Positions 1-64,000 of a stretch of DNA of 64,000 nt are shown here, piece by piece. The notes beneath the pieces were generated by a model. It saw only the letters and a program-made list of their open reading frames with translations, searched no databases and had not been told where the DNA came from. The DNA is from Lysobacter sp. M2-1. Lineage in GTDB: Bacteria; Pseudomonadota; Gammaproteobacteria; Xanthomonadales; Xanthomonadaceae. Numbering within the stretch: the first letter of the stretch is position 1; each line of letters opens with the position of its first letter. The position numbers and the translations under genes were made by a program. The stretch covers positions 62,001-126,000 of the forward strand of contig NZ_JAKPBU010000011.1 of assembly GCF_022662495.1 (NCBI RefSeq). The letters are read 5' to 3'.

Positions 1-1261
1 CGCCGCTGTCGCGCAGGGCGTCGACGATCAGCTCGTTCGCCTTCCAGATGTGCACGCCCGCCAGTGCGACCTCGCCGAGCGGCGGAGTGGATGGCAGGTA
101 GACGCCGCGGCCGTCGACCGGATTGATTTGCGCTGCGGTGTACTTCTCGAGCAGACCGTACTGCTGGCCCACCGCGAAGTCTTCCTGGCCGTGGCCAGGC
201 GCGGTGTGGACGGCGCCGGTGCCGTCTTCGGCGGACACGTGGCTGCCCACCAGCAGGGGGATGTCGCGCCCGGCATATGCGCTGCTCAACGAAGCAAATG
301 GATGCGCGAGCAGCAGCAGTTCCAGGGCCGCACCGGTCGCGCGACCGTGTACGACCGTTTCGTCCACGCCGTAGCGCTGCAACGCCTTGGGCACCAGCGC
401 CTCGGCGACGACCAGCCAGCGCCGCCTGCCGCCGTGTGCGGGGCCTTCCACCAGCGCGTATTCGAGCTCCGCACCTACGCTCACCGCCAACGAGGCGGGT
501 AACGTCCATGGCGTGGTCGTCCAGATCGGTACGGCGACTTCGACGTCGGCCGGAATCTCGATGCCGAAGGCGCGCGCGAATGCCTGCGCGTCGCGCGCCG
601 GGTATGCGATGTCGACCGCAGGCGACACCTTGTCCTGGTATTCGATCTCCGCTTCCGCCAGCGCCGAGCCGCAGTCGAAGCACCAGTACACGGGCTTGAC
701 CCCGCGTACCAGGTGACCGCGTTCGATGATCCTGGCCAGCGAACGCAGGATGTCCGCTTCATAGCGGAAATCCATGGTCAGGTACGGCTTCTGCCAGTCG
801 CCAACGACACCCAGGCGCTGGAAGTCGCGACGCTGCAGATCGATCTGGGTGGTCGCGTACTCGCGACACTTCGCACGGAATGCGGCGGCATCGAGTTTGT
901 CGCCGACTTTGCCGAATTCCTTCTCCACCTTGTGCTCGATCGGCAGACCATGGCAGTCCCAGCCCGGCACGTAGGGCGCATCAAAGCCAGCCAGCAGCCG
1001 CGACTTGACCACGATGTCCTTGAGCACCTTGTTGACCGCATGGCCGATGTGGATCTCGCCGTTGGCGTACGGCGGGCCGTCGTGCAGCACGAAGCGTTTT
1101 GCCCGCCCCTGCACCTTCTCGCGGATACGCGCGTACAGGTCCTCGCCCTCCCAGCGCGCGAGCGTGAGCGGCTCGCGCTTGGGCAGATCGCCACGCATCG
1201 GGAACGCAGTCTCCGGCAGCAGGATCGTGGACTTGTACGGGTTGTCTTGTTTTTCGCTCAC
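1..1261 (-). CDS. ileS: Isoleucyl-tRNA synthetase, N-terminal part (cut by window edge)
   Basis: Cytoplasmic class I aminoacyl-tRNA synthetase that charges tRNA-Ile. The frame is open for all 420 visible codons and runs off the left edge. The class I HIGH signature is at residues 71-74 within [15 protein letters not shown]; the KMSKS loop and C-terminal zinc site would lie outside the window. I chose the GTG start because it makes a GTGA overlap with the ribF stop and gives the N-terminus [19 protein letters not shown], typical of the family. Co-transcription with ribF is inferred from the overlap; ribF-ileS adjacency is common in Proteobacteria. Confidence 0.95.
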
Positions 1262-2241
1262 GCGCTGGCTCGCCGGGGTGCTGGCTGTGGGAGGGAATTC
1301 TGCTGAAGAACCGCGCGCGCCTGGGCGGCGTCACGATGCATCTGCGCGACCAGGGTCGGCAGGTCCGGGAATTTCTCTTCGTCGCGCAGCCTGGCGACGA
1401 ACTCGACCTCGATCCGACGGCCATACAGGTCGCCGTCGAAATCGAACAGATGCGCTTCCAGGAGCGGTTCAGTGCCATCAATCGTGGGGCGCGTACCGAA
1501 CGACGACACCGATGGCCACGGCTGCGCGCCCACGCCATGCACGCGCGTGGCGTAGATCCCGCGCAGTGCCGGCGTCTTGTTGCCGAAGCGCAGGTTGGCG
1601 GTCGGGAACCCGAGCGTGCGCCCGAGCTGGCTACCGCGGACGACACGCCCGCCGATGGCGTAGGGCGCCCCGATCAGTCGCGCGGCCAGCCCGAAGTCGC
1701 CCTGTCCCAGGGCGGCGCGGATGCGGGTGCTGGAGACGCGCTCGCCACCGAGTTCGACCGGGTCGATCGCGCCGGCGGCGAAGCCATGTTCCGCACCGAG
1801 CGCCTGCAGCGTGGACAGATCGCCGACGCGACCCTTGCCGAAGCGGAACTCCGGACCGACCCACACCTCGCGCGCTGCCAGGCGCGAGACCAGCAGGCGC
1901 TGCACGAACTGCTCTGGTGACATCGCAGCCAGGGCGGCGTTGAATCGAAGCAGGCCGATCCGGTCGATCCCCGATCCGAACAAACCCTGCACTTTGGCGC
2001 GCGGCAGCATCAGCCTTGGCGGCTTGGCGTCGCGCGCGAAGAACTCGCGCGGCAGCGGCTCGAAGCTCAGTGCCACTGCGGGCGCGTCCGCTGCGCGCGC
2101 GCGCGCGACCGCATGGCCCAGCAGCGCACGATGGCCCAGGTGCAGGCCGTCGAAGGCGCCGATGCAGACCACGCTGCCCTGGGGGCACAGTGGCCCGCCT
2201 TGCGCGTCGCGAAACATGCGGTCACGAAGCAGGTTGTTCAT
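1258..2241 (-). CDS. ribF: Bifunctional riboflavin kinase / FAD synthetase
   Basis: A 327-aa cytoplasmic enzyme that phosphorylates riboflavin to FMN and adenylylates FMN to FAD. The N-terminal FMN adenylyltransferase domain shows the nucleotidyltransferase motif [10 protein letters not shown] (residues 28-37) and SSTRIR (170-175). The C-terminal riboflavin kinase domain shows GFPTANL (211-217). The frame extends upstream, but the ATG at 2241 ([10 protein letters not shown]) fits the family length; the Met nine codons in is an alternative. It sits 87 nt downstream of murJ and overlaps ileS by 4 nt. Confidence 0.95.
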
Positions 2242-2328
2242 AAGGACCGGCGAGTATAGCTGCGGTGCAGCATGGCGACGGAGGCCGCGACCGGGCAAAG
2301 CCGCGTACTGCCGCGGGACGCTTCGCTG

Positions 2329-3966
2329 TCAATGCCGCAAATGCCGCGGCCGCAGGCCGGTGGCGAACAACGTCGCCCCGTAGACCAGCGCGCCGGCCGC
2401 CACTGCGGCCAGCAACCACACGGTGCGCTGCCACATGCTCGCGATCGTCGTCCAGTCGCCCACCCACCAACGAATCGCCACCAGCACCGCCGCCATGGTG
2501 AGGCAGGCCGTGGCCAGGCGCGCGGTGAAGACCTTCCATCCCGGTTGCGGCTGCAACATCCCGGCGCGACGCAGGTAGCGCCACAGCAGCCATGCGTTGA
2601 AGATGCCGGCCAGCGCAGTCGCCAGTGCGATTCCCCCGTGCGCGCCGTCCACACGGTAGTACCAGAGCGGCGTGGTCAGGGCGATGGTCAGCCCCACGTT
2701 CGCCGCCACGGTCCATAGCGCCGCGCGCATCGGGGTCTTCGTGTCCTGGCGCGCGTAGAACGCGGGCGACAGCACCTTGCTCAACATGAACGCCGGAATG
2801 CCCAAGCACATGGCGCCAAGGCTGATCGACGCCATGCGGGTGTCGTGCGCCGTGAACTTGCCGCCCTGGTAGACCACCGATGTCAGCGGCTCGGCAAGCA
2901 GCAGCAGGCCCAGCGCCGCCGGCACGCCCAGCAGCAGCGCCAGGCGCAGGGCCCAGTCGAGCGCGGCCGAGTAGCCGGCGGAATCGGTGGCGGCATGCCG
3001 GCGCGAGAGGTGCGGCAGGATCACGGTGCCGATCGCCACCCCGAACAGGCCCAGCGGAAATTCCACCAGCCGGTCGGACAGATACAGCCAGGTCTGGCTG
3101 CCGGTCACCAACAGCGAGGCGAACACCGTTCCCACCAGCAGATTGAGCTGCCCCACCGAAGAGGAGAACAGGGTCGGCAGCATCAGCTTCGCCACCCGAC
3201 GCACGTCGGGATGATTGAAGCCGGGTTTCAGGGTCGGCCGCAGTCCCAGCCGTCCCAGCGCCGGCCACAGCACCAGCAACTGCAGGATGCCCGCGGCCAG
3301 CACGCCCCAGGCCAGGGCCTTGGCCGGCACCTCGAAGTACGGCGCCAGCCACAGCATCGCCGCAATCACGGTCAGGTTGTGCAGCACCGGCGTGACCGCC
3401 GGCAGGGCGAATTTGCCGAAGCTGTTGAGCACCGAGGCCACCAGCGCCATCAGCGAGATGAACACCAGGTAGGGGAAGGTGATCCGCAGCATCTGCGTGA
3501 TCCATTCGAACTTCTGTGGTTCGTCCATCGAGCCCGGTGCGAACGCGCCCGCGATCAGCGGTGCGGCCAGCATCCCCATGGCTGCGACCACCAGGACCAC
3601 GGCGAACAGCGCGCCGGCCATGCGGTCGATGAACTCCTTCAGGGCCGCCTGGTCGCCGCGCTCGCGGATTTCGTTGAGCACCGGCACGAAGGCCATCTGC
3701 ATCGAGCCTTCGGCGAAGATCCGGCGCAGGTAGTTGGGAATCCGGTAGGCGATGACGAAGGCGTCCATCGCCGCCGAGGTGCCGAAGATGCGCGACTGCA
3801 GCGCATCCCGGACGAAGCCCGCGATCCGCGACAACAGGGTCATGGCGCTGAAGATCGAGGTCGAGCGCAGCAAGCTGGCCTTGGGCAGCGGCTTGCCTGA
3901 CGCCTCGGCCTCGCCTCCCGGCGAGACGACCGCCGGATCGAGCTTCGGATCCACCGGGTCGCTCAC
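2329..3966 (-). CDS. murJ: Lipid II flippase MurJ
   Basis: An integral inner-membrane protein of the MOP/MviN family that flips lipid II for peptidoglycan synthesis. It is about 545 aa with many hydrophobic segments, as expected for 14 transmembrane helices, and the family N-terminal block STSIFSAMTLLSRIAGFVRD follows a hydrophilic leader of about 35 residues. The frame is open further upstream, but that part is arginine-rich and overlaps an intergenic repeat. I therefore place the start at the GTG at 3966, which follows a GGGGGTTGGA purine stretch. The exact start is uncertain. It leads a murJ-ribF-ileS leftward group. Confidence 0.92.
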   Translation of the reverse strand: MSDPVDPKLDPAVVSPGGEAEASGKPLPKASLLRSTSIFSAMTLLSRIAGFVRDALQSRIFGTSAAMDAFVIAYRIPNYLRRIFAEGSMQMAFVPVLNEIRERGDQAALKEFIDRMAGALFAVVLVVAAMGMLAAPLIAGAFAPGSMDEPQKFEWITQMLRITFPYLVFISLMALVASVLNSFGKFALPAVTPVLHNLTVIAAMLWLAPYFEVPAKALAWGVLAAGILQLLVLWPALGRLGLRPTLKPGFNHPDVRRVAKLMLPTLFSSSVGQLNLLVGTVFASLLVTGSQTWLYLSDRLVEFPLGLFGVAIGTVILPHLSRRHAATDSAGYSAALDWALRLALLLGVPAALGLLLLAEPLTSVVYQGGKFTAHDTRMASISLGAMCLGIPAFMLSKVLSPAFYARQDTKTPMRAALWTVAANVGLTIALTTPLWYYRVDGAHGGIALATALAGIFNAWLLWRYLRRAGMLQPQPGWKVFTARLATACLTMAAVLVAIRWWVGDWTTIASMWQRTVWLLAAVAAGALVYGATLFATGLRPRHLRH

Positions 3967-4014
3967 TCCAACCCCCGGATGTGGCGATCGGCGCTCTCTC
4001 CGCGCCCGGCCCCC

Positions 4015-4094
4015 GTGGGAGCGGCCTTGGCCGCGATTGTCTTTTCCAACATCCCGACCGAATCCAGAGCGATCGCGGCCGAGCCCGCTCTCAC
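4015..4094. repeat. REP-like inverted pair between murJ and rpsT
   Basis: Two imperfect copies of a GTGGGAGCGGC...GCCGCGAT unit face each other: left arm 4015-4038, right arm 4071-4094 in reverse complement. The same unit recurs at 14538, 42931, 43700 and 46448. The pairs resemble bacterial BIME/REP elements. Together with the rpsT promoter, this fills the 323-nt gap between the divergent murJ and rpsT. Confidence 0.75.
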
Positions 4095-4167
4095 AGATGT
4101 GACGGCCATGAGGCCTGCTCCCCCCGGAGGTCCGCCGCCCGCCAACCCGAGTGAGGCGCCTGGGCCG

Positions 4168-4196
4168 TTGACCCAAGTCCCTGAATCGCCCATACT
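4168..4196 (+). promoter_or_regulatory. Predicted sigma-70 promoter of rpsT
   Basis: TTGACC (4168-4173), a 17-nt spacer and CATACT (4191-4196) lie about 90 nt before the rpsT start. The -35 matches consensus at five of six positions and the spacing is ideal. The -10 is weaker. This is prediction from sequence only. Confidence 0.55.
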
Positions 4197-4289
4197 TTCC
4201 CGCTTCGTTTGACCGGCCGGCTGCGCTTTTCGCGCGCCGTCGCTTTCGAACCCGCCCATTCCAACCCGCTTTTTCCAGAGATTCCGAAC

Positions 4290-4559
4290 GTGGCCAACAT
4301 CAAGTCCGCCAAGAAGCGCGCCAAGCAGACCATCGTGCGCAACGCGCGCAACGTCGCCCAGCGCTCGATGCTCCGCACTGCCGTCAAGAAGGTGATCAAG
4401 GCGCTCGGCGCGCACGATGCCAAGGCCGCGCAGGACGCCTTCGCCGCCGCCCAGCCGTTGCTCGACCGGATGTCGGCCCGCGGCCTGATCCACAAGAACA
4501 AGGCCGCCCGTCACAAGAGCCGCCTGACCGCACGCATCAAGGCGCTGCAGGCCGCCTAA
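4290..4559 (+). CDS. rpsT: 30S ribosomal protein S20
   Basis: An 89-aa basic primary 16S rRNA-binding protein of the small subunit. The N-terminus [12 protein letters not shown] and the C-terminal [19 protein letters not shown] are the family hallmarks, and the length fits. The start is GTG at 4290; the frame continues upstream but that part is not S20-like. It is a single-gene unit with its own promoter and a strong terminator, divergent from murJ and convergent with obgE. Confidence 0.97.
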
Positions 4560-4584
4560 CACGCGCGAAACCCGCTGCGTCCAG

Positions 4585-4610
4585 AACCCGGCCCCGGCCG
4601 GGTTTTTTGT
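4585..4610 (+). terminator. Rho-independent terminator of rpsT
   Basis: A GC-rich hairpin, AACCCGGCC pairing with CCGGCCGGGTT, is followed by six T residues, starting 26 nt after the rpsT stop. Confidence 0.85.
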
Positions 4611-4663
4611 TGCCTGCGTTGCACCGCCGCGGCGATGCCGTGGCAAGGCGGCCGCGCCAGCGC

Positions 4664-5740
<1,077 letters not shown>

Positions 5741-5819
5741 TCAGCGAATTCTAGTGGGTCGTCCGAGCGCGGCTTCACCGGCGCTCCAAGGCAAGGCGGC
5801 AATTGCGCCCTCCGCAAAT

Positions 5820-5845
5820 GAAAAACCCCGCCGAAGCGGGGTTTT
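5820..5845 (-). terminator. Rho-independent terminator after rpmA
   Basis: On the minus strand AAAACCCCGC, a TTCGG loop and GCGGGG are followed by a run of five T residues, about 20 nt after the rpmA stop. It lies between rpmA and obgE, so it may set a step-down in expression. Confidence 0.8.
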
Positions 5846-5863
5846 CCGCGGATGTCGCCGGGA

Positions 5864-6124
5864 TCAGGCGGCCGTCACCACGCTGACCGTGCGACGCTTT
5901 TCCTTGCCCTTGGTCGAGAACTCCACCGTCCCGTTGACCAGCGCGAACAGCGTGTGGTCGCGGCCCAGGCCGACGCCCATGCCCGGATGGAACTGGGTGC
6001 CGCGCTGGCGGATGATGATGTTGCCCGCTTCGATCGACTGGCCCCCGTAGATCTTGACGCCCAGGTACTTCGGGTTGGAGTCGCGGCCGTTGCGCGAGGA
6101 ACCTACGCCCTTCTTGTGTGCCAT
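5864..6124 (-). CDS. rpmA: 50S ribosomal protein L27
   Basis: An 86-aa ribosomal protein whose N-terminal tail reaches the peptidyl-transferase centre. It begins [19 protein letters not shown] and contains [10 protein letters not shown], both diagnostic. It lies 12 nt downstream of rplU in the same operon. It has no N-terminal extension of the Firmicutes cleaved type. Confidence 0.98.
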
Positions 6125-6136
6125 GGCTGCTGCTCC

Positions 6137-6472
6137 TTACCTGCTCTTATCGGATTTGTCGCCGTCACCGGAAATACCGGTGATCTCGATTTCGGTGTAG
6201 TGCTGCCGGTGGCCCATCTGCTTGCGATGATGCTTGCGGCGGCGGAATTTCACGATACGCACCTTGTCGGCGCGGCCGTGGGACTTGACGGTGGCGGTGA
6301 CCAGCGCGCCCTTGAGCGCATCGCCGAGTTTCACGCCTTCGCCGTCGCCGAGCATCAGGACCTGATCGAACCTGATCTCCTTGCCGGCTTCGACGTCGAG
6401 CTTCTCGACGCGGATCGTCTCGCCTTGCATCACGCGGTACTGCTTACCGCCCGTGACGAGGACTGCGTACAT
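6137..6472 (-). CDS. rplU: 50S ribosomal protein L21
   Basis: A 111-aa large-subunit protein binding 23S rRNA. The start [14 protein letters not shown] and the conserved [15 protein letters not shown] segment identify it. The frame is open upstream to 6574, but the family N-terminus fixes the start at 6472. A slightly acidic, serine-rich tail follows the conserved core. It is the first gene of rplU-rpmA(-obgE). Confidence 0.98.
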
Positions 6473-6896
6473 GGGTGTTTCCTTCTGTAGTTCTTCTAAT
6501 GGTGACCCGCCCTGCCCGGTGCAAAGCCGGGCGGACAGAAGCGGAATTGTATCCAGAACAACGAGTTGCAGCAAGGCGCGCAGGCAGGCAACCAGGCGCG
6601 ACAGCGGCGGCGGCCGGCATCCGCGGTCGATCCTAGGGTCAGCCCCAGCTTGCAGGACCGCCGCGCCGATCGAGAATCGGCTGCGTCGTCAAACCTGAAC
6701 GCCAGCCGAGCGGGTCCTGAACGCTGGCGCCGGGATGGGGATGCCCAGCCGCGTACCGCTGGGTGGGTCAAACGGGGTCGTCCGGGTCGATTCCTACAAC
6801 CAATTGTGCCCCGCCGGGATGGCGGGGCGATCAGGCACTTCCCGAAGGACAGGGGGGACCCTCGGGACGCCCCTTCACGATGTTCGGGAGAGAAGC
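6473..6896. other. 424-nt intergenic region between rplU and the S8 protease
   Basis: Divergent promoter region with no convincing ORF. It must hold the rplU leader on the left and the protease promoter on the right. The one clear structure is a hairpin at 6809-6827 (CCCCGCC, GGGAT loop, GGCGGGG), about 70 nt before the protease start, in what would be its 5' leader. I see no clear sigma-70 boxes. Confidence 0.5.
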
Positions 6897-8963
6897 ATGA
6901 TCCGCATCACCCGTTCCACCGGTCTCACGGCGCTTGCCGTGGCGACCGCGGTGTTCATCGCCCCGGTGGCTTACTCCGGCGGCAAGCTGGCGACCTTCGC
7001 CCAACGCGGCCTGCCGGCCAGTTCGCAGCTCGCGGCCAAACAGCAGGTCAGCACCGACCGCTTCATCGTTACCTATCGCGACGGCGGCGCCCGGCTCACC
7101 GCGGCTACGCGCAACGAGGCCCTGTCCAAAGCAGCGGTCGCGCTCGGCGTGCGCATCAGGCCGGTCCGCACTCTGGCGACCGGCGCGAGCCTGATCCGGA
7201 CCGAGCGCAAGCTCGGCAGGGCCGCCGCCAAACGCCTGATGATCGAGTTGCTCAAGGATCCGAACGTGCGTGCGGTCGACATCGACGCCCGCGTGAAGCC
7301 CGCCTTCGTCCCGAACGATCCGCTGTACACGCAGCAGTGGCATTACGGCAATGGTGCCGGCGGGATCAATCTGGAGCCGGCGTGGGACCTCAGCCAGGGC
7401 GACGGCGTGGTGGTCGCGGTGCTCGATACCGGCATCACCGCGCATTCCGAACTCGACGGTCAGAAAGTGGCCGGCTACGACTTCATCGCCGACATCGACA
7501 CCGCTGTCGACGGCGACGGCCGCGACGCCGACCCCAGCGATCCGGGCGACTGGCACGACGGCGAATGCAACATCTTCGGCATCCCCGAGGACAGCAGCTG
7601 GCACGGCACCCACGTCGCCGGCACCGTGGCCGCGGCGACCAACAACGGCGCGGGCGTGGCCGGCGTGGCTCCGGGCGCGCGGGTGCAGCCGGTGCGCGTG
7701 CTGGGTAAGTGCGGCGGCTTCTTCTCCGACATCGTCGACGCAGTGACCTGGGCCTCAGGCGGCAGCGTCGCCAACGTCCCGGACAACGCCACCCCGGCCG
7801 AGGTGATCAACCTCAGTCTCGGCGGCGGCGGCGCCTGCCCCGTGGCGATGCAGGACGCGATCGACGGAGCGGTCTCCCGCGGCACCACGATCGTCACTGC
7901 GGCCGGCAACGGCAGCAGCGACGTCGCGGGCCACACCCCTTCCAACTGCGAGAACGTGATCGCGGTATCCGCGGTCGGTCCGACCGGCGCGCTCGCGGGT
8001 TATTCCAATTTTGGCAACCTGGTCGACGTGGCGGCCCCGGGCGGATCGGGGGTGGCGCCGGCAGAAGACAACGTGCTGTCTACACTCAACCTGGGCACGC
8101 AGGGACCGACGACCGAAGGCTATGCCTGGTATGCGGGCACCTCCATGGCGGCGCCGCACGTCGCCGGGACTGTCGCGCTGATGCAAGCCGCAGCCGACAC
8201 GCCGAAGACGCCCGATGTGATCGAGGAAATTCTCGAAAACACCGCCTACGCGAACGGCGGTTTCGCCGGCGGGTGCAGTTATGACAAGCCCTGCGGCACC
8301 GGCATCATCGACGCGCGCGCGGCGATCGCGGTGGCCAATGGATCCGAGCCGCTGCCGCCGGATCCCCCGCCGCCGCCGCCGCCGCCGCCGGGCATCCCGC
8401 TGCAGAACGGCGTGGTGGTGACCGGAATCCAGGTCGCCCAAGGCACGGACATCGTCTACGAACTGCAGGTGCCCAACGGCGCGTCGCAATTGTTCTTCGG
8501 CATGTCCGGCGGCACCGGCGATGCCGACATGTACGTTCGCCGGGGCCAGCGACCGACCGACACGGCCTACGACTGCCGGCCGTTCCGCTCCGGGAACGAG
8601 GAAACCTGCTACTTCCCCGCGCCGGAGAGCGGCACCTACTACGTGCGGATCAAGGGCTTCTCCGCCGCGACCGGCGTTTCGCTATATCCGAGCTTCGTGG
8701 ATGCCAACTGGCCGCGCGGCGAAGCGGCCACGGTGACCCAGCTGTCCGGACACCGCACCCGGGTGCTGCTGACCTGGGATGCGGGCAAGCGCCAGGTGGA
8801 TATCTACCGCGACGGCGCGATCTATGCCACCACTCGCAACACCGGAGCGTATACCGACATCTTCCGGATCGTGGGCACCGGCACCAAGACCTACATGATC
8901 TGCAACAAGGGCACCGAAGAGTGCTCGGACGAGGTCGAGATCGAGTTCAACTCGCGACGTTGA
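6897..8963 (+). CDS. Secreted S8 (subtilisin-like) serine protease with PPC domain
   Basis: A 688-aa exported protease. Residues 1-27 form a signal peptide and about 50-135 look like an inhibitor-type propeptide. The S8 catalytic domain carries Asp177 (VLDTGI), His236 (HGTHVAG), Asn338 (AAGN) and Ser416 (GTSMAAPHVAG), a complete triad plus oxyanion residue. A polyproline linker then joins a PPC-type (pre-peptidase C-terminal) beta domain and a last fibronectin-like segment with two Cys. The ATG at 6897 follows GGGAGAGAAGC; longer frames upstream lack a signal peptide. Such proteases are common lytic exoenzymes in Lysobacter relatives. The substrate is unknown. Confidence 0.93.
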   Translation: MIRITRSTGLTALAVATAVFIAPVAYSGGKLATFAQRGLPASSQLAAKQQVSTDRFIVTYRDGGARLTAATRNEALSKAAVALGVRIRPVRTLATGASLIRTERKLGRAAAKRLMIELLKDPNVRAVDIDARVKPAFVPNDPLYTQQWHYGNGAGGINLEPAWDLSQGDGVVVAVLDTGITAHSELDGQKVAGYDFIADIDTAVDGDGRDADPSDPGDWHDGECNIFGIPEDSSWHGTHVAGTVAAATNNGAGVAGVAPGARVQPVRVLGKCGGFFSDIVDAVTWASGGSVANVPDNATPAEVINLSLGGGGACPVAMQDAIDGAVSRGTTIVTAAGNGSSDVAGHTPSNCENVIAVSAVGPTGALAGYSNFGNLVDVAAPGGSGVAPAEDNVLSTLNLGTQGPTTEGYAWYAGTSMAAPHVAGTVALMQAAADTPKTPDVIEEILENTAYANGGFAGGCSYDKPCGTGIIDARAAIAVANGSEPLPPDPPPPPPPPPGIPLQNGVVVTGIQVAQGTDIVYELQVPNGASQLFFGMSGGTGDADMYVRRGQRPTDTAYDCRPFRSGNEETCYFPAPESGTYYVRIKGFSAATGVSLYPSFVDANWPRGEAATVTQLSGHRTRVLLTWDAGKRQVDIYRDGAIYATTRNTGAYTDIFRIVGTGTKTYMICNKGTEECSDEVEIEFNSRR

Positions 8964-8976
8964 CTGCCGCCAGTAC

Positions 8977-9000
8977 GAGGGCCCGGTTCGCCGGGCCCTC
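8977..9000 (+). terminator. Stable UUCG-loop hairpin after the S8 protease
   Basis: A perfect 10-bp stem, GAGGGCCCGG / CCGGGCCCTC, with a TTCG tetraloop begins 14 nt after the stop. There is no long T tract, so it may act as an mRNA 3' stabiliser as much as a terminator. Confidence 0.65.
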
Positions 9001-9032
9001 GACTTGCCAGTACTTCCAGCATGAGGGGCGAC

Positions 9033-10001
9033 ATGTCTGCTGTTACGCTTCCGCTTCAGGCCCGCACGGTCATACGATCCGCGCTGCGTGCTGCGCAGCC
9101 GTTCGCAGTGGTTGCGCTGCTCGTCATCGGCACCGGCTGCGGGCAGCAGCCGAGCGGAGAACTCGCGCAGGCACCACAGGTCAGTCCATTGCCGAAGACG
9201 GACGCGCGGCTGACCGTGGCCAACAACAGCGGGCGCTACCATTTCGAAGGCATCGTGGCGGACCAGGCGACGCGCGAGTCCTTGTTGCGCAGTCTCGAAT
9301 CGGTCTACGGCCGCGATGCCCAAGGCACGATCGCGCTCGACCCCAATACCCATCCGGCGCCTTGGGTGGGCGCGCTCGACAAGCTGTTCCTCGTTTTCCG
9401 CGTGCCCGGCGGCATGCTCGATTTCCGGGGCAAGCGCATCGAACTCAGCGGTGCGGTGCCCGACGAAAACCGGGCCGCTCTGCTGCGCAAGGCGCGCGAA
9501 CTCTATCCGGACCATGCGCTGACCGGGTTGTTCGAAGGCGTCGATACCAATCACGCGCTGCCTGAGGGGGATGACCACGTTGCCTTGCTGGCCCTCCTCA
9601 ACCGCATCCCGATCTCGTTCCAGGCCGACAGCGGGGTGGTTTCCCCCGGCAGTCTGGATGGCCTCAGCCGCGCCGCACGCGCAATCCAGGCGGCGGACAC
9701 TGAGCTCCGCCTGCAGGTGGGCGTTCACCCGGAACGCAGCGACATGCCGGACTACGACCGCGACATCGCCTTCCAGCGCGCGAACTCCATCAAGGTGCAG
9801 CTGGCGATCCGCGGCATCGGTCCCGGCAGGCTCGATGCGACCGTGCTGGACGGCGGCCCGGCTGGCAAAGCCGGGCGTGTCGAATTCGCCCTGGCCGAGG
9901 TCGTACCGAGGGGCCTGGCGCGAGCCGAGCCTGCGGCCGCCAACGCCAGGCCGGGCAGTGGACAGTCCTCACCATTGGTGAACGCCCAGGCGACGCCCTG
10001 A
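9033..10001 (+). CDS. Exported BON-like/OmpA-like envelope protein, copy 1
   Basis: About 322 aa. A hydrophobic N-terminus (FAVVALLVIGTGCG) suggests a signal peptide, perhaps a lipoprotein with an atypical lipobox. Residues about 55-165 resemble BON-type repeats (FEGIVADQATRESLLRSL, then ELSGAVPDENRAALLRKA). The second half, about 185-285, resembles an OmpA C-terminal domain (RAARAIQAADTELRLQVGV ... FQRANSIKVQLAIRGIG), though the Asp of the usual GHTD peptidoglycan motif is not evident. The architecture recalls mycobacterial OmpATb. I prefer ATG 9033, preceded by AGGGG, over ATG 9021. The next gene is a paralogue. The role is unproven. Confidence 0.7.
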   Translation: MSAVTLPLQARTVIRSALRAAQPFAVVALLVIGTGCGQQPSGELAQAPQVSPLPKTDARLTVANNSGRYHFEGIVADQATRESLLRSLESVYGRDAQGTIALDPNTHPAPWVGALDKLFLVFRVPGGMLDFRGKRIELSGAVPDENRAALLRKARELYPDHALTGLFEGVDTNHALPEGDDHVALLALLNRIPISFQADSGVVSPGSLDGLSRAARAIQAADTELRLQVGVHPERSDMPDYDRDIAFQRANSIKVQLAIRGIGPGRLDATVLDGGPAGKAGRVEFALAEVVPRGLARAEPAAANARPGSGQSSPLVNAQATP

Positions 10002-10096
10002 CAGGGTGTTGCACCGCGCAAAGGTGTCGCGCGTCATGCGCTCTGTCGTAAGGTGCGGATTCCATCGCGGCCGCGAGCCGGCGCAGACGCTACCCG

Positions 10097-11017
10097 ATGA
10101 CACCCACGATCCCGTATGCCACCGCCTGCCGCGGACGCACAGCGCTCGTCGCTGCGTTGGCCGGGCTGATGGCCGTGATCGCTGGCTGCAGCCGCCCACA
10201 GCAGGCTTCCGAGCTGCCGCACACGCCGATTCCGAAAGCCGAGGCCAGCCTGACCCTGGTCGCCGAGGGCAGCACGTTGCGCTATCTGGGAGTCGTCGCA
10301 GACGCCGCCACGCGCCGGCGGCTGACCGATGCGCTGGACGGCACCGGACCGGCGCAGGGCACGATCGACGTGGACCCGGCCACCCTGCCCCCGCCCTGGG
10401 CCGCGGAGCTGGGCCCATTGGCGGGCGCCCTGAGGCGCAGCGGCGGGCAGCTGCAGTTGCAGGGCAAACGGATCGAGCTTATCGGCGAACTCAGCCAGGA
10501 GCACCGGGCGACCCTGCTCAGGCAGGCACAGCGCCTGTATCCCGGGTATGCGTTGGCGGGACAGTTCATGGGCGTCGACCTGCGCCAGGCGCTACCGGAG
10601 CGGGGCGATCGGGACGGACTGCTTGCCTTCTTGAACGCCATTCCAATCCGGTTCCACGACAACAGTGGCCTGCTCGTCCCTGCCAGCATCGAAGGCCTGG
10701 CGCGCGGCGCGCGCGCGATCCGCGCTGCTGGACCGGTCGCGCGGCTGCGACTGCGGGTTTACCCGGAGCGCGACGGCGAAGGCGCTGCCATTGCCCGACA
10801 GCGCGCCGAAGCGATCGCCACCCAGCTGGCGCTGCGCGGCATCGGGGCGGACCAGGTCGAGGCCGTCGTGGCGGAGCCAAACGGTGGAGGCAAGGCCGAC
10901 ATCGTCGAATTCACGATCGCGCCGCCGCTGGACGCTGCGACGGACCAGCCTGCGACCGGCACCGAGCCGGTTGCGGAAGGCGAGGCCGGACCGGCGGCGC
11001 CCACGCCCGTCGACTGA
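10097..11017 (+). CDS. BON-like/OmpA-like lipoprotein, copy 2
   Basis: A 306-aa paralogue of the preceding gene, aligning over its whole length: both share the P-rich segment after the Cys, a D(P)-x-T-x-P-x-PW motif, a GKRIEL strand, RIPI/AIPI-SF/RF and an RGIG turn. A good lipobox, AVIAGC, places a lipidated Cys near residue 30. The OmpA-like half keeps RQRAEAIATQLALRGIG. The acidic, Pro/Thr/Glu-rich tail differs from copy 1. It lies 95 nt after copy 1, so tandem duplication and shared transcription are likely. It may anchor the envelope to peptidoglycan; this is inference. Confidence 0.7.
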   Translation: MTPTIPYATACRGRTALVAALAGLMAVIAGCSRPQQASELPHTPIPKAEASLTLVAEGSTLRYLGVVADAATRRRLTDALDGTGPAQGTIDVDPATLPPPWAAELGPLAGALRRSGGQLQLQGKRIELIGELSQEHRATLLRQAQRLYPGYALAGQFMGVDLRQALPERGDRDGLLAFLNAIPIRFHDNSGLLVPASIEGLARGARAIRAAGPVARLRLRVYPERDGEGAAIARQRAEAIATQLALRGIGADQVEAVVAEPNGGGKADIVEFTIAPPLDAATDQPATGTEPVAEGEAGPAAPTPVD

Positions 11018-11173
11018 ACCGCGCCGCACAACCCGCCGTCTCAGCGGGCGAGACGCCGCCAGGCGATCTTGCCGAATGGCAAGTTTGCCCCCACCTCACC
11101 CAGTCGCTACGCTGGTCGATCGCCCGGCGTTCGCGGGCGTGATGCCCTTCTCCGCAGCAACCCGGACCCATTG

Positions 11174-14053
<2,880 letters not shown>

Positions 14054-14121
14054 GCAACGCGGCGGGCGCTGCGCGCGCGCCGCCAGCAGTCACTGTTTTC
14101 TTCCTCCCACATCCTGCCCGC

Positions 14122-14541
14122 ATGAGCCTCGACAACCGCACCGCCCTGTTCCGCTTGCCGCTGCAACTGCGCTGGGGCGACCTGGATGCGTTCAATCACG
14201 TCAACAACTCGAACTTCCTCACCTACCTGGAGGAAGCGCGGATCCGCTGGTTCGACTCCATCGGCGAGGCCTGGGTGACCGACGAGTTCGCGCCGCTGCT
14301 TGCGGCGGTCCAGCTCAATTACCGGCAGCCGATTCCGTATCCGTCGGAGGTCGTCGTGCAGCTGTTCGTCGATCGCGTCGGCACGAGCAGCGTCACGATC
14401 GGCCATGCCATCGCCAGCGACGATGGAACGATCCTGTATTGCGATGGTCACGTGGTCGCGGTGTGGATCGATCGTGCCAGCGGGCGTCCACGGCCGTTGC
14501 CGGACTCGATCCGGAAGGCCGTGTCCATGCAGGAGCTGTAG
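14122..14541 (+). CDS. Acyl-CoA thioesterase, hotdog fold
   Basis: A 139-aa single-domain protein of the 4-hydroxybenzoyl-CoA thioesterase/YbgC family, hydrolysing acyl-CoA to acid and CoA. The motif LRWGDLDAFNHVNNSNFLTY holds the catalytic Asp and the asparagines of the hotdog helix; EEARIRWF follows. The ORF is complete and of family length. It follows uvrA by 68 nt. Its TAG stop is embedded in the first bases of a GTAGGAGCG repeat. Substrate chain length cannot be read from sequence. Confidence 0.85.
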   Translation: MSLDNRTALFRLPLQLRWGDLDAFNHVNNSNFLTYLEEARIRWFDSIGEAWVTDEFAPLLAAVQLNYRQPIPYPSEVVVQLFVDRVGTSSVTIGHAIASDDGTILYCDGHVVAVWIDRASGRPRPLPDSIRKAVSMQEL

Positions 14542-14603
14542 GAGCGCCGCTTCGACGCGACCGCCTCACCAGCTCTCCAGTCGCGCTAAAGCGACGCGCC
14601 TAC
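14538..14603. repeat. REP-like inverted pair
   Basis: Arms GTAGGAGCGCCGCTTCGACG (from 14538) and its imperfect reverse complement (14580-14603) face each other across a 19-nt centre. This is the same family as 4015, 42931 and 43700. The left arm supplies the stop codon of the thioesterase. Confidence 0.7.
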
Positions 14604-15046
14604 AACGCCGGCTTGCGCACCTCGAATTCGCCGAGCAGCTTGCCGCCGCTGGCCAGCTCGAACTCGATCGCCACCTTGCTGCCCGGCTTGAGCGCTGCTT
14701 TCGGCTGCATCAGCATCAAATGTAGCCCGCCGGGCTTGAGCACTGCGGCATCGCCTGGGGCGATCCGCAGCGTGGGGACCGCGCGCATCCGGCTCACGCC
14801 GCCATCGATGCGTGTTTCATGCAACTCCACGCTGGCGTAAGCCGGACTGCTCGCGGCCACGATCGTCACCGCCGATGCGCAGGAATTCTCGATCCGGCCG
14901 AACCCGGCGTGCATCGGCATGCCGCCTGGCGTGAGCCTGACCCAGCCCTCGCGCACCCGCGGCGCGCAATCGCTTGCGCATGCGCTCAACGCGATGCAAC
15001 ACATCCAAAACGCAGCCAACCCCGAAGCCAAGCGATGAGCGTTCAT
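14600..15046 (-). CDS. PCu(A)C-family periplasmic copper chaperone (lipoprotein)
   Basis: A 148-aa exported protein. The N-terminus has a hydrophobic stretch ending in the lipobox-like LSAC. The PCu(A)C (DUF461) fold is indicated by VREGWVRLTPGGMPMHAGFG, LHETRIDGGVSRMR and GGLHLMLM, which carry the Met and His ligands that bind Cu(I) for delivery to cytochrome oxidase. The ATG at 15046 is preferred because longer frames lack a signal sequence. It is divergent from the DUF4139 gene with only 37 nt between starts, so the promoters overlap. No oxidase assembly genes are adjacent. Confidence 0.85.
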   Translation of the reverse strand: MNAHRLASGLAAFWMCCIALSACASDCAPRVREGWVRLTPGGMPMHAGFGRIENSCASAVTIVAASSPAYASVELHETRIDGGVSRMRAVPTLRIAPGDAAVLKPGGLHLMLMQPKAALKPGSKVAIEFELASGGKLLGEFEVRKPAL

Positions 15047-15083
15047 CGGCCTATCATAACGACAGGCCTCACAGGAACCGCTC

Positions 15084-16643
15084 ATGCATCGTGCGCTACC
15101 CCTGCTTGCCCTCGCCTGCTCCATGGCAGGCTGTACCCGCGAACAAGCATCGCCTTCTGCGGCACCGCAGTCCGACAGAGCGGACCCGCTCCCCCTCGCG
15201 GCGTCCAGGAGTCCGCAAGCCGCCCAGCCCGGCACCCACCTGACGATCTACAGCGGCGATTACGAACAGCTCGCCGCCGGCGCCGATTTCCAGGGGCCGG
15301 CACCCGGTTTCGTGCTGGTGGAGCGTGCGCTGAAATACACGTTGAAGTCCGGCGTCAATCGCATCAGCGCCACCGGCGTCCCGCGCGCGATGGATGCCGA
15401 AGCCGTGACACTGCGGCCGCTGGGCGCAGGCATCGGCATCCTGTCGCAGCGCTATATCGCCCCACCGAAAGGTTCGCGCGACGTGCTGGCCGCTGCAGCC
15501 GGCAGGAGAGTGACGGTCGAACACACCTCCGGCGGCGCCAAGCAAACCGACACCGGCACCCTGGTCAGCGCCAGCGACGGGCTGACCCTCGCGCTGAACG
15601 ACGGGCGGATCAAGGTGATTCGCGAGTACGACAACTTCAGCCTGGTCGAAGCCGAAGCGCTCATACCGCAACAGGCGGCCCTGCAATGGACCGTGCAGTC
15701 GGCGAAGTCCGGCGAAGGCCGCTTCGAACTGTCCTATCCGATGGGCGGCATGGCCTGGCGCGCGGAATACCTGGCCACGCTGGTGCCTGGCGGTGGCTGC
15801 AGGCTCGATCTCGACGGCGCGGCGCTGGTGGCGAACCGTTCTGGCGTCACCTTCGGTGATGCGAGACTGACGCTGGTCGCCGGTCAGCCGGCGCGCGAAC
15901 AGCGTCAGCGCGAAGAATTCGGGTACGACGCGGCGGCTTCCGCGGCACCCGAGATGCAACAGATGGCGGGCAACGTGCCGCAGGAACGCACTTCGGGCGA
16001 ATACCACGCCTACGAGCTGCCAGGCGGCTTCGAGATCGCCAATGGCAGCACCGAACGGGTGCCGTTGTTCGCACGGCTGAACGACGTCGCCTGCGAACGT
16101 GCCTACGAGACCACGCCCGAAATCGGGCTGTGGGAACCACCGCAGCCGCTGATCGAACCCGGCTTCAACAACCAGACCGGACCGCAGCCGGTAAAGAGCA
16201 CCGTCTCGCTGAACAAGGACAAGGCCTCGGCGCTCGATCGCGCCCTGCCGGGCGGCCGCGTTCGCGTCTTCGACGGACGCGACTTCCTCGGCGAATCGAC
16301 GCTGGCGCACACGCCGAAGGGTGCGCAGATCCGGCTCGAAGTGGGCACTGCGTTCGACCTGACCGCCGAACGTGAGCGCACCGCGTTCCGCGTCGATCGC
16401 ACCGGGCGCACGATGACCGAGTCCTTCTCCATTACGCTGAAGAACGCCAAGCCGATTGCCACGCCGGTGCTGGTGGTCGAGCCGATCCCGCGCTGGAGCG
16501 CATGGGAGATCGTCGACAGCAGCGTGCCGGCGAAGAAACGCGACGCCCACCGCGCCGAGTTCGAAGTTACGGTGCCCGCCAACGGTGAGGCACGCGTCAC
16601 CTACACTGCCCGCTACCGCTGGGCACCCGGCATCCGTCCATGA
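15084..16643 (+). CDS. DUF4139 domain-containing lipoprotein
   Basis: 519 aa. The signal peptide ends at SMAGC, suggesting a lipid anchor. The body fits the DUF4139 family: an early YERALKYTL-type strand region, then SYPMGGMAWRAEYLATL (about residues 213-229), and a C-terminal beta-rich part with VVEPIPRWSAWEIV and VPANGEARVTYTARYRW. The biochemical function of the family is not established. It lies between a copper chaperone gene (divergent) and a fatty-acid isomerase (10 nt downstream), which does not define its role. Confidence 0.8.
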   Translation: MHRALPLLALACSMAGCTREQASPSAAPQSDRADPLPLAASRSPQAAQPGTHLTIYSGDYEQLAAGADFQGPAPGFVLVERALKYTLKSGVNRISATGVPRAMDAEAVTLRPLGAGIGILSQRYIAPPKGSRDVLAAAAGRRVTVEHTSGGAKQTDTGTLVSASDGLTLALNDGRIKVIREYDNFSLVEAEALIPQQAALQWTVQSAKSGEGRFELSYPMGGMAWRAEYLATLVPGGGCRLDLDGAALVANRSGVTFGDARLTLVAGQPAREQRQREEFGYDAAASAAPEMQQMAGNVPQERTSGEYHAYELPGGFEIANGSTERVPLFARLNDVACERAYETTPEIGLWEPPQPLIEPGFNNQTGPQPVKSTVSLNKDKASALDRALPGGRVRVFDGRDFLGESTLAHTPKGAQIRLEVGTAFDLTAERERTAFRVDRTGRTMTESFSITLKNAKPIATPVLVVEPIPRWSAWEIVDSSVPAKKRDAHRAEFEVTVPANGEARVTYTARYRWAPGIRP

Positions 16644-16653
16644 CGCACCATCC

Positions 16654-17412
16654 ATGACATTCGTCGAAACCATCGATCACGGCACCATCCACGAGTTGCG
16701 GCTGGCCCGTGCACCAGTCAATGCGCTGAACCCGGACCTGTGCGGCGCACTGACGAGTGCGATCACCGGTTCTGCGGCGGCGGGAGCGCAAGGACTGGTG
16801 TTGTCTGGCGGGCCGAAGGTCTTCTCCGCCGGCCTGGACGTGCCCTTCCTGCTGGCCTTGGGCGAGAACCGCGCTGCGCTCGCCGCAGCCTGGGACGCGT
16901 TTTTCCAGGCGGCGCGCGCGCTGGCCAACAGTGCGGTGCCGGTGGTCGCGGCGATCGCCGGACACGCCCCCGCCGGCGGCTGCGTGCTGGCGCTGTGCTG
17001 CGATTACCGGGTGATGGCCTCGGGGCCGTACCGGATCGGCCTGAACGAAACCCAGGTCGGGCTGGTCGCTCCGGAGGGCATCCAGCACCTGATGCGGCGC
17101 GTGGTCGGTCCATATCGCGCGGAACGGCTGCTGGTCGGCGGGGAGATGGTCGACTCGGAGACCGCGCTGGCCCTGGGCCTGGTGGACGAGCTGACCGACA
17201 TCGATCACGTCGCCCAGCGCGCCCGCGCCTGGCTCGAACCGCTGCTGCAGCTGCCGCGCACGCCGATGCTGCAGACCCGCGCCATCGCCCGCGCAGACCT
17301 GGTCGCGGCGCTGGCGCCCGAACGCATTCGCCTGGAGACGTTCCTCGACGCCTGGAGCGCACCCGACACACAGGCGGGACTGCGCGCATTGGTGGCGAAG
17401 CTGGGCAAATAG
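16654..17412 (+). CDS. Delta3,Delta2-enoyl-CoA isomerase-like crotonase
   Basis: A 252-aa crotonase-fold protein. The active-site region reads APAGGCVLALCCDYRVM and then IGLNETQVGLVAPEGI. This is the pattern of Delta3,Delta2-enoyl-CoA isomerases: the first hydratase Glu is absent (GGCVLAL) while the second Glu (NETQVGL) is kept. It would move a cis/trans-3 double bond to trans-2 in unsaturated fatty-acid beta-oxidation. The ATG at 16654 is 10 nt after the DUF4139 stop. Family membership is sure; isomerase specificity is inferred from motif. Confidence 0.85.
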   Translation: MTFVETIDHGTIHELRLARAPVNALNPDLCGALTSAITGSAAAGAQGLVLSGGPKVFSAGLDVPFLLALGENRAALAAAWDAFFQAARALANSAVPVVAAIAGHAPAGGCVLALCCDYRVMASGPYRIGLNETQVGLVAPEGIQHLMRRVVGPYRAERLLVGGEMVDSETALALGLVDELTDIDHVAQRARAWLEPLLQLPRTPMLQTRAIARADLVAALAPERIRLETFLDAWSAPDTQAGLRALVAKLGK

Positions 17413-17464
17413 TCCGGCGCCGGCGATGCGGTGCGAATGGGCCGGACCGGTCGGCCCGATCCGG

Positions 17465-18310
17465 TCAGTCGCCGGTGGCGACCGGCCGCGACGGATCGCC
17501 GATCCATCCGCTCCAGGAGCCCGGGTAGAGCTTCGCCCCCTTCAGGCCGGCGCGTTCCATTGCCAGCAGCAGATGGCAGGCGGTCACGCCCGAACCGCAC
17601 ATCGCGACCACGTCCTCCGGGGCACGTCCCCGCATCAGGGCGCGGTATTCGTCCGCGAGCTGGGCCGGCGGCTTGAACCGGCCAGCGCTCAGGTTGTCGG
17701 CATAGGGGCGGTTGACCGCGCCCGGCACATGGCCTGCGACCCGGTCGATAGGCTCCTGCTCGCCGCGGAACCTCTCAGCGGCCCGCGCGTCCAGCAGCAG
17801 GCCACCAGCCTCCACATGCGCCTGTACCTGCCCGGCATCGACGAGTCGCGCCGGATCGAAAGCGCCGCGATAGGAGGTCGGCAGCCGACGCTGAGTGAAG
17901 CTTTCCGACGGCAGGCCCAATGAAGTCCAGCGCTTCCAGCCGCCATCGAGCACGGCGACCTTCTCATGGCCGAACACGCGCAGCAGGAACCACAAGCGCG
18001 CCGCATAGGCGCCATCGGCATCGTCATAAGCCACGACCTGGCTTTGGGCGTTGATACCCCATTGCTCCAGCCGCGCGCGAAACTGTTCGGCATCAGGCCA
18101 CGGGTGGCGCCCGGCGCCTGCCTGGCCCGGCGCGGCAAGGTCGCTTTCCAGATGCGCATACACCGCGCCCGGAATGTGCGCCTCCCGGTAGGCGGACTCC
18201 CCCGCGTTCGGATCCACCAAGCTGAAACGGCAGTCGACAACGATCACGTCGTCGCGCTGCAGAGCGATCGCCAGCGTTTCGGCCTGTACCAGCGTGGTCC
18301 AACCTGCCAT
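17465..18310 (-). CDS. sseA: 3-mercaptopyruvate/thiosulfate sulfurtransferase
   Basis: A 281-aa protein with two rhodanese domains. The N-terminal inactive domain includes VVDCRFSLVDPNAG. The C-terminal domain carries the catalytic Cys238 in CGSGVTA, the loop typical of 3-mercaptopyruvate sulfurtransferases rather than CRKGVTA of thiosulfate enzymes. The length equals that of E. coli SseA. The start at 18310 (MAGWTTLVQAE) is preferred; the open frame continues far upstream in the Nudix gene's shadow. It lies downstream of the Nudix gene on the same strand. Confidence 0.92.
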   Translation of the reverse strand: MAGWTTLVQAETLAIALQRDDVIVVDCRFSLVDPNAGESAYREAHIPGAVYAHLESDLAAPGQAGAGRHPWPDAEQFRARLEQWGINAQSQVVAYDDADGAYAARLWFLLRVFGHEKVAVLDGGWKRWTSLGLPSESFTQRRLPTSYRGAFDPARLVDAGQVQAHVEAGGLLLDARAAERFRGEQEPIDRVAGHVPGAVNRPYADNLSAGRFKPPAQLADEYRALMRGRAPEDVVAMCGSGVTACHLLLAMERAGLKGAKLYPGSWSGWIGDPSRPVATGD

Positions 18311-18347
18311 TGGGATCCCTTCTCTTGTCTGGCGCACCAACGCGCGC

Positions 18348-18977
18348 TCAGGAGGCGCGCCGGTCCATCCGGTCCATGAAGTTGTGCAGCATCGACGCCG
18401 TGGCTCCCCAGATCCGGGCCCCTCCGTCGTGCGGTAGATATTCCAGCACGTACCGCGTGCGTCCACGATAGTCGATCGGCACCCGTCGCAGGTTGGCGGG
18501 GGCGAGCAGGTGCGCCAGCGGGACCTCGAACACCGCGGCAACCTCGCGCGGGTCGGGAACCGGTTCCGCGTCCCCATGCACCAGACCCACGAGCGGCAGC
18601 ACCCGGAACCCGGTGATCGTGGCCAGCGGATCCAGCCAGCCGAGCGGCTCCACCTGGGCCGGCTGCAGGCCGATCTCCTCGCGGGCTTCGCGCAGCGCTG
18701 CCGCTGCCGGGCCCGGATCGGCTGCCTCGACCCGTCCACCCGGAAAGCTCACCTGACCGGCGTGGTTGCGCAGATCGTCGGTGCGCAGGGTCAGCAGCAC
18801 ATTGAGCGCATCGGTCCTGGCCACGAGGCCCACCAGTACGGCCGCGGGAACCAGGGCGCTGTTACCTGGCAGCAAACCCTCCAGTTCCGCCTGGTTCCAG
18901 GCCGGACCCGTCGGGATGGCGTGCGGCGGATGCAGTGCACGCCGGATCGCATCGATCCGGGCCGCATGTGGACTCAT
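18348..18977 (-). CDS. CoA pyrophosphatase-type Nudix hydrolase
   Basis: 209 aa. The Nudix box starts GGRVEAADPGPAAAALREAR and continues REEIGL, giving the GX5EX7REUXEEXGU pattern with three catalytic acids. Upstream, LLTLRTDDLRNHAGQVSFPG matches the UPF0035 motif that marks CoA/acyl-CoA-cleaving Nudix enzymes such as E. coli NudL. It overlaps the DUF1289 gene by 4 nt (ATGA), so the two are translationally coupled. Confidence 0.9.
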   Translation of the reverse strand: MSPHAARIDAIRRALHPPHAIPTGPAWNQAELEGLLPGNSALVPAAVLVGLVARTDALNVLLTLRTDDLRNHAGQVSFPGGRVEAADPGPAAAALREAREEIGLQPAQVEPLGWLDPLATITGFRVLPLVGLVHGDAEPVPDPREVAAVFEVPLAHLLAPANLRRVPIDYRGRTRYVLEYLPHDGGARIWGATASMLHNFMDRMDRRAS

Positions 18978-19168
18978 CCGCGACCTGCTTCGCGCTGCGG
19001 CAGCTCGGTCTCCATCAGTCGCAACCGTTCGTCGTCACCCATCTGAAGCCAGCTGGCGATCTCCGCGCCGGTGCGATGGCAGCCCAGGCAATAACCGTCC
19101 TCGCCCAGCATGCATACGCCGGTGCACGGGCTCAGAACAGCGCGATACGGGGGATAGAAGGAACTCAT
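18974..19168 (-). CDS. DUF1289 small Cys-rich protein
   Basis: A 64-aa protein with the DUF1289 signature SPCTGVCMLGEDGYCLGCHR: four Cys (C15, C19, C27, C30) in a small metal or Fe-S binding module, followed by a helical tail. The family is often encoded beside oxidoreductase or CoA metabolism genes; its function is unknown. It overlaps the downstream Nudix gene by 4 nt and is separated from the upstream FKBP gene by a terminator-like hairpin. Confidence 0.85.
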   Translation of the reverse strand: MSSFYPPYRAVLSPCTGVCMLGEDGYCLGCHRTGAEIASWLQMGDDERLRLMETELPQREAGRG

Positions 19169-19178
19169 CTTCCGGATA

Positions 19179-19206
19179 GCAAAGCGCCGACCTTCGTGGT
19201 CGGCGC
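19179..19206 (-). terminator. Predicted terminator after the FKBP gene
   Basis: On the minus strand a 9-bp stem, GCGCCGACC / GGTCGGCGC, with a 5-nt loop is followed by TTTGCT. It separates the FKBP gene from DUF1289. The short T tract lowers confidence. Confidence 0.55.
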
Positions 19207-19277
19207 CAGCAGGTCCATGAAACCAGCAGGTTGATTCACCGCATCCCGCCGAGGCGGGCGACCTGCTGCGTTCGGGC

Positions 19278-19979
19278 TTACTTCACGCTCACCAGCTTGA
19301 CGTCGAAGACGACAGCCTGGTTCGGGCCGATCGGAGACTGCGGCGTGTTGCCGTAGGCCTTGTCGGCCGGCAGCACCACTTCCCAGCGGGCGCCCGCGGG
19401 CATCATGACCAGCGCCTCGCGCAGGCCGGTCAGCGGGATCTGGCTGACCTTCATGGTCACCGGTCCTGCCGGCTGGCCCTGCTGCGGCGTGTTGGTATCG
19501 ACGAACGTACGACCGTCGGCCAGCGAACCCTTGTACTGCAGCTGTACGTCGCTGTTCTGGGTCGGCTTGGCGCCCGAGCCCTTCTCCACCTCGCGATACT
19601 GCACGCCGCTAGGCAGGCTCTTCACGCCCGCCTTGGCCTTGTTCTGGGCCAGGAATGCATCGGACTTGGTCTTGTTCTCGGCCGAAGCCTTGTCGAACTG
19701 GGCCTTGGCCTTGGCCAGCTGGCGCTGTTGCATGGCCTGCACGGCCGTGCGCAGCTGCTCCACCGGCACGGTCGGCTGCTTCTTGCCGAAGCCGTCCTGC
19801 ACGCCCTTGTAAACCGTGGCCAGATCCACCTGTTCACCGCTCTCGACCAGATTGCGGCCGAGGTCGTAGCCAAGCGCGTAGCTCAGCTTGCCCTTCTCGG
19901 ACGCGGTGTCCTGCGCGCTGGCAGCGCCGGCGGTCAGGGTAATGGCCGTCAACGCGGCGGCAAGCAAACGCAACTTCAT
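19278..19979 (-). CDS. Periplasmic FKBP-type peptidyl-prolyl isomerase (FkpA/Mip-like)
   Basis: 233 aa. Signal peptide to about residue 22 (AGAASAQD). An N-terminal FKBP_N dimerisation domain starts KLSYALGYDLGRNL and contains a Lys/Ala/Gln-rich helix (about 85-120). The C-terminal FKBP domain shows VQLQYKGSLADGRTFVDT and YGNTPQSPIGPNQAVVFDVKL, close to FkpA/Mip. It folds envelope proteins by prolyl isomerisation. The ATG at 19979 is fixed by the signal peptide; the longer frame is not protein-like. It is divergent from the enoyl-CoA hydratase gene. Confidence 0.92.
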   Translation of the reverse strand: MKLRLLAAALTAITLTAGAASAQDTASEKGKLSYALGYDLGRNLVESGEQVDLATVYKGVQDGFGKKQPTVPVEQLRTAVQAMQQRQLAKAKAQFDKASAENKTKSDAFLAQNKAKAGVKSLPSGVQYREVEKGSGAKPTQNSDVQLQYKGSLADGRTFVDTNTPQQGQPAGPVTMKVSQIPLTGLREALVMMPAGARWEVVLPADKAYGNTPQSPIGPNQAVVFDVKLVSVK

Positions 19980-20153
19980 GCGGTACAACCTCCAGGTGGG
20001 GTGTGCGGGCGCGTGGCGCCGAGGGCACGTAACTCGAAATGGACACGCTAGGATACCGGGCAGCCGGCTTAACCGCCACTGACACCGACCCCCTACGACT
20101 GCGCCGGGCCTGACAAGTTCCGCGTCCGAACCCCGATTTACGAGCCTTTCACA

Positions 20154-20936
20154 ATGTCCGACAACGTCCTGAAGATCGCCGATCACGGCGCCGTGCGCGT
20201 CATCGCCATCGATCGCCCCGACAAGCTCAACGCCCTGAATGCTTCAACCCTGGAGGCGCTGCACCGCGCATTCGACCAGGCCGCGGCGGATGCGGCGGTG
20301 CGGGTGGTGGTGCTGACGGGGTCGGGGCCGAAGGCCTTCGTCGCCGGTGCCGACATTGCCGAGATGGCGGATCTGACGCCGATGGAAGCACGCGATTTCT
20401 CGCTGCGCGGACAGCGCATGATGCGACGGGCCGAGCGCATGCCCAAACCGGTGATCGCGATGATCAATGGATTCGCCTTGGGCGGCGGCCTGGAACTGGC
20501 GATGTGCTGTCACCTGCGCGTCGCCGCCGACACGGCCAGGCTCGGGCAGCCGGAAATCAACCTCGGTCTGATCCCGGGTTTCGGCGGCACTCAGCGCTTG
20601 CTGCGTCTGGCCGGACGCGCGGCGACCCTGGAACTGTGCCTCACCGGCGCGCCAATCGACGCAAACCGCGCACTGCAGCTGGGCGTGGTCAACCGGGTAA
20701 TTCCGGCGGCCGAACTCGAAGCGGAAACGATGCAGCTAGCAAACCAGCTCGCCAGTTCAGCGCCGCATGCGCTGCGCAGCATGCTCGACTGCGTCAACAT
20801 CGGCGGCGAATGCGGCATCGAGGAAGGCCTGGAATACGAATCCGCGCAATTCGGGCTGGTGTTCGCCACCCAGGACATGCGCGAAGGCACGCGCGCCTTC
20901 CTGGAAAAGCGCAAGCCGGCGTTCGCGGGGCATTGA
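20154..20936 (+). CDS. Enoyl-CoA hydratase (crotonase family)
   Basis: A 260-aa hydratase of beta-oxidation. Both catalytic acids are present: GLELAM (first Glu) and GQPEINLGLIPGFGGTQRL (second Glu), with the oxyanion loops KAFVAGADI and NGFALGGG. It differs from the isomerase-like paralogue at 16654, which lacks the first Glu. The next gene starts 3 nt after its stop, so it heads a hydratase - Cys4 protein - nth group. Confidence 0.92.
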   Translation: MSDNVLKIADHGAVRVIAIDRPDKLNALNASTLEALHRAFDQAAADAAVRVVVLTGSGPKAFVAGADIAEMADLTPMEARDFSLRGQRMMRRAERMPKPVIAMINGFALGGGLELAMCCHLRVAADTARLGQPEINLGLIPGFGGTQRLLRLAGRAATLELCLTGAPIDANRALQLGVVNRVIPAAELEAETMQLANQLASSAPHALRSMLDCVNIGGECGIEEGLEYESAQFGLVFATQDMREGTRAFLEKRKPAFAGH

Positions 20937-20939
20937 ACG

Positions 20940-21308
20940 ATGTCGGCTTGCAGCCGCTGCGGCATGGGTATCGACACCGGGCAAGCTGACGCCCTGCCTC
21001 GCGTCGCGGAGGCGCTGGCGCAGGGCGACGTGGCCCTGGCGCTAGACCGCGGCCTGCTGGACTGGAACGGCTGCGAGGATTGCGCTCGCTCCATGGGGAT
21101 TTCCCTGGAACAGATCGCCATGCTTTCGTCGACCCGCGCCTCCCGATTGAAGGCACTGGAGGCGCGTCAGCGCTTCCGCACCCGCGAGCAGCGCCTGCAG
21201 CGACGCGCCGAAGAACGCGCAAGCAGAAGACTCCCGCCCGTATCGGCACTGCCTCCCGCTGCTGCCGCGGCGCTGGCCCGGGCCAGGACCAGGGCCGGCA
21301 AGCCTTGA
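20940..21308 (+). CDS. Hypothetical Cys4 protein upstream of nth
   Basis: 122 aa, not assigned to a named family. Two CxxC pairs (C4/C7 and C45/C48, spacer 37) suggest a zinc-ribbon-like site. The middle LALDRGLLDWNGCEDCARSM is the best-ordered part. Residues about 65-95 form a very Arg/Glu-rich helix (RQRFRTREQRLQRRAEER), and the tail is Ala/Pro/Arg-rich. It starts 3 nt after the hydratase stop and its TGA overlaps the TTG start of nth, so coupling with the DNA glycosylase is likely. Nucleic-acid binding is only a guess from charge and Cys pattern. Confidence 0.7.
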   Translation: MSACSRCGMGIDTGQADALPRVAEALAQGDVALALDRGLLDWNGCEDCARSMGISLEQIAMLSSTRASRLKALEARQRFRTREQRLQRRAEERASRRLPPVSALPPAAAAALARARTRAGKP

Positions 21309-21991
21309 GTGCCGCGCGCAAGCCGCGCCGCACCGCGCAGCTGTCCGCGGCGGAAGTGGAGGAGCTCTTCGCCCGACTGGCCGAACTCGACCCCGAGCCG
21401 GCGACGGAACTCGAGTACTCCAGCCCCTACGAGCTGCTGGTCGCGGTCATCCTGTCCGCCCAGGCCACCGACGTAGGCGTGAACAAGGCCACGCGCCGGC
21501 TGTTTCCGGTCGCCAATACGCCCGCGGCCATGCTGGCGTTGGGCGAAGAACGCCTGAAGCGCCACATCTCGACCATCGGCCTGTTCAACGCCAAGGCCGC
21601 CAACGTAATCGCCATGTCCCGGCTGCTGATCGAGCGACATGGCGGCGAGGTACCGAATAGCCGCGAGGCGCTCGAATCGCTCCCGGGCGTCGGCCGCAAG
21701 ACCGCCAACGTGGTGCTGAATGTCGCGTTCGGCGAGCCCACCATTGCCGTGGACACGCACATCTTCCGGGTCTCGAACCGGACCGGCCTGGCCCCGGGCA
21801 AGGATGTGCGCGCGGTCGAGGACGCGCTGGAGAAACGCGTGCCCGACGCCTACCGGCTGCACGCGCACCATTGGCTCATCCTGCACGGTCGCTACACCTG
21901 CAGGGCGCGCAAACCGGATTGCCCGAAGTGCGTGATCCGCGACCTGTGCCGCTATCCGGACAAGACACCAGGCGACAGTCCTCTTCTGTGA
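21305..21991 (+). CDS. nth: Endonuclease III (DNA glycosylase/AP lyase)
   Basis: A 228-aa base-excision repair enzyme removing oxidised pyrimidines. It has the helix-hairpin-helix LPGVGRKTANVVL with the catalytic Lys, the catalytic Asp in VDTHIFRVSNR, and the [4Fe-4S] ligands in CX6CX2CX5C (CRARKPDCPKCVIRDLC). I infer a TTG start at 21305, overlapping the previous stop as TTGA, because the next in-frame Met lies inside the catalytic domain and the enzyme needs about 30 residues before SSPYELLVAV. The frame is open further upstream within the neighbouring gene. Confidence 0.93.
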   Translation: MSAARKPRRTAQLSAAEVEELFARLAELDPEPATELEYSSPYELLVAVILSAQATDVGVNKATRRLFPVANTPAAMLALGEERLKRHISTIGLFNAKAANVIAMSRLLIERHGGEVPNSREALESLPGVGRKTANVVLNVAFGEPTIAVDTHIFRVSNRTGLAPGKDVRAVEDALEKRVPDAYRLHAHHWLILHGRYTCRARKPDCPKCVIRDLCRYPDKTPGDSPLL

Positions 21992-22227
21992 GCAGCCAGC
22001 ATGCACGGGCGGATCGGGAATCTCCCGGGCCGCGCGCGCAACCAGTCGGTCCAGAACATGCGAATGGCGAATTGTGTCGATTTCCTGACAAGCTCACGAA
22101 CTTATGAGGCAGCATTTGACCGCCTGAAGGTCGGTGCGACGGTGGAGCCGGCGTTGTTGTCATCGCAACGAAATATTCACGCCCTAGCCTTGCGGCTCAT
22201 CTTCCAGGCCCCAAGGGCATTGCCAAC

Positions 22228-23370
22228 ATGAAAGCCACCCGCCATCTCCTCGCCGTCGCCCTGCTCGCCGCGATCGCGCCCGCCGCCCACGCGGAAATCG
22301 CCATCGACGTGATCGGTGGCTCCGAAGTCAGTCTCGAAGGCCTGGTCCAGGCCGACGGCAACTGGTTCGACAACGATCTGGCGGACCTCAACGGCGTCGG
22401 CGCCAACGGCGACGACAGCGAGTACGAGCTGCGCCGCGCCGAGATCGTGCTCAAGGGCAAGGGCCCCGGCAACTTCGAATGGGTATTGGGCTACGACGCC
22501 AAGGCCGACAAGTTCCTGGACGTCAACGCCAAGTACAAACTCGGCGGTGACAGCAACCACTTCCTGCAGGTGGGCCAGTACAAGCAGCCCAACAGCCTGG
22601 AAGAACTGTCCTCGACCAAGAACAACGACTTCATCTCCAAGGCCGCGGTCACCAATACCTACGCCGTGGCCCGTCGCCTCGGCGCCGCCTACGGCTATGG
22701 CACCAGCGACTGGGGCATCACCGCCAGCTACTTCGGCCGCGAGCTGACCCGCAACCTGGCGCACGGCTCGGGCTGGGGCGTGCGCGGCAACTTCGCTCCG
22801 GTCAACGAGAGCGGCAACATCCTGCACTTCGGCCTGGCGTACGTGAACTACGACACCGATGCAGATACCTTCCGCGTGCGCTCGCGCCCGAATGCCGACC
22901 TGGCCACGGTGCGCCTGATCGATGCCGGCACCATGACCGACACCGACCGCATCGCCACCACCAGCGGCGAGGCGATGTGGGTGCACGGTCCGTTCAAGCT
23001 GCAGGGCGAGTACTACACCAGCACCATCGACCGCATGGAAAGCGGCGACTACACCAGCACCGGCGGCTACATCAGCGGGGTGTGGAACATCACCGGCGAG
23101 ACCTGGGGGTACAAGGCAGGCGTGCCCACCACTCCGCTGCCGAGCGAACCGGCCAGCGGCATGTGGCAGCTGGGCCTGCGTTACGACACCATCGACCTGA
23201 ACGACGGCGATGTCGAAGGCGGCAAGATGGATGCGTGGACCGCCGGCGTGAACTGGTACTGGCGCTCCAACTTCAAGTTCATGCTGAATTACGTGATGGT
23301 GAACAGCGAGCGCGAGGACGTCAGCGACGATCCGAACATCATCGAGGCACGCGCACAGTTCTACTGGTAA
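22228..23370 (+). CDS. OprO/OprP-type phosphate-selective porin
   Basis: 380 aa. A signal peptide ends at AAHAEIA; the rest is a beta-strand-rich barrel ending in the C-terminal aromatic ARAQFYW, as outer-membrane proteins do. ADGNWFDND, RRAEIVLKGKGPGNFEWVLGYD and LQVGQYKQPNSLEELSSTKN fit the OprO/OprP porin family (phosphate/polyphosphate uptake). Proximity to pstS-pstCAB supports phosphate. Upstream, TTGTCAT-CGCA-ACGAAAT (22157-22174) is at best half a Pho box. It is closed by a strong bidirectional terminator. Confidence 0.88.
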   Translation: MKATRHLLAVALLAAIAPAAHAEIAIDVIGGSEVSLEGLVQADGNWFDNDLADLNGVGANGDDSEYELRRAEIVLKGKGPGNFEWVLGYDAKADKFLDVNAKYKLGGDSNHFLQVGQYKQPNSLEELSSTKNNDFISKAAVTNTYAVARRLGAAYGYGTSDWGITASYFGRELTRNLAHGSGWGVRGNFAPVNESGNILHFGLAYVNYDTDADTFRVRSRPNADLATVRLIDAGTMTDTDRIATTSGEAMWVHGPFKLQGEYYTSTIDRMESGDYTSTGGYISGVWNITGETWGYKAGVPTTPLPSEPASGMWQLGLRYDTIDLNDGDVEGGKMDAWTAGVNWYWRSNFKFMLNYVMVNSEREDVSDDPNIIEARAQFYW

Positions 23371-23393
23371 TCAACCCAGCAAACGGACGAAAC

Positions 23394-23423
23394 AAAAAGC
23401 GCGGCTCAGGCCGCGCTTTTTTT
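23394..23423. terminator. Bidirectional terminator between porin and LysM genes
   Basis: AAAAAGCGCGGC, a TCAG loop and GCCGCGCTTTTTTT form a 12-bp stem with A and T tracts on both sides. It serves the convergent porin (plus) and LysM (minus) genes. Confidence 0.9.
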
Positions 23424-23459
23424 GTGCAGGAGGCTGGCCGCAGGGCGCTTGCGCCGCGG

Positions 23460-24251
23460 TCATTCGTACTCGGGTCCTCGCTCGGTCCGGACCACAACGC
23501 CATTGACGTAGTGCGACGTCACGGACTGGTAGGTGCCTTCGGGCGTGCGTTCGGTGCTGCTCACCGGTCCGTTCAAGGCCATGCCGTTTCCGTCGGTCTC
23601 GATCCGCGCTGCCCCTGTCGCCGGATCGATCTCCGGATCGGCGGTGTCGTCGTAAGGCGAAGTCATGAACGAATCTTCGGTTCGAACCCCATTCTCGAAA
23701 CGGACCCAGCGGCAGTTGCCGCGGCTGTCGCCGTCGACTACGAAGTAGCCATCCCTTGGATTGCCCTGCTTGTCGGTGGTGATCGCATTGCCGTTGGGAG
23801 CGAAGGTCTCGGCATTCGTCGGCTGGCCGTTCGCGGCAGGCGTGGCTTTGTAGGGTTCGCCGACCGGCTGGCCATTCTGATAGTTCTGGTAGGCGACCTG
23901 CCCGTTTCCGTCCGGGCCGCCGACGGGCACGGCGCCGTTGTGCGGAGACACGGGCCTGACGTAAAGGACCTCGCCGGGCCAGATCAGGTCGGGATTGCGG
24001 CCACCCGCCGCATCCGCAAACTGCGGGTTGTCGGCCATGAACTGCGCGCGCTGCGCAGGGTCGTTCCAGTCGAGACCCTGCTGGGCCATCAGCCCGCTGA
24101 TGGTATCGCCTGGCTCCACTGCCACCGGCACCGTGCCCGCCGGAGCCTGCTGACCCTCCGGCCCCTGTCCCTGCTGCGCCTCCATCACCGAGGTATAGCT
24201 GACGTCGGGATTGCCCTGATAGGGCGGCGCGGATGAAAGTTCGGTCCCCAT
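23460..24251 (-). CDS. LysM-domain protein of unknown function
   Basis: 263 aa. Residues about 43-100 form a LysM-like module: VEPGDTISGLMAQQGLDW ... NPDLIWPGEVLYVRP, with a longer than usual insert. No signal peptide is visible (MGTELSSAPPYQGNPD). The rest is Gly/Asn/Gln-rich with repeated short beta motifs such as NGQPVGEPYKATP and NGQPTNAETFAP, and ends YVNGVVVRTERGPEYE. A strong AGGAGG ribosome site precedes ATG 24251. It is divergent from pstS, and the Pho boxes lie between them. Peptidoglycan binding is implied by LysM; export route and role are unknown. Confidence 0.75.
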   Translation of the reverse strand: MGTELSSAPPYQGNPDVSYTSVMEAQQGQGPEGQQAPAGTVPVAVEPGDTISGLMAQQGLDWNDPAQRAQFMADNPQFADAAGGRNPDLIWPGEVLYVRPVSPHNGAVPVGGPDGNGQVAYQNYQNGQPVGEPYKATPAANGQPTNAETFAPNGNAITTDKQGNPRDGYFVVDGDSRGNCRWVRFENGVRTEDSFMTSPYDDTADPEIDPATGAARIETDGNGMALNGPVSSTERTPEGTYQSVTSHYVNGVVVRTERGPEYE

Positions 24252-24335
24252 TGCGGCCTCCTGCTTGCGTGTGGTTCCGACACGGGAAGCATCCCGTGCC
24301 GCATCGACGCCGGGAACTGGGGCCGGCCCTAGGTA

Positions 24336-24353
24336 CTGTCACGCGAGCGACAT
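24336..24353 (+). promoter_or_regulatory. Candidate Pho box 1 upstream of first pstS
   Basis: CTGTCAC-GCGA-GCGACAT fits the PhoB pattern of two 7-mers (CTGTCAT-like) separated by 4 nt; the first 7-mer is nearly perfect. It starts exactly 33 nt before box 2, three helical turns. Confidence 0.6.
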
Positions 24354-24368
24354 GCCGCTGGCATGCCA

Positions 24369-24386
24369 CTGTCACACAACCGTTAT
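24369..24386 (+). promoter_or_regulatory. Candidate Pho box 2 upstream of first pstS
   Basis: CTGTCAC-ACAA-CCGTTAT is a good match to the Pho-box direct repeat, with the A-rich spacer that PhoB sites usually have. It lies 52 nt before the GTG start of pstS and would take the place of a -35 element. Confidence 0.7.
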
Positions 24387-24437
24387 GGAATGCACGCCAG
24401 TGCGGCCCTGATCCGCATTCACCACTGGAGCGCTTTC

Positions 24438-25457
24438 GTGTTCAAGACCCTGAAATTCCGCGTCGCCGCGCTCGCCCTGGCGACGGCTTTCGCAGCCAAT
24501 GCCTTCGCCGCCGACATCACCGGCGCGGGAGCGACCTTCATCTACCCGGTCATGTCCAAGTGGTCGGCCGACTACAACAAGGCCACCGGCAAGAAGATCA
24601 ATTACCAGTCGATCGGTTCGGGCGGCGGCATCGCCCAGATCAAGGCGGGTACCGTGGACTTCGGTTCGTCGGACAAGCCGCTGCCTCCCGATGAACTGGC
24701 CAAGGCCGGACTGGCGCAGTTTCCTTCCGCGATCGGCGGCGTGGTGCCCGTGGTCAACCTGCCGGGCGTCGAGTCAGGCGCGATGAAGCTCGATGGCCCC
24801 ACCCTGGCCAACATCTTCCTGGGCAAGATCAAGACCTGGAACGATCCGGCGATCGCCGCGCTGAACAGCGGCGTCAATCTGCCTTCGAGCAAGATCACAG
24901 TGGTGCATCGCTCAGATGGTTCCGGCACCACCTTCAACTTCGTCAACTATCTGTCCAAGGTCAGCGGCGACTGGAAGTCCAAGGTCGGCGAAGGCACCAG
25001 CGTGAACTGGCCGGCGGGCATCGGCGGCAAGGGCAACGAAGGCGTGGCCGCCTATGTCAAGCAGATCAAGGGTTCGATCGGCTACGTCGAGTTCTCCTAC
25101 GCGCTGCAGAACAAGCTCACGTTCTCGCGCCTGAAGAACGCCGCCGGCAACTTCGTGCAGCCGCGCGACGAGACCTTCCAGGCCGCCGCCGCCGGCGCCG
25201 ACTGGGCCAGCGCCACGGACTTCCACCTGGTGATGACCGATGCGCCCGGCGAGAACTCCTGGCCGATCGCCGCGACCAATTTCATCCTGATGTACAAGCA
25301 GCCCAAGAACGTCGAAGGCGCCAAGGCCGCCAAGGAGTTCTTCAAATGGGTCTACGCCAACGGCGACGAGCAGGCCAAGAAGCTCGATTACGTGCCGCTC
25401 CCCGACGCTCTGGTCTCGCAGATCGAGGCCTACTGGTCGCAGAACATGGCCTATTGA
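24438..25457 (+). CDS. pstS: Phosphate ABC transporter substrate-binding protein PstS, copy 1
   Basis: A 339-aa periplasmic phosphate-binding protein. The signal peptide ends AANAFA before ADITGAGATFIYP, the family N-terminus. Phosphate-contacting loops are visible: GAGATFIYP, SIGSGGGIAQIKAGTVDFG, SSDKPL and HRSDGSGTTFNF. I chose the GTG at 24438, preceded by GGAG 7 nt upstream; the longer frame lacks a signal peptide. It is preceded by two Pho boxes and followed by a strong terminator, so it forms its own unit. It is a close paralogue of the next pstS. Confidence 0.95.
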   Translation: MFKTLKFRVAALALATAFAANAFAADITGAGATFIYPVMSKWSADYNKATGKKINYQSIGSGGGIAQIKAGTVDFGSSDKPLPPDELAKAGLAQFPSAIGGVVPVVNLPGVESGAMKLDGPTLANIFLGKIKTWNDPAIAALNSGVNLPSSKITVVHRSDGSGTTFNFVNYLSKVSGDWKSKVGEGTSVNWPAGIGGKGNEGVAAYVKQIKGSIGYVEFSYALQNKLTFSRLKNAAGNFVQPRDETFQAAAAGADWASATDFHLVMTDAPGENSWPIAATNFILMYKQPKNVEGAKAAKEFFKWVYANGDEQAKKLDYVPLPDALVSQIEAYWSQNMAY

Positions 25458-25508
25458 TCCGGGCCCGGACGTTACCCAGAACAATCTTCTCTCGCTTAGT
25501 GAGCAACT

Positions 25509-25535
25509 GCGGGCCCTTAGGGGCCCGCTTTTTTT
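25509..25535 (+). terminator. Rho-independent terminator after first pstS
   Basis: A perfect 8-bp stem GCGGGCCC / GGGCCCGC with a TTAG loop is followed by seven T residues. It cuts the first pstS off from the second pstS-pstCAB unit. Confidence 0.92.
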
Positions 25536-25632
25536 GCGCGATGCATCGCCGGGCAGAACCGGTTGTACGCGAGATCCGGCATCACGACGTGGTTAAGCCG
25601 CTCCCGGAGCAGGCAGAACACACGCGCAGGGC

Positions 25633-25661
25633 ATGTCATTGGGCTGTAACAAAAACATCAT
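25633..25661 (+). promoter_or_regulatory. Candidate triple Pho box upstream of second pstS
   Basis: Three 7-mers with 11-nt periodicity: ATGTCAT-TGGG-CTGTAAC-AAAA-ACATCAT. The first two match CTGTCAT best. The array ends 51 nt before the second pstS start, almost the same distance as in the first pstS. Confidence 0.65.
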
Positions 25662-25712
25662 TTCATAGCGGCTCCCGGCGGCAGTCGCCGCCCGATGCCC
25701 TCGGAGTTCCGT

Positions 25713-26801
25713 ATGAACGTTCGCGTCGCCCTCATCGCCGCGGCGATCGCCGTTTCCCTCGCCGCCTGCAAGCCGGCGGACAACAACGCCCCGGTTGCAG
25801 CCGGCGACACGGCCGCTGGCGCCCAGACGGCGCCGACCGGCGACAGGATCACCGCCGAGATCACCGGCGCCGGCGCCACCTTCATCTATCCGTTGCTGTC
25901 GAAGTGGTCCGACGACTACAACAAGGCCACCGGCGCCAAGATCAATTACCAGTCGATCGGCTCGGGCGGCGGGATCGCCCAGATCAAGGCGGGCACGGTG
26001 GATTTCGGTTCGTCCGACAAGCCGCTGCCACCCGAGGAACTGGCCGAGTCCGGCCTGGCGCAGTTCCCGTCCGCCATCGGCGGCGTCGTGCCGGTGGTGA
26101 ACGTGGAAGGGATCGAGCCCGGCAAGCTGCGCCTGACCGGCCCGCTGGTCGCGGACATCTTCCTAGGCAAGGTCAAGACCTGGAACGATCCAGCGATCGC
26201 CGCGCTCAATCCCGGCGTCGCCCTGCCCTCGGCCAAGATCAGCGTCGTGCATCGTTCCGACGGCTCGGGCACCACATTCAACTTCGTCAACTACCTGTCC
26301 AAGGTCAGTCCGGAATGGAAGGCCAAGGTGGGCGAAGGCACCTCGGTCGGCTGGCCCACCGGCGTCGGCGGCAAGGGCAACGAAGGCGTGGCCGCGTACG
26401 TGAAGCAGATCAAGGGTTCGATCGGCTATGTGGAACTGGCCTACGCCACCGAGAACGACATGGCCTATACCGCAATGCAGAACGCGGCCGGGAACTGGGT
26501 GCAGCCGAGCGCCGAGACCTTCCAGGCGGCGGCGGCCGGGGCGGACTGGAAGAACGCCAAGGACTTCAGCCTGGTGATCACCAACTCGCCCGCGGCCCAG
26601 GCCTGGCCGATCAGCGCGACCAACTTCATCCTGATGTACAAGCAGCCCAAGGACGCAAAGCGCAGCCGCAACGCGCTGGACTTCTTCAAGTGGGCGCTCG
26701 AGAACGGCCAGCCGCAGGCCGATGCGCTGCACTTCGTGCCGCTGCCCAAGGAACTGGTCGAGCAGGTCGAAGCGTACTGGGCTTCCGACATCAAGGCGTG
26801 A
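25713..26801 (+). CDS. pstS: Phosphate-binding lipoprotein PstS, copy 2
   Basis: A 362-aa second PstS. Unlike copy 1 it has a lipobox (SLAAC), so it should be membrane-anchored, followed by an Ala/Thr/Asp-rich linker of about 30 residues before EITGAGATFIYPLLSKW. All phosphate loops are conserved (SIGSGGG, SSDKPL, HRSDGSGTTFNF). ATG 25713 is chosen over an in-frame ATG six codons upstream because it starts the signal peptide directly. It leads pstC-pstA-pstB-phoU from its own Pho-box array. Confidence 0.95.
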   Translation: MNVRVALIAAAIAVSLAACKPADNNAPVAAGDTAAGAQTAPTGDRITAEITGAGATFIYPLLSKWSDDYNKATGAKINYQSIGSGGGIAQIKAGTVDFGSSDKPLPPEELAESGLAQFPSAIGGVVPVVNVEGIEPGKLRLTGPLVADIFLGKVKTWNDPAIAALNPGVALPSAKISVVHRSDGSGTTFNFVNYLSKVSPEWKAKVGEGTSVGWPTGVGGKGNEGVAAYVKQIKGSIGYVELAYATENDMAYTAMQNAAGNWVQPSAETFQAAAAGADWKNAKDFSLVITNSPAAQAWPISATNFILMYKQPKDAKRSRNALDFFKWALENGQPQADALHFVPLPKELVEQVEAYWASDIKA

Positions 26802-26880
26802 CCGCAAGGACGATCGAGTCGGCCCACGTGCATGAGGCGGGCCACCGTTCGACGTGCATGAGCACCAGGAACGCAATCGA

Positions 26881-27849
26881 ATGAACAGCATCGCAGTCCC
26901 TCTGCCCAGCAGCGAACGCGACCGCCTAGATCAGCGTGCCGATCGCGGATTCCGCTGGCTGGTCACGGCTGCCGGCGTCTTCGTGCTGGTGTCGCTCGCC
27001 GCCGCAGCGCTGTCGATGCTGTGGGGCGGACGCGAAGCCTTCGCGAAGTTCGGCATCGCATTCCTCTGGACCGACCAGTGGGATGCAGTGCAGCAGCAGT
27101 TCGGCGCGCTGGTGCCGATCTACGGCACCCTGGTCACGGCGCTCATCGCGATGCTGATCGCGGTGCCGGTCAGCTTCGGCATCGCCATGTTCCTCACCGA
27201 GATCGCGCCGAAGTGGCTGCGCGGCCCGGTGGGCAGCGCGATCGAACTGCTTGCCGGCATCCCCTCGATCATCTACGGCATGTGGGGCCTGTTCGTGCTG
27301 GTTCCGTTCCTGGCCGAGCACGTCTATCCCTGGGTGGATGCCCACCTGGGCCAGATGCCGCTGCTCGGCACGCTGTTCTCCGGCCCGCCGCTGGGCCTGG
27401 GCATGGGCACCGCCGGTCTGGTCCTGGCGATCATGGTGATCCCGTTCATCTCGTCGGTGATGCGCGAGGTGTTCCTCACCGTGCCCGGCCGGCTGAAGGA
27501 ATCCGCGTACGCACTGGGATCGACCAAGACCGAAGTCGTGTGGGACGTGGTCCTGCCCTACACGCGCTCGGCGGTGATCGGCGGGATCTTCCTGGGGCTC
27601 GGACGCGCGCTGGGCGAGACCATGGCGGTGACGTTCGTGCTGGGCAACGCGCACTTCATGACCCTGTCGCTGCTCGAACCGGGCAATTCGATCGCCGCCA
27701 CCATCGCCAACGAATTTACCGAAGCGGATTCTGCGATGTATCGCTCCGCGCTGATCGCGCTGGGGTTCGTCCTGTTCCTGGTCACGTTCGTCGTGCTGAC
27801 GGTGGCGCGGCTGATGCTGCGCCAGCTGCAGAAACGCGAGGGCACCTGA
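26881..27849 (+). CDS. pstC: Phosphate ABC transporter permease PstC
   Basis: A 322-aa inner-membrane permease half with a cytoplasmic N-terminus, one hydrophobic segment near residues 25-48 and the five-helix MetI-like core. ELLAGIPSIIYGMWGLFVLV and ALGSTKTEVVWDVVLP are PstC hallmarks, the latter being the EAA loop that docks PstB. The ATG at 26881 has AGGAAC upstream; an earlier in-frame ATG has no ribosome site. The stop overlaps the pstA start by 1 nt (TGATG). Confidence 0.96.
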   Translation: MNSIAVPLPSSERDRLDQRADRGFRWLVTAAGVFVLVSLAAAALSMLWGGREAFAKFGIAFLWTDQWDAVQQQFGALVPIYGTLVTALIAMLIAVPVSFGIAMFLTEIAPKWLRGPVGSAIELLAGIPSIIYGMWGLFVLVPFLAEHVYPWVDAHLGQMPLLGTLFSGPPLGLGMGTAGLVLAIMVIPFISSVMREVFLTVPGRLKESAYALGSTKTEVVWDVVLPYTRSAVIGGIFLGLGRALGETMAVTFVLGNAHFMTLSLLEPGNSIAATIANEFTEADSAMYRSALIALGFVLFLVTFVVLTVARLMLRQLQKREGT

Positions 27850-28700
27850 TGTCGACTTCGCTGCACGCACGGCGCCAGCTCAAGAACGCCGCGGCCCAGA
27901 TTCTGGCCACCGTGGCGACGATCTTCGGGCTGTTCTGGCTCGTGTGGATCATGTGGACCACGCTGAGCAAAGGACTCGGATCGCTGAACCTCGCCCTGTT
28001 CACCGAGATGACCCCGCCGCCCGGCGACGAAGGCGGCATGCTCAACGCATTCGCCGGCAGCGCGTTGATGAGCCTGTTGGGCATCGCGATGGGTGCTCCG
28101 ATCGGGGTGCTCGCCGGCACCTTCCTGGCCGAGTACTCCAAGCGCAGCTTGCTGGCCGAGGCCGTGCGCTTCGTCAACGACATCCTGTTGTCGGCGCCGT
28201 CGATCGTACTCGGCCTGTTCGTCTACACCGTGGTGGTCGCGCAGATGGGCCATTTCTCCGCGCTCGCAGGCGGCATCGCGCTTGCGTTCATCGTGCTGCC
28301 GGTCGTGGTGCGCACCACCGACGAGATGCTGCGCCTGGTTCCGGCGCAGATGCGCGAGGCTGCGCTGTCGCTTGGCGTACCGCAATGGAAGGTGATCTTG
28401 CAGGTGCTCTATCGCGCCTCCCTGCCCGGCATCGTGACCGGCATCCTGCTCGCGCTGGCACGCATCACCGGCGAAACCGCACCGCTGCTGTTCACCGCGC
28501 TCAACAACCAGTACTGGACGACCAACATCTTCCAGCCGATGGCCAATGTGCCGGTCGTGATCTTCCAGTACGCCATGAGTCCCTACGACACCTGGCATAC
28601 CCTTGCCTGGGCGGGCGCCTTCGTCCTGACCCTGTTCGTCCTGCTGATCAGCCTGGTCGCGCGCGCCATCGTGCTGCGCAACAAGATGGTCCACGATTAA
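27849..28700 (+). CDS. pstA: Phosphate ABC transporter permease PstA
   Basis: A 283-aa partner permease of Pst[21 protein letters not shown] and the EAA-type [19 protein letters not shown] loop identify PstA, followed by [18 protein letters not shown]. The start overlaps the pstC stop, which decides it: the frame is open far upstream but only as a shadow of pstC. PstB starts 19 nt downstream. Confidence 0.96.
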
Positions 28701-28719
28701 ACCGACCGGATCGCCCGTC

Positions 28720-29547
28720 ATGAACGATGTCCACGCCAGCACCGCATCCAAACCGCGCATCGCCACACCCCAGCGCGCAGCCGCCAACGCTTCGCCCGTG
28801 AAGCTGGCCGCACGCGGGCTCGACTTTCACTACGACAAGTTCCATGCGCTGAAGAACATCAACCTGGAGATCCCGGAGAAGCGTGTGACCGCGCTGATCG
28901 GGCCATCAGGCTGCGGCAAGTCGACCCTGCTGCGCATCTTCAACCGCATCTATGCCCTGTACCCGAAGATGACCGCCACCGGTGAGGTGCTGCTGGACGG
29001 CGAGAACATCCTCTCGCCGAAATATCCGATGAACCGGCTGCGCAGCAAGGTGGGGATGGTGTTCCAGAAGCCGGTGCCGTTCCCGATGACCATCTACGAG
29101 AACGTCGCCTATGCCATCCGTCATCACGAGAAACTGTCCAAGTCGGAGATGAACGACCGGGTCGAGCACGCGCTGCGGCAGGGCGCGCTGTGGGAGGAGG
29201 TCAAGGACAAGCTCGGCCAGAGCGCGCTGGGTCTGTCCGGCGGCCAGCAGCAGCGCCTGTGCATCGCGCGCGCCGTCGCGCTGAAGCCGGACGTGCTGCT
29301 GCTCGACGAACCCACCTCGGCCCTGGATCCGATCTCCACCAGCCGCATCGAGCAGCTGGTGGAGGAACTGAAAGCCGACTACACCATCGCCATCGTTACC
29401 CACAACATGCAGCAGGCGGCGCGCGTGTCCGACTTCACCGCCTTCATGTACCTGGGCGACCTGATCGAGCACGACACGACCGAGACGATCTTCTCCAATC
29501 CCTCGAAGCGGCAGACCGAGGACTACATCACCGGCCGGTTTGGGTGA
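28720..29547 (+). CDS. pstB: Phosphate ABC transporter ATPase PstB
   Basis: A 275-aa cytoplasmic ABC ATPase powering phosphate import. It shows Walker [11 protein letters not shown]-loop FQKPVPFP, signature LSGGQQQR and Walker [17 protein letters not shown]. The [19 protein letters not shown] stretch is PstB-specific. A 25-residue Ala/Pro-rich N-terminal extension precedes the fold. PhoU follows after 97 nt. Confidence 0.98.
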
Positions 29548-29644
29548 GGCAGTTGCCCGCGCGGCATTGCCGCGCAGCTTGCCGAACGCCCGCCATGGAC
29601 GGCTGCGGATACCACCTTAAGCGACGCTCACAGGATTCCAGACC

Positions 29645-30355
29645 ATGAACAACCAGCCCCACGACCACATCGTCAAGAGCCATGACGAGGAACAGCAACG
29701 CCTGACCGGCGAGATCCTGCGCATGGGCGAGATGGCCTGCGCCCAGCTCAGTGCCGCCCTGGACGTGGTGGAACGACGCGACGACAAGGCGGCCGAGCGC
29801 ATCATCGCCAACGACGAGGCGATCGATGCGCTCGAGCGCGAGGTAAGTCACGACGTGATGCGCCTGGCCCTGCGCGGACCGCTGGCCGCGGACCTGCGGA
29901 TCATCCTGGCGGCGCTGCGCATCTCGGCCGACATCGAGCGCATCGGAGACTACGCGGCCAACGTGGCCAAGCGCTCGCTCACGCTCAACCGCACGCCACC
30001 GCTGCCGCATACCCGCGGCCTGCGCTCGCTCGGCGAATTGGCCCTGCAACAGGTGCGCGACGTACTGGTGGCGTATCGCGACCTGGACGACAACACCGCG
30101 CTGCGCGTACGCGCCCGGGATGCCGAGCTGGATGCGCAATACACCAGCCTGTTCCGCGAGCTGCTGACCTACATGATGGAGGATGCGCACAGCATCACGC
30201 CGTGCACGCACCTGCTGTTCATGGCCAAGAACCTCGAGCGGATCGGCGACCATGCCACCAACATCGCCGAAAACATTTGGTTCCGGCTGCACGGCGAACA
30301 GGTACTGCCGCCCCGGGAAAAGCGGGACGAATCCAATACCTTCGGGGTCGAATAA
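29645..30355 (+). CDS. phoU: Phosphate signalling regulator PhoU
   Basis: A 236-aa cytoplasmic protein that links PstSCAB to the PhoR/PhoB system and represses the Pho regulon when phosphate is plentiful. Two symmetrical three-helix bundles are visible by the repeated metal motif: ADIERIGDYAANVAKR in the first half and NLERIGDHATNIAENIWF in the second. It is last in the pst operon. PhoB and PhoR are not in the window. Confidence 0.97.
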   Translation: MNNQPHDHIVKSHDEEQQRLTGEILRMGEMACAQLSAALDVVERRDDKAAERIIANDEAIDALEREVSHDVMRLALRGPLAADLRIILAALRISADIERIGDYAANVAKRSLTLNRTPPLPHTRGLRSLGELALQQVRDVLVAYRDLDDNTALRVRARDAELDAQYTSLFRELLTYMMEDAHSITPCTHLLFMAKNLERIGDHATNIAENIWFRLHGEQVLPPREKRDESNTFGVE

Positions 30356-30469
30356 CGAACCCTTAAGGAAGGCCGAAACGCCAGCACTTCCGGCAGGGGC
30401 GCAGGTCCGGCCAAAGCGGTAGGATGCCCCTCCCAGCGGGCGCGGCGCCCGCCCCAGCGGAGCATACGC

Positions 30470-30832
30470 ATGAACAAGAAACCCCTCGCCCTCGTGGTTG
30501 CCGGTGGTCTGGTCCTGGCCGGCTCTTCCTTCGCTTTCAACGCCCTGGCCGGCGGTTACATGAATGCCCCCGGCGGGGAGAAAACCGCCGAAGGCAAGTG
30601 CGGCGAAGGCAAGTGCGGAATGGACAAGATGGACACCGACAAGGACGGCAAGATCTCCAAGGCCGAGTTCGCCGCCGCCCATGACGGCAAGGACGACCAG
30701 TTCGCGTCACACGACTCGAACGGCGACGGTTTCGTCGACGCCGACGAGATGAAGGCGCACATGGACGCCAAGGGCGACAAGGCCAAGATGGAAGGCAAGT
30801 GCGGCGAGGGCAAGTGCGGCGGCAGCGCCTGA
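30470..30832 (+). CDS. EF-hand protein with four EGKCG motifs: probable MNIO-modified RiPP precursor
   Basis: 120 aa. Residues 1-28 are a signal peptide (AGSSFAFNALAGG). Four EGKCG units follow as two adjacent pairs, at 41-50 and 108-117, with Cys44, 49, 111 and 116. Between them lie two canonical EF-hand loops: DTDKDGKISKAE (55-66) and DSNGDGFVDADE (82-93). EGKCG is the motif of Haemophilus HvfA-type precursors, whose Cys are modified by a DUF692 enzyme with a DUF2063 partner, and exactly those two genes follow. GGAG precedes ATG 30470. Calcium or copper binding and modification here are inference; an unmodified EF-hand protein is the alternative. Confidence 0.8.
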   Translation: MNKKPLALVVAGGLVLAGSSFAFNALAGGYMNAPGGEKTAEGKCGEGKCGMDKMDTDKDGKISKAEFAAAHDGKDDQFASHDSNGDGFVDADEMKAHMDAKGDKAKMEGKCGEGKCGGSA

Positions 30833-30847
30833 GCCCTTGCGACAGAC

Positions 30848-30876
30848 CGAACGCCCGCGCACCGCGCGGGCGTTCG
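30848..30876 (+). terminator. Strong hairpin between precursor and DUF692 gene
   Basis: A perfect 13-bp stem, CGAACGCCCGCGC / GCGCGGGCGTTCG, with a 3-nt loop lies 16 nt after the precursor stop. Only GTTT follows, so termination is likely partial. It could keep precursor mRNA in excess over enzyme mRNA. Confidence 0.6.
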
Positions 30877-30958
30877 CGTTTCCGGCGAGGCGCGGGCTCA
30901 CGCCCGCAGACCGCCGTCGCACCGGACATCGCCCCATGTTTGAGATAGCGTCACCGGC

Positions 30959-31783
30959 GTGAACGCCATCACGCCCGACAAGAGCGCCGGCCTGGGCCTG
31001 CGCCGCGCCCTGCTCGAACCGCTAGGACAAGCTGCGCCCGGCAGCATCGATTTCCTCGAGTGCGCGCCCGACAACTGGATCGGCGTGGGTGGAAAACTCG
31101 GCGCGGCACTGGAGGTGCTGGCCGCACGCCATCCGCTCACCTGCCACGGTCTCTCGCTGTCGCTCGGCGGCCCCGACCCGCTGGACCAGGAGTTCCTGCG
31201 CCGCACGCGCGAGTTCCTCGACCGTCATGACGTAAGTCTGTACAGCGAACATCTGAGCTATTGCACCGACGGCGGGCACCTCTACGACCTGATGCCGATT
31301 CCGTTCACCGAGGAAGCGGTGAAACACGTCTCTGCGCGCATCCGCCAGGCGCAGGACGCGCTCGGGCGTCGGATCGCGGTGGAGAACGTGAGCTATTACG
31401 CCGCTCCCTGGCAGGCGATGGACGAGGCGGACTTCATCAACGCCGTGCTCGAGGAAGCCGACTGCGACCTGCTGCTGGACGTCAACAACGTGTACGTCAA
31501 CAGCATCAACTTCGGCTACGACGCGCGCGATTTCCTGGCCAGGATGCCGGCATCGCGCATCGCCAGCTATCACATTGCCGGCCATTACGACCAGGCCGAG
31601 GATCTGAAGATCGATACCCACGGAACCGCTGTGAAGGACGACGTGTGGTCCCTGCTCGGCGACGCCTATCGCCTGCACGGAGTGCGTCCGACCCTGCTTG
31701 AACGCGACTTCCACTTTCCACCGCTTGCCGAGTTGCTGGCCGAAGTCGCCCGGATCCGCGAACTCCAGGCTGCGTCGCCGTGA
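30959..31783 (+). CDS. DUF692 multinuclear non-heme iron oxidase (MNIO; HvfB/BufB-like)
   Basis: A 274-aa TIM-barrel enzyme of the DUF692 family. Family motifs with likely iron ligands are ECAPDNW (34-40), CHGLSLSLG (His63), YSEHLSYC (His98), VENVSYY (Glu142), DVNNVYVN (174-181), HIAGH (205-209), DTHG (219-222) and LERDFHFP (Glu248). Studied members modify Cys in small peptides together with a DUF2063 protein. The start is GTG 30959, and the stop overlaps the next gene as GTGA. It has no signal peptide, so it acts in the cytoplasm before precursor export. Substrate assignment to the upstream EGKCG protein is inferred from adjacency and motif. Confidence 0.92.
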
Positions 31784-32526
31784 GCGAACTCGGTCGGCAG
31801 CTGCATGCTTTCGCCGCACACCTGCGCGATCCGGCGCGGAGTCCGCCGCCGGAGGGCATCGAAGACCGGCGGCTGGCGGTCTATCGCGACCTGTTCGCCA
31901 ACAACATACGCACCTTGCTTGCGGGCAATTTTCCGGTGATCCGCCGGACCCTCGCTGAGGACCGCTGGGCTGCGTTGGTGCACGACTTCTTCGCGGATTT
32001 TCGCAGCCACACGCCGCTGTTTCCGCAGATCGGCGAGGAATTCGTCCGCTACCTGCAGCAGCGGCAGCAGGCCGGCGCCGACGACCCGGCCTGGCTGGCC
32101 GAACTCGCCCATTACGAATGGATCGAACTGGCGCTGCAGATCTCCGCCACCACCGTGCCAGCTCACGACCCGCACGGAAACCTGCTGACTGGCATCCCGG
32201 TCGCCTCGCCGCTGGCCTGGCCGTTGGCCTATCGCTGGCCGGTGCATGCGATTGGGCCGGACCAGCTGCCTGATGAACCTCCGCCCGCGCCCACTCTGCT
32301 GCTGGTACGCCGAGGCGCCGACGGCGAGGTGCATTTTTCCGAACTCTCGCCGCTGGTCTACCGGTTGCTTGAATTGCTGGAAGAGGACGCTGCCCGCACG
32401 GGCGCGGAAACGCTGTCCCGGCTCGCCGAAGAAGCGCAGGCCGCCGATCGCGATGCATTCCTGCAGGAAGGCGCGGCGATGCTGGAGCGGTTGCGCGGCG
32501 AAGGCGTGCTCCTCGGCGTCCGGTAG
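31780..32526 (+). CDS. DUF2063 partner protein (HvfC/BufC-like)
   Basis: 248 aa. The N-terminal DUF2063 domain (often labelled putative DNA-binding) reads [20 protein letters not shown] and then [11 protein letters not shown] with [19 protein letters not shown]. The C-terminal half carries [17 protein letters not shown] and a winged-helix-like end. In studied systems this protein presents the precursor to the MNIO enzyme. It overlaps the DUF692 gene by 4 nt (GTGA). No DoxX-like fourth gene, often present in such operons, follows; the next gene is rnt. Confidence 0.9.
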
Positions 32527-32567
32527 CGCCCGCAAGTCAACTCGAACGGCTCTGCTAGGCTTGTTGC

Positions 32568-33194
32568 ATGGAAAATCTCCTCGCCACGCAAGCCGCGATC
32601 CGGCCGATGAAACAGCGCTTCCGCGGCTTCCTGCCGGTTGCGGTGGACGTGGAGACGGGGGGCTTCGACTGGAACCGGCATGCGCTGCTGGAAATCGCGG
32701 TGGTGCCGATCGACCTGGACGAGTCCGGGCGCTACGTGTGCGGTGAAACCGCCAGCGCGCACCTCGAGCCGGCGCCGGGCACCGAGATCGATCCGATCTC
32801 GCTGGAAGTGACCGGCATCCGCCTCGATCATCCGTTCCGCCTTGCCAAGCCCGAACGTGCGGCGCTGGACCATGTGTTCGCAGCGGTCCGCACGGCAGTG
32901 CGCAAGCACGAGTGCCAGCGCGCGATCCTGCTGGGGCATAACGCCCACTTCGATCTGAACTTCGTCAACGCTGCGGTCGCGCGCAGCGGTCACAAGCGCA
33001 ATCCGTTCCATCCCTTCAGCGTGTTCGATACGGTCTCGCTCGCCGGAGTCGCCTACGGGCAGACCGTGCTCGCGCGCGCCGTGCAGGCCTCGGGCGACAC
33101 CTGGAACAGCGACGAGGCGCATTCGGCGGTCTACGACGCGGAAAAAACCGCGCGGTTGTTCTGCACCATCGCCAACGCCTGGCCGGCGCCGTAA
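32568..33194 (+). CDS. rnt: Ribonuclease T
   Basis: A 208-aa DEDDh 3'-5' exoribonuclease that trims tRNA, 5S and 23S 3' ends. Catalytic motifs: VDVETGGFD (Asp, Glu), [11 protein letters not shown] (Asp) and [13 protein letters not shown] (His, Asp). The N-terminal [17 protein letters not shown] matches RNase T. The initiation region lacks a clear Shine-Dalgarno sequence; the Met at residue 14 is an alternative. It is convergent with the P1 peptidase gene. Confidence 0.95.
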
Positions 33195-33270
33195 CCGCAC
33201 AGCGAATCTCCGCACCAAAGACTCGGAGATCATGGGCGGGCTACGGCCCGCATGTCGCCGGCTCCCGCGC

Positions 33271-34497
33271 TCAGCGTGCGTCGCCGGCCGCGGCCGGATC
33301 ATCGCCGGGTGCCGATCGAACGCCGTGGCGGGACAGGATCTCGCGCACCCGGTCCAGCGGAATCGCTTCGACCGTCTTGCCGTTGCCGCTGACCGTGGTC
33401 GCCATGAACAGCGAGTTGTACACCGCCTCTTCCACCGCGTCGACCGAGGCCTGGAACAGCGCGCTCATCTCTTCGTTCGCGAGTTGCGCGGTCTGCAGGC
33501 GCGTCGCGTCGTAGGCGCGGCGCACGGACGCGGCGGTGGAGAACGCCAGGGCGTAGTCGCCGCTGCCGTTGGAGGCGGAGCTGCCGGTGCGCCCGAGGCC
33601 CATCATCGCGCGCGAGGCGATCCGACCGAGGTTGCGATCGTCGACGGGGGCGTCGGTCGCGATGATCACGATCACCGAACCGTCGCCGCGATCGTCGGCC
33701 GGACCCGAAGCCTGACTCGCATCGCCGCGCTGTTGCGCGACCGCATTCTGAAAGGCGTAACGGTCCAGCTCGCGCCCGACCGGCGCCCCGAGCACCTGGA
33801 GCACCCCGCCGTAGTTGCTCTGCACCAGCACCCCGACGGTCCAGCCGCCGAGCGATTCCGGCAGGACCCGGGATGAAGTGCCGATGCCGCCCTTCCAGCC
33901 GAATGCGACGGTGCCCGTTCCCGCGCCCACGCTGCCTTCCTGCACCGGGCCGGTGCGCGCACCTTCCAGCGCGCGGCGCACCGCTTCGGCAGAGAGCGGG
34001 CGCGCACGGATGTCGTTGAGTCCGCCATCATTGGTCTCGCCCACGACCGGATTGATCGAGCGCACCTGCCGCATGTCGGGCCGTTCCAGCATCCATTCCG
34101 CCATCGCATCGGCCGCCTTCCACACGCACAGTGTGCAGGTGAGCAGGATGGGCGTTTCCAGTTCGCCCAGTTCGGCGACCTGGCTGATGCCGACGAACTT
34201 GCCGAAACCGTTGCCGACATGCACTGCGGCGGGTACCCGTGAGCGGTAGGCGTTGCCCTCATGCGGCAGGATGGCGGTGACGCCGGTGCGGATGCGTTCG
34301 CCTTCGTGCAGGGTGACCTGCCCGACCCGCACGCCCGCCACGTCGGTGATGGCGTTCCAGCGCCCGGGCGCAAAGATGCCCGGCGCGACGCCGAGATCGC
34401 GCGCACGCTGACGTTCCTGCGCCTGAACCGAAATCGGGATCGCCAGCAGAGCAACCGCCAGCACCAGGCAGCCGCGCAGCTTCGTGCAACAGGCCAT
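33271..34497 (-). CDS. P1-family peptidase (DmpA/BapA-type beta-aminopeptidase)
   Basis: 408 aa with a signal peptide ending SVQAQ. The family makes a self-cleaving N-terminal-nucleophile aminopeptidase. The inferred cleavage is before Ser274 (GDG-SVIVIIATDAP). Ser312 (ASNGSGDY) and Asp314 fall at the spacing of the BapA residues Ser250/Ser288/Glu290, the last being Asp here. GETNDGGLNDI and GSVGAGTGTVAFGWKGGIGTSSR are conserved family blocks. It lies 13 nt downstream of rlmB. Likely substrates are small D- or beta-amino peptides, by family. Confidence 0.88.
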   Translation of the reverse strand: MACCTKLRGCLVLAVALLAIPISVQAQERQRARDLGVAPGIFAPGRWNAITDVAGVRVGQVTLHEGERIRTGVTAILPHEGNAYRSRVPAAVHVGNGFGKFVGISQVAELGELETPILLTCTLCVWKAADAMAEWMLERPDMRQVRSINPVVGETNDGGLNDIRARPLSAEAVRRALEGARTGPVQEGSVGAGTGTVAFGWKGGIGTSSRVLPESLGGWTVGVLVQSNYGGVLQVLGAPVGRELDRYAFQNAVAQQRGDASQASGPADDRGDGSVIVIIATDAPVDDRNLGRIASRAMMGLGRTGSSASNGSGDYALAFSTAASVRRAYDATRLQTAQLANEEMSALFQASVDAVEEAVYNSLFMATTVSGNGKTVEAIPLDRVREILSRHGVRSAPGDDPAAAGDAR

Positions 34498-34510
34498 GCA
34501 CCCACCCTCC

Positions 34511-35260
34511 TTATTGACGCTGGCGAACCGCCTCGAACAGGCACACCCCGGCAGCCACCGACACGTTGAGGCTCTCGACGTTGCCCGCTCCGGGCATGGG
34601 GATGGACACCAGCCGGTCGCAGTACTCGCGGGTGAGCCGGCGCAGGCCGTCGGCCTCGCCGCCGAGCACCAGGGCCACGTTGCCGGTCAGGTCGGTGGCA
34701 TAGACCGTTGCATCCGAATCGCCGGCCAAGCCGTAGATCCACACCCCCAGCTTCTGCAGATCGCGCAGGGTGCGCGACAGGTTGGTCACCCGGAACACCG
34801 GGATGCTGTCTGCGGCACCGGCCGAGGTCTTGCGCACGGTCGCATTGACCTGCACCGCCTTGTCCTTCGGGATCACCACCGCGGTGACCCCGGCGGCTGC
34901 CGCGCTGCGCAGGCAGGCGCCGAGGTTGTGCGGATCCTGCACGCCGTCGAGCACCAGTACCAGCGCCCGGCCCGCGGCGGCTTCGACCAGCGCCGGCAGC
35001 TCGTGCTCGTCCCAGGTCCTGGCGGCGGCATAGCGCGCGACCGCGCCCTGGTGGCGCAGTCCGCCTGCCACGCCATCGAGCGCCTGCTGCGCGACCCGAC
35101 GCACATCGATGCCATGGCGGCGTGCATTGCCCTCGATCTCGCCGATGCGCGGGTTCTTCGCGCCGGCTTCCAGCAGGACTTCGCGCACGTTGTCGGCGTC
35201 ATGCTCGATCGCCGAGGCGACCGCATTGATGCCGGCGATCCATTGGGAATCTTTGCTCAT
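34511..35260 (-). CDS. rlmB: 23S rRNA (guanosine-2'-O-)-methyltransferase RlmB
   Basis: A 249-aa SPOUT/TrmH methyltransferase acting on G2251 of 23S rRNA. It has an N-terminal substrate-binding L30-like domain, then the catalytic domain with LDGVQDPHNLGACLRSA (motif 1), LGGEADGL (motif 2) and IPMPGAGNVESLNVSVAAG (motif 3, trefoil knot). Start ATG 35260; the upstream extension falls in an intergenic repeat. The order rnr-rlmB is widely conserved. Confidence 0.95.
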   Translation of the reverse strand: MSKDSQWIAGINAVASAIEHDADNVREVLLEAGAKNPRIGEIEGNARRHGIDVRRVAQQALDGVAGGLRHQGAVARYAAARTWDEHELPALVEAAAGRALVLVLDGVQDPHNLGACLRSAAAAGVTAVVIPKDKAVQVNATVRKTSAGAADSIPVFRVTNLSRTLRDLQKLGVWIYGLAGDSDATVYATDLTGNVALVLGGEADGLRRLTREYCDRLVSIPMPGAGNVESLNVSVAAGVCLFEAVRQRQ

Positions 35261-35270
35261 CTCTCGTCCG

Positions 35271-35368
35271 TAGGGCGGGCCCTGGCCCGCCGTCGCTTTC
35301 TCATTATCCCGATGGCGGGCCAGGGGCCGCCCGAGGTCCATCCGATGGCGGGCCTGGGCCCGCCCTAT
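35271..35368. repeat. GGCGGGCC inverted-repeat cluster between rnr and rlmB
   Basis: Three GGCGGGCC...GGCCCGCC-like units in about 100 nt. The outer TAGGGCGGGCC (35271) and GGCCCGCCCTA (ending 35367) are inverted copies, and two GATGGCGGGCC units lie between. A related pair is at 56582-56666. It can form strong RNA hairpins in the rnr-rlmB transcript. Confidence 0.65.
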
Positions 35369-35369
35369 G

Positions 35370-37817
35370 TCAATACTTCTTCTTGCTCCGCTTCGCCGGC
35401 GCGCCGCGGGGCGGACGCGGCTTCGGTTCGCCGACGCCCTCCTCCACCAGGCGGAAATCGATCTTGCGCTCTTCCAGGCTAGCCTTGAGCACGACGATCC
35501 GCACCCGATCGCCCAGGCGGTACTCGCGCCCGCGGCGTTCGCCGCTCAAGGTCTTGCGGATCGGATCGAAATGGTAGAAGTCGTTCGCCAGCTGAGTGAC
35601 GTGGACCAGGCCGTTCACCTTGGAATCGTCCAGCTCCACGAACAGGCCGAAGCTGGTCACGCCGCTGATCACACCGTCGAACTGACCGCCCACGTGCTGC
35701 TCCATCCACGCAGCCCGGTAGCGCTCGTCCACTTCGCGCTCGGCCTCGTCGGCGCGGCGCTCGCGCTCGGAGCTCTGCAGCGACAGCGTGGCCATCTCGC
35801 GCGGGGTGTAGGCATGCCCGGTCGGATCCTGCGGATCGAGCGCATGCTTGATCGCGCGATGCACGAGCAGATCGGGGTAGCGCCGGATCGGCGAGGTGAA
35901 GTGCGCGTAGGCGCCCAGCGCCAGGCCGAAGTGACCGAGGTTGTCGGGCTGGTACACCGCCAGCGACTGGCTGCGCAGCAGCACCGACTCGATCAGCGCA
36001 CCGTCGGGGCGGTCGCGGATCTTCTCCAGCAGGCGGGTGTAATCGCCGGGATGGACCTTGGACCATGCCGGCATCGACAGCTTGAATTCCTTGAGGAACT
36101 CGAGCAGGTCGGCGTACTTGGATTCGGGCGGCCGGTCGTGGATGCGGTACGGCGCCGGCACCTTGCGCGAGAGCAGGAACTTCGCCGCCTCCACGTTGGC
36201 CGCGATCATGCATTCCTCGATGAGCTTGTGCGCATCGTTGCGCTGGAGCATGCCGGCCTGCACCACCTCGCCCTGCGGGCCGATCACGAAGCGCACTTCC
36301 GAGGATTCGAATTCGATCGCTCCGCGCTTCCTGCGCGCCTTCGCCAGCACCTGATAGAGCTGGTGCAGGCGCTCGACCTGCGGCAGCAGGCGACCGATGC
36401 GCGCCAGCGCGGCGTCGCGATCATCCACCGGTACCGCGGTCTCCGGCGCGACCGCATTCCATACCTGGGTGTAGGTCAGGCGCGCGTGCGAGTTCATCAC
36501 CCCCGGGTAGAACTTCGATTCGGTCACCTCGCCATCGCGCCCCACCTGCATGTCGCAGACCATGCACAGCCGGTCGACCTGCGGATTGAGCGAGCAGATG
36601 CCGTTGGACAGGGTCTCGGGCAGCATCGGCACGACGAAACCCGGGAAATAGATCGACGTGGCGCGCCGGGTCGCCTCCTCGTCCAGCACCGTGCCGGGAC
36701 GGACGTAGTGGGACACATCGGCGATCGCGACCACGAGCCGGAACCCATGGCGGTTGGGTTCGCAATACACCGCATCGTCGAAATCCTTGGCGTCCTCGCC
36801 GTCGATCGTGACCAGCGGCAGGGCGCGCAGGTCGACGCGCCGCGCCGCGGTCGCGGCATCGACTTCCAGCGGCACGGCGCTGGCTTCGGCCAGCACCGCG
36901 GATGGGAATTCGTGCGGCAGGTCGTGCCCGTGGATCGCGGCCTCGACCACCAGCGAGGGCGTGAGCTTGTCGCCGAGCACCGTAAGCACCCGGCCGATCG
37001 GCGGGCGCTGCGCGGTGGGCGGCTGCACGATCTCGCAGACCACCAGTTGCCCGTGCCTGGCGGCCTGGCTCGCGTCGGCGGGAATCTGCACGTTGCGCTG
37101 AATGCGGCGATCGTCGGGCACGACGTAGCTGATCCCGGCCTCGGATTCGAAGCGACCGATCAGACGGCTGATGCGGCGCTCGAGAACTTCCACGATCGCG
37201 CCCTGGCTGCGGCCACGCCGGTCCACGCCGGTGACGCTGGCCAGCACGCGGTCGCCATGCAGCACCTTGCGCATTTCGGAGGGCGGCAGGAACAGATCGT
37301 CACCGGTGCCGCTGTCGGGCCGCAGGAAGCCGAAGCCCTCGGGATTGGCGATCACCGTGCCCGGGATCAGGTCGAGCTGGGTGGCAGGTGCCAGGTGGCC
37401 GCGCCGGTTTTCCAGCAGCTGCCCATCCCGGCGCATCGCCGAGAGCCGCTTGTCGAGTGCGGCGCGCCGGTCCGGGGCGTCCAGGCCGAGGTGCGCGGCC
37501 AGCGCGTCGGCATCCATGGGGCCGTCCGCGGCGGCGAGCACCTGCAGGATGGCCTCGCGGCTGGCGATGGGGTCGGCATAACGCTCGGCCTCGCGGCCGG
37601 CATGTGGGTCACGGAACGGTCCGTCGTTGCGTGGCGCGGAGGCCGACCGGTCGGAGCGGCCCCGACCGGTGCGACCCGGGACATCGGACGGACCCGGCTC
37701 GGGCATCCACGGCGGTCGTTTGGAAGGGGCGCGCCTGTTCTGGGGTGCGGACGGCGACGGTTTTGACGGTGTCGAGCCGCGGCGGCCACCGCCGCGCTTG
37801 CCTGGGGATTTGGTCAT
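35370..37817 (-). CDS. rnr: Ribonuclease R
   Basis: An 815-aa processive 3'-5' exoribonuclease that degrades structured RNA. After a basic, low-complexity N-terminus (about 85 residues) come a helix-turn-helix-like region, cold-shock domains, the RNB catalytic domain with DGEDAKDFDDAVYCE (acidic metal ligands) and ALGAYAHFTSPIRRYPDL, and a C-terminal S1 domain. The tail is Lys/Arg/Pro-rich and ends SKKKY. ATG 37817 is chosen; the frame is open upstream into the tRNA region. It is divergent from tRNA-Leu. Confidence 0.97.
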   Translation of the reverse strand: MTKSPGKRGGGRRGSTPSKPSPSAPQNRRAPSKRPPWMPEPGPSDVPGRTGRGRSDRSASAPRNDGPFRDPHAGREAERYADPIASREAILQVLAAADGPMDADALAAHLGLDAPDRRAALDKRLSAMRRDGQLLENRRGHLAPATQLDLIPGTVIANPEGFGFLRPDSGTGDDLFLPPSEMRKVLHGDRVLASVTGVDRRGRSQGAIVEVLERRISRLIGRFESEAGISYVVPDDRRIQRNVQIPADASQAARHGQLVVCEIVQPPTAQRPPIGRVLTVLGDKLTPSLVVEAAIHGHDLPHEFPSAVLAEASAVPLEVDAATAARRVDLRALPLVTIDGEDAKDFDDAVYCEPNRHGFRLVVAIADVSHYVRPGTVLDEEATRRATSIYFPGFVVPMLPETLSNGICSLNPQVDRLCMVCDMQVGRDGEVTESKFYPGVMNSHARLTYTQVWNAVAPETAVPVDDRDAALARIGRLLPQVERLHQLYQVLAKARRKRGAIEFESSEVRFVIGPQGEVVQAGMLQRNDAHKLIEECMIAANVEAAKFLLSRKVPAPYRIHDRPPESKYADLLEFLKEFKLSMPAWSKVHPGDYTRLLEKIRDRPDGALIESVLLRSQSLAVYQPDNLGHFGLALGAYAHFTSPIRRYPDLLVHRAIKHALDPQDPTGHAYTPREMATLSLQSSERERRADEAEREVDERYRAAWMEQHVGGQFDGVISGVTSFGLFVELDDSKVNGLVHVTQLANDFYHFDPIRKTLSGERRGREYRLGDRVRIVVLKASLEERKIDFRLVEEGVGEPKPRPPRGAPAKRSKKKY

Positions 37818-37900
37818 CGCGCGGATGGTACACGGCGCTCCGGCAAGCCCCGGTGTGCGTTGACATCGCCTGCCCCGCACCGCAACATACGCGCCCACCC

Positions 37901-37987
37901 GCCCGGGTGGCGGAATTGGTAGACGCACTAGCTTCAGGTGCTAGCGGAGGCAACTTCGTGGAGGTTCGAGTCCTCTCCCGGGCACCA
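37901..37987 (+). tRNA. tRNA-Leu (anticodon CAG)
   Basis: An 87-nt tRNA with a long variable arm. Acceptor GCCCGGG pairs with CCCGGGC, followed by A and an encoded CCA. The D arm contains GGCGGAATTGGTAGACGC. The anticodon stem CTAGC/GCTAG holds loop TTCAGGT, giving anticodon CAG for codon CTG, the dominant Leu codon in this GC-rich genome. The T arm has GGTTCGAGTCC. It is followed by a strong terminator. Confidence 0.97.
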
Positions 37988-38004
37988 TATGCAGATTCAA
38001 GAGA

Positions 38005-38027
38005 CCCCGCCGAAAGCGGGGTTTTTT
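38005..38027 (+). terminator. Rho-independent terminator of tRNA-Leu
   Basis: CCCCGC, a CGAAA loop and GCGGGG are followed by six T residues, 17 nt after the tRNA end. Confidence 0.9.
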
Positions 38028-38046
38028 GTTGCCCGTATTCGCCTCC

Positions 38047-38066
38047 GATGCACACGCGTGTGCATC
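38047..38066. promoter_or_regulatory. Perfect 20-bp palindrome
   Basis: GATGCACACG followed by its exact reverse complement CGTGTGCATC. It lies in the 269-nt gap between tRNA-Leu and the GH3 gene. It could be a dimeric regulator site, a restriction or other structural site, or chance; no T tract follows, so it is not a terminator. Confidence 0.4.
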
Positions 38067-38230
38067 CGCCATGGATCGCGCAACGCGGCGCACTTGTCCG
38101 GGTTTCGAACCCGATTTCCCCGCGCGTTGCGCCGCGTTCGCATGCGTTCGCTTCCCCACCCTTCGCGCGGGCCCAAGCTGCGGTCCATCTGAAGGGACTT
38201 TGCAATGGGAGCGGCCTCCGCTAAGGTCGC

Positions 38231-38244
38231 TGTAACCGTTTACA
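38231..38244 (+). promoter_or_regulatory. Candidate LacI-family operator upstream of GH3 gene
   Basis: TGTAACCGTTTACA is a near-perfect palindrome with a central CG, the hallmark of LacI/GalR-type operators, 12 nt before the GH3 start. A repressor there would block initiation. No LacI-type gene is in the window. Confidence 0.5.
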
Positions 38245-38256
38245 ACCCGAGCCGCC

Positions 38257-40563
38257 ATGACCCTACCGACGTCCGCCGCGCCGCCGGCTTCGCGCTTTTC
38301 CCGCCGCGGGTTCATTGCCGGGGCCGGTGCGCTGGCCCTGCTCGGCCGCTCGCCGCTGGGTTGGGCGCTCGGCCCGTCCAGCGTGGTCCTGCCCGCATCC
38401 ATCGAGGCCCTCATCGGCCGGATGACGGTCGAGGAGAAAGCCGGCCAGCTCACCCTGCTGGGCACCGCCCTGTTCGGTGACGCGGCGGCAGCGGCGATCA
38501 ACCCGCAGGTCGAGGCGTCAGTGGAAGGCCAGCTGGCCGCCGCCCGCGCCGGCCGGCTTACGGGCATCTTCAACGGCTCCCAGGTCGACTGGCACCAGCG
38601 CCTGCAGCAGGCGGCGATGGAAAGCCGCCTGAAGGTCCCGATGATCTTCGCCGCCGACGTGATCCACGGTTTCCGCACCGTGTTCCCGGTCCCGCTGGGC
38701 GAGTCCGCGAGTTTCGAGCCGGAACTCGCGGAACGCACCGCGCGCGCGGCGGCGGTCGAAGCCACAGCGGCCGGCCTGGACTGGACGTTCGCGCCGATGG
38801 TCGACATCGCCCGCGATGCGCGCTGGGGCCGCGGCGTGGAAGGCGCGGGCGAAGACGTGCTGGTGGGTCGGCGCTTCGCGCAGGCGCGGGTCCGCGGCTT
38901 CCAGGGCAAATCACTGTCGGATCGCGACGCCATGCTGGCCTGCCCCAAGCACTTCGCCGCCTACGGCGCGGGCGAAAGCGGCCTGGACTACAACACCGTC
39001 GACGTGTCGGAACGGACCCTGCGCGAGGTCTATTTCCCGCCGTTCCAGGCGGGCTTCGAAGCGGGTGCGCTGTCGACCATGGCCTCGTTCAACGAGCTCT
39101 CCGGCGTGCCCGCCACTGCCAACACCTGGCTGCTCAGCGACGTGCTGCGCGGCGAATGGAATTTCCGCGGTCTGGTCGTCTCCGACTACACCGGCGACCA
39201 GGAACTGATCGCGCACGGCTTTGCCGCGGATGAGAAGGAAGCGGTGAAGCTCGCCTTCCTGGCCGGCGTGGACATGAGCATGCAGAGCGGGCTGTACCTG
39301 AAGCACCTTCCGGCATTGGTGGCCGAAGGCGCGGTGCCGATGGAAAAACTGGACGAATCGGTCCGCCGGGTGCTGGCGGTCAAGCACGCGCTGGGGCTGT
39401 TCGACGATCCGTTCCGGCGGATCAAAGTGGCGCCGAAGGATCAGCAGGTCACGCGTGAACGCGTACCGGCATACCGCGAACTCGCACGCGAGTGCGCCCG
39501 GCGTTCGATCGTGCTGCTGAAGAACGAGGGCGACGTCCTGCCGTTGAAGAAGTCGCAGAAGATCGCGTTGATTGGTCCCTTCGCCAGCGGCCAGCGCGAC
39601 CTGGTCGGGCCGTGGACCGTCTTCGGCAAGGATGACGACGCCATCGATCTGGCCACCGGACTGCGCAACGCCAGGGCGCAGTTGACGGTGGTAGCAGGCA
39701 GCGGCATCGAGGCGCCGGTCGCGGGCGGCATCGAGGCCGCGGTCGCTGCCGCCAATGCCGCCGATGTCGTGGTGTTGGCGCTGGGCGAGCCCTCGAACTT
39801 CTCGGGCGAAGCCCAGTCGCGGACCGAAGTCGTCATCCCCGCGGCGCAGCAGGCCCTGGCCGAAGCGGTCGCCAAAACCGGCAAGCCGATCGTCGTCGTG
39901 TTGCGCAACGGCCGCGCGCTGGCCCTGGAGGGCGCGGTGCTCGACGCGCCCGCGATCCTGGTCGGCTGGTTCCTCGGCTCGGAAACCGGCAACGCCCTGG
40001 CCGACGTGCTGCTCGGCGACTACGGCCCCTCGGGCCGCCTGCCAGTGAGTTTCCCGCAGGAGTCCGGGCAATCGCCCTACTACTACAACCACAAGCCCAC
40101 GGGCCGTCCAAATCCGACGCCCGAAAAGCTCGAGGAATACAAGGCGCGCTTCCGCAACCTGCTCAACGAGTCGCGTTTCCCCTTCGGGCATGGGCTGACC
40201 TACGGGAAGATCGCGTACTCCGATCTCGACATTGGCAAAGGCAAGCTGATGGCAAACGGCGAGCTCGTCGTGAGCGCCAGGATCCGCAACACCGGCACAC
40301 GCGCGGCCGAGGAAGTGGTGCAGCTGTACGTGCGCGACCGCGCGGCCAGCATCACCCGCCCGGTGCGCGAGCTGAAGGATTTCCGCAAGATCACGCTCAA
40401 GCCCGGCCAGAGCCAGAGAGTGCGCTTCACCCTGCGCCGCGAGGACCTGCAGTTCATCGGCCAGGACCTGAAACCGACGGTCGAAGCGGGCAGCTTCGAC
40501 CTTTGGATTGCGCCGTCGGCGGAGGCGGAGGGCGTGTCCGGGACGTTCGAACTGATCACCTGA
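38257..40563 (+). CDS. bglX: Exported GH3 beta-glucosidase (BglX-like)
   Basis: 768 aa. A Tat-type signal (SRRGFIAGAGALALLG, residues 10-25) indicates folded export to the periplasm. Glycoside hydrolase family 3: IGRMTVEEKAGQLT, then CPKHFAAYGAGESGLDYNTV and the nucleophile Asp in RGLVVSDYTGDQELI. The (alpha/beta)6 sandwich and a C-terminal Fn3-like domain (RNTGTRAAEEVVQLYVRD) complete it. The length matches E. coli BglX (765 aa). The sugar linkage is not determined by sequence. The LacI-like operator just upstream suggests sugar control. Confidence 0.92.
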   Translation: MTLPTSAAPPASRFSRRGFIAGAGALALLGRSPLGWALGPSSVVLPASIEALIGRMTVEEKAGQLTLLGTALFGDAAAAAINPQVEASVEGQLAAARAGRLTGIFNGSQVDWHQRLQQAAMESRLKVPMIFAADVIHGFRTVFPVPLGESASFEPELAERTARAAAVEATAAGLDWTFAPMVDIARDARWGRGVEGAGEDVLVGRRFAQARVRGFQGKSLSDRDAMLACPKHFAAYGAGESGLDYNTVDVSERTLREVYFPPFQAGFEAGALSTMASFNELSGVPATANTWLLSDVLRGEWNFRGLVVSDYTGDQELIAHGFAADEKEAVKLAFLAGVDMSMQSGLYLKHLPALVAEGAVPMEKLDESVRRVLAVKHALGLFDDPFRRIKVAPKDQQVTRERVPAYRELARECARRSIVLLKNEGDVLPLKKSQKIALIGPFASGQRDLVGPWTVFGKDDDAIDLATGLRNARAQLTVVAGSGIEAPVAGGIEAAVAAANAADVVVLALGEPSNFSGEAQSRTEVVIPAAQQALAEAVAKTGKPIVVVLRNGRALALEGAVLDAPAILVGWFLGSETGNALADVLLGDYGPSGRLPVSFPQESGQSPYYYNHKPTGRPNPTPEKLEEYKARFRNLLNESRFPFGHGLTYGKIAYSDLDIGKGKLMANGELVVSARIRNTGTRAAEEVVQLYVRDRAASITRPVRELKDFRKITLKPGQSQRVRFTLRREDLQFIGQDLKPTVEAGSFDLWIAPSAEAEGVSGTFELIT

Positions 40564-40654
40564 CGCTGTACGGTCACGCCTGCGATGGCTCCTGCGATCG
40601 CCATCCGGGCAACACCGGTAGAATCGGCATCACGACCGAATCTGCCCTTTCTCG

Positions 40655-42901
40655 ATGACCGACGATCTGCCGCGCCCCGCCTTCCACGGCTTCGAACAGA
40701 TCCCGCTGCGCGAGTACGCCGAGCGCGCGTATCTCGACTATTCGATGTACGTGGTGCTCGACCGCGCCCTGCCTTTCATCGGCGACGGGCTCAAGCCGGT
40801 GCAGCGGCGCATCATCTTCGCGATGAGCGAGCTGGGCCTGGCCGCAGGCGCCAAGCCAAAGAAGTCGGCGCGCACGGTGGGTGATGTGATCGGCAAATAC
40901 CATCCGCACGGCGACAGCGCATGTTACGAAGCGCTGGTGCTGATGGCGCAGCCGTTCTCGTACCGCTATCCATTGATCGATGGCCAGGGCAATTTCGGCT
41001 CGACGGACGACCCGAAGAGCTTCGCGGCGATGCGATACACCGAGTCCAAGCTCACGCCCATCGCCGAAGTGCTGCTGGGCGAGTTGGCACAGGGCACCGT
41101 CGACTGGGACCCCAACTTCGACGGGACCCTGGAGGAACCGACCTGGCTGCCGGCGCGGCTGCCGCACCTGCTTCTCAACGGCACCACCGGCATCGCGGTG
41201 GGCATGGCCACCGATGTGCCGCCGCACAACCTCAACGAAGTGGTCAGTGCCTGCATCCGCCTGCTCGACGACTCCGATGCCAGCGTGCGCGACCTGTGCG
41301 AACACGTGCTCGGGCCGGACTACCCGACCACGGCCGAAATCATCACGCCGGCAGCGGACCTGCGCACAATCTACGAAACCGGCAACGGCGGCGTGCGCGC
41401 CCGCGCCACGTTTGTCAGGGAAGGCCAGAACATCGTGATCACCGCGCTGCCCTACCAGGTCAGCCCGAGCAAGGTGATCGAGCAGATCGCGCAGCAGATG
41501 CGCGCCAAGAAGCTGCCGTGGCTGGAAGACCTGCGCGACGAATCCGACCACGCCAACCCGGTGCGGGTGGTGCTGATCCCGCGTTCCAACCGGGTCGATG
41601 TCGAGCAGTTGATGGGGCATCTGTTCGCCACCACTGACCTGGAGAAGAGCTACCGGGTCAACCTCAACATCATCGGCCTGGACGGCCGCCCGCAGGTCAA
41701 GAACCTCAAGACCTTCCTGTCCGAATGGCTGGTGTTCCGCACCGACACGGTGACGCGTCGCCTCAAGCACCGGCTGGACAAGGTAGAACGCCGCCTGCAT
41801 CTGCTGGAAGGGTTGCTGGTCGCCTTCCTCAACCTCGACGAGGTTATCCGCATCATCCGCAGCGAGGATGAGCCCAAGCCCGCCTTGATCGCCCGCTTCG
41901 ACCTGAGCGAGGAGCAGGCGGATTACATCCTCGATACCAAGCTGAAGCAGCTGGCGCGGCTGGAGGAAATGAAGATCCGGGGCGAGCAGGACGAGCTCGA
42001 CTCCGAACGCGACCGATTGATCTCTACACTGGGCAGCAAGGCCAAGCTGAAGAAGCTGATCAAGGACGAGCTGCTCGCCGACGCGAAGAAGTTCGGCGAT
42101 GCGCGGCGTTCGCCGCTGGTCGCGCGCGGCGCGGCGCAGGCGCTGGACGAGACCGAACTGGTCCCCAGCGAGCCGGTCACCATCGTGATGAGCGAGAAGG
42201 GTTGGGTCCGTGCGGCCAAAGGCCACGACATCGATGCCACCACGCTCTCGTACCGTGATGGCGACAGCCTGCTGGCGACGGTGAAGGGGCGCAGCACACA
42301 GCAGGTGGCGTTCCTCGATTCCAACGGCCGCAGCTACTCGACCCTCGCCCATACCCTGCCTTCCGCGCGCGGTAATGGCGAACCGCTGACCGGCCGCTTC
42401 TCGCCCGCGCCTGGCGGCACGTTCCAGGCGCTTGCCAGCGGCGGCAACGACGACCGTTTCGTTATCGCCTCATCGCATGGCTACGGCTTCGTCACCCGTT
42501 TCGAGAACCTGACCGGCCGCAACAAGGCAGGCAAGGCGATGCTCTCGCTCACCCCGGGATCGAAGGTGCTGCAGCCGGCGATGGTCGCCGGGGTCGACAC
42601 CGACCGCATCGTCGCGGTCACCAGTGCCGGTCATCTGCTCGCCTTCCCCGTGGCGGAGCTGCCGGAACTCGACAAGGGCAAGGGCAACAAGATCATCGAG
42701 ATCCCCAAGGCCAAGCGCGGCACCGAACGCGTGGTAGCGGTGGCGGTGGTTCCACCGGGAAGCAAGCTGGCGCTCAAATCCGGCACGCGCACCATGACAC
42801 TGTCGTTCAAGGAACTGGACGGTTACCTCGGCAGTCGTGGGCAGCGCGGCGGACTGTTGCCGCGAGGATGGCAGAAGGTCGACGGTCTCTCCGTCGAGTA
42901 G
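40655..42901 (+). CDS. parC: DNA topoisomerase IV subunit A
   Basis: A 748-aa type IIA topoisomerase subunit that decatenates chromosomes with ParE. The breakage-reunion domain shows [31 protein letters not shown] and the catalytic Tyr128 (AAMRYTES). Ser88 and Glu92, equivalent to the quinolone-determining E. coli Ser80/Glu84, are wild type. The C-terminal beta-pinwheel lacks the GyrA-box QRRGG, which separates ParC from GyrA. parE is not adjacent. Confidence 0.96.
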
Positions 42902-42930
42902 GTCGGGGTTACCCCCGGCACGATGTACCC

Positions 42931-43011
42931 GTGGGAGCGGGCTTTGCCGCGAATGCCTTCGCTACCGCTTCCGACAGCCCCGACAGCGTTCGCGACAGAT
43001 GTCGCTCCCAC
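42931..43011. repeat. REP-like inverted pair between parC and tpm
   Basis: Left arm GTGGGAGCGGGCTTTGCCGC (from 42931) and right arm ending GTCGCTCCCAC (43011) are inverted copies across a central spacer. Same family as 4015 and 43700. Confidence 0.7.
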
Positions 43012-43046
43012 GGCATCGTGCATACAGTGCACGCAATGGAGGATGG

Positions 43047-43703
43047 ATGAAGGCTGATTTTTGGCTGCAACGCTGGCGCGATGGACAGATCGGCTTCCAC
43101 CAGCAGCAGGCCACCCCGCTGCTCGAGCAATATTGGGACGCAATCGACGCGCCGGCCGGATCGTGCGTGTTCGTGCCGCTGTGCGGCAAGAGCCTGGACA
43201 TGTCCTGGCTCGCCGCGCGTGGCCATCGCGTGCTCGGCGCGGAGCTGTCGCAACAGGCGGTGGAGCAGTTTTTCGCCGAGCACGGGCTCGACCCCGAGGT
43301 CCGCGACTCCAGGTACGGGCGCCACTACGCGGCGGGCAGCGTCGAGATCATCTGCGGAGATGTCTTCGACCTCGATGCGGATGCTCTGGCCGGGTGCGCC
43401 GCAGTGTTCGACCGAGCCGCCCTAATCGCGCTGCCGCCGGACATGCGCCGGCGCTACGCCGGTGTGTACGCCCTGTTGCCCGCACACTGCCGCGGCCTGG
43501 TGGTCACGCTGGAATACCCCCAGCACGAAAAGTCGGGGCCGCCGTTCTCGGTGAGCGAAGCCGAGGTTGTTTCCTTGTTCCAGGCCGAATGGTCGGTTGC
43601 GCTGCTCGAGCAACGCGACATCCTCGCGCGCGAACCGGGCTTCGTGGCCGAAGGCGTCACCGCGCTGGTCACCTGCGCCTACCGGATCGAGCGCCGCCTG
43701 TAG
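43047..43703 (+). CDS. tpm: Thiopurine S-methyltransferase
   Basis: A 218-aa SAM-dependent methyltransferase. MKADFWLQRWRDGQIGFHQ is the TPMT N-terminus. CVFVPLCGKSLDMSWLAARG forms the SAM-binding loop, and IICGDVFDL with ALIALPPDMRRRY follow. Bacterial members methylate thiopurines and also selenite/tellurite compounds. ATG 43047 has GGAGG 4 nt upstream, which decides it over the longer frame. Its TAG stop falls inside the next REP-like repeat. Confidence 0.95.
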   Translation: MKADFWLQRWRDGQIGFHQQQATPLLEQYWDAIDAPAGSCVFVPLCGKSLDMSWLAARGHRVLGAELSQQAVEQFFAEHGLDPEVRDSRYGRHYAAGSVEIICGDVFDLDADALAGCAAVFDRAALIALPPDMRRRYAGVYALLPAHCRGLVVTLEYPQHEKSGPPFSVSEAEVVSLFQAEWSVALLEQRDILAREPGFVAEGVTALVTCAYRIERRL

Positions 43704-43766
43704 CAGCGGCCCTGGCCGCGACGGCCCGCATCACGAAAGCCCGTCGCACCGTAGCGGCGCTCCTAC
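43700..43766. repeat. REP-like inverted pair after tpm
   Basis: GTAGCAGCGGCCCTGGCCGC (from 43700) faces the inverted GTCGCACCGTAGCGGCGCTC copy ending CTAC at 43766. The left arm provides the tpm stop codon, as at 14538. Confidence 0.65.
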
Positions 43767-43795
43767 AATGACGGATGCATCTGGGGAGTAAACGC

Positions 43796-46297
43796 ATGGT
43801 CCGCTGGTTCAGGCGTCTGGCATTGCTGCTGCTCGGGCTGATCCTTGTATTCGCCATCCTCGCCTGGTGGCTGCTTCGCGCCAGCCTGCCGCAGCTCGAC
43901 GGAGAGGTGGTCCTCGGCGACCTGTCCGCACCGGTAACGATCCAGCGCGACGCGCTGGGCGTGGTCACCATCGATGCGGCCAACGAAACCGACGCGATGC
44001 GCGCGCTCGGGTACGTGCATGCGCAGGAGCGCTACTTCGAGATGGATCTGATGCGGCGCACTGCCGCGGGGGAATTGTCCGAGCTGTTCGGGCCGATCGC
44101 GCTGGAGACCGACAAGAAGCACCGTATGCATCGGATGCGGGCGCGGGTGATGCAGAACCTCGACCGGATCGCGGGCGACAAACTCCCGCAGCTGCAGGCA
44201 TACACCGACGGCGTCCACGCCGGACTCTTCGCCCTGGATGTACGCCCATGGCCCTACCTGCTGCTGCGCGCAAAACCGGAACCGTGGCAGATGGTGGATT
44301 CCGCACTGGTCGGATTCGCCATGTATTTCGATCTGCAGGATGCGCAAAACACGCGCGAACTCGCATTGATAAAGATCCGGCCGCATCTGCCGCCTGCGCT
44401 GTTCGCACTGCTCGCCCGCGATGGCACCAGCTGGGACGCACCCCTCTTCGGCGAACCGCGAGGCGATGCGCAGCTGCCTGAGGCAGCTCTTGTCGATCTG
44501 CGCGATCTGCCCGCGCCGCCGCGCGACGGCGTGCAAGCGCTGGCGTCCAAAGGCACCCCAGGAAGCAACAACTTCGCCGTTTCTGGCGAACTGACTCCTG
44601 ATGGGCGCGCGATCGTTGCCGATGACATGCATCTAGGACTGCGCGCACCCAATATCTGGTTTCGTGCACGCCTGCGCTATCGCGATCCGGCCGCACCTGG
44701 CGGTAGGACCGACGTGCAAGGATTCACGCTGCCTGGGTTACCGGCCGTCATCGTTGGCAGCAACGGTCATGTGGCTTGGGGTTTCACCAACGGTTATGTC
44801 GATAACTCGGATGCCGGAGTTCCCTGCGTTAAAGCACATGACTCGTGTCTGGAAGCACAATCCGAAAACGCACGCATCGATATCGAACGCATCCTCGTCC
44901 GCGGTTCGCCGCCCTTGGACCTGCACATCCCGGAATTTCAGCCCTTGCAATGGCCCGGCACTCGGTCGGCCATTCCGATCACGCAGACTCCACCCGGCGA
45001 TATCTGGGTCGCGAACCTGTGGTCGGCCTACTCTCCGGACGCGATCTCGCTCGATCTGGCCAGGACCGCCACGATGCGTTCGGTCGACAATGTCCTCGGT
45101 AGCCCGCTGATCGGATTGCCGGCGCAAAATTTTGTCATCGCGGATCGGACTGGGCGTATCGCCTGGATGATTTCCGGAAACGTTCCGACTCACGTCCCGG
45201 GATGCGATCGCTATGCGCTTGCATTGCTGGGGCAGCCCAGACCTGTGTTGAACGAAGTTCGCGACATCAAAGCCAAAGGCGCTTCACTTCCGAGCATCGG
45301 TGCAGGGCAACAGTCCACGCATCCGGACCCAACGGAAGCTGTGCGCGAAGGTGAAGGTTGCGAAGGTCGCCCGATGACAGCGGCGGAAACGCCAATGCTT
45401 GCCGATCCGGACTCGCACCGCCTCTGGACCGCCAACAACCGCACCCTCGACGGCGAAGCGTTGCAGAAAGTCGGCGACGGCGGTTACGCACTCGGTGCGC
45501 GTGCAAAGCAGATCCGCGACGACCTCTTCGCAAAGGACAAGCTCACCGAACGCGATCTGTTGGCGATCCAGCTCGACGACCGCGCCGTGTTCCTGGAGCG
45601 CTGGTGGAAGCTGCTGGTGCACCAGGCCGCGGTGTCGCGCACTCCGGCGCTGGCTGCGCTCTCGGATGCCGCCAGCGACTGGACCGGGCGTGCGAGCACC
45701 GGTTCGGTCGCCTACCGGGTCGTCCGCGCCTGGCGCCTGGCCGTGCACGCGCGCATCGCCGACGGCCTGACCGCCCCGGCGCAGGCCGCGCTCGGCAAAG
45801 ACTTCGTCATGCCCGACCTGCCGCAGCTGGAGGGCGTGGTCTGGCCGCTGCTGCGCCAGCGCCCGCAGCATCTGCTTTCGCGCCGCTACGACAGCTGGGA
45901 CGCGCTGCTGGAGGATGCCGCGAAGGAAGTCCACGACGAACTCGCATCGCAGGGGCCGCTGTCCGCCCGCACCTGGGGCGAGCGCAATACCGCCGACATC
46001 TGCCATCCGCTGGCGAATGCGATTCCGCTGGTCGGCAGGCGGATGCTGTGCATGCCGGCCGACCAGTTGCCCGGCGACACGGCCATGCCGCGCGTGCAGG
46101 GTCCGCGCTTCGGCGCGTCCGAACGCATGGTGGTGTCGCCAGGGCACGAAGAGGACGGCATCATCCACATGCCCGGCGGCCAGAGCGGCCATTTCCTCTC
46201 GCCCTTCTGGGGCGCCGGCCACGACGACTGGGTGCATGGCCGGCCGACGCCGTTCCTGCCCGGCAAGGCGGAGCACACGCTGCGGCTCACGCCGTAG
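43796..46297 (+). CDS. Penicillin acylase-family N-terminal nucleophile hydrolase
   Basis: 833 aa. An N-terminal hydrophobic helix (residues about 7-28) is a signal or membrane anchor. The family is made as one chain and self-cleaved before a Ser nucleophile, here Ser257 in KGTPGSNNFAV. Alpha-part motifs include DALGVVTIDA and YVHAQERYFEMDLMRR; beta-part motifs include IVADDMHLGLRAPNIWF and GHVAWGFTNGY. Members cleave penicillin side chains or N-acyl-homoserine lactones; which applies is not decidable here. ATG 43796 is preferred, with GGGGAG 7 nt upstream. Convergent with asnB. Confidence 0.9.
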   Translation: MVRWFRRLALLLLGLILVFAILAWWLLRASLPQLDGEVVLGDLSAPVTIQRDALGVVTIDAANETDAMRALGYVHAQERYFEMDLMRRTAAGELSELFGPIALETDKKHRMHRMRARVMQNLDRIAGDKLPQLQAYTDGVHAGLFALDVRPWPYLLLRAKPEPWQMVDSALVGFAMYFDLQDAQNTRELALIKIRPHLPPALFALLARDGTSWDAPLFGEPRGDAQLPEAALVDLRDLPAPPRDGVQALASKGTPGSNNFAVSGELTPDGRAIVADDMHLGLRAPNIWFRARLRYRDPAAPGGRTDVQGFTLPGLPAVIVGSNGHVAWGFTNGYVDNSDAGVPCVKAHDSCLEAQSENARIDIERILVRGSPPLDLHIPEFQPLQWPGTRSAIPITQTPPGDIWVANLWSAYSPDAISLDLARTATMRSVDNVLGSPLIGLPAQNFVIADRTGRIAWMISGNVPTHVPGCDRYALALLGQPRPVLNEVRDIKAKGASLPSIGAGQQSTHPDPTEAVREGEGCEGRPMTAAETPMLADPDSHRLWTANNRTLDGEALQKVGDGGYALGARAKQIRDDLFAKDKLTERDLLAIQLDDRAVFLERWWKLLVHQAAVSRTPALAALSDAASDWTGRASTGSVAYRVVRAWRLAVHARIADGLTAPAQAALGKDFVMPDLPQLEGVVWPLLRQRPQHLLSRRYDSWDALLEDAAKEVHDELASQGPLSARTWGERNTADICHPLANAIPLVGRRMLCMPADQLPGDTAMPRVQGPRFGASERMVVSPGHEEDGIIHMPGGQSGHFLSPFWGAGHDDWVHGRPTPFLPGKAEHTLRLTP

Positions 46298-46319
46298 GTC
46301 GCGCTCCACCCCACATCGT

Positions 46320-46440
46320 GGGGGGGGGGGGGGGGGGGGGGGGGTGTGTGGGGACGGGGGGAGGGGAAAAAAAAAAGAGAGCGCGCGCCCCCGCGTGGGC
46401 GCCCCTTGGCCCGGTTTTGATGGTCCCCCGGGGTGAGTAG
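46320..46440. other. Anomalous G25 homopolymer and low-complexity stretch, probable assembly artefact
   Basis: Twenty-five consecutive G (46320-46344), then TGTGTGGGGACGGGGGGAGG, ten consecutive A (46367-46376) and runs of C and G. Nothing similar occurs elsewhere in the window. It sits in the short gap between two convergent genes, beside a REP unit. Homopolymers of this size are rare in bacterial chromosomes and typical of bad reads or a mis-filled gap, although real G4-forming DNA cannot be excluded. Confidence 0.6.
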
Positions 46441-46447
46441 CAAAAAG

Positions 46448-46471
46448 CAATCGCGGCCAAGGCCGCTCCCA
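46448..46471. repeat. Single REP-like unit
   Basis: GCAATCGCGGCCAAGGCCGC followed by TCCC is the reverse-complement unit of the GTGGGAGCGGC repeat family. Its expected inverted partner is missing; the G25 stretch occupies that place. Confidence 0.6.
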
Positions 46472-46487
46472 CAGGTGGTTCCTCGAT

Positions 46488-48182
46488 CTAGGCGAGTGCG
46501 GCGTTGTGCACGCCGGCGATCGCACGCCCCGACGGATCGGCCGCGTTCGCGAAACCCGCATCCCAGGCGATCGCGGCGGGCGAGGAGCAGGCGATCGACT
46601 TGCCGCCGGGCACCGTGCGCGCGCAGGCCTCGCCCGGGAAGAGCTCCTCGAAGATGCGGCGGTAGAAATACGCCTCCTTCGTCTGCGGCGGGTTGAACGG
46701 GAAGCGGCGTTCGGCTTCGGCGAATTCGGCGTCGCTCACATTGGCCCCGGCATGCGCCTTCAGGCCGTCGATCCAGCCGTAGCCGACGCCGTCGCTGAAT
46801 TGTTCCTTCTGCCGCCACAGGATCTCGTGCGGCAGGTAACCCTCGAACGCCTCGCGCAGCACGGATTTCTCGATCCGTCTGCTGCCGTCCGGCGCCGTGC
46901 CGCCCATCTTGTGCCGCGCGTCCATGCGCATCGCCACGTCCATGAACTCGATATCCAGGAACGGCACCCGTGGCTCAACTCCCCAGGCCATCATCGACTT
47001 GTTCGCGCGCAGGCAATCAAAGCTGTGCAGCGCGTCGAGCTTGCGCACGAGCTCTTCGTGGAACTCGCGCGCGTTCGGCGCCTTGTGGAAGTACAGATAG
47101 CCGCCGAACAGCTCGTCGCTGCCCTCACCCGACAGCACCATCTTCACCCCCATCGCCTTGATCCGCCGCGCCAGCAGGTACATCGGTGTCGATGCGCGGA
47201 TGGTGGTGACGTCATACGTCTCGATATGGCGGATCACCTCCGGCAGTGCGTCCAGGCCTTCGGCGAAGGTATAGGTGAACCCGTGATGCACGGTCCCCAG
47301 CGCGTCCGCGGCGACCTGGGCGGCGGCCAGGTCCGGCGAGCCTTCCAGGCCGATGGCGAAGCTGTGCAGCCGCGGCCACCAGGCTTCGCCGCGATCGTCA
47401 TCCTCGATCCGCTTGCGCGCGAACTTGGCCGCGCAGGCGGCGACCAGCGACGAATCCAGGCCGCCCGACAGCAACACGCCGTAGGGCACGTCGCTCATCA
47501 TCTGCCGGTGGACCGCGCGTTCGAAGGCCGTGCGCAGCTCGGCCCTGTCGGCGGCCACGCCCTGCACCGCGTCGTATTCGCGCCAGGCACGCTTGTACCA
47601 GCGCACCAGAGTGCCGCTGGCGCTGTCGTAGACATGGCCGGGCGGGAACGCGGCCACGTCGTCGCACACGCGTACTAGCGCCTTCATCTCCGATGCCACC
47701 CACAGCCGGCCGTCGGCATCATGGCCCCAGTACAACGGACAGATGCCCATGTGATCGCGCGCGATCAGCACGCGCCTGGCGTCGGCATCCCACAGCGCGA
47801 AGGCGAAGATGCCGTTGAGCCGGCCCAGCCAGGTTTCCGGCGCTTCGCCATCGCGATGCAATGCATTGATCACCTCGCAGTCGGAACCGGTCTGGAACGC
47901 ATAGGGATGCGCGAGCCGGCGCTCGAGATCGCGATGGTTGTAGATCTCGCCGTTGACCGCCAGCGCCAGTGCGCCATCGCCAGAAAGGATCGGCTGCGCG
48001 CCGCCGGCAGGATCGACGATCGCCAGCCGCTCGTGCACCAGCAACGCATTCGCGTCGCTATGCACGCCACTCCAGTCGGGGCCGCGATGACGCTGGCGCG
48101 CGGACAGCGACAGCGCCAGCGGACGCAGCGGACGCAGGTCCGCGCCGGGGCGGAAGTCGAACACGCCAAGGATCGAGCACAT
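46488..48182 (-). CDS. asnB: Asparagine synthetase B (glutamine-hydrolysing)
   Basis: A 564-aa class II amidotransferase making Asn from Asp, Gln and ATP. Cys2 after Met1 (MCSILGVFDF) is the glutaminase nucleophile. RHRGPDWSG, ERLAIVDP and AVNGEIYNH belong to the glutaminase domain. The synthetase PP-loop is LLSGGLDSSLVAA, followed by SGEGSDELFGGYLYF. It is preceded by a leader with an Asn-containing short ORF and a terminator, suggesting control by Asn-tRNA supply. It is last in the leftward dap-glnD region. Confidence 0.97.
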   Translation of the reverse strand: MCSILGVFDFRPGADLRPLRPLALSLSARQRHRGPDWSGVHSDANALLVHERLAIVDPAGGAQPILSGDGALALAVNGEIYNHRDLERRLAHPYAFQTGSDCEVINALHRDGEAPETWLGRLNGIFAFALWDADARRVLIARDHMGICPLYWGHDADGRLWVASEMKALVRVCDDVAAFPPGHVYDSASGTLVRWYKRAWREYDAVQGVAADRAELRTAFERAVHRQMMSDVPYGVLLSGGLDSSLVAACAAKFARKRIEDDDRGEAWWPRLHSFAIGLEGSPDLAAAQVAADALGTVHHGFTYTFAEGLDALPEVIRHIETYDVTTIRASTPMYLLARRIKAMGVKMVLSGEGSDELFGGYLYFHKAPNAREFHEELVRKLDALHSFDCLRANKSMMAWGVEPRVPFLDIEFMDVAMRMDARHKMGGTAPDGSRRIEKSVLREAFEGYLPHEILWRQKEQFSDGVGYGWIDGLKAHAGANVSDAEFAEAERRFPFNPPQTKEAYFYRRIFEELFPGEACARTVPGGKSIACSSPAAIAWDAGFANAADPSGRAIAGVHNAALA

Positions 48183-48217
48183 CAGGTTTCTCCAGCATTA
48201 TCAGGAAGCGAACAACG

Positions 48218-48242
48218 AAAAACCCGCGCCAGGCGCGGGTTT
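48218..48242 (-). terminator. Attenuator-type terminator in the asnB leader
   Basis: On the minus strand AAACCCGCG / CGCGGGTTT forms a 9-bp stem with a 5-nt loop followed by TTTTTC, 35 nt before the asnB start. It lies upstream of the gene in the same direction, so it is an attenuator rather than a 3' terminator. The segment AGGCGCGG (plus 48231-48238), which includes most of the stem's 5' arm, is exactly complementary to 48267-48274, giving an alternative antiterminator. Confidence 0.75.
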
Positions 48243-48272
48243 CGGAAGTGTCGTGCGTGCTTGCAGCCGCGC

Positions 48273-48338
48273 CTAACCGCCGTCCCGCCCCCAGGGCGTC
48301 CGGTTGTTGTTGCGGCGATTGCGGGCAGCGCGATGCAT
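48273..48338 (-). CDS. Putative asnB leader peptide with Asn run
   Basis: A 21-codon ORF, M-H-R-A-A-R-N-R-R-N-N-N-R-T-P-W-G-R-D-G-G, stop. It holds four Asn, three consecutive (AAC AAC AAC), and ends just before the attenuator hairpin. Its stop codon overlaps the antiterminator strand (48267-48274). No Shine-Dalgarno is visible. A weak TTGCCC-N17-TAGCGT promoter (48373 to 48345) would start transcription about at the ATG, allowing leaderless translation. In-frame TAG lies four codons upstream. The whole is the classical amino-acid attenuation layout; function is unproven. Confidence 0.6.
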   Translation of the reverse strand: MHRAARNRRNNNRTPWGRDGG

Positions 48339-48502
48339 GCGGCGACGCTAACCCATGCCGGGCTCGCGGGCAAGCGGCAAATGGTTGCGCTGGAAACCTG
48401 GTGCTTCCAACTGGGCGAGCCTCCCCGGCAAGGGTGTGCCGGAACGTTCCGGACCGGAGCACGACGAACCGCCCGACGCGGTCGCGATGCCGAAGACCGC
48501 AG

Positions 48503-49630
48503 CTACCGGAGCATCCGTTCGATCAGCGTCAGATACAGCTCGGGCAGCGCCTCCAGGTCGGCCACCGCCACGTGCTCGTCCACCTTGTGGATGCTGGCGT
48601 TGACCGGGCCGATCTCGATGCACTGCGCGCCAAGCGGGGCGATGAAACGCGCATCCGAGGTGCCTCCGCCGGTGCTCTCCTCCGGCGGCGCGCCGGCAAA
48701 TGCCGCCAGCACCTCACGCGCCGCCGCTCGCAGCGGCCCTTCCGGCGTATGGAAGGGTTCACCGCCGCGCTGCCAGGCGATGTCGTATTCCAACCCATGC
48801 GCGTCCAGGATCGCAGCGCACGCCGTCTCCAGCCGCGACGCGTCCCAATGCGGGTTGTAGCGCAGGTTGAACAGCACCTGCAGTTCGCCCGGGATCACAT
48901 TGTTGGCGCCGGTACCCGCCTGCACGTTGCTGATCTGCAGGCTGGTGGGTGGGAAGGTCTCGTAACCATCGTCCCAATGGCGCGCCACCAATTCCACCAG
49001 CGCCGGCATCGCCTGGTGGACCGGATTGCGCGCCTTCTCCGGGTAGGCGACGTGGCCCTGGATGCCATGGACGGTGAGCGTCGCCGACAGGGTGCCGCGC
49101 CGGCCCACGCGCAGAAGGTCGCCAAGAATCGCTTTCGAGGATGGCTCGCCGGTAATGCACCAGTCGACGGCCTGGCCGCGCGCGCGGAACAGTTCGGCAA
49201 CCTCACGCACGCCATCGACCGCATCGCCCTCCTCGTCCGAGGTCAGCAGCAGCGCGACCGTGCCGGCATGATCCGGATGCGCGGCGACGAACTGCTCCAG
49301 CGCGATCACGAATGCCGCCACGCTGCCCTTCATGTCCGCTGCGCCGCGGCCATACAGCACCCCGTCGCGGACTTCCGGAATGAAGGGATCGCTCGACCAC
49401 GCGCTGCGCGGACCCGGTGGCACCACGTCGGTATGTCCCAGCAACACCAGGACCGGCCCGCCGCTGCCGTGGGTGGCCCACAGATTGTCCACCTCACCAA
49501 AACGCAGATGCTCGCATGCGAATCCGGCGCGCTGCAGGCGTTCGGCAATCAGCGCCTGGCAGCCGGCATCGTCCGGCGTGACCGACGGACGCAGGATCAG
49601 CTCCTTGCCCAGGGCCAGGACTTCGCTCAT
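48503..49630 (-). CDS. dapE: Succinyl-diaminopimelate desuccinylase
   Basis: A 375-aa M20 metallohydrolase that removes succinate from N-succinyl-LL-diaminopimelate in lysine and peptidoglycan synthesis. Metal-site motifs are [12 protein letters not shown] (His, Asp), [10 protein letters not shown] (bridging Asp) and [11 protein letters not shown] (catalytic Glu pair). [13 protein letters not shown] near the C-terminus holds substrate residues. It overlaps the ArsC-like gene by 4 nt. The asnB promoter/attenuator region follows. Confidence 0.97.
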
Positions 49631-49989
49631 TTCGCGACGCCGAAGCGCTGCTTGAAACCGTTATCGGTGAAGCCCTGCGTGACCCGGCCATCCTCGGTGA
49701 CGACAACAGGCCTGCGAACCAGCTGCGGGTACTCCTTGAGCAGCAGTTTCCATTCTGCGTCGCTGCCGGGCATCTTGCGGTTCGCTGGCAGGTTGCGCCA
49801 GGTAGTCGAGGACTTGTTGACCATCGCGTCCCAGCCGCCGAGCGCGTCCTTCCACGCGATGAGCGTCTCCGGCGATTGCCGCTGCTCGCGATAGTCGACG
49901 AAGGCATGCGCGATGCCGAAACGGTCGAGCCACTTGCGCGCCTTCCTGCAGGTGTCGCAGTTCTGCAGGCCGTACAGGATCGTGGTCAT
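49627..49989 (-). CDS. ArsC/Spx-family protein (YffB-like)
   Basis: 120 aa, thioredoxin-fold ArsC family. [21 protein letters not shown] has a CxxC pair (Cys11, Cys14); the central [10 protein letters not shown] and end [16 protein letters not shown] are YffB/Spx-like. YffB is glutathione-linked and encoded beside dapE in many gammaproteobacteria, as here. Its physiological role is not settled; it is unlikely to be an arsenate reductase of an ars operon. ATGA overlaps on both sides fix the start at 49989. Confidence 0.9.
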
Positions 49990-50996
49990 GGTGCGGAATC
50001 CGATCGCGCGCCGTTCGCCGCCGGCAGCGGATCGGCGTCGACGCCGGCGTGGGTGATCTTCACCGGCAGGATGCGGCCCTGTTCGTCGAACTGCATGCGG
50101 TCGATCGACACCTGGCGGTGATCGCGCGCGGTATCCCCGAGCGGACGGCGGTGATAGACGATGTACCAGCGATCGGTCCCGGGCACCTGGATCACGGAAT
50201 GGTGGCCGGCGCTGGTCGCCACCTCCGGATCCTGTCGCAACACCTTGTCGATGCGCTTGAACGGACCCATCGGCGAGTCCGCCATCGCGTAGGCGACCGA
50301 GTAGTCCGGACCGCCCCAGCCGCCTTCGGACCACATGTAGTACCAGCGGCCATCGCGCTCGAACATCAGCGAGCCTTCCACGTATTCGGGCGCCGGCGTG
50401 ACTTCCTTGTACAGCGTGCCGTCGGGGAAGGGCCGCAGGCCGGTGAAGTCGTCCTTCAGCCGCACCAGGTTGGCGTGTTTCCAGCCGCCGTAGACCATGT
50501 ACCAGTCCTCGCCGTCGCGGAACACGGCCTGGTCGATCGGCTGCGCGCCGTTGTGGAAGCTGTCGATCAGCGGCCTGCCGAGCAGATCGCGATACGGCCC
50601 TTCCGGCCGGTCCGCCACGGCCACGCCGATGCCGCCGTGTTCCTTGTCGCTCTGGATATCGTTGGCACCGAAGAAGAAATAGTAACGGCCGTCCTTCTCC
50701 ACCACCGACGGCGCCCACATCGCGCGGCGCGCCCACTTCACCGCATCAGCGGTCAGCACGTCGGGATGCCGGGTCCAGTGCACCAGGTCGGTCGAGGAAA
50801 ACGCGTCGAACCGGGTCTGGTCTTCGTAGCGCGCGGAGGTGGTCGGGAAGATCCAGTAGCGGTTCGCGAACACGTGCGCGTCCGGATCCGCGTACCAGCC
50901 CGGAAACGCCGGGTTGCCGGCGGCGGCGCGCGTCCATGGCACGCACGACAACGCCAGGACCAGCAAGGCCAGCGCTGTGTCGCGACCTCGCCTCAT
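49986..50996 (-). CDS. Secreted GH43 glycoside hydrolase
   Basis: 336 aa. Signal peptide to about residue 26 ([14 protein letters not shown]). The five-bladed propeller of family 43 is shown by the catalytic base [10 protein letters not shown], the pKa-modulating Asp in IDQAVFRDG and the acid Glu in [10 protein letters not shown]. It probably trims arabinose- or xylose-containing glycans; specificity is not predictable. It lies between dapD and the ArsC-like gene with ATGA overlaps at both ends, an unexpected place for a secreted glycosidase. The frame is open far upstream as a dapD shadow; ATG 50996 starts the signal peptide. Confidence 0.88.
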
Positions 50997-51925
50997 TCGG
51001 CGTGCCCGCGCAGCAGATCGTTGATCGAAGTCTTCGCCCGGGTTTTCGCATCCACCTGCTTGACGATCACCGCGCAGTACAGCGAATGCGAACCGTCCTT
51101 CGCCGGCAGCGATCCGGAGACGACCACGCTGTACGGCGGAACCCGTCCGTAGCTGATCTCGCCGGTCGCGCGATCGTAGATGCGGGTGCTCTGGCCGATG
51201 AACACGCCCATCCCGATCACGCTGTGGTGGCCGATGACGACGCCCTCGACCACTTCCGAGCGCGCGCCGATGAAGCAGTGATCCTCGATGATCGTAGGCG
51301 CGGCCTGCAACGGTTCGAGCACACCGCCGATGCCGGCACCCCCGGAAATATGGCAATGCTTGCCGACCTGCGCGCAGGACCCGACCGTGGCCCAGGTGTC
51401 CACCATCGTACCGGCGCCGACATGCGCGCCGATGTTGACGAAGCACGGCGTCAGCACGACGTCCTTGCCCAGGTAGGTGCCGCGCCGGACCACGGTGCCG
51501 GGGAGCACCCGCACCCCGAGCTTGCGGAACTGCGCTTCGCCATAGCCTGCGAAACGCATCGGGATCTTGTCCCAGAACGGCGCCGGCTCGGCCTCGATCA
51601 GCTGCATGTCCTGGGTGCGGAAGTAGAGCAGCACGGCCTTCTTCAGCCATTCGTTGACCGTCCAGTCGCCCTTGCCGTCGGGTTCGGCGACCCGGAACTC
51701 GCCCGACTCCAGGCCGTCGATCACGCGTTCGACGCTCGGGCGCGTGGAGCCGTCGATCTCGTCGGGCGTCAGCGCGGCGCGGCGTTCCCAGGCGCTGTCG
51801 ATCGTGAACTTCAGTTCGTCGATGCCCGGCCCCTGCGCTGCCAGTTTTTTGCGCGGGCCCCTGCCCCCTGCGGACTTCTTTGCGGGGCGGTTCGTTGGCG
51901 TCTTCTTCCTGCCCGGTGGGCTCAT
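50993..51925 (-). CDS. dapD: Tetrahydrodipicolinate N-succinyltransferase
   Basis: A 310-aa left-handed beta-helix transferase that adds succinate from succinyl-CoA in the DAP/lysine pathway. Hexapeptide repeats appear at [20 protein letters not shown] and [19 protein letters not shown]. The catalytic-domain N-terminus [15 protein letters not shown] is preceded by a basic, Pro/Lys-rich extension of about 37 residues not usual in the family. The ATG at 51925 overlaps the glnD stop; the next in-frame Met lies well inside the fold. GH43 overlaps its end by 4 nt. Confidence 0.95.
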
Positions 51926-54561
51926 CGGTTCGGGTCTCCGTCGAGGGTCTGCAGCAGCGCTTCACGCAGCGCATGCTGGCGGTCGGGATCGAGCGCCAGG
52001 TTGCGCTCGTCGGTGAGGTGGAACACGTCTTCGGCCTTTTCACCGAAGGTTGCGATGCGCGCATCGTGCACGCGCAGGCGCTGCGCACGCAGCACCTGGG
52101 CGATGTCGGCCAGCAGGCCGGGGCGGTCGGTGCAGACCAGACCCATCGCCGTGCGGCCGGCGGCGGTCTCTTCGAAGCCGACCTGCGGCACGATCCGGAA
52201 ATGTCGCAGGTGCCGAGGCTGGGTGCGCCGCGCCGGGCGGATCATGTCCAGCGGCGCGGACAGCACCGCATGCAGTTTGCGCTCGAGATCGGCGGATGCG
52301 ACCGGACGCGCCGGATCGGTCGGCAGCACCTCGAAGCTGTCGAAAATGGTCGCGCCAGGCCCATCGAAAATCCGTGCGCGTTGCACCGCGAGACCGAGGC
52401 GATCGAGCGTGGCCACGATCGCCGCGAACAGCCCGTCCCGATCGGGCGAGTGCACGAACACTTCCAGAGCCTGCGCCTGCACTGCCTCGCCGATGGGTCG
52501 CACGCGAACGCGGGTCGCACCGTGCGCCAGTCCCTGCAGCGCCGACGCCTGCCACGCGATCTGGTCGGGTCGCGCGCGCAGGAAGGCCTGCGGCGGCATC
52601 CGTTCGAACAGCGCTTCCACCGCCTCGGCTGGGAGGCCCTGTGCTTCGAGTAGCGCCTGGGCCGATGCCCGGGTCTCGGCGATGCGTTCGCCGGCGGCCA
52701 CCGGATGCTCCAACCCGCGCCGGAACTCGCGCCGCGTCGCCGAGTACAGGTCGGCCAGGAGCCGGTCCTTCCAGGCGTTCCACAGCTTCGGCGATGTGCC
52801 GGCGATGTCCGCGCAGGTCAACAGATAGAGATAGTCCAGTCGCTCGCGGTCGCGCACCTTGTCGGCAAAGCGATGGATCACTTCAGGATCGGCGATATCC
52901 TGCTTCTGGGCGGTTGTGGACATCAGCAGATGCTGCTCGACGAGCCACGCAACCAGCTCGCCGTCGCCGTTCGAAAGTCCGTGCGCCCGGCAGAAGTCGC
53001 GCGCATCCACCGCGCCGAGTTCCGAATGATCACCGCCGCGTCCCTTGGCGATATCGTGGAACAACGCCGCGAGCAGCAACAGCTCGGGCTTGTGCAGGCG
53101 CGGCCAGACGTCGTGGGCGATGGCGAAACGCTCGTCGACGCCGGATGCGAACCCGGCAACGTTGCGCAGGACCGCCAGCGTGTGTTGGTCGACGGTATAG
53201 ACATGGAACAGATCGAACTGCATGCGGCCGGACACGCGCGCGAATGCCGGCAACCAGCGGCTGAGCACGCCTAAACGCGCCATGCGCTCGAGCGTGCGCA
53301 CCGGCTGCGGGCCGCGCAGCAGCTCCATGAAGCGGTCCCGCTCCGTCTGCGTGGCTTGCGGATACGCAGACAGGAACTTCAGCGCTTCGGCCAACGCGCG
53401 CGCCGTACCCGAATGCAGCCCGCGGATCGCGGGATTGGCGGCCCAGGTCGCGAACAGCGCGAACACGGCATCCATCAGCCGGTCCGTGCCCGGATACGGC
53501 CAGCCCGGATCGCGCAGCGACAGGTAACCTCGCCGCAACTCGAACTGCGCATCGATCGGCTCGGGTTCGCCCTCGCCTTCCAGCTGTTCCTCGAAACGTT
53601 GCAGCAGGCGATCGCCGATGCGCTGCACCCGCGCGGCGCTGCGATAGAAGCCCTGCATCATCTGTTCGACGGCGAGGTTATCGGCATCGTCCTGGTGGCC
53701 GAGCCGCGCGGCCAGCGCCTTCTGGTGGTCGAAGCGCAGCCGTTCCTCGCGCTTGCCGGCCACCAGGTGCAGGCCCCAGCGCAGGCGCGACAGCGCGCGG
53801 CGCTCGCGGTCGAGCGTGCCGAATTCGTCCCCGCCCAGTTGGCCCAGCGCGATCAGCGACTCCAGATCGCGCACGCCCGAGACCCGCATCGCCATCCAGC
53901 GCAGGGTCTGCAGGTCGCGCAGGCCGCCGGGGCCATCCTTGAGGTTCGGCTCGAGGTTGTCCGACGTATCGCCGAAACGCGCATGCCGAAGGCGCTGCTC
54001 CTCGCGCTTGGCGAAGTAGTAGTCCCGCGCTGCCCAGAGTTTCTCCGGCGCGATCGCGTCGGCCAGCGCCGCGATGCTGTCGGCATCGCCATGCAGCAAT
54101 CTGGCCTCGAGCTGCGCGGTCATCACGGTGATGTCCTCGCGCGCCGCGTCGCCCGCATCCTGCAGGGAACGCACCGCATGCCCGACCGGCAGCCCGGCAT
54201 CCCAAAGCAGCGCGAAGAATCGCGAGAGGGCATCGGCATGCACGGCCTGCGCTTCAGGGCCGGCCAGCACCAGCAGGTCGATGTCGGATTGCGGAAACAG
54301 CTCGCCGCGGCCGTATCCGCCCACCGCGAACAGCGCGATGTCCGGCGCATCACCCATGCAGCGGACCCAGGCCTCGCGTACCAAGGAGTCCAACATGGCC
54401 GAGCGCGCGCGGGTCAGGCGATCCACGTCCTCGCCAGCGTCGAACCGCGCGGCCAGCGCCGCGTCGCCCTGCTTCAGGCGTTCGCGGACCCCGGCGATGA
54501 AGTCCGCTTCAGCCTGCGGCTCGGCGACCGCCGCAGGCGGGATTGCGGCGGAGGCGGTCAC
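51922..54561 (-). CDS. glnD: Bifunctional uridylyltransferase / uridylyl-removing enzyme GlnD
   Basis: An 879-aa nitrogen sensor that uridylylates PII proteins when glutamine is low and deuridylylates them when it is high. The nucleotidyltransferase motif [18 protein letters not shown] is at residues 81-98 with the metal pair DID (93-95). The HD domain has [20 protein letters not shown]. Two C-terminal ACT domains (around [20 protein letters not shown] and [16 protein letters not shown]) sense glutamine. It overlaps map and dapD by 4 nt each. Confidence 0.97.
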
Positions 54562-55334
54562 AGGTCGTTATCGTCCCCCGGGACGCGGGTCAGGATCTCC
54601 ACGCCATCATCGATCACTGCCACCGTGTGCTCCCACTGCGCGGACAGCTTGCGATCCTTGGTGACTACGGTCCAGCCGTCGGGCAGCACCCGGGTATGGC
54701 GCGTGCCTTCGTTGATCATCGGTTCGATGGTGAAGGTCATGCCCGGCCGGAGCACCACGCCCTCGCCCGCACGGCCGTAATGCAGCACCTGCGGCTCGTC
54801 GTGGTAGACCTTGCCGATGCCGTGCCCGCAGTACTCGCGCACCACCGAAAAACGCTGGCCTTCGGCGTACTCCTGGATCGCATGGCCGATGTCGCCCAGG
54901 GTCGCGCCCGGCTTCACCGCGCGGATGCCGCGGAACATGGCCTCGCGGGTGGCTTCCACCAGCCGCCTGGCCATCACCGAAGGCGTGCCGACGTAGTACA
55001 TGCGGCTGGTATCGCCATGCCAGCCGTCCTTGATCACGGTGACGTCGATATTGACGATGTCCCCTTCCTTGAGCACCTTCGCCTCGCTCGGGATGCCGTG
55101 GCAGATCACATTGTTGACCGAGGTGCACACGGTCTTGGGGAATCCGCGGTAGCCCACGTTGGCCGGGATCGCTCCCTGGACCTGAACGATATGGTCGTGA
55201 CAGATCCGGTCCAGCGCCTCGGTGGTCACGCCGGGCCTCACGTGCGGAGCCACGACCTGCAGCACCTCGGCGGCCAGGCGGCCGGCGACGCGCATCTTCT
55301 CGATATCTTCGGGGGTCTTGAGTTGGATGCCCAT
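54558..55334 (-). CDS. map: Methionine aminopeptidase type I
   Basis: A 258-aa dimetal enzyme removing initiator Met. Metal ligands are seen in DIVNIDVTVIKDGWHGDTSR (two Asp), CGHGIGKVYHDEP (His), TFTIEPMINEG (Glu) and WEHTVAVIDDG (last Glu region). Start ATG 55334 (MGIQLKTPEDIEKM); a longer frame to 55394 is not conserved. It heads the six-gene overlapping operon and is divergent from rpsB, a common arrangement. Confidence 0.97.
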   Translation of the reverse strand: MGIQLKTPEDIEKMRVAGRLAAEVLQVVAPHVRPGVTTEALDRICHDHIVQVQGAIPANVGYRGFPKTVCTSVNNVICHGIPSEAKVLKEGDIVNIDVTVIKDGWHGDTSRMYYVGTPSVMARRLVEATREAMFRGIRAVKPGATLGDIGHAIQEYAEGQRFSVVREYCGHGIGKVYHDEPQVLHYGRAGEGVVLRPGMTFTIEPMINEGTRHTRVLPDGWTVVTKDRKLSAQWEHTVAVIDDGVEILTRVPGDDNDL

Positions 55335-55375
55335 GCCGACATTATCGCCGATGCGGAGCGCTGGGCCGGGTGTGT

Positions 55376-55404
55376 TTGCCAGCGAAGCCGCCACAGGCTA
55401 GAAT
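55376..55404 (+). promoter_or_regulatory. Predicted sigma-70 promoter of rpsB-tsf
   Basis: TTGCCA (55376-55381), a 17-nt spacer and TAGAAT (55399-55404), followed by a GC-rich TCCGCGGC discriminator typical of stringently controlled ribosomal promoters. Confidence 0.7.
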
Positions 55405-55644
55405 TCCGCGGCTTTTCCGGCCAGATCGGTCGGCAGGCCGTCCACGACGGATGCAGCCCCCAACCGGGCAGTCGAATTCACACCCGCTGCAAACACCCGT
55501 GCCGGGGTGTCCCGCGTCCGAACGACGTGGGATCTGGACACGGAGCGGCGGGGAGGCCCAACCCCGGAACCGATCGCCCTGCCCCGTGCACGGCGGACCG
55601 CCTTACCGACCCTGGCGGCAGGTTCCCTTTCGGAGTTTCAAGCA
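55405..55644 (+). other. Long 5' leader of rpsB
   Basis: About 240 nt of untranslated leader. It holds hairpin-forming segments such as ACACCCGTGCCGGGGTGTCC (55493-55512) and ends GGAGTTTCAAGCA before the ATG. Leaders of this kind in other bacteria carry S2 autoregulatory structures; I cannot fold it here. No separate gene is seen between the map start and the rpsB start. Confidence 0.4.
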
Positions 55645-56535
55645 ATGCCCCAGATCACCATGCGCCAGATGCTGGAAGCCGGCGTCCATTTCGGCCACCA
55701 GACCCGCTACTGGAACCCCAAGATGGCGCCGTACATCTTCGGCGCCCGCGGCAAGATCCACATCATCAACCTCGAGAAGACCGTGCCGCTGTTCGGCGAC
55801 GCGATGAACTTCATCTCGGGCATCGCCCAGAAGCGCGGCATGATCCTGTTCGTCGGCACCAAGCGCAGCGCGCGCGAGGCGGTGAAGGAAGAAGCCGAGC
55901 GCTGCGGCATGCCGTACATGACCCAGCGCTGGCTGGGCGGCACCCTGACCAACTTCCGTACCGTGAAGGCCTCGGTCTCGCGCCTGAAGGAGCTGGAAGC
56001 GGGCGAAACCGACGGCAGCTTCCAGAAGCTGGTGAAGCATGAGGTCCTGGGCCTGCGCCGCGAGCGCGAGAAGCTGCTGGCCTCGCTGGGCGGCATCAAG
56101 GAGATGAACCGCCTGCCCGACGCGCTGTTCGTGATCGACATCGGCCACGAGGACATCGCGATCAAGGAAGCCAAGAAGCTCGGCATCCCGGTGGTTGCGG
56201 TCGTCGACACCAACTACGACCCGGCGCTGGTCGACTACGCCATCCCCGGCAACGACGACGCCATTCGCGCCGTGCAGCTGTACGCGCGCGCCGCCGCCGA
56301 CGCCGTCCTGGAAGGCAAGGCCGCCGCGCCGCAGGCCGCGACCGTGCGTGAGGAGGAGTTCGTCGAACTCGACGCCGAGGGCAATCCGGTCGACCGCAAG
56401 GCCGCCCGCAAGGCTCCTGCCAAGAAGGCCGCGCCGCCCAAGCGCGCTTCGGCCAAGGACGACGGCCTGCCGGAAGCCAAGCCCGCAGCGGTCGAAGCCG
56501 ACGCCGAGCCGGCCGCCGACGCGCCCACCGAGTAA
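55645..56535 (+). CDS. rpsB: 30S ribosomal protein S2
   Basis: 296 aa. [20 protein letters not shown] and [13 protein letters not shown] are diagnostic of S2. The globular core ends near residue 235. A C-terminal extension of about 55 residues, rich in Ala, Lys, Pro and Glu ([18 protein letters not shown]), is longer than in E. coli but usual in this lineage. The ATG at 55645 is fixed by the family N-terminus. Tsf follows after 154 nt that contain an inverted repeat. Confidence 0.98.
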
Positions 56536-56581
56536 TCGCGGCGCAACCTGGCCGCGCCACGCTGGGTGGCCGGTCCTCGCC

Positions 56582-56666
56582 TAGGGCGGGTGCCCACCCG
56601 CTCGCCGTCCCATTCGGGAACGGCCGCGCGTTCCGATTTTTCGAAGGCGGATTCATCCCGCCCTAC
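56582..56666. repeat. TAGGGCGGG...CCCGCCCTA inverted repeat between rpsB and tsf
   Basis: TAGGGCGGGTGCCCACCCGC (56582-56601) faces GGCGGATTCATCCCGCCCTA (56646-56665). The same family as the cluster at 35271. It may form a large RNA hairpin in the rpsB-tsf message. Confidence 0.6.
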
Positions 56667-56689
56667 TTTCTTTTTTGAGGTCCCAAGCA

Positions 56690-57568
<879 letters not shown>

Positions 57569-57592
57569 ACCCCACCGGGCCCAGCACAGGAC

Positions 57593-57620
57593 AAGCCGCG
57601 GACTTCCGCGGCTTTCTTGT
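57593..57620 (+). terminator. Terminator after tsf
   Basis: A perfect 9-bp stem AAGCCGCGG / CCGCGGCTT with an ACTT loop is followed by TCTTGTTTC. It ends the rpsB-tsf unit 25 nt after the stop. Confidence 0.85.
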
Positions 57621-57637
57621 TTCTGGAACCGGGCCGC

Positions 57638-59242
57638 CTATCCGCCCAACGGCAGCCTGACCACGAAGCGGCTGCCCTGGCCGATGCCGCTGCTGGTCGC
57701 GACCACGCTGCCGCCGTGCGCTTCGACCAGTTCGCGCACCACGGTCAGCCCGATGCCGAGGCCGACACCGTTGAAACCGATCGCGTGTCCGTCCTGCACG
57801 AACGGCTCGAACACCTCCGGCAGGACCTCGGCGCTGATGCCAATTCCGCTGTCTGACACGGTCATCTCCACCGCGTCGCCGACGATCGCGACGGCAAGGT
57901 CGATCTCACCACCCTCCGGGGTGTATTTGGATGCGTTGTCGAGCAGGTTGCCGAGCACCTGGACGAGCCGCACCGGATCGACATCCAGGGCCACCGCGCG
58001 CGCTGGCAACTGCACCGTGAAGCGCTGCCGGCGCAGTTCCATCGCCGGCCCGCTGGCAACGGCGGCCGCGTCGACGATTCCGGCCAGATCGGCGACACGC
58101 CGCTCAAGCCGCAGCTTGCCGGTGTTGGCGCGCGAAACATCGAGCAGGTCGCCAACCACGCGCGACATGCGCGTCACTTCGCGCTCGATGATGGCCTGCA
58201 TCCGAACGGGATCGCTGGTGCCGGACTGCGCGAGCATGGTCGACGCCAGGCGGATCGACGTCAGCGGGTTGCGCAGCTCGTGCGCCATCACCGCCAGGAA
58301 CTCCTTCTGCTGCTGCTGCGCACGTTCCGCGGCGGCCTGCAGGTCCTGGGCGGTCAGCGCGGCGAGCACCAGTTCAGCGTTTGCTTCGCGCAATTGGCCA
58401 TGCTGGCGATCGTGCTCGAGCAGCGTCCGCTCGTACTGCGTAAGAGGCCGCGCATCCGCTGGCTCCACCGGATCTGTCTGCTCGCCGGCACAGTCCTCGC
58501 CGAAAAGACAATTGCCCAGTCCGCGCCGCTTCGCGCTGTACATGGCGGAGTCCGCGCGCGCCATGAGCGTATCGGCATCCTCCCCGTGATCGGGGTAGAT
58601 GCTGATGCCGATACTCGCGTTGAGGCGAAACTCGTGCCCATCGACGCATCCGGGAACGCCCAGTGCCGCCGTCAGCTTCCCGGCCACGTCGACGGCATCG
58701 CCAACCTGCGATATCTCGGTGAGCAGGATCAGGAATTCGTCGCCGCCGTGGCGGGAGACGGTGTCCACGTCGCGCACGGACTCCGCCAGACGCCGGGCGG
58801 CCAGCTTCAGCACCTCGTCGCCGAACGCGTGTCCGAAGGTGTCGTTGACCTGCTTGAAGTTGTCGATGTCCAGAAACAACAGCGCCAGGCGGGTGCCATG
58901 GCGATGCGCATGCGCGATCGCCTGCGCGAACCGGTCGAGCAGGAGCAGTCGGTTCGGCAGTTCGGTCAGGGCATCGAGCCGCAGCGATCGCGACATTTCC
59001 TGCAGCGTAAGCGCGCACGCGTCGGCGTCGTTGCGGGCCGACAGCGCCGAGCACAGCAGCTGCTCGTTGGCCTCGACCAGCTGCGCTTCACGGCCGCCAT
59101 CGGGGCGGCGCTCCGCCTCGAACACCCGTTGCCGCAGCCGCGCGAGCGCGGCACGCGCCTGCCCGGCCTGCGCCCGCAGTCGCGCCAGTTGCCCCGCGGC
59201 TGTCGCGGCCGCGGACTCGTCCTTGCCGGGGGTGGTCTTCAT
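57638..59242 (-). CDS. GGDEF-histidine kinase fusion protein
   Basis: 534 aa, soluble, with no transmembrane segment. Residues 15-90 form an Ala/Arg/Glu-rich coiled coil. The GGDEF domain has an intact active site (GGDEF, 166-170) and an RxxD inhibitory site (157-160), so it should make cyclic-di-GMP. A second coiled coil (about 270-315) leads to HisKA with His321 (AHELRNPLTS) and an HATPase domain (NLLDNASKY, DSGIGI, GVGLGIGL). No receiver domain is present. It lies 9 nt downstream of the KaiC-like gene. A diguanylate cyclase joined to a kinase core without a sensor domain is unusual. Confidence 0.9.
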   Translation of the reverse strand: MKTTPGKDESAAATAAGQLARLRAQAGQARAALARLRQRVFEAERRPDGGREAQLVEANEQLLCSALSARNDADACALTLQEMSRSLRLDALTELPNRLLLLDRFAQAIAHAHRHGTRLALLFLDIDNFKQVNDTFGHAFGDEVLKLAARRLAESVRDVDTVSRHGGDEFLILLTEISQVGDAVDVAGKLTAALGVPGCVDGHEFRLNASIGISIYPDHGEDADTLMARADSAMYSAKRRGLGNCLFGEDCAGEQTDPVEPADARPLTQYERTLLEHDRQHGQLREANAELVLAALTAQDLQAAAERAQQQQKEFLAVMAHELRNPLTSIRLASTMLAQSGTSDPVRMQAIIEREVTRMSRVVGDLLDVSRANTGKLRLERRVADLAGIVDAAAVASGPAMELRRQRFTVQLPARAVALDVDPVRLVQVLGNLLDNASKYTPEGGEIDLAVAIVGDAVEMTVSDSGIGISAEVLPEVFEPFVQDGHAIGFNGVGLGIGLTVVRELVEAHGGSVVATSSGIGQGSRFVVRLPLGG

Positions 59243-59251
59243 GACGCGCGC

Positions 59252-60736
59252 CTAGCCGTCATCGTCGCTGGTCGCGGGTTTCGGACCGGGCGCGTGCCTG
59301 CTTGTCGGCCTGCCACCGAGCAGTCCCTCCTGATCGGGCAGCGTCTCGCCGATTCGGATGCCGCCCTCGTCGATGGCGTATTCGCGCAACTCGTCCGAAT
59401 GCCCGCTCGCCCGCACCTTGACCACTGCCATCACCCGCCGTAACCGGCTCTCCACCTCGATGTAACGCTGCACGATGATGGCGTCGGTCAGGAACGCAGT
59501 GCCGTAAGGGCTGAAGCGCAGGTCGGTGTAGCGGTCCTCGAGTTCGGAGGTCATCAGCACGGTGACCCCGGCGGCGGCGAGCGCGGCGGCCATGCGCGAG
59601 AGGTTCTCGCGGAAATCGTGGCGGAACGTCGGCGCCAGGGCGAGCTCGAAACCGGAGAGCGAATCGACGACCACACGGGTGGCCTTGCGCCGGCGTACTT
59701 CGTCCAGGATCAGCAGCACGATCTCGTCGATCGACAGATCCGGCGCGCGCGTGTCCACCAGCCCGACCTGATCGGCGGCGATCAGCTCGGCAAGCCGGCG
59801 GTTGCGCAGATGGTCCGGGCGCTGCTCGAACACGGCGATGACGCCCGCTTCGCCGCTGCGCACGCCCTCGGCCAGGAACGCGGCGGCGAGGATGCTCTTG
59901 CCCGAACCCGAGGGCCCCGCCACAAGCAGCGAATATCCGCGCGGCAGGCCGCCGCCCAGCATGTCGTCCAGGCGCGGCACGCCCATGTGGAGACGCGCAA
60001 CGGATTGGGCCGGCTTGGGTTCGCGGAGGGGACTCGACACCCGCGCCGGGGGAAATACCTGGATGCCGGCCGCACCGATGCGGAAGGTGTGCAGGCCCGG
60101 CAGTGTCGGCTGCCCGCGCATCTTCATGATCTCCATCTTGCGCACCATGGAGTTGCGCTCCACGCTCTGGCGCAGCCAGATCAGGCCGTCGGCGATGGTG
60201 AAGATCGGGTTGGGACCTGTCTCGGTGAAGTACTCGCCAATCAGGAAGGTCGTGGCCTGCCAGCTGGTCATCAGCATGCCGAGATGCTGCACGAACTGCT
60301 GCAACTGGTTGTGCGCGTTGCCGGCTGCGTCGCTGGCAAGTACCACCGAACGGAACGAGTCCACGAACACCAGCGCCGGGGCGTGCGTCTCCATCGCTTC
60401 GACGATGCGGCGCAGCACCCGGTCCAGATCGCCTGCGCTGGTTTCATCCGAGAGGTTGATGAAGCGGACCGATTGGTTGATCTGCGCGCTGTCGAAGAAC
60501 GCGAACTGCTGCTGGTAGCGCAGCATCTTCAGCGGTGGCTCGCCGAGCACGGTGAAATACAGCGCTGGGCGCTGCGGCGTCGCCAGCGCGAACATCATCT
60601 GGTGCGCCAGCGTGGTCTTGCCGCTACCGGGCGGCCCGGCGATCAGGTTGAACGAGAATTCCGGCAGGCCGCCGCCCAGCACGTCGTCCAGGCCCGGCAC
60701 GCCGGTGGCCAGGCGGTTGATGGTGACAGAGGTCAT
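59252..60736 (-). CDS. Double-domain KaiC/RadA-like signalling ATPase
   Basis: 494 aa with two KaiC-type RecA domains. Domain 1 begins TGVPGLDDVLGGGLPEF with Walker A GPPGSGKTT (34-42) and Walker B region ALVFVDSF. Domain 2 begins MGVPRLDDMLGGGLPRGYS with Walker A GPSGSGKS (274-281) and VVVDSLSGFEL. The paired catalytic glutamates of cyanobacterial KaiC are only partly kept (VLGEPP and VFEQRP). No KaiA or KaiB is nearby. The C-terminus is Pro/Ser/Asp-rich. ATG 60736 overlaps the upstream small gene by 4 nt. Likely a phospho-signalling ATPase paired with the kinase downstream; not necessarily a clock. Confidence 0.9.
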   Translation of the reverse strand: MTSVTINRLATGVPGLDDVLGGGLPEFSFNLIAGPPGSGKTTLAHQMMFALATPQRPALYFTVLGEPPLKMLRYQQQFAFFDSAQINQSVRFINLSDETSAGDLDRVLRRIVEAMETHAPALVFVDSFRSVVLASDAAGNAHNQLQQFVQHLGMLMTSWQATTFLIGEYFTETGPNPIFTIADGLIWLRQSVERNSMVRKMEIMKMRGQPTLPGLHTFRIGAAGIQVFPPARVSSPLREPKPAQSVARLHMGVPRLDDMLGGGLPRGYSLLVAGPSGSGKSILAAAFLAEGVRSGEAGVIAVFEQRPDHLRNRRLAELIAADQVGLVDTRAPDLSIDEIVLLILDEVRRRKATRVVVDSLSGFELALAPTFRHDFRENLSRMAAALAAAGVTVLMTSELEDRYTDLRFSPYGTAFLTDAIIVQRYIEVESRLRRVMAVVKVRASGHSDELREYAIDEGGIRIGETLPDQEGLLGGRPTSRHAPGPKPATSDDDG

Positions 60737-61161
60737 TGCGATGGGTCCTGCGTGGGTGAGCCGCTGGAGGGGGAAGGAGGTGTCCACACGGCGTCGAGCA
60801 GCCGCAAGGTGAGCGAGGAGCCGATCAAACTGATCAGCAGGGTCTGGAAAGCCTGCAGCACGGCGACTCCGCCGGCAGCGGCATCGGTGCTGTCCTGCCG
60901 GGTCATCGCCGACTTCAGGGCCGCGAGGTCCATCGTCGCCTGCGGGCCTTGCTGCGGTTCGAGCCAGGGATGAGCCGCGGCGGCGAGGTACAGGCTGCGT
61001 CTGTAGAGCGCGGCCACACCTCGTTGCCCGATGATCGGCGTCAGGGCCGACTCGACCTGTTCCCAGAGGGCGACGATCGCGCCGGCGGTCCGGGCCGCGT
61101 CCGCCCCTTCCCCGGCCCGTTGCGCCACGGCAAGGGCAATCCGGTCTTCTTGAGTTCCCAC
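60733..61161 (-). CDS. Unknown 142-aa helical protein of the KaiC-like operon
   Basis: Not recognised. From GTG 61161 (VGTQEDRIALAV; AGGGA 4 nt upstream) it is about 142 aa, mostly helical. Conserved-looking blocks are GAIVALWEQVESALTPIIGQ, GVAALYRRSLYLAAAAHPWL and VLQAFQTLLISLIGSSLTLRLL, ending in a Pro/Ser-rich tail. It has no signal peptide and no KaiB-like thioredoxin features. It overlaps the KaiC-like start (ATGA), so it is first in the three-gene operon. A partner or sensor role is inferred from position. A longer frame upstream to 61320 looks non-coding. Confidence 0.7.
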   Translation of the reverse strand: MGTQEDRIALAVAQRAGEGADAARTAGAIVALWEQVESALTPIIGQRGVAALYRRSLYLAAAAHPWLEPQQGPQATMDLAALKSAMTRQDSTDAAAGGVAVLQAFQTLLISLIGSSLTLRLLDAVWTPPSPSSGSPTQDPSQ

Positions 61162-61377
61162 GGGATCCCTGTGCCGAACGCTCAGGACGGCATCGACTCG
61201 ATAGTACGCTTTGACTTTCGCAACGGGCGTGACGGCGGACAGGCCATTCCTGCAGCCGCCGCCAGGGCCTCGTGTGCCCGGGACCGCCCAGGCGATGCCG
61301 CAGCGACCCGACCGGTGCAAATCGGATTATTGAACCGACAACGCAGATGGAGATGATCTGCCTGACCGACCAGATGC

Positions 61378-61396
61378 GACGGCAGTGTGTGCCGTC
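61378..61396. promoter_or_regulatory. Inverted repeat in pyrH promoter region
   Basis: GACGGCA, a 5-nt centre, then TGCCGTC, 25 nt upstream of a -10-like TACAAT (61421-61426) that lies 31 nt before the pyrH start. It could be an operator for pyrH or for the divergent KaiC-like operon. No good -35 is seen. The 295-nt gap holds nothing else I can name. Confidence 0.35.
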
Positions 61397-61456
61397 AGGT
61401 CTCTAGGCGTTCAGCTCCACTACAATGAGACCCTGAATACGCCGTCCGGAGTTTCC

Positions 61457-62179
61457 ATGCCCCCACTCGCCTATCGCCGCATCCTGTTGAAACTGTCGGG
61501 CGAAGCCCTGATGGGCGAGGAGGACTACGGCATCGACCCGAAGGTGCTGCACCGGCTGGCCCACGAGGTCATCGAGGCGCGCGAGGCGGGGGCCGAGGTG
61601 GCGCTGGTGATCGGCGGCGGCAATATTTTCCGCGGGGCCGGGCTGGCCGCCGGCGGCATGGACCGGGTGACCGGCGACCAGATGGGCATGCTCGCCACCG
61701 TCATCAACGCGCTGGCGATGCAGGATGCGCTGGAGAAGCTCGGCGCGAAGTGCCGGGTGATGAGCGCGATCAAGATCAACGACGTGTGCGAGGACTACAT
61801 CCGCCGTCGCGCGATCCGGCACCTGGAAAAAGGCCGCATCGCGATCTTTGCCGCGGGCACGGGCAATCCATTCTTCACCACCGATTCCGGTGCCGCCCTG
61901 CGCGCGATCGAGATCGGGGCCGACCTGCTGCTGAAGGCGACCAAGGTGGACGGGGTATACGACAAGGATCCCAAGAAGCATCCCGACGCGATCCGTTACA
62001 GCACGCTGACCTACGACGACGTGCTCGCCCGCGACCTGCAGGTCATGGACACCGCGGCGTTCGCGCTGGCCCGCGACAGCGACCTGCCGTTGCGGATCTT
62101 CGACATGAGCGAGCCGGGCGTGTTGCTGCGCATCCTGCGCGGCGAGGACATCGGCACCCTGGTGCGCGGCAGGAACTGA
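61457..62179 (+). CDS. pyrH: UMP kinase
   Basis: A 240-aa amino-acid-kinase-family enzyme phosphorylating UMP to [43 protein letters not shown] and [14 protein letters not shown] are the nucleotide and UMP sites. The ATG at 61457 has GGAG 5 nt upstream. In many gammaproteobacteria it is directly followed by frr; here a metal exporter gene intervenes. Confidence 0.97.
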
Positions 62180-62263
62180 AGCCGCGCGCGCGCACCTCCT
62201 TCGTCGATGATGCCGCCTCGATGAAATTGTGTCCGCGCTCGCGCGGATGGCACCCTGCTCCGC

Positions 62264-63160
62264 ATGCATAGCCACGACCACGGCTCGGCCACCCGCACGT
62301 TCGCGTGGGTAACGCTGATCAACCTGGCGTACACCGCGCTCGAGGCCGGGTACGGGATCGCGACCGATTCGCTAGCCCTTCTATCCGATGCGCTGCACAA
62401 CCTTGGCGACGTCATGGGACTTGCCCTGGCCTGGGCGGCGGCGGCGATCGCGAAGCGGCCGCCCACCGAACGGCATACCTACGGTTGGCGCCGTGCCACC
62501 CTGCTGTCCCCCCTGGCCAACGCCGTCCTGCTGGTCGCGTTTTCCGGGGCACTGGCCTGGGAAGCGATCCGCAGGTTCGATGCGCCGCCCGAGATCCCAG
62601 CACTGCCGGTGATCGTGGTGGCGGCGCTGGGAATCGGGGTCAACCTGGGCGCCGCCTGGCTGGTGCGCGAAGGACATGCGCACGACCTCAATCGCCGCGG
62701 CGCCTTCCTGCATCTGATGGCCGATGCCGCGGTGTCACTGGTCGCGGTCCTTGCCGGCATCGGCATGCTCACGTTCGGCTGGAAGTGGCTGGACCCGGTG
62801 ACCGGGCTGCTGATCGGCGCGGTAGTGGCCCTGGGCGCCTTCGGCCTGCTGCGCGACGCCTTCGACGCGGCCATGGACGCGGTTCCGCGTGGGCTCGACC
62901 GTGCCCAGGTCCATGACTTCCTGGTCGCCCAGCCCGGCGTGCAGGCTGTGCACCATCTGCACATCTGGTCGCTCGGCGCCGGCGAGATCGCGATGACCGC
63001 GCACCTGGTACGCGCGCAGGGCGCGGACCACGACCACTTCATCGACAGGCTCAACCATGAACTGGACGAGCGGTTCGGCATCAACCACCCGACCCTGCAG
63101 ATCGAATACGGAGCCGCCTGCGCCCACGACCTGCACGACCGCGCGCCGCATGCGCATTGA
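62264..63160 (+). CDS. Cation diffusion facilitator (ZitB/CzcD-type metal exporter)
   Basis: A 298-aa inner-membrane antiporter with six transmembrane helices. The transport site is DALHNLGD in helix 2 and HLMADAAVS in helix 5, the His-Asp pattern of zinc-type CDF proteins rather than the all-Asp site of FieF. It has a His-rich N-terminus (MHSHDHGS) and C-terminus (HDLHDRAPHAH), and a cytoplasmic metal-chaperone-like domain with HHLHIWSLGAGE. It probably exports Zn(II), perhaps also Co or Cd. It lies between pyrH and frr. Confidence 0.93.
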   Translation: MHSHDHGSATRTFAWVTLINLAYTALEAGYGIATDSLALLSDALHNLGDVMGLALAWAAAAIAKRPPTERHTYGWRRATLLSPLANAVLLVAFSGALAWEAIRRFDAPPEIPALPVIVVAALGIGVNLGAAWLVREGHAHDLNRRGAFLHLMADAAVSLVAVLAGIGMLTFGWKWLDPVTGLLIGAVVALGAFGLLRDAFDAAMDAVPRGLDRAQVHDFLVAQPGVQAVHHLHIWSLGAGEIAMTAHLVRAQGADHDHFIDRLNHELDERFGINHPTLQIEYGAACAHDLHDRAPHAH

Positions 63161-63317
63161 AGCCGCGCCGCGATCGAGCACGCCTGCGACCGACCCGAAC
63201 GCGCCGCAGCGCGCCTGAAACGCCGCCCGCGGGCTGTTCCTGGACTATCCGCAACATCAATGCCTTCGTCTTTGCCCGCATGCGGTCGCGCACGCCAGCC
63301 CGTTGCGGCCCTTCCCC

Positions 63318-63323
63318 TATAAT
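63318..63323 (+). promoter_or_regulatory. Perfect -10 box upstream of frr
   Basis: A consensus TATAAT 31 nt before the frr ATG, followed by the same CCCGCGGC-type discriminator as the rpsB promoter. No good -35 is at the right distance. It implies frr has its own start rather than depending on pyrH. Confidence 0.5.
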
Positions 63324-63353
63324 CCCGCGGCTGACCAACGACCGGAGCGGGCG

Positions 63354-63914
63354 ATGAGCGTGAACGACATCAAGAAGGACGCGCAGGCGCGCATGCACAA
63401 GAGCATCGAGGCGCTCCGGCACACCCTGGTGAAGGTCCGCACCGGGCGCGCATCCACCGCCCTGGTCGAACACATCCGGGTCAACTACTACGGCTCCGAC
63501 GTGCCGCTGTCGCAGGTGGCCAGCGTCGCCGTGACCGATGCCCGCTCGCTGACCATCACGCCGTGGGAAAAGCAGATCGTCGGCGCGGTGGAAAAGGCGA
63601 TCCTGGCTTCCGACCTGGGCCTGACTCCCAACACTGCGGGCACGACCATCCGCCTGAACCTGCCTGCGCTCACCGAGGAGCGCCGCAAGGAACTGTCCAA
63701 GGTGGTGCACGGCGAAGGCGAGGACGCCAAGGTCGCGATCCGCAACATCCGCCGCGACGCCAATCACCAGGTCAAGGAACTGCTCAAGGACAAGGCGATC
63801 ACCGAGGACGAGGAGCGCCGCAGCGAAGACGATATCCAGAAGCTGACCGACGCGGCCATCAAGGATGTGGACGAAGTCGTGAAGGCGAAGGAAACCGAGC
63901 TGATGGCGGTCTGA
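63354..63914 (+). CDS. frr: Ribosome recycling factor
   Basis: A 186-aa tRNA-shaped factor that splits post-termination ribosomes with [20 protein letters not shown] and [17 protein letters not shown] are diagnostic, and the length is normal. The ATG at 63354 is fixed by the family N-terminus; an open extension upstream covers the promoter. It is the last gene in the window. Confidence 0.98.
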
Positions 63915-63920
63915 AAAGGC

Positions 63921-64000
63921 CGGGATTCGGGATTGGGGATTCGCTGACAGCATAGACAGCAACGCCTGCAGGCCCTTGCCTTGACCAATCCCGAATCCCC
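63921..64000. repeat. GGGATTCGGGATTGG inverted repeat at right edge
   Basis: Left arm CGGGATTCGGGATTGGGGAT (63921-63940) and right arm CCAATCCCGAATCCCC (63985-64000, reaching the edge) are inverted copies around about 45 nt. It looks like a dispersed intergenic repeat; whether it ends here or continues cannot be seen. Confidence 0.65.

Follow-up and report, generated by a model that had tools for sequence, protein, structure and literature searches.

The HvfABC oxazolin system of nontypeable Haemophilus influenzae, a member of the captophorin class, consists of an exported EGKCG precursor (HvfA), the MNIO enzyme HvfB and its partner HvfC, encoded in that order (PMC13419390). HvfA carries three AEGKCGEGKCG motifs, with no mention of EF-hands in the accessible text of that report; the hvf operon includes a DoxX-like gene, hvfX, and HvfBC modifies HvfA poorly when the signal sequence is missing. 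The fontiphorin system FonABC of Fontimonas thermophila also has EGKCG repeats, together with an MNIO of the Lys-Cys type that bears Arg-Arg and Asp-Phe (PMC13097082). Seven 5-thiooxazole sites lie in the FonA repeats, and the main text of the report mentions neither EF-hands nor calcium. HvfA, FonA and NgoA all combine 5-thiooxazoles with Cu binding, and the -8 Da found for two sites in FonA implies -4 Da per Cys (PMC13097082). The captophorin authors describe Cu binding by EGKCG products as apparently stochastic and accompanied by aggregation, and leave undecided whether maturation yields one polypeptide or several cut peptides (PMC13097082). Bufferins (Buf1 and Buf2) likewise have Sec export, an MNIO with a DUF2063 partner, and Cu buffering.

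EGKCG sequences also occur fused to EF-hands. Antoine et al. (2025) described type 2 fusions of Buf_EGKCG with EF-hand_5, which begin with a signal peptide or membrane helix, carry an EGKCG domain and two C-terminal EF-hand_5 domains, and have MNIO and DUF2063 genes as neighbors; the authors suggest, in general terms only, a possible connection of Cu with Ca2+ through such fusions (PMC12452194). In Pseudomonas aeruginosa, EfhP has two EF-hands and is encoded in an EF-hand/EGKCG, DUF692 and DUF2063 operon, PA4107-PA4105 (PMC4053335). EfhP binds Ca2+ with a micromolar Kd, and binding is lost when E12 is changed; Ca2+ stabilizes the protein, and its binding brings about folding and exposes a hydrophobic surface (PMC9132961). 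Fusions of EGKCG and EF-hands are therefore known from Antoine et al. and from EfhP. What is new in the Lysobacter operon analyzed here is that EGKCG stands on both sides of the EF-hands, a layout absent from the published description in its accessible text.

A probable HvfABC-type operon

The operon lies in a stretch of Lysobacter DNA of 64,000 nucleotides, called the window below, with phoU and the ribonuclease T gene as flanks:

29645..30355, + strand: phoU, flanking gene outside the system (PF01895)
30470..30832, + strand: precursor gene, HvfA-like EGKCG / EF-hand protein of 120 aa (ORF and family models)
30959..31783, + strand: MNIO (DUF692) enzyme of the HvfB family, GTG start (PF05114, NF003818, 3bww)
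31780..32526, + strand: HvfC-type partner, DUF2063 plus NGO1945_C (NF050145, 3dee)
32568..33194, + strand: ribonuclease T, flanking gene outside the system (TIGR01298, 303.6 bits, cut-off 246.2)

The precursor ATG is 114 nt from phoU, and the MNIO and DUF2063 ORFs overlap by 4 nt. An earlier note on this DNA had placed the operon at 30436-32526 and had described the same overlap; both the overlap and the operon's end are correct, but the proposed start is 34 nt too early, the precursor ATG being at 30470.

The MNIO matched PF05114 (E 1.3e-102), has a solved relative in PDB 3bww (E 1.9e-69) and passed the HvfB model NF003818 with 429.8 bits (cut-off 360). Its partner matched DUF2063 (PF09836, E 2.6e-24) and NGO1945_C (PF22106, E 1.1e-29), has a solved relative in PDB 3dee (E 7.6e-9) and passed the HvfC model NF050145 with 305.8 bits (cut-off 142), as expected of an HvfC/PME1 partner (DUF2063 with an RRE-like part). 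Bufferin membership was considered and rejected: the MNIO failed the BufB model NF050167 (270.4 bits, cut-off 310), and a family-model search found no DUF2282 domain in the precursor. Because the HvfB and HvfC cut-offs were passed and that of BufB was not, the operon is assigned to the oxazolin/captophorin kind, in which Cys is converted to 5-thiooxazole and Cu is bound. The MNIO is the only one in its genome, which also holds no second KCGExKCG protein above the curated cut-off.

In FonB, the choice of Lys-Cys substrates is set by Arg15, Arg16, Asp249 and Phe250 (PMC13097082). These residues correspond to Arg15, Arg16, Asp250 and Phe251 of the window MNIO, as matched by motif and position rather than by alignment with FonB. 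Arg-Arg is present in 78/78 MNIOs compared. A first pattern found ERDF in 69 of the 78 and ERDA in one, and six of the remaining eight also have ERDF; the other two exceptions are Xanthomonas L044 (ERDS) and L080 (ERDG).

We conclude that the three genes probably form an operon of HvfABC type, whose product would be an exported Cu-binding protein of captophorin/oxazolin-like kind and of the EF-hand fusion subtype. As predicted from its sequence, the product is very likely an exported, enzyme-modified, Cu-binding protein of a known kind. The earlier note had proposed a modified metallopeptide similar to those of HvfABC and the bufferins. The HvfABC-like operon and its predicted exported EGKCG substrate support this in part, but the EF-hand pair makes the product a fusion protein and not a small metallopeptide.

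The precursor carries EGKCG pairs on both sides of two EF-hands

From N- to C-terminus, the precursor consists of a probable signal peptide, LAGGY, EGKCGEGKCG, two EF-hands and a second EGKCGEGKCG:

30470..30535, + strand: probable Sec signal peptide of 22 aa with cleavage after SFA (by eye and from relatives)
30545..30559, + strand: LAGGY, an LxxGY motif at the start of the mature protein (LxxGY-like motif in relatives)
30590..30619, + strand: N-terminal EGKCGEGKCG with Cys44 and Cys49 (motif; NF050137)
30632..30667, + strand: EF-hand loop 1, DTDKDGKISKAE (PF13202; alignment of relatives)
30713..30748, + strand: EF-hand loop 2, DSNGDGFVDADE (PF13202; alignment of relatives)
30791..30820, + strand: C-terminal EGKCGEGKCG with Cys111 and Cys116 (motif; NF050137)

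The second EGKCG pair (residues 108-117) follows EF loop 2, so that the two pairs bracket one EF-hand lobe within a mature protein of 98 residues. HvfA differs in having three AEGKCGEGKCG motifs where the window precursor has four EGKCG motifs and an EF pair, and in the fusions of Antoine et al. the EF-hands are C-terminal, whereas here they are followed by a further EGKCG pair. With those type 2 fusions it shares two EF-hand_5 domains preceded by EGKCG motifs. Reading the ORF confirmed the four motifs, their Cys residues and the signal-peptide-like N-terminus reported previously. The canonical EF-hand pair between the EGKCG pairs had been missed.

The N-terminus, MNKKPLALVVAGGLVLAGSSFA, is clearly signal-peptide-like by eye, resembling the Antoine et al. 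fusions in this respect. It is kept in relatives, where the signal peptide ends in AFA and is followed by M or V and LAQGY. Of the 79 precursors compared, 76 have an LxxGY-like motif after the signal peptide, a count that is slightly circular since the motif also helped to choose start codons, and we infer that it is a possible recognition element. PF13202 (EF-hand_5) matched two stretches of the precursor (E 3.4e-10; 39.4 bits, cut-off 25.9), and NF050137 (KCGExKCG_twice) scored 33.3 bits (cut-off 19.5). The precursor failed the full-length HvfA equivalog NF050188 (24.1 bits, cut-off 95).

The sandwich layout is common among relatives

Genome contigs were searched with the window MNIO, and the 80 best of at least 559 loci were chosen by MNIO similarity alone. 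In all 80 of these best loci, the MNIO gene is immediately preceded by a same-strand ORF that encodes EGKCG. Operons that keep the enzymes next to a small protein without Cys, which the earlier note had named as evidence against its reading, were not found among them. Three precursors cut by contig ends (L022, L033 and L047) were dropped and one locus (L023) has a tandem pair, giving 79 intact precursors from 78 loci, with the window included and three starts set by hand. Thirty-three have EGKCG on both sides of the EF-hands (sandwich), 30 on the N-terminal side only (N-only), 15 lack EF-hands, and one has a single C-terminal motif (C-only). Every sandwich precursor has at least four EGKCG-type motifs. 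The weakest precursor, L029, keeps its EF-hands with one EGKCG only, which indicates that four Cys are not always needed. Sandwich hosts are mostly Pseudoxanthomonas, Thermomonas and other Lysobacterales; N-only precursors come mostly from Pseudomonas, and those without EF-hands mostly from Arenimonas-type hosts and Xanthomonas.

In a class-wide sample of 369 genomes, 98 contained the KCGExKCG signature. The 30 loci that scored best, a selection that favors repeat-rich precursors, include one sandwich (L120), and the rest lack a canonical EF-hand. Within the family, an HvfB-type MNIO was found in 154/198 genomes at E <= 0.001 and in 136/198 above the cut-off. The 29 best loci outside the window's own genome comprise 12 sandwiches and 17 precursors without EF-hands; eight of these loci duplicate precursors from the count above, and L136 contains a masked stretch. 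Together, these results show that the sandwich layout is real and widespread, and is common to many relatives. A literature search covering accessible main text found no account of EF-hands flanked by EGKCG at either end, and sandwich-type sequences may be present, unremarked, in the material of Antoine et al.

History of the locus

On the MNIO tree, a branch with SH-aLRT 100 divides an EfhP-like side (30 N-only precursors and two Lysobacter sandwiches) from a Xanthomonadaceae side that includes the window (30 sandwich, 15 EF-less and one C-only precursors). EF-hand presence changes at least five times on this tree and four times when HvfC is added; among EF-bearing rows, the C-terminal motif changes three times on both trees. 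The Lysobacter sandwiches L032 and L046 fall in the EfhP-like clade with SH-aLRT values of 100 and 99 on the two trees, and share the 7-residue spacing between EGKCG and EF loop 1 of the EfhP-like group. The mean non-ligand identity of their EF pairs is 0.41 to N-only precursors, compared with 0.32 and 0.27 to other sandwiches. The hypothesis that the sandwich arose once was not rejected by the AU test (p 0.339 for MNIO, 0.265 for MNIO plus HvfC), and therefore we do not claim convergence.

The gene neighborhood also differs between the two sides. On the Xanthomonadaceae side, phoU lies upstream in 32/46 loci, ribonuclease T downstream in 44/46, and both are present in 30/46; on the EfhP-like side, neither flank was found in any of 32 loci. 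The retention of these flanks shows that the operon stayed at one address in the Xanthomonadaceae-side lineages while the precursor gained or lost its EF pair. Since the 15 of 79 precursors without EF-hands have close enzymes and often share this address, the basic function does not require the EF pair.

EfhP has been proposed to act as a periplasmic Ca2+ sensor, and the window protein could likewise be mainly such a sensor, with modified Cys that sense Cu, Fe or redox instead of storing Cu. Deletion of efhP (PA4107), which belongs to the same operon type, alters many Ca2+ responses (PMC4053335, PMC11559002), and the mBio authors noted the four EGKCG repeats of EfhP and suggested metal sensing (PMC11559002). 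The window precursor is nevertheless not in the EfhP orthologue group: it lies across the SH-aLRT 100 branch, in the other main MNIO clade, and has a different type of EF pair, with a mean non-ligand identity of 17% to N-only precursors against 54% to Xanthomonadaceae sandwiches. The P. aeruginosa PA7 relative (L045), with all four EGKCG motifs before the EF-hands and a 7-residue spacing, also belongs to the clade opposite the window. Moreover, no conserved partner gene adjoins the window operon, and the EfhP binding studies used a signal-less protein that would be poorly modifiable, and so are silent on the modified form (PMC9132961). We consider a primary sensor role improbable.

The EF-hand core is constrained in sequence and regular in spacing

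Spacing within the EF-bearing precursors is nearly fixed. The last EGKCG and EF loop 1 are separated by 7 residues in 30/30 N-only precursors and by 4 residues in 26/32 sandwiches (5, 7, 7, 16, 16 and 23 in the others), and the two loops are 15 residues apart in 60/63 precursors. These spacings could reflect shared ancestry rather than function. EF-hand_5 matched 33/33 sandwich precursors. Among the 33 aligned sandwiches, loop 1 is invariant at positions 1, 5 and 12 and loop 2 at positions 1 and 12; position 3 of either loop and position 5 of loop 2 vary only among D, N and S.

Codon differences were compared in 287 sandwich pairs, which are not independent of one another. Synonymous changes account for 1417/1538 differences in EGKCG and for 569/658 at EF ligands 1, 3, 5 and 12, the latter being partly circular for D1 and E12 because the search pattern requires them. 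The corresponding counts are 651/1993 at other loop positions and 2380/8738 in the rest of the protein outside the motifs. The EGKCG and Ca2+-ligand codons are thus under strong constraint, and the predominance of synonymous change indicates that the Cys motifs and Ca2+ ligands are kept as protein sequence.

This constraint bears on whether the enzymes still modify the precursor at all. A protein that had escaped modification might act simply as a Cys-containing Ca2+-binding protein, and mass-spectrometry proof of MNIO-modified EF-hand fusions was not found in the accessible literature. But the strongly constrained EGKCG codons, together with intact enzymes that retain family-typical residues, make this very hard to credit.

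AlphaFold2 modeling of the mature protein with 33 sequences gave a mean pLDDT of 60, with the EF pair at about 70-90 (about 70-86 when averaged by block) and both EGKCG tails below 50. The tails are disordered in this model, which thus lends no support to a joint Cu site. Its best PDB matches are polcalcin, calmodulin lobes and the designed calmodulin-like AlleyCat proteins. Foldseek found no match among solved structures at E <= 0.001 (best 0.03), and VIA-align gave Z scores up to 8.7 over 54 residues at an rmsd of 1.5, a range that, by the program's own warning, may reflect no more than a common arrangement.

The disordered tails would also suit a simpler role for the EF pair, namely that of a modular acidic spacer or stability domain, with each EGKCG pair acting singly and Ca2+ irrelevant to Cu handling. 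EF pairs are missing from 15 of the 79 precursors despite close enzymes and were gained or lost at least four to five times on the trees. A spacer, though, needs no Ca2+ ligands, and yet all 33 sandwiches have only D, N or S at positions 1, 3 and 5 and E at position 12, with mostly synonymous change, and the two loops with their 15-residue gap have been kept. On this evidence we regard a spacer role as possible but rather doubtful.

Promoter region and accessory genes

Two further features precede the precursor and MNIO genes, respectively:

30420..30425, + strand: -10-like hexamer TAGGAT, 50 nt upstream of the precursor ATG (conserved among relatives)
30849..30875, + strand: 12-bp perfect hairpin in the precursor-MNIO spacer, a possible stoichiometry element (fold)

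A TA[CG]NNT-like hexamer occurs 30-75 nt before the start codon of 28/34 sandwich or C-only precursors, against 1.9 expected from dinucleotide shuffles, and before 0/30 N-only precursors. It is also present in loci with a sigma gene, and therefore cannot distinguish loci with such a gene from those without. A general scan found no consensus sigma-70 promoter in 30300-32700, and a search restricted to CueR-like inverted repeats found none upstream of 30 precursors that have phoU no more than 900 nt away. The predicted fold of the spacer (30833-30958) is strong, with an energy of -66.8 kcal/mol and z -4.29 relative to dinucleotide shuffles; the hairpin has no T-run, and a terminator scan did not call a terminator. 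Many relatives have spacers that are only 6-24 nt long or weakly folded, as judged against single-base shuffles only, and the hairpin is thus not a conserved part of the system.

Sigma/anti-sigma genes have been reported in Buf1 but not Buf2 clusters, and EGKCG clusters are listed with RiPP, MNIO, DUF2063 and DoxX genes (PMC12452194). A co-directional ECF sigma gene lies just 5' of the precursor in 21/81 loci, all on the Xanthomonadaceae side, and ends 26-295 nt before it; the one member scanned scored 69.7 bits with TIGR02937 (cut-off 42.9). The relatives' ECF sigma has no counterpart near the window operon. Its nine matches in the window's own genome (E <= 0.001) lie on contigs C1, C2, C5 and C6, with none on C3, and the best of them, on another contig, is 31% identical. 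DoxX, encoded by hvfX in the hvf operon, is absent from the window locus: the gene that follows HvfC, 41 nt beyond its stop codon, is ribonuclease T, and the genome's four DoxX matches are on contigs C1 and C6. Elsewhere, a DoxX gene occurs somewhere within the fetched stretch in 33/81 loci, including 11/15 without EF-hands against 4/32 sandwich loci. The earlier note was right that no DoxX-like gene follows and, as far as matches to the relatives' ECF sigma go, that no sigma gene is nearby. It had called the operon minimal and perhaps differently controlled: minimal it is in the window, but with sigma genes in 21 and DoxX genes in 33 of the 81 loci, the difference looks like lineage variation.

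Discussion

Our results favor an HvfABC-type operon whose product is an exported Cu-binding protein with an EF-hand lobe between two EGKCG pairs. By analogy with the studied relatives, the modification chemistry, the role of the signal peptide as leader, and the binding of Cu and Ca2+ would all be as described for them, whereas a coupling of Ca2+-driven folding to the holding of Cu would be without direct precedent. In the pathway we propose, HvfC would bind the signal peptide, and perhaps also the LxxGY motif, of the unfolded precursor, and HvfC and the MNIO would turn Cys44, Cys49, Cys111 and Cys116 into 5-thiooxazoles in the cytoplasm. Low cytoplasmic Ca2+ would leave the EF-hand pair unfolded for modification and for export of the modified precursor by Sec. 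Periplasmic Ca2+ would then give the pair the fold of a calmodulin-like lobe. Both modified Cys pairs would sit on a single intact protein, on either side of the lobe, and hold Cu.

The first helix of an EF-hand lobe begins on the side at which the last helix ends, remote from the loops. The bracketed design could therefore place the two modified pairs close together. An extension of this idea is a Ca2+-organized Cu site, in which the thiooxazole pairs meet only once periplasmic Ca2+ has folded the lobe, and Ca2+ controls when and where Cu is held. We put this forward as speculative and, on balance, unlikely. If true, it would be a RiPP with copper chemistry gated by a calmodulin-like domain, and the loose, aggregating Cu binding of EGKCG-repeat peptides would become an ordered site on one intact protein.

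The window precursor offers a compact natural test of Cu order and of whether the product stays intact or is cut. Should the protein remain in one piece, bind Ca2+ and take up Cu in an ordered manner, both points would be settled. A link between Cu and Ca2+ would also bear on EfhP, whose published binding studies used the protein without its signal sequence (PMC9132961).

Precursor and spacer variants among relatives

At the relative's locus L023, a single MNIO/HvfC pair is preceded by two tandem precursors of the sandwich type, with EGKCG motifs on both sides of the EF-hand pair (2949-3895), and the first of these carries the degenerate motifs EGMCG and EGACG. Another locus, L029, retains both MNIO and HvfC despite an EF-hand precursor (3592-3930) whose sole EGKCG lies at the C-terminus, with none N-terminal to the EF-hands. 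Ser or Gly replaces Phe of the ERDF substrate-selectivity motif in the MNIO of Xanthomonas loci L044 and L080, and the accompanying precursors lack EF-hands. The EGKCG repeat gene of L136, a second-sample locus of the window's own family, contains an internal run of masked or unknown bases.

Window 30849-30875, perfect 12-bp hairpin in the precursor-MNIO spacer

Several long-spacer relatives also show strong folds, which differ in sequence from this hairpin; in other relatives the spacer is nearly absent.

An ECF sigma gene beside the precursor

A co-directional ECF sigma gene lies between the upstream flanking gene phoU and the EGKCG precursor at 21 of the 81 loci.

L005:2864-3403, same direction as the precursor, ECF sigma gene (example; 20 more loci)

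The window's operon lacks this gene. At all 21 loci, the interval separating it from the precursor is too short to accommodate an anti-sigma gene. The ECF sigma gene is a candidate regulator of the EGKCG operons that it adjoins.
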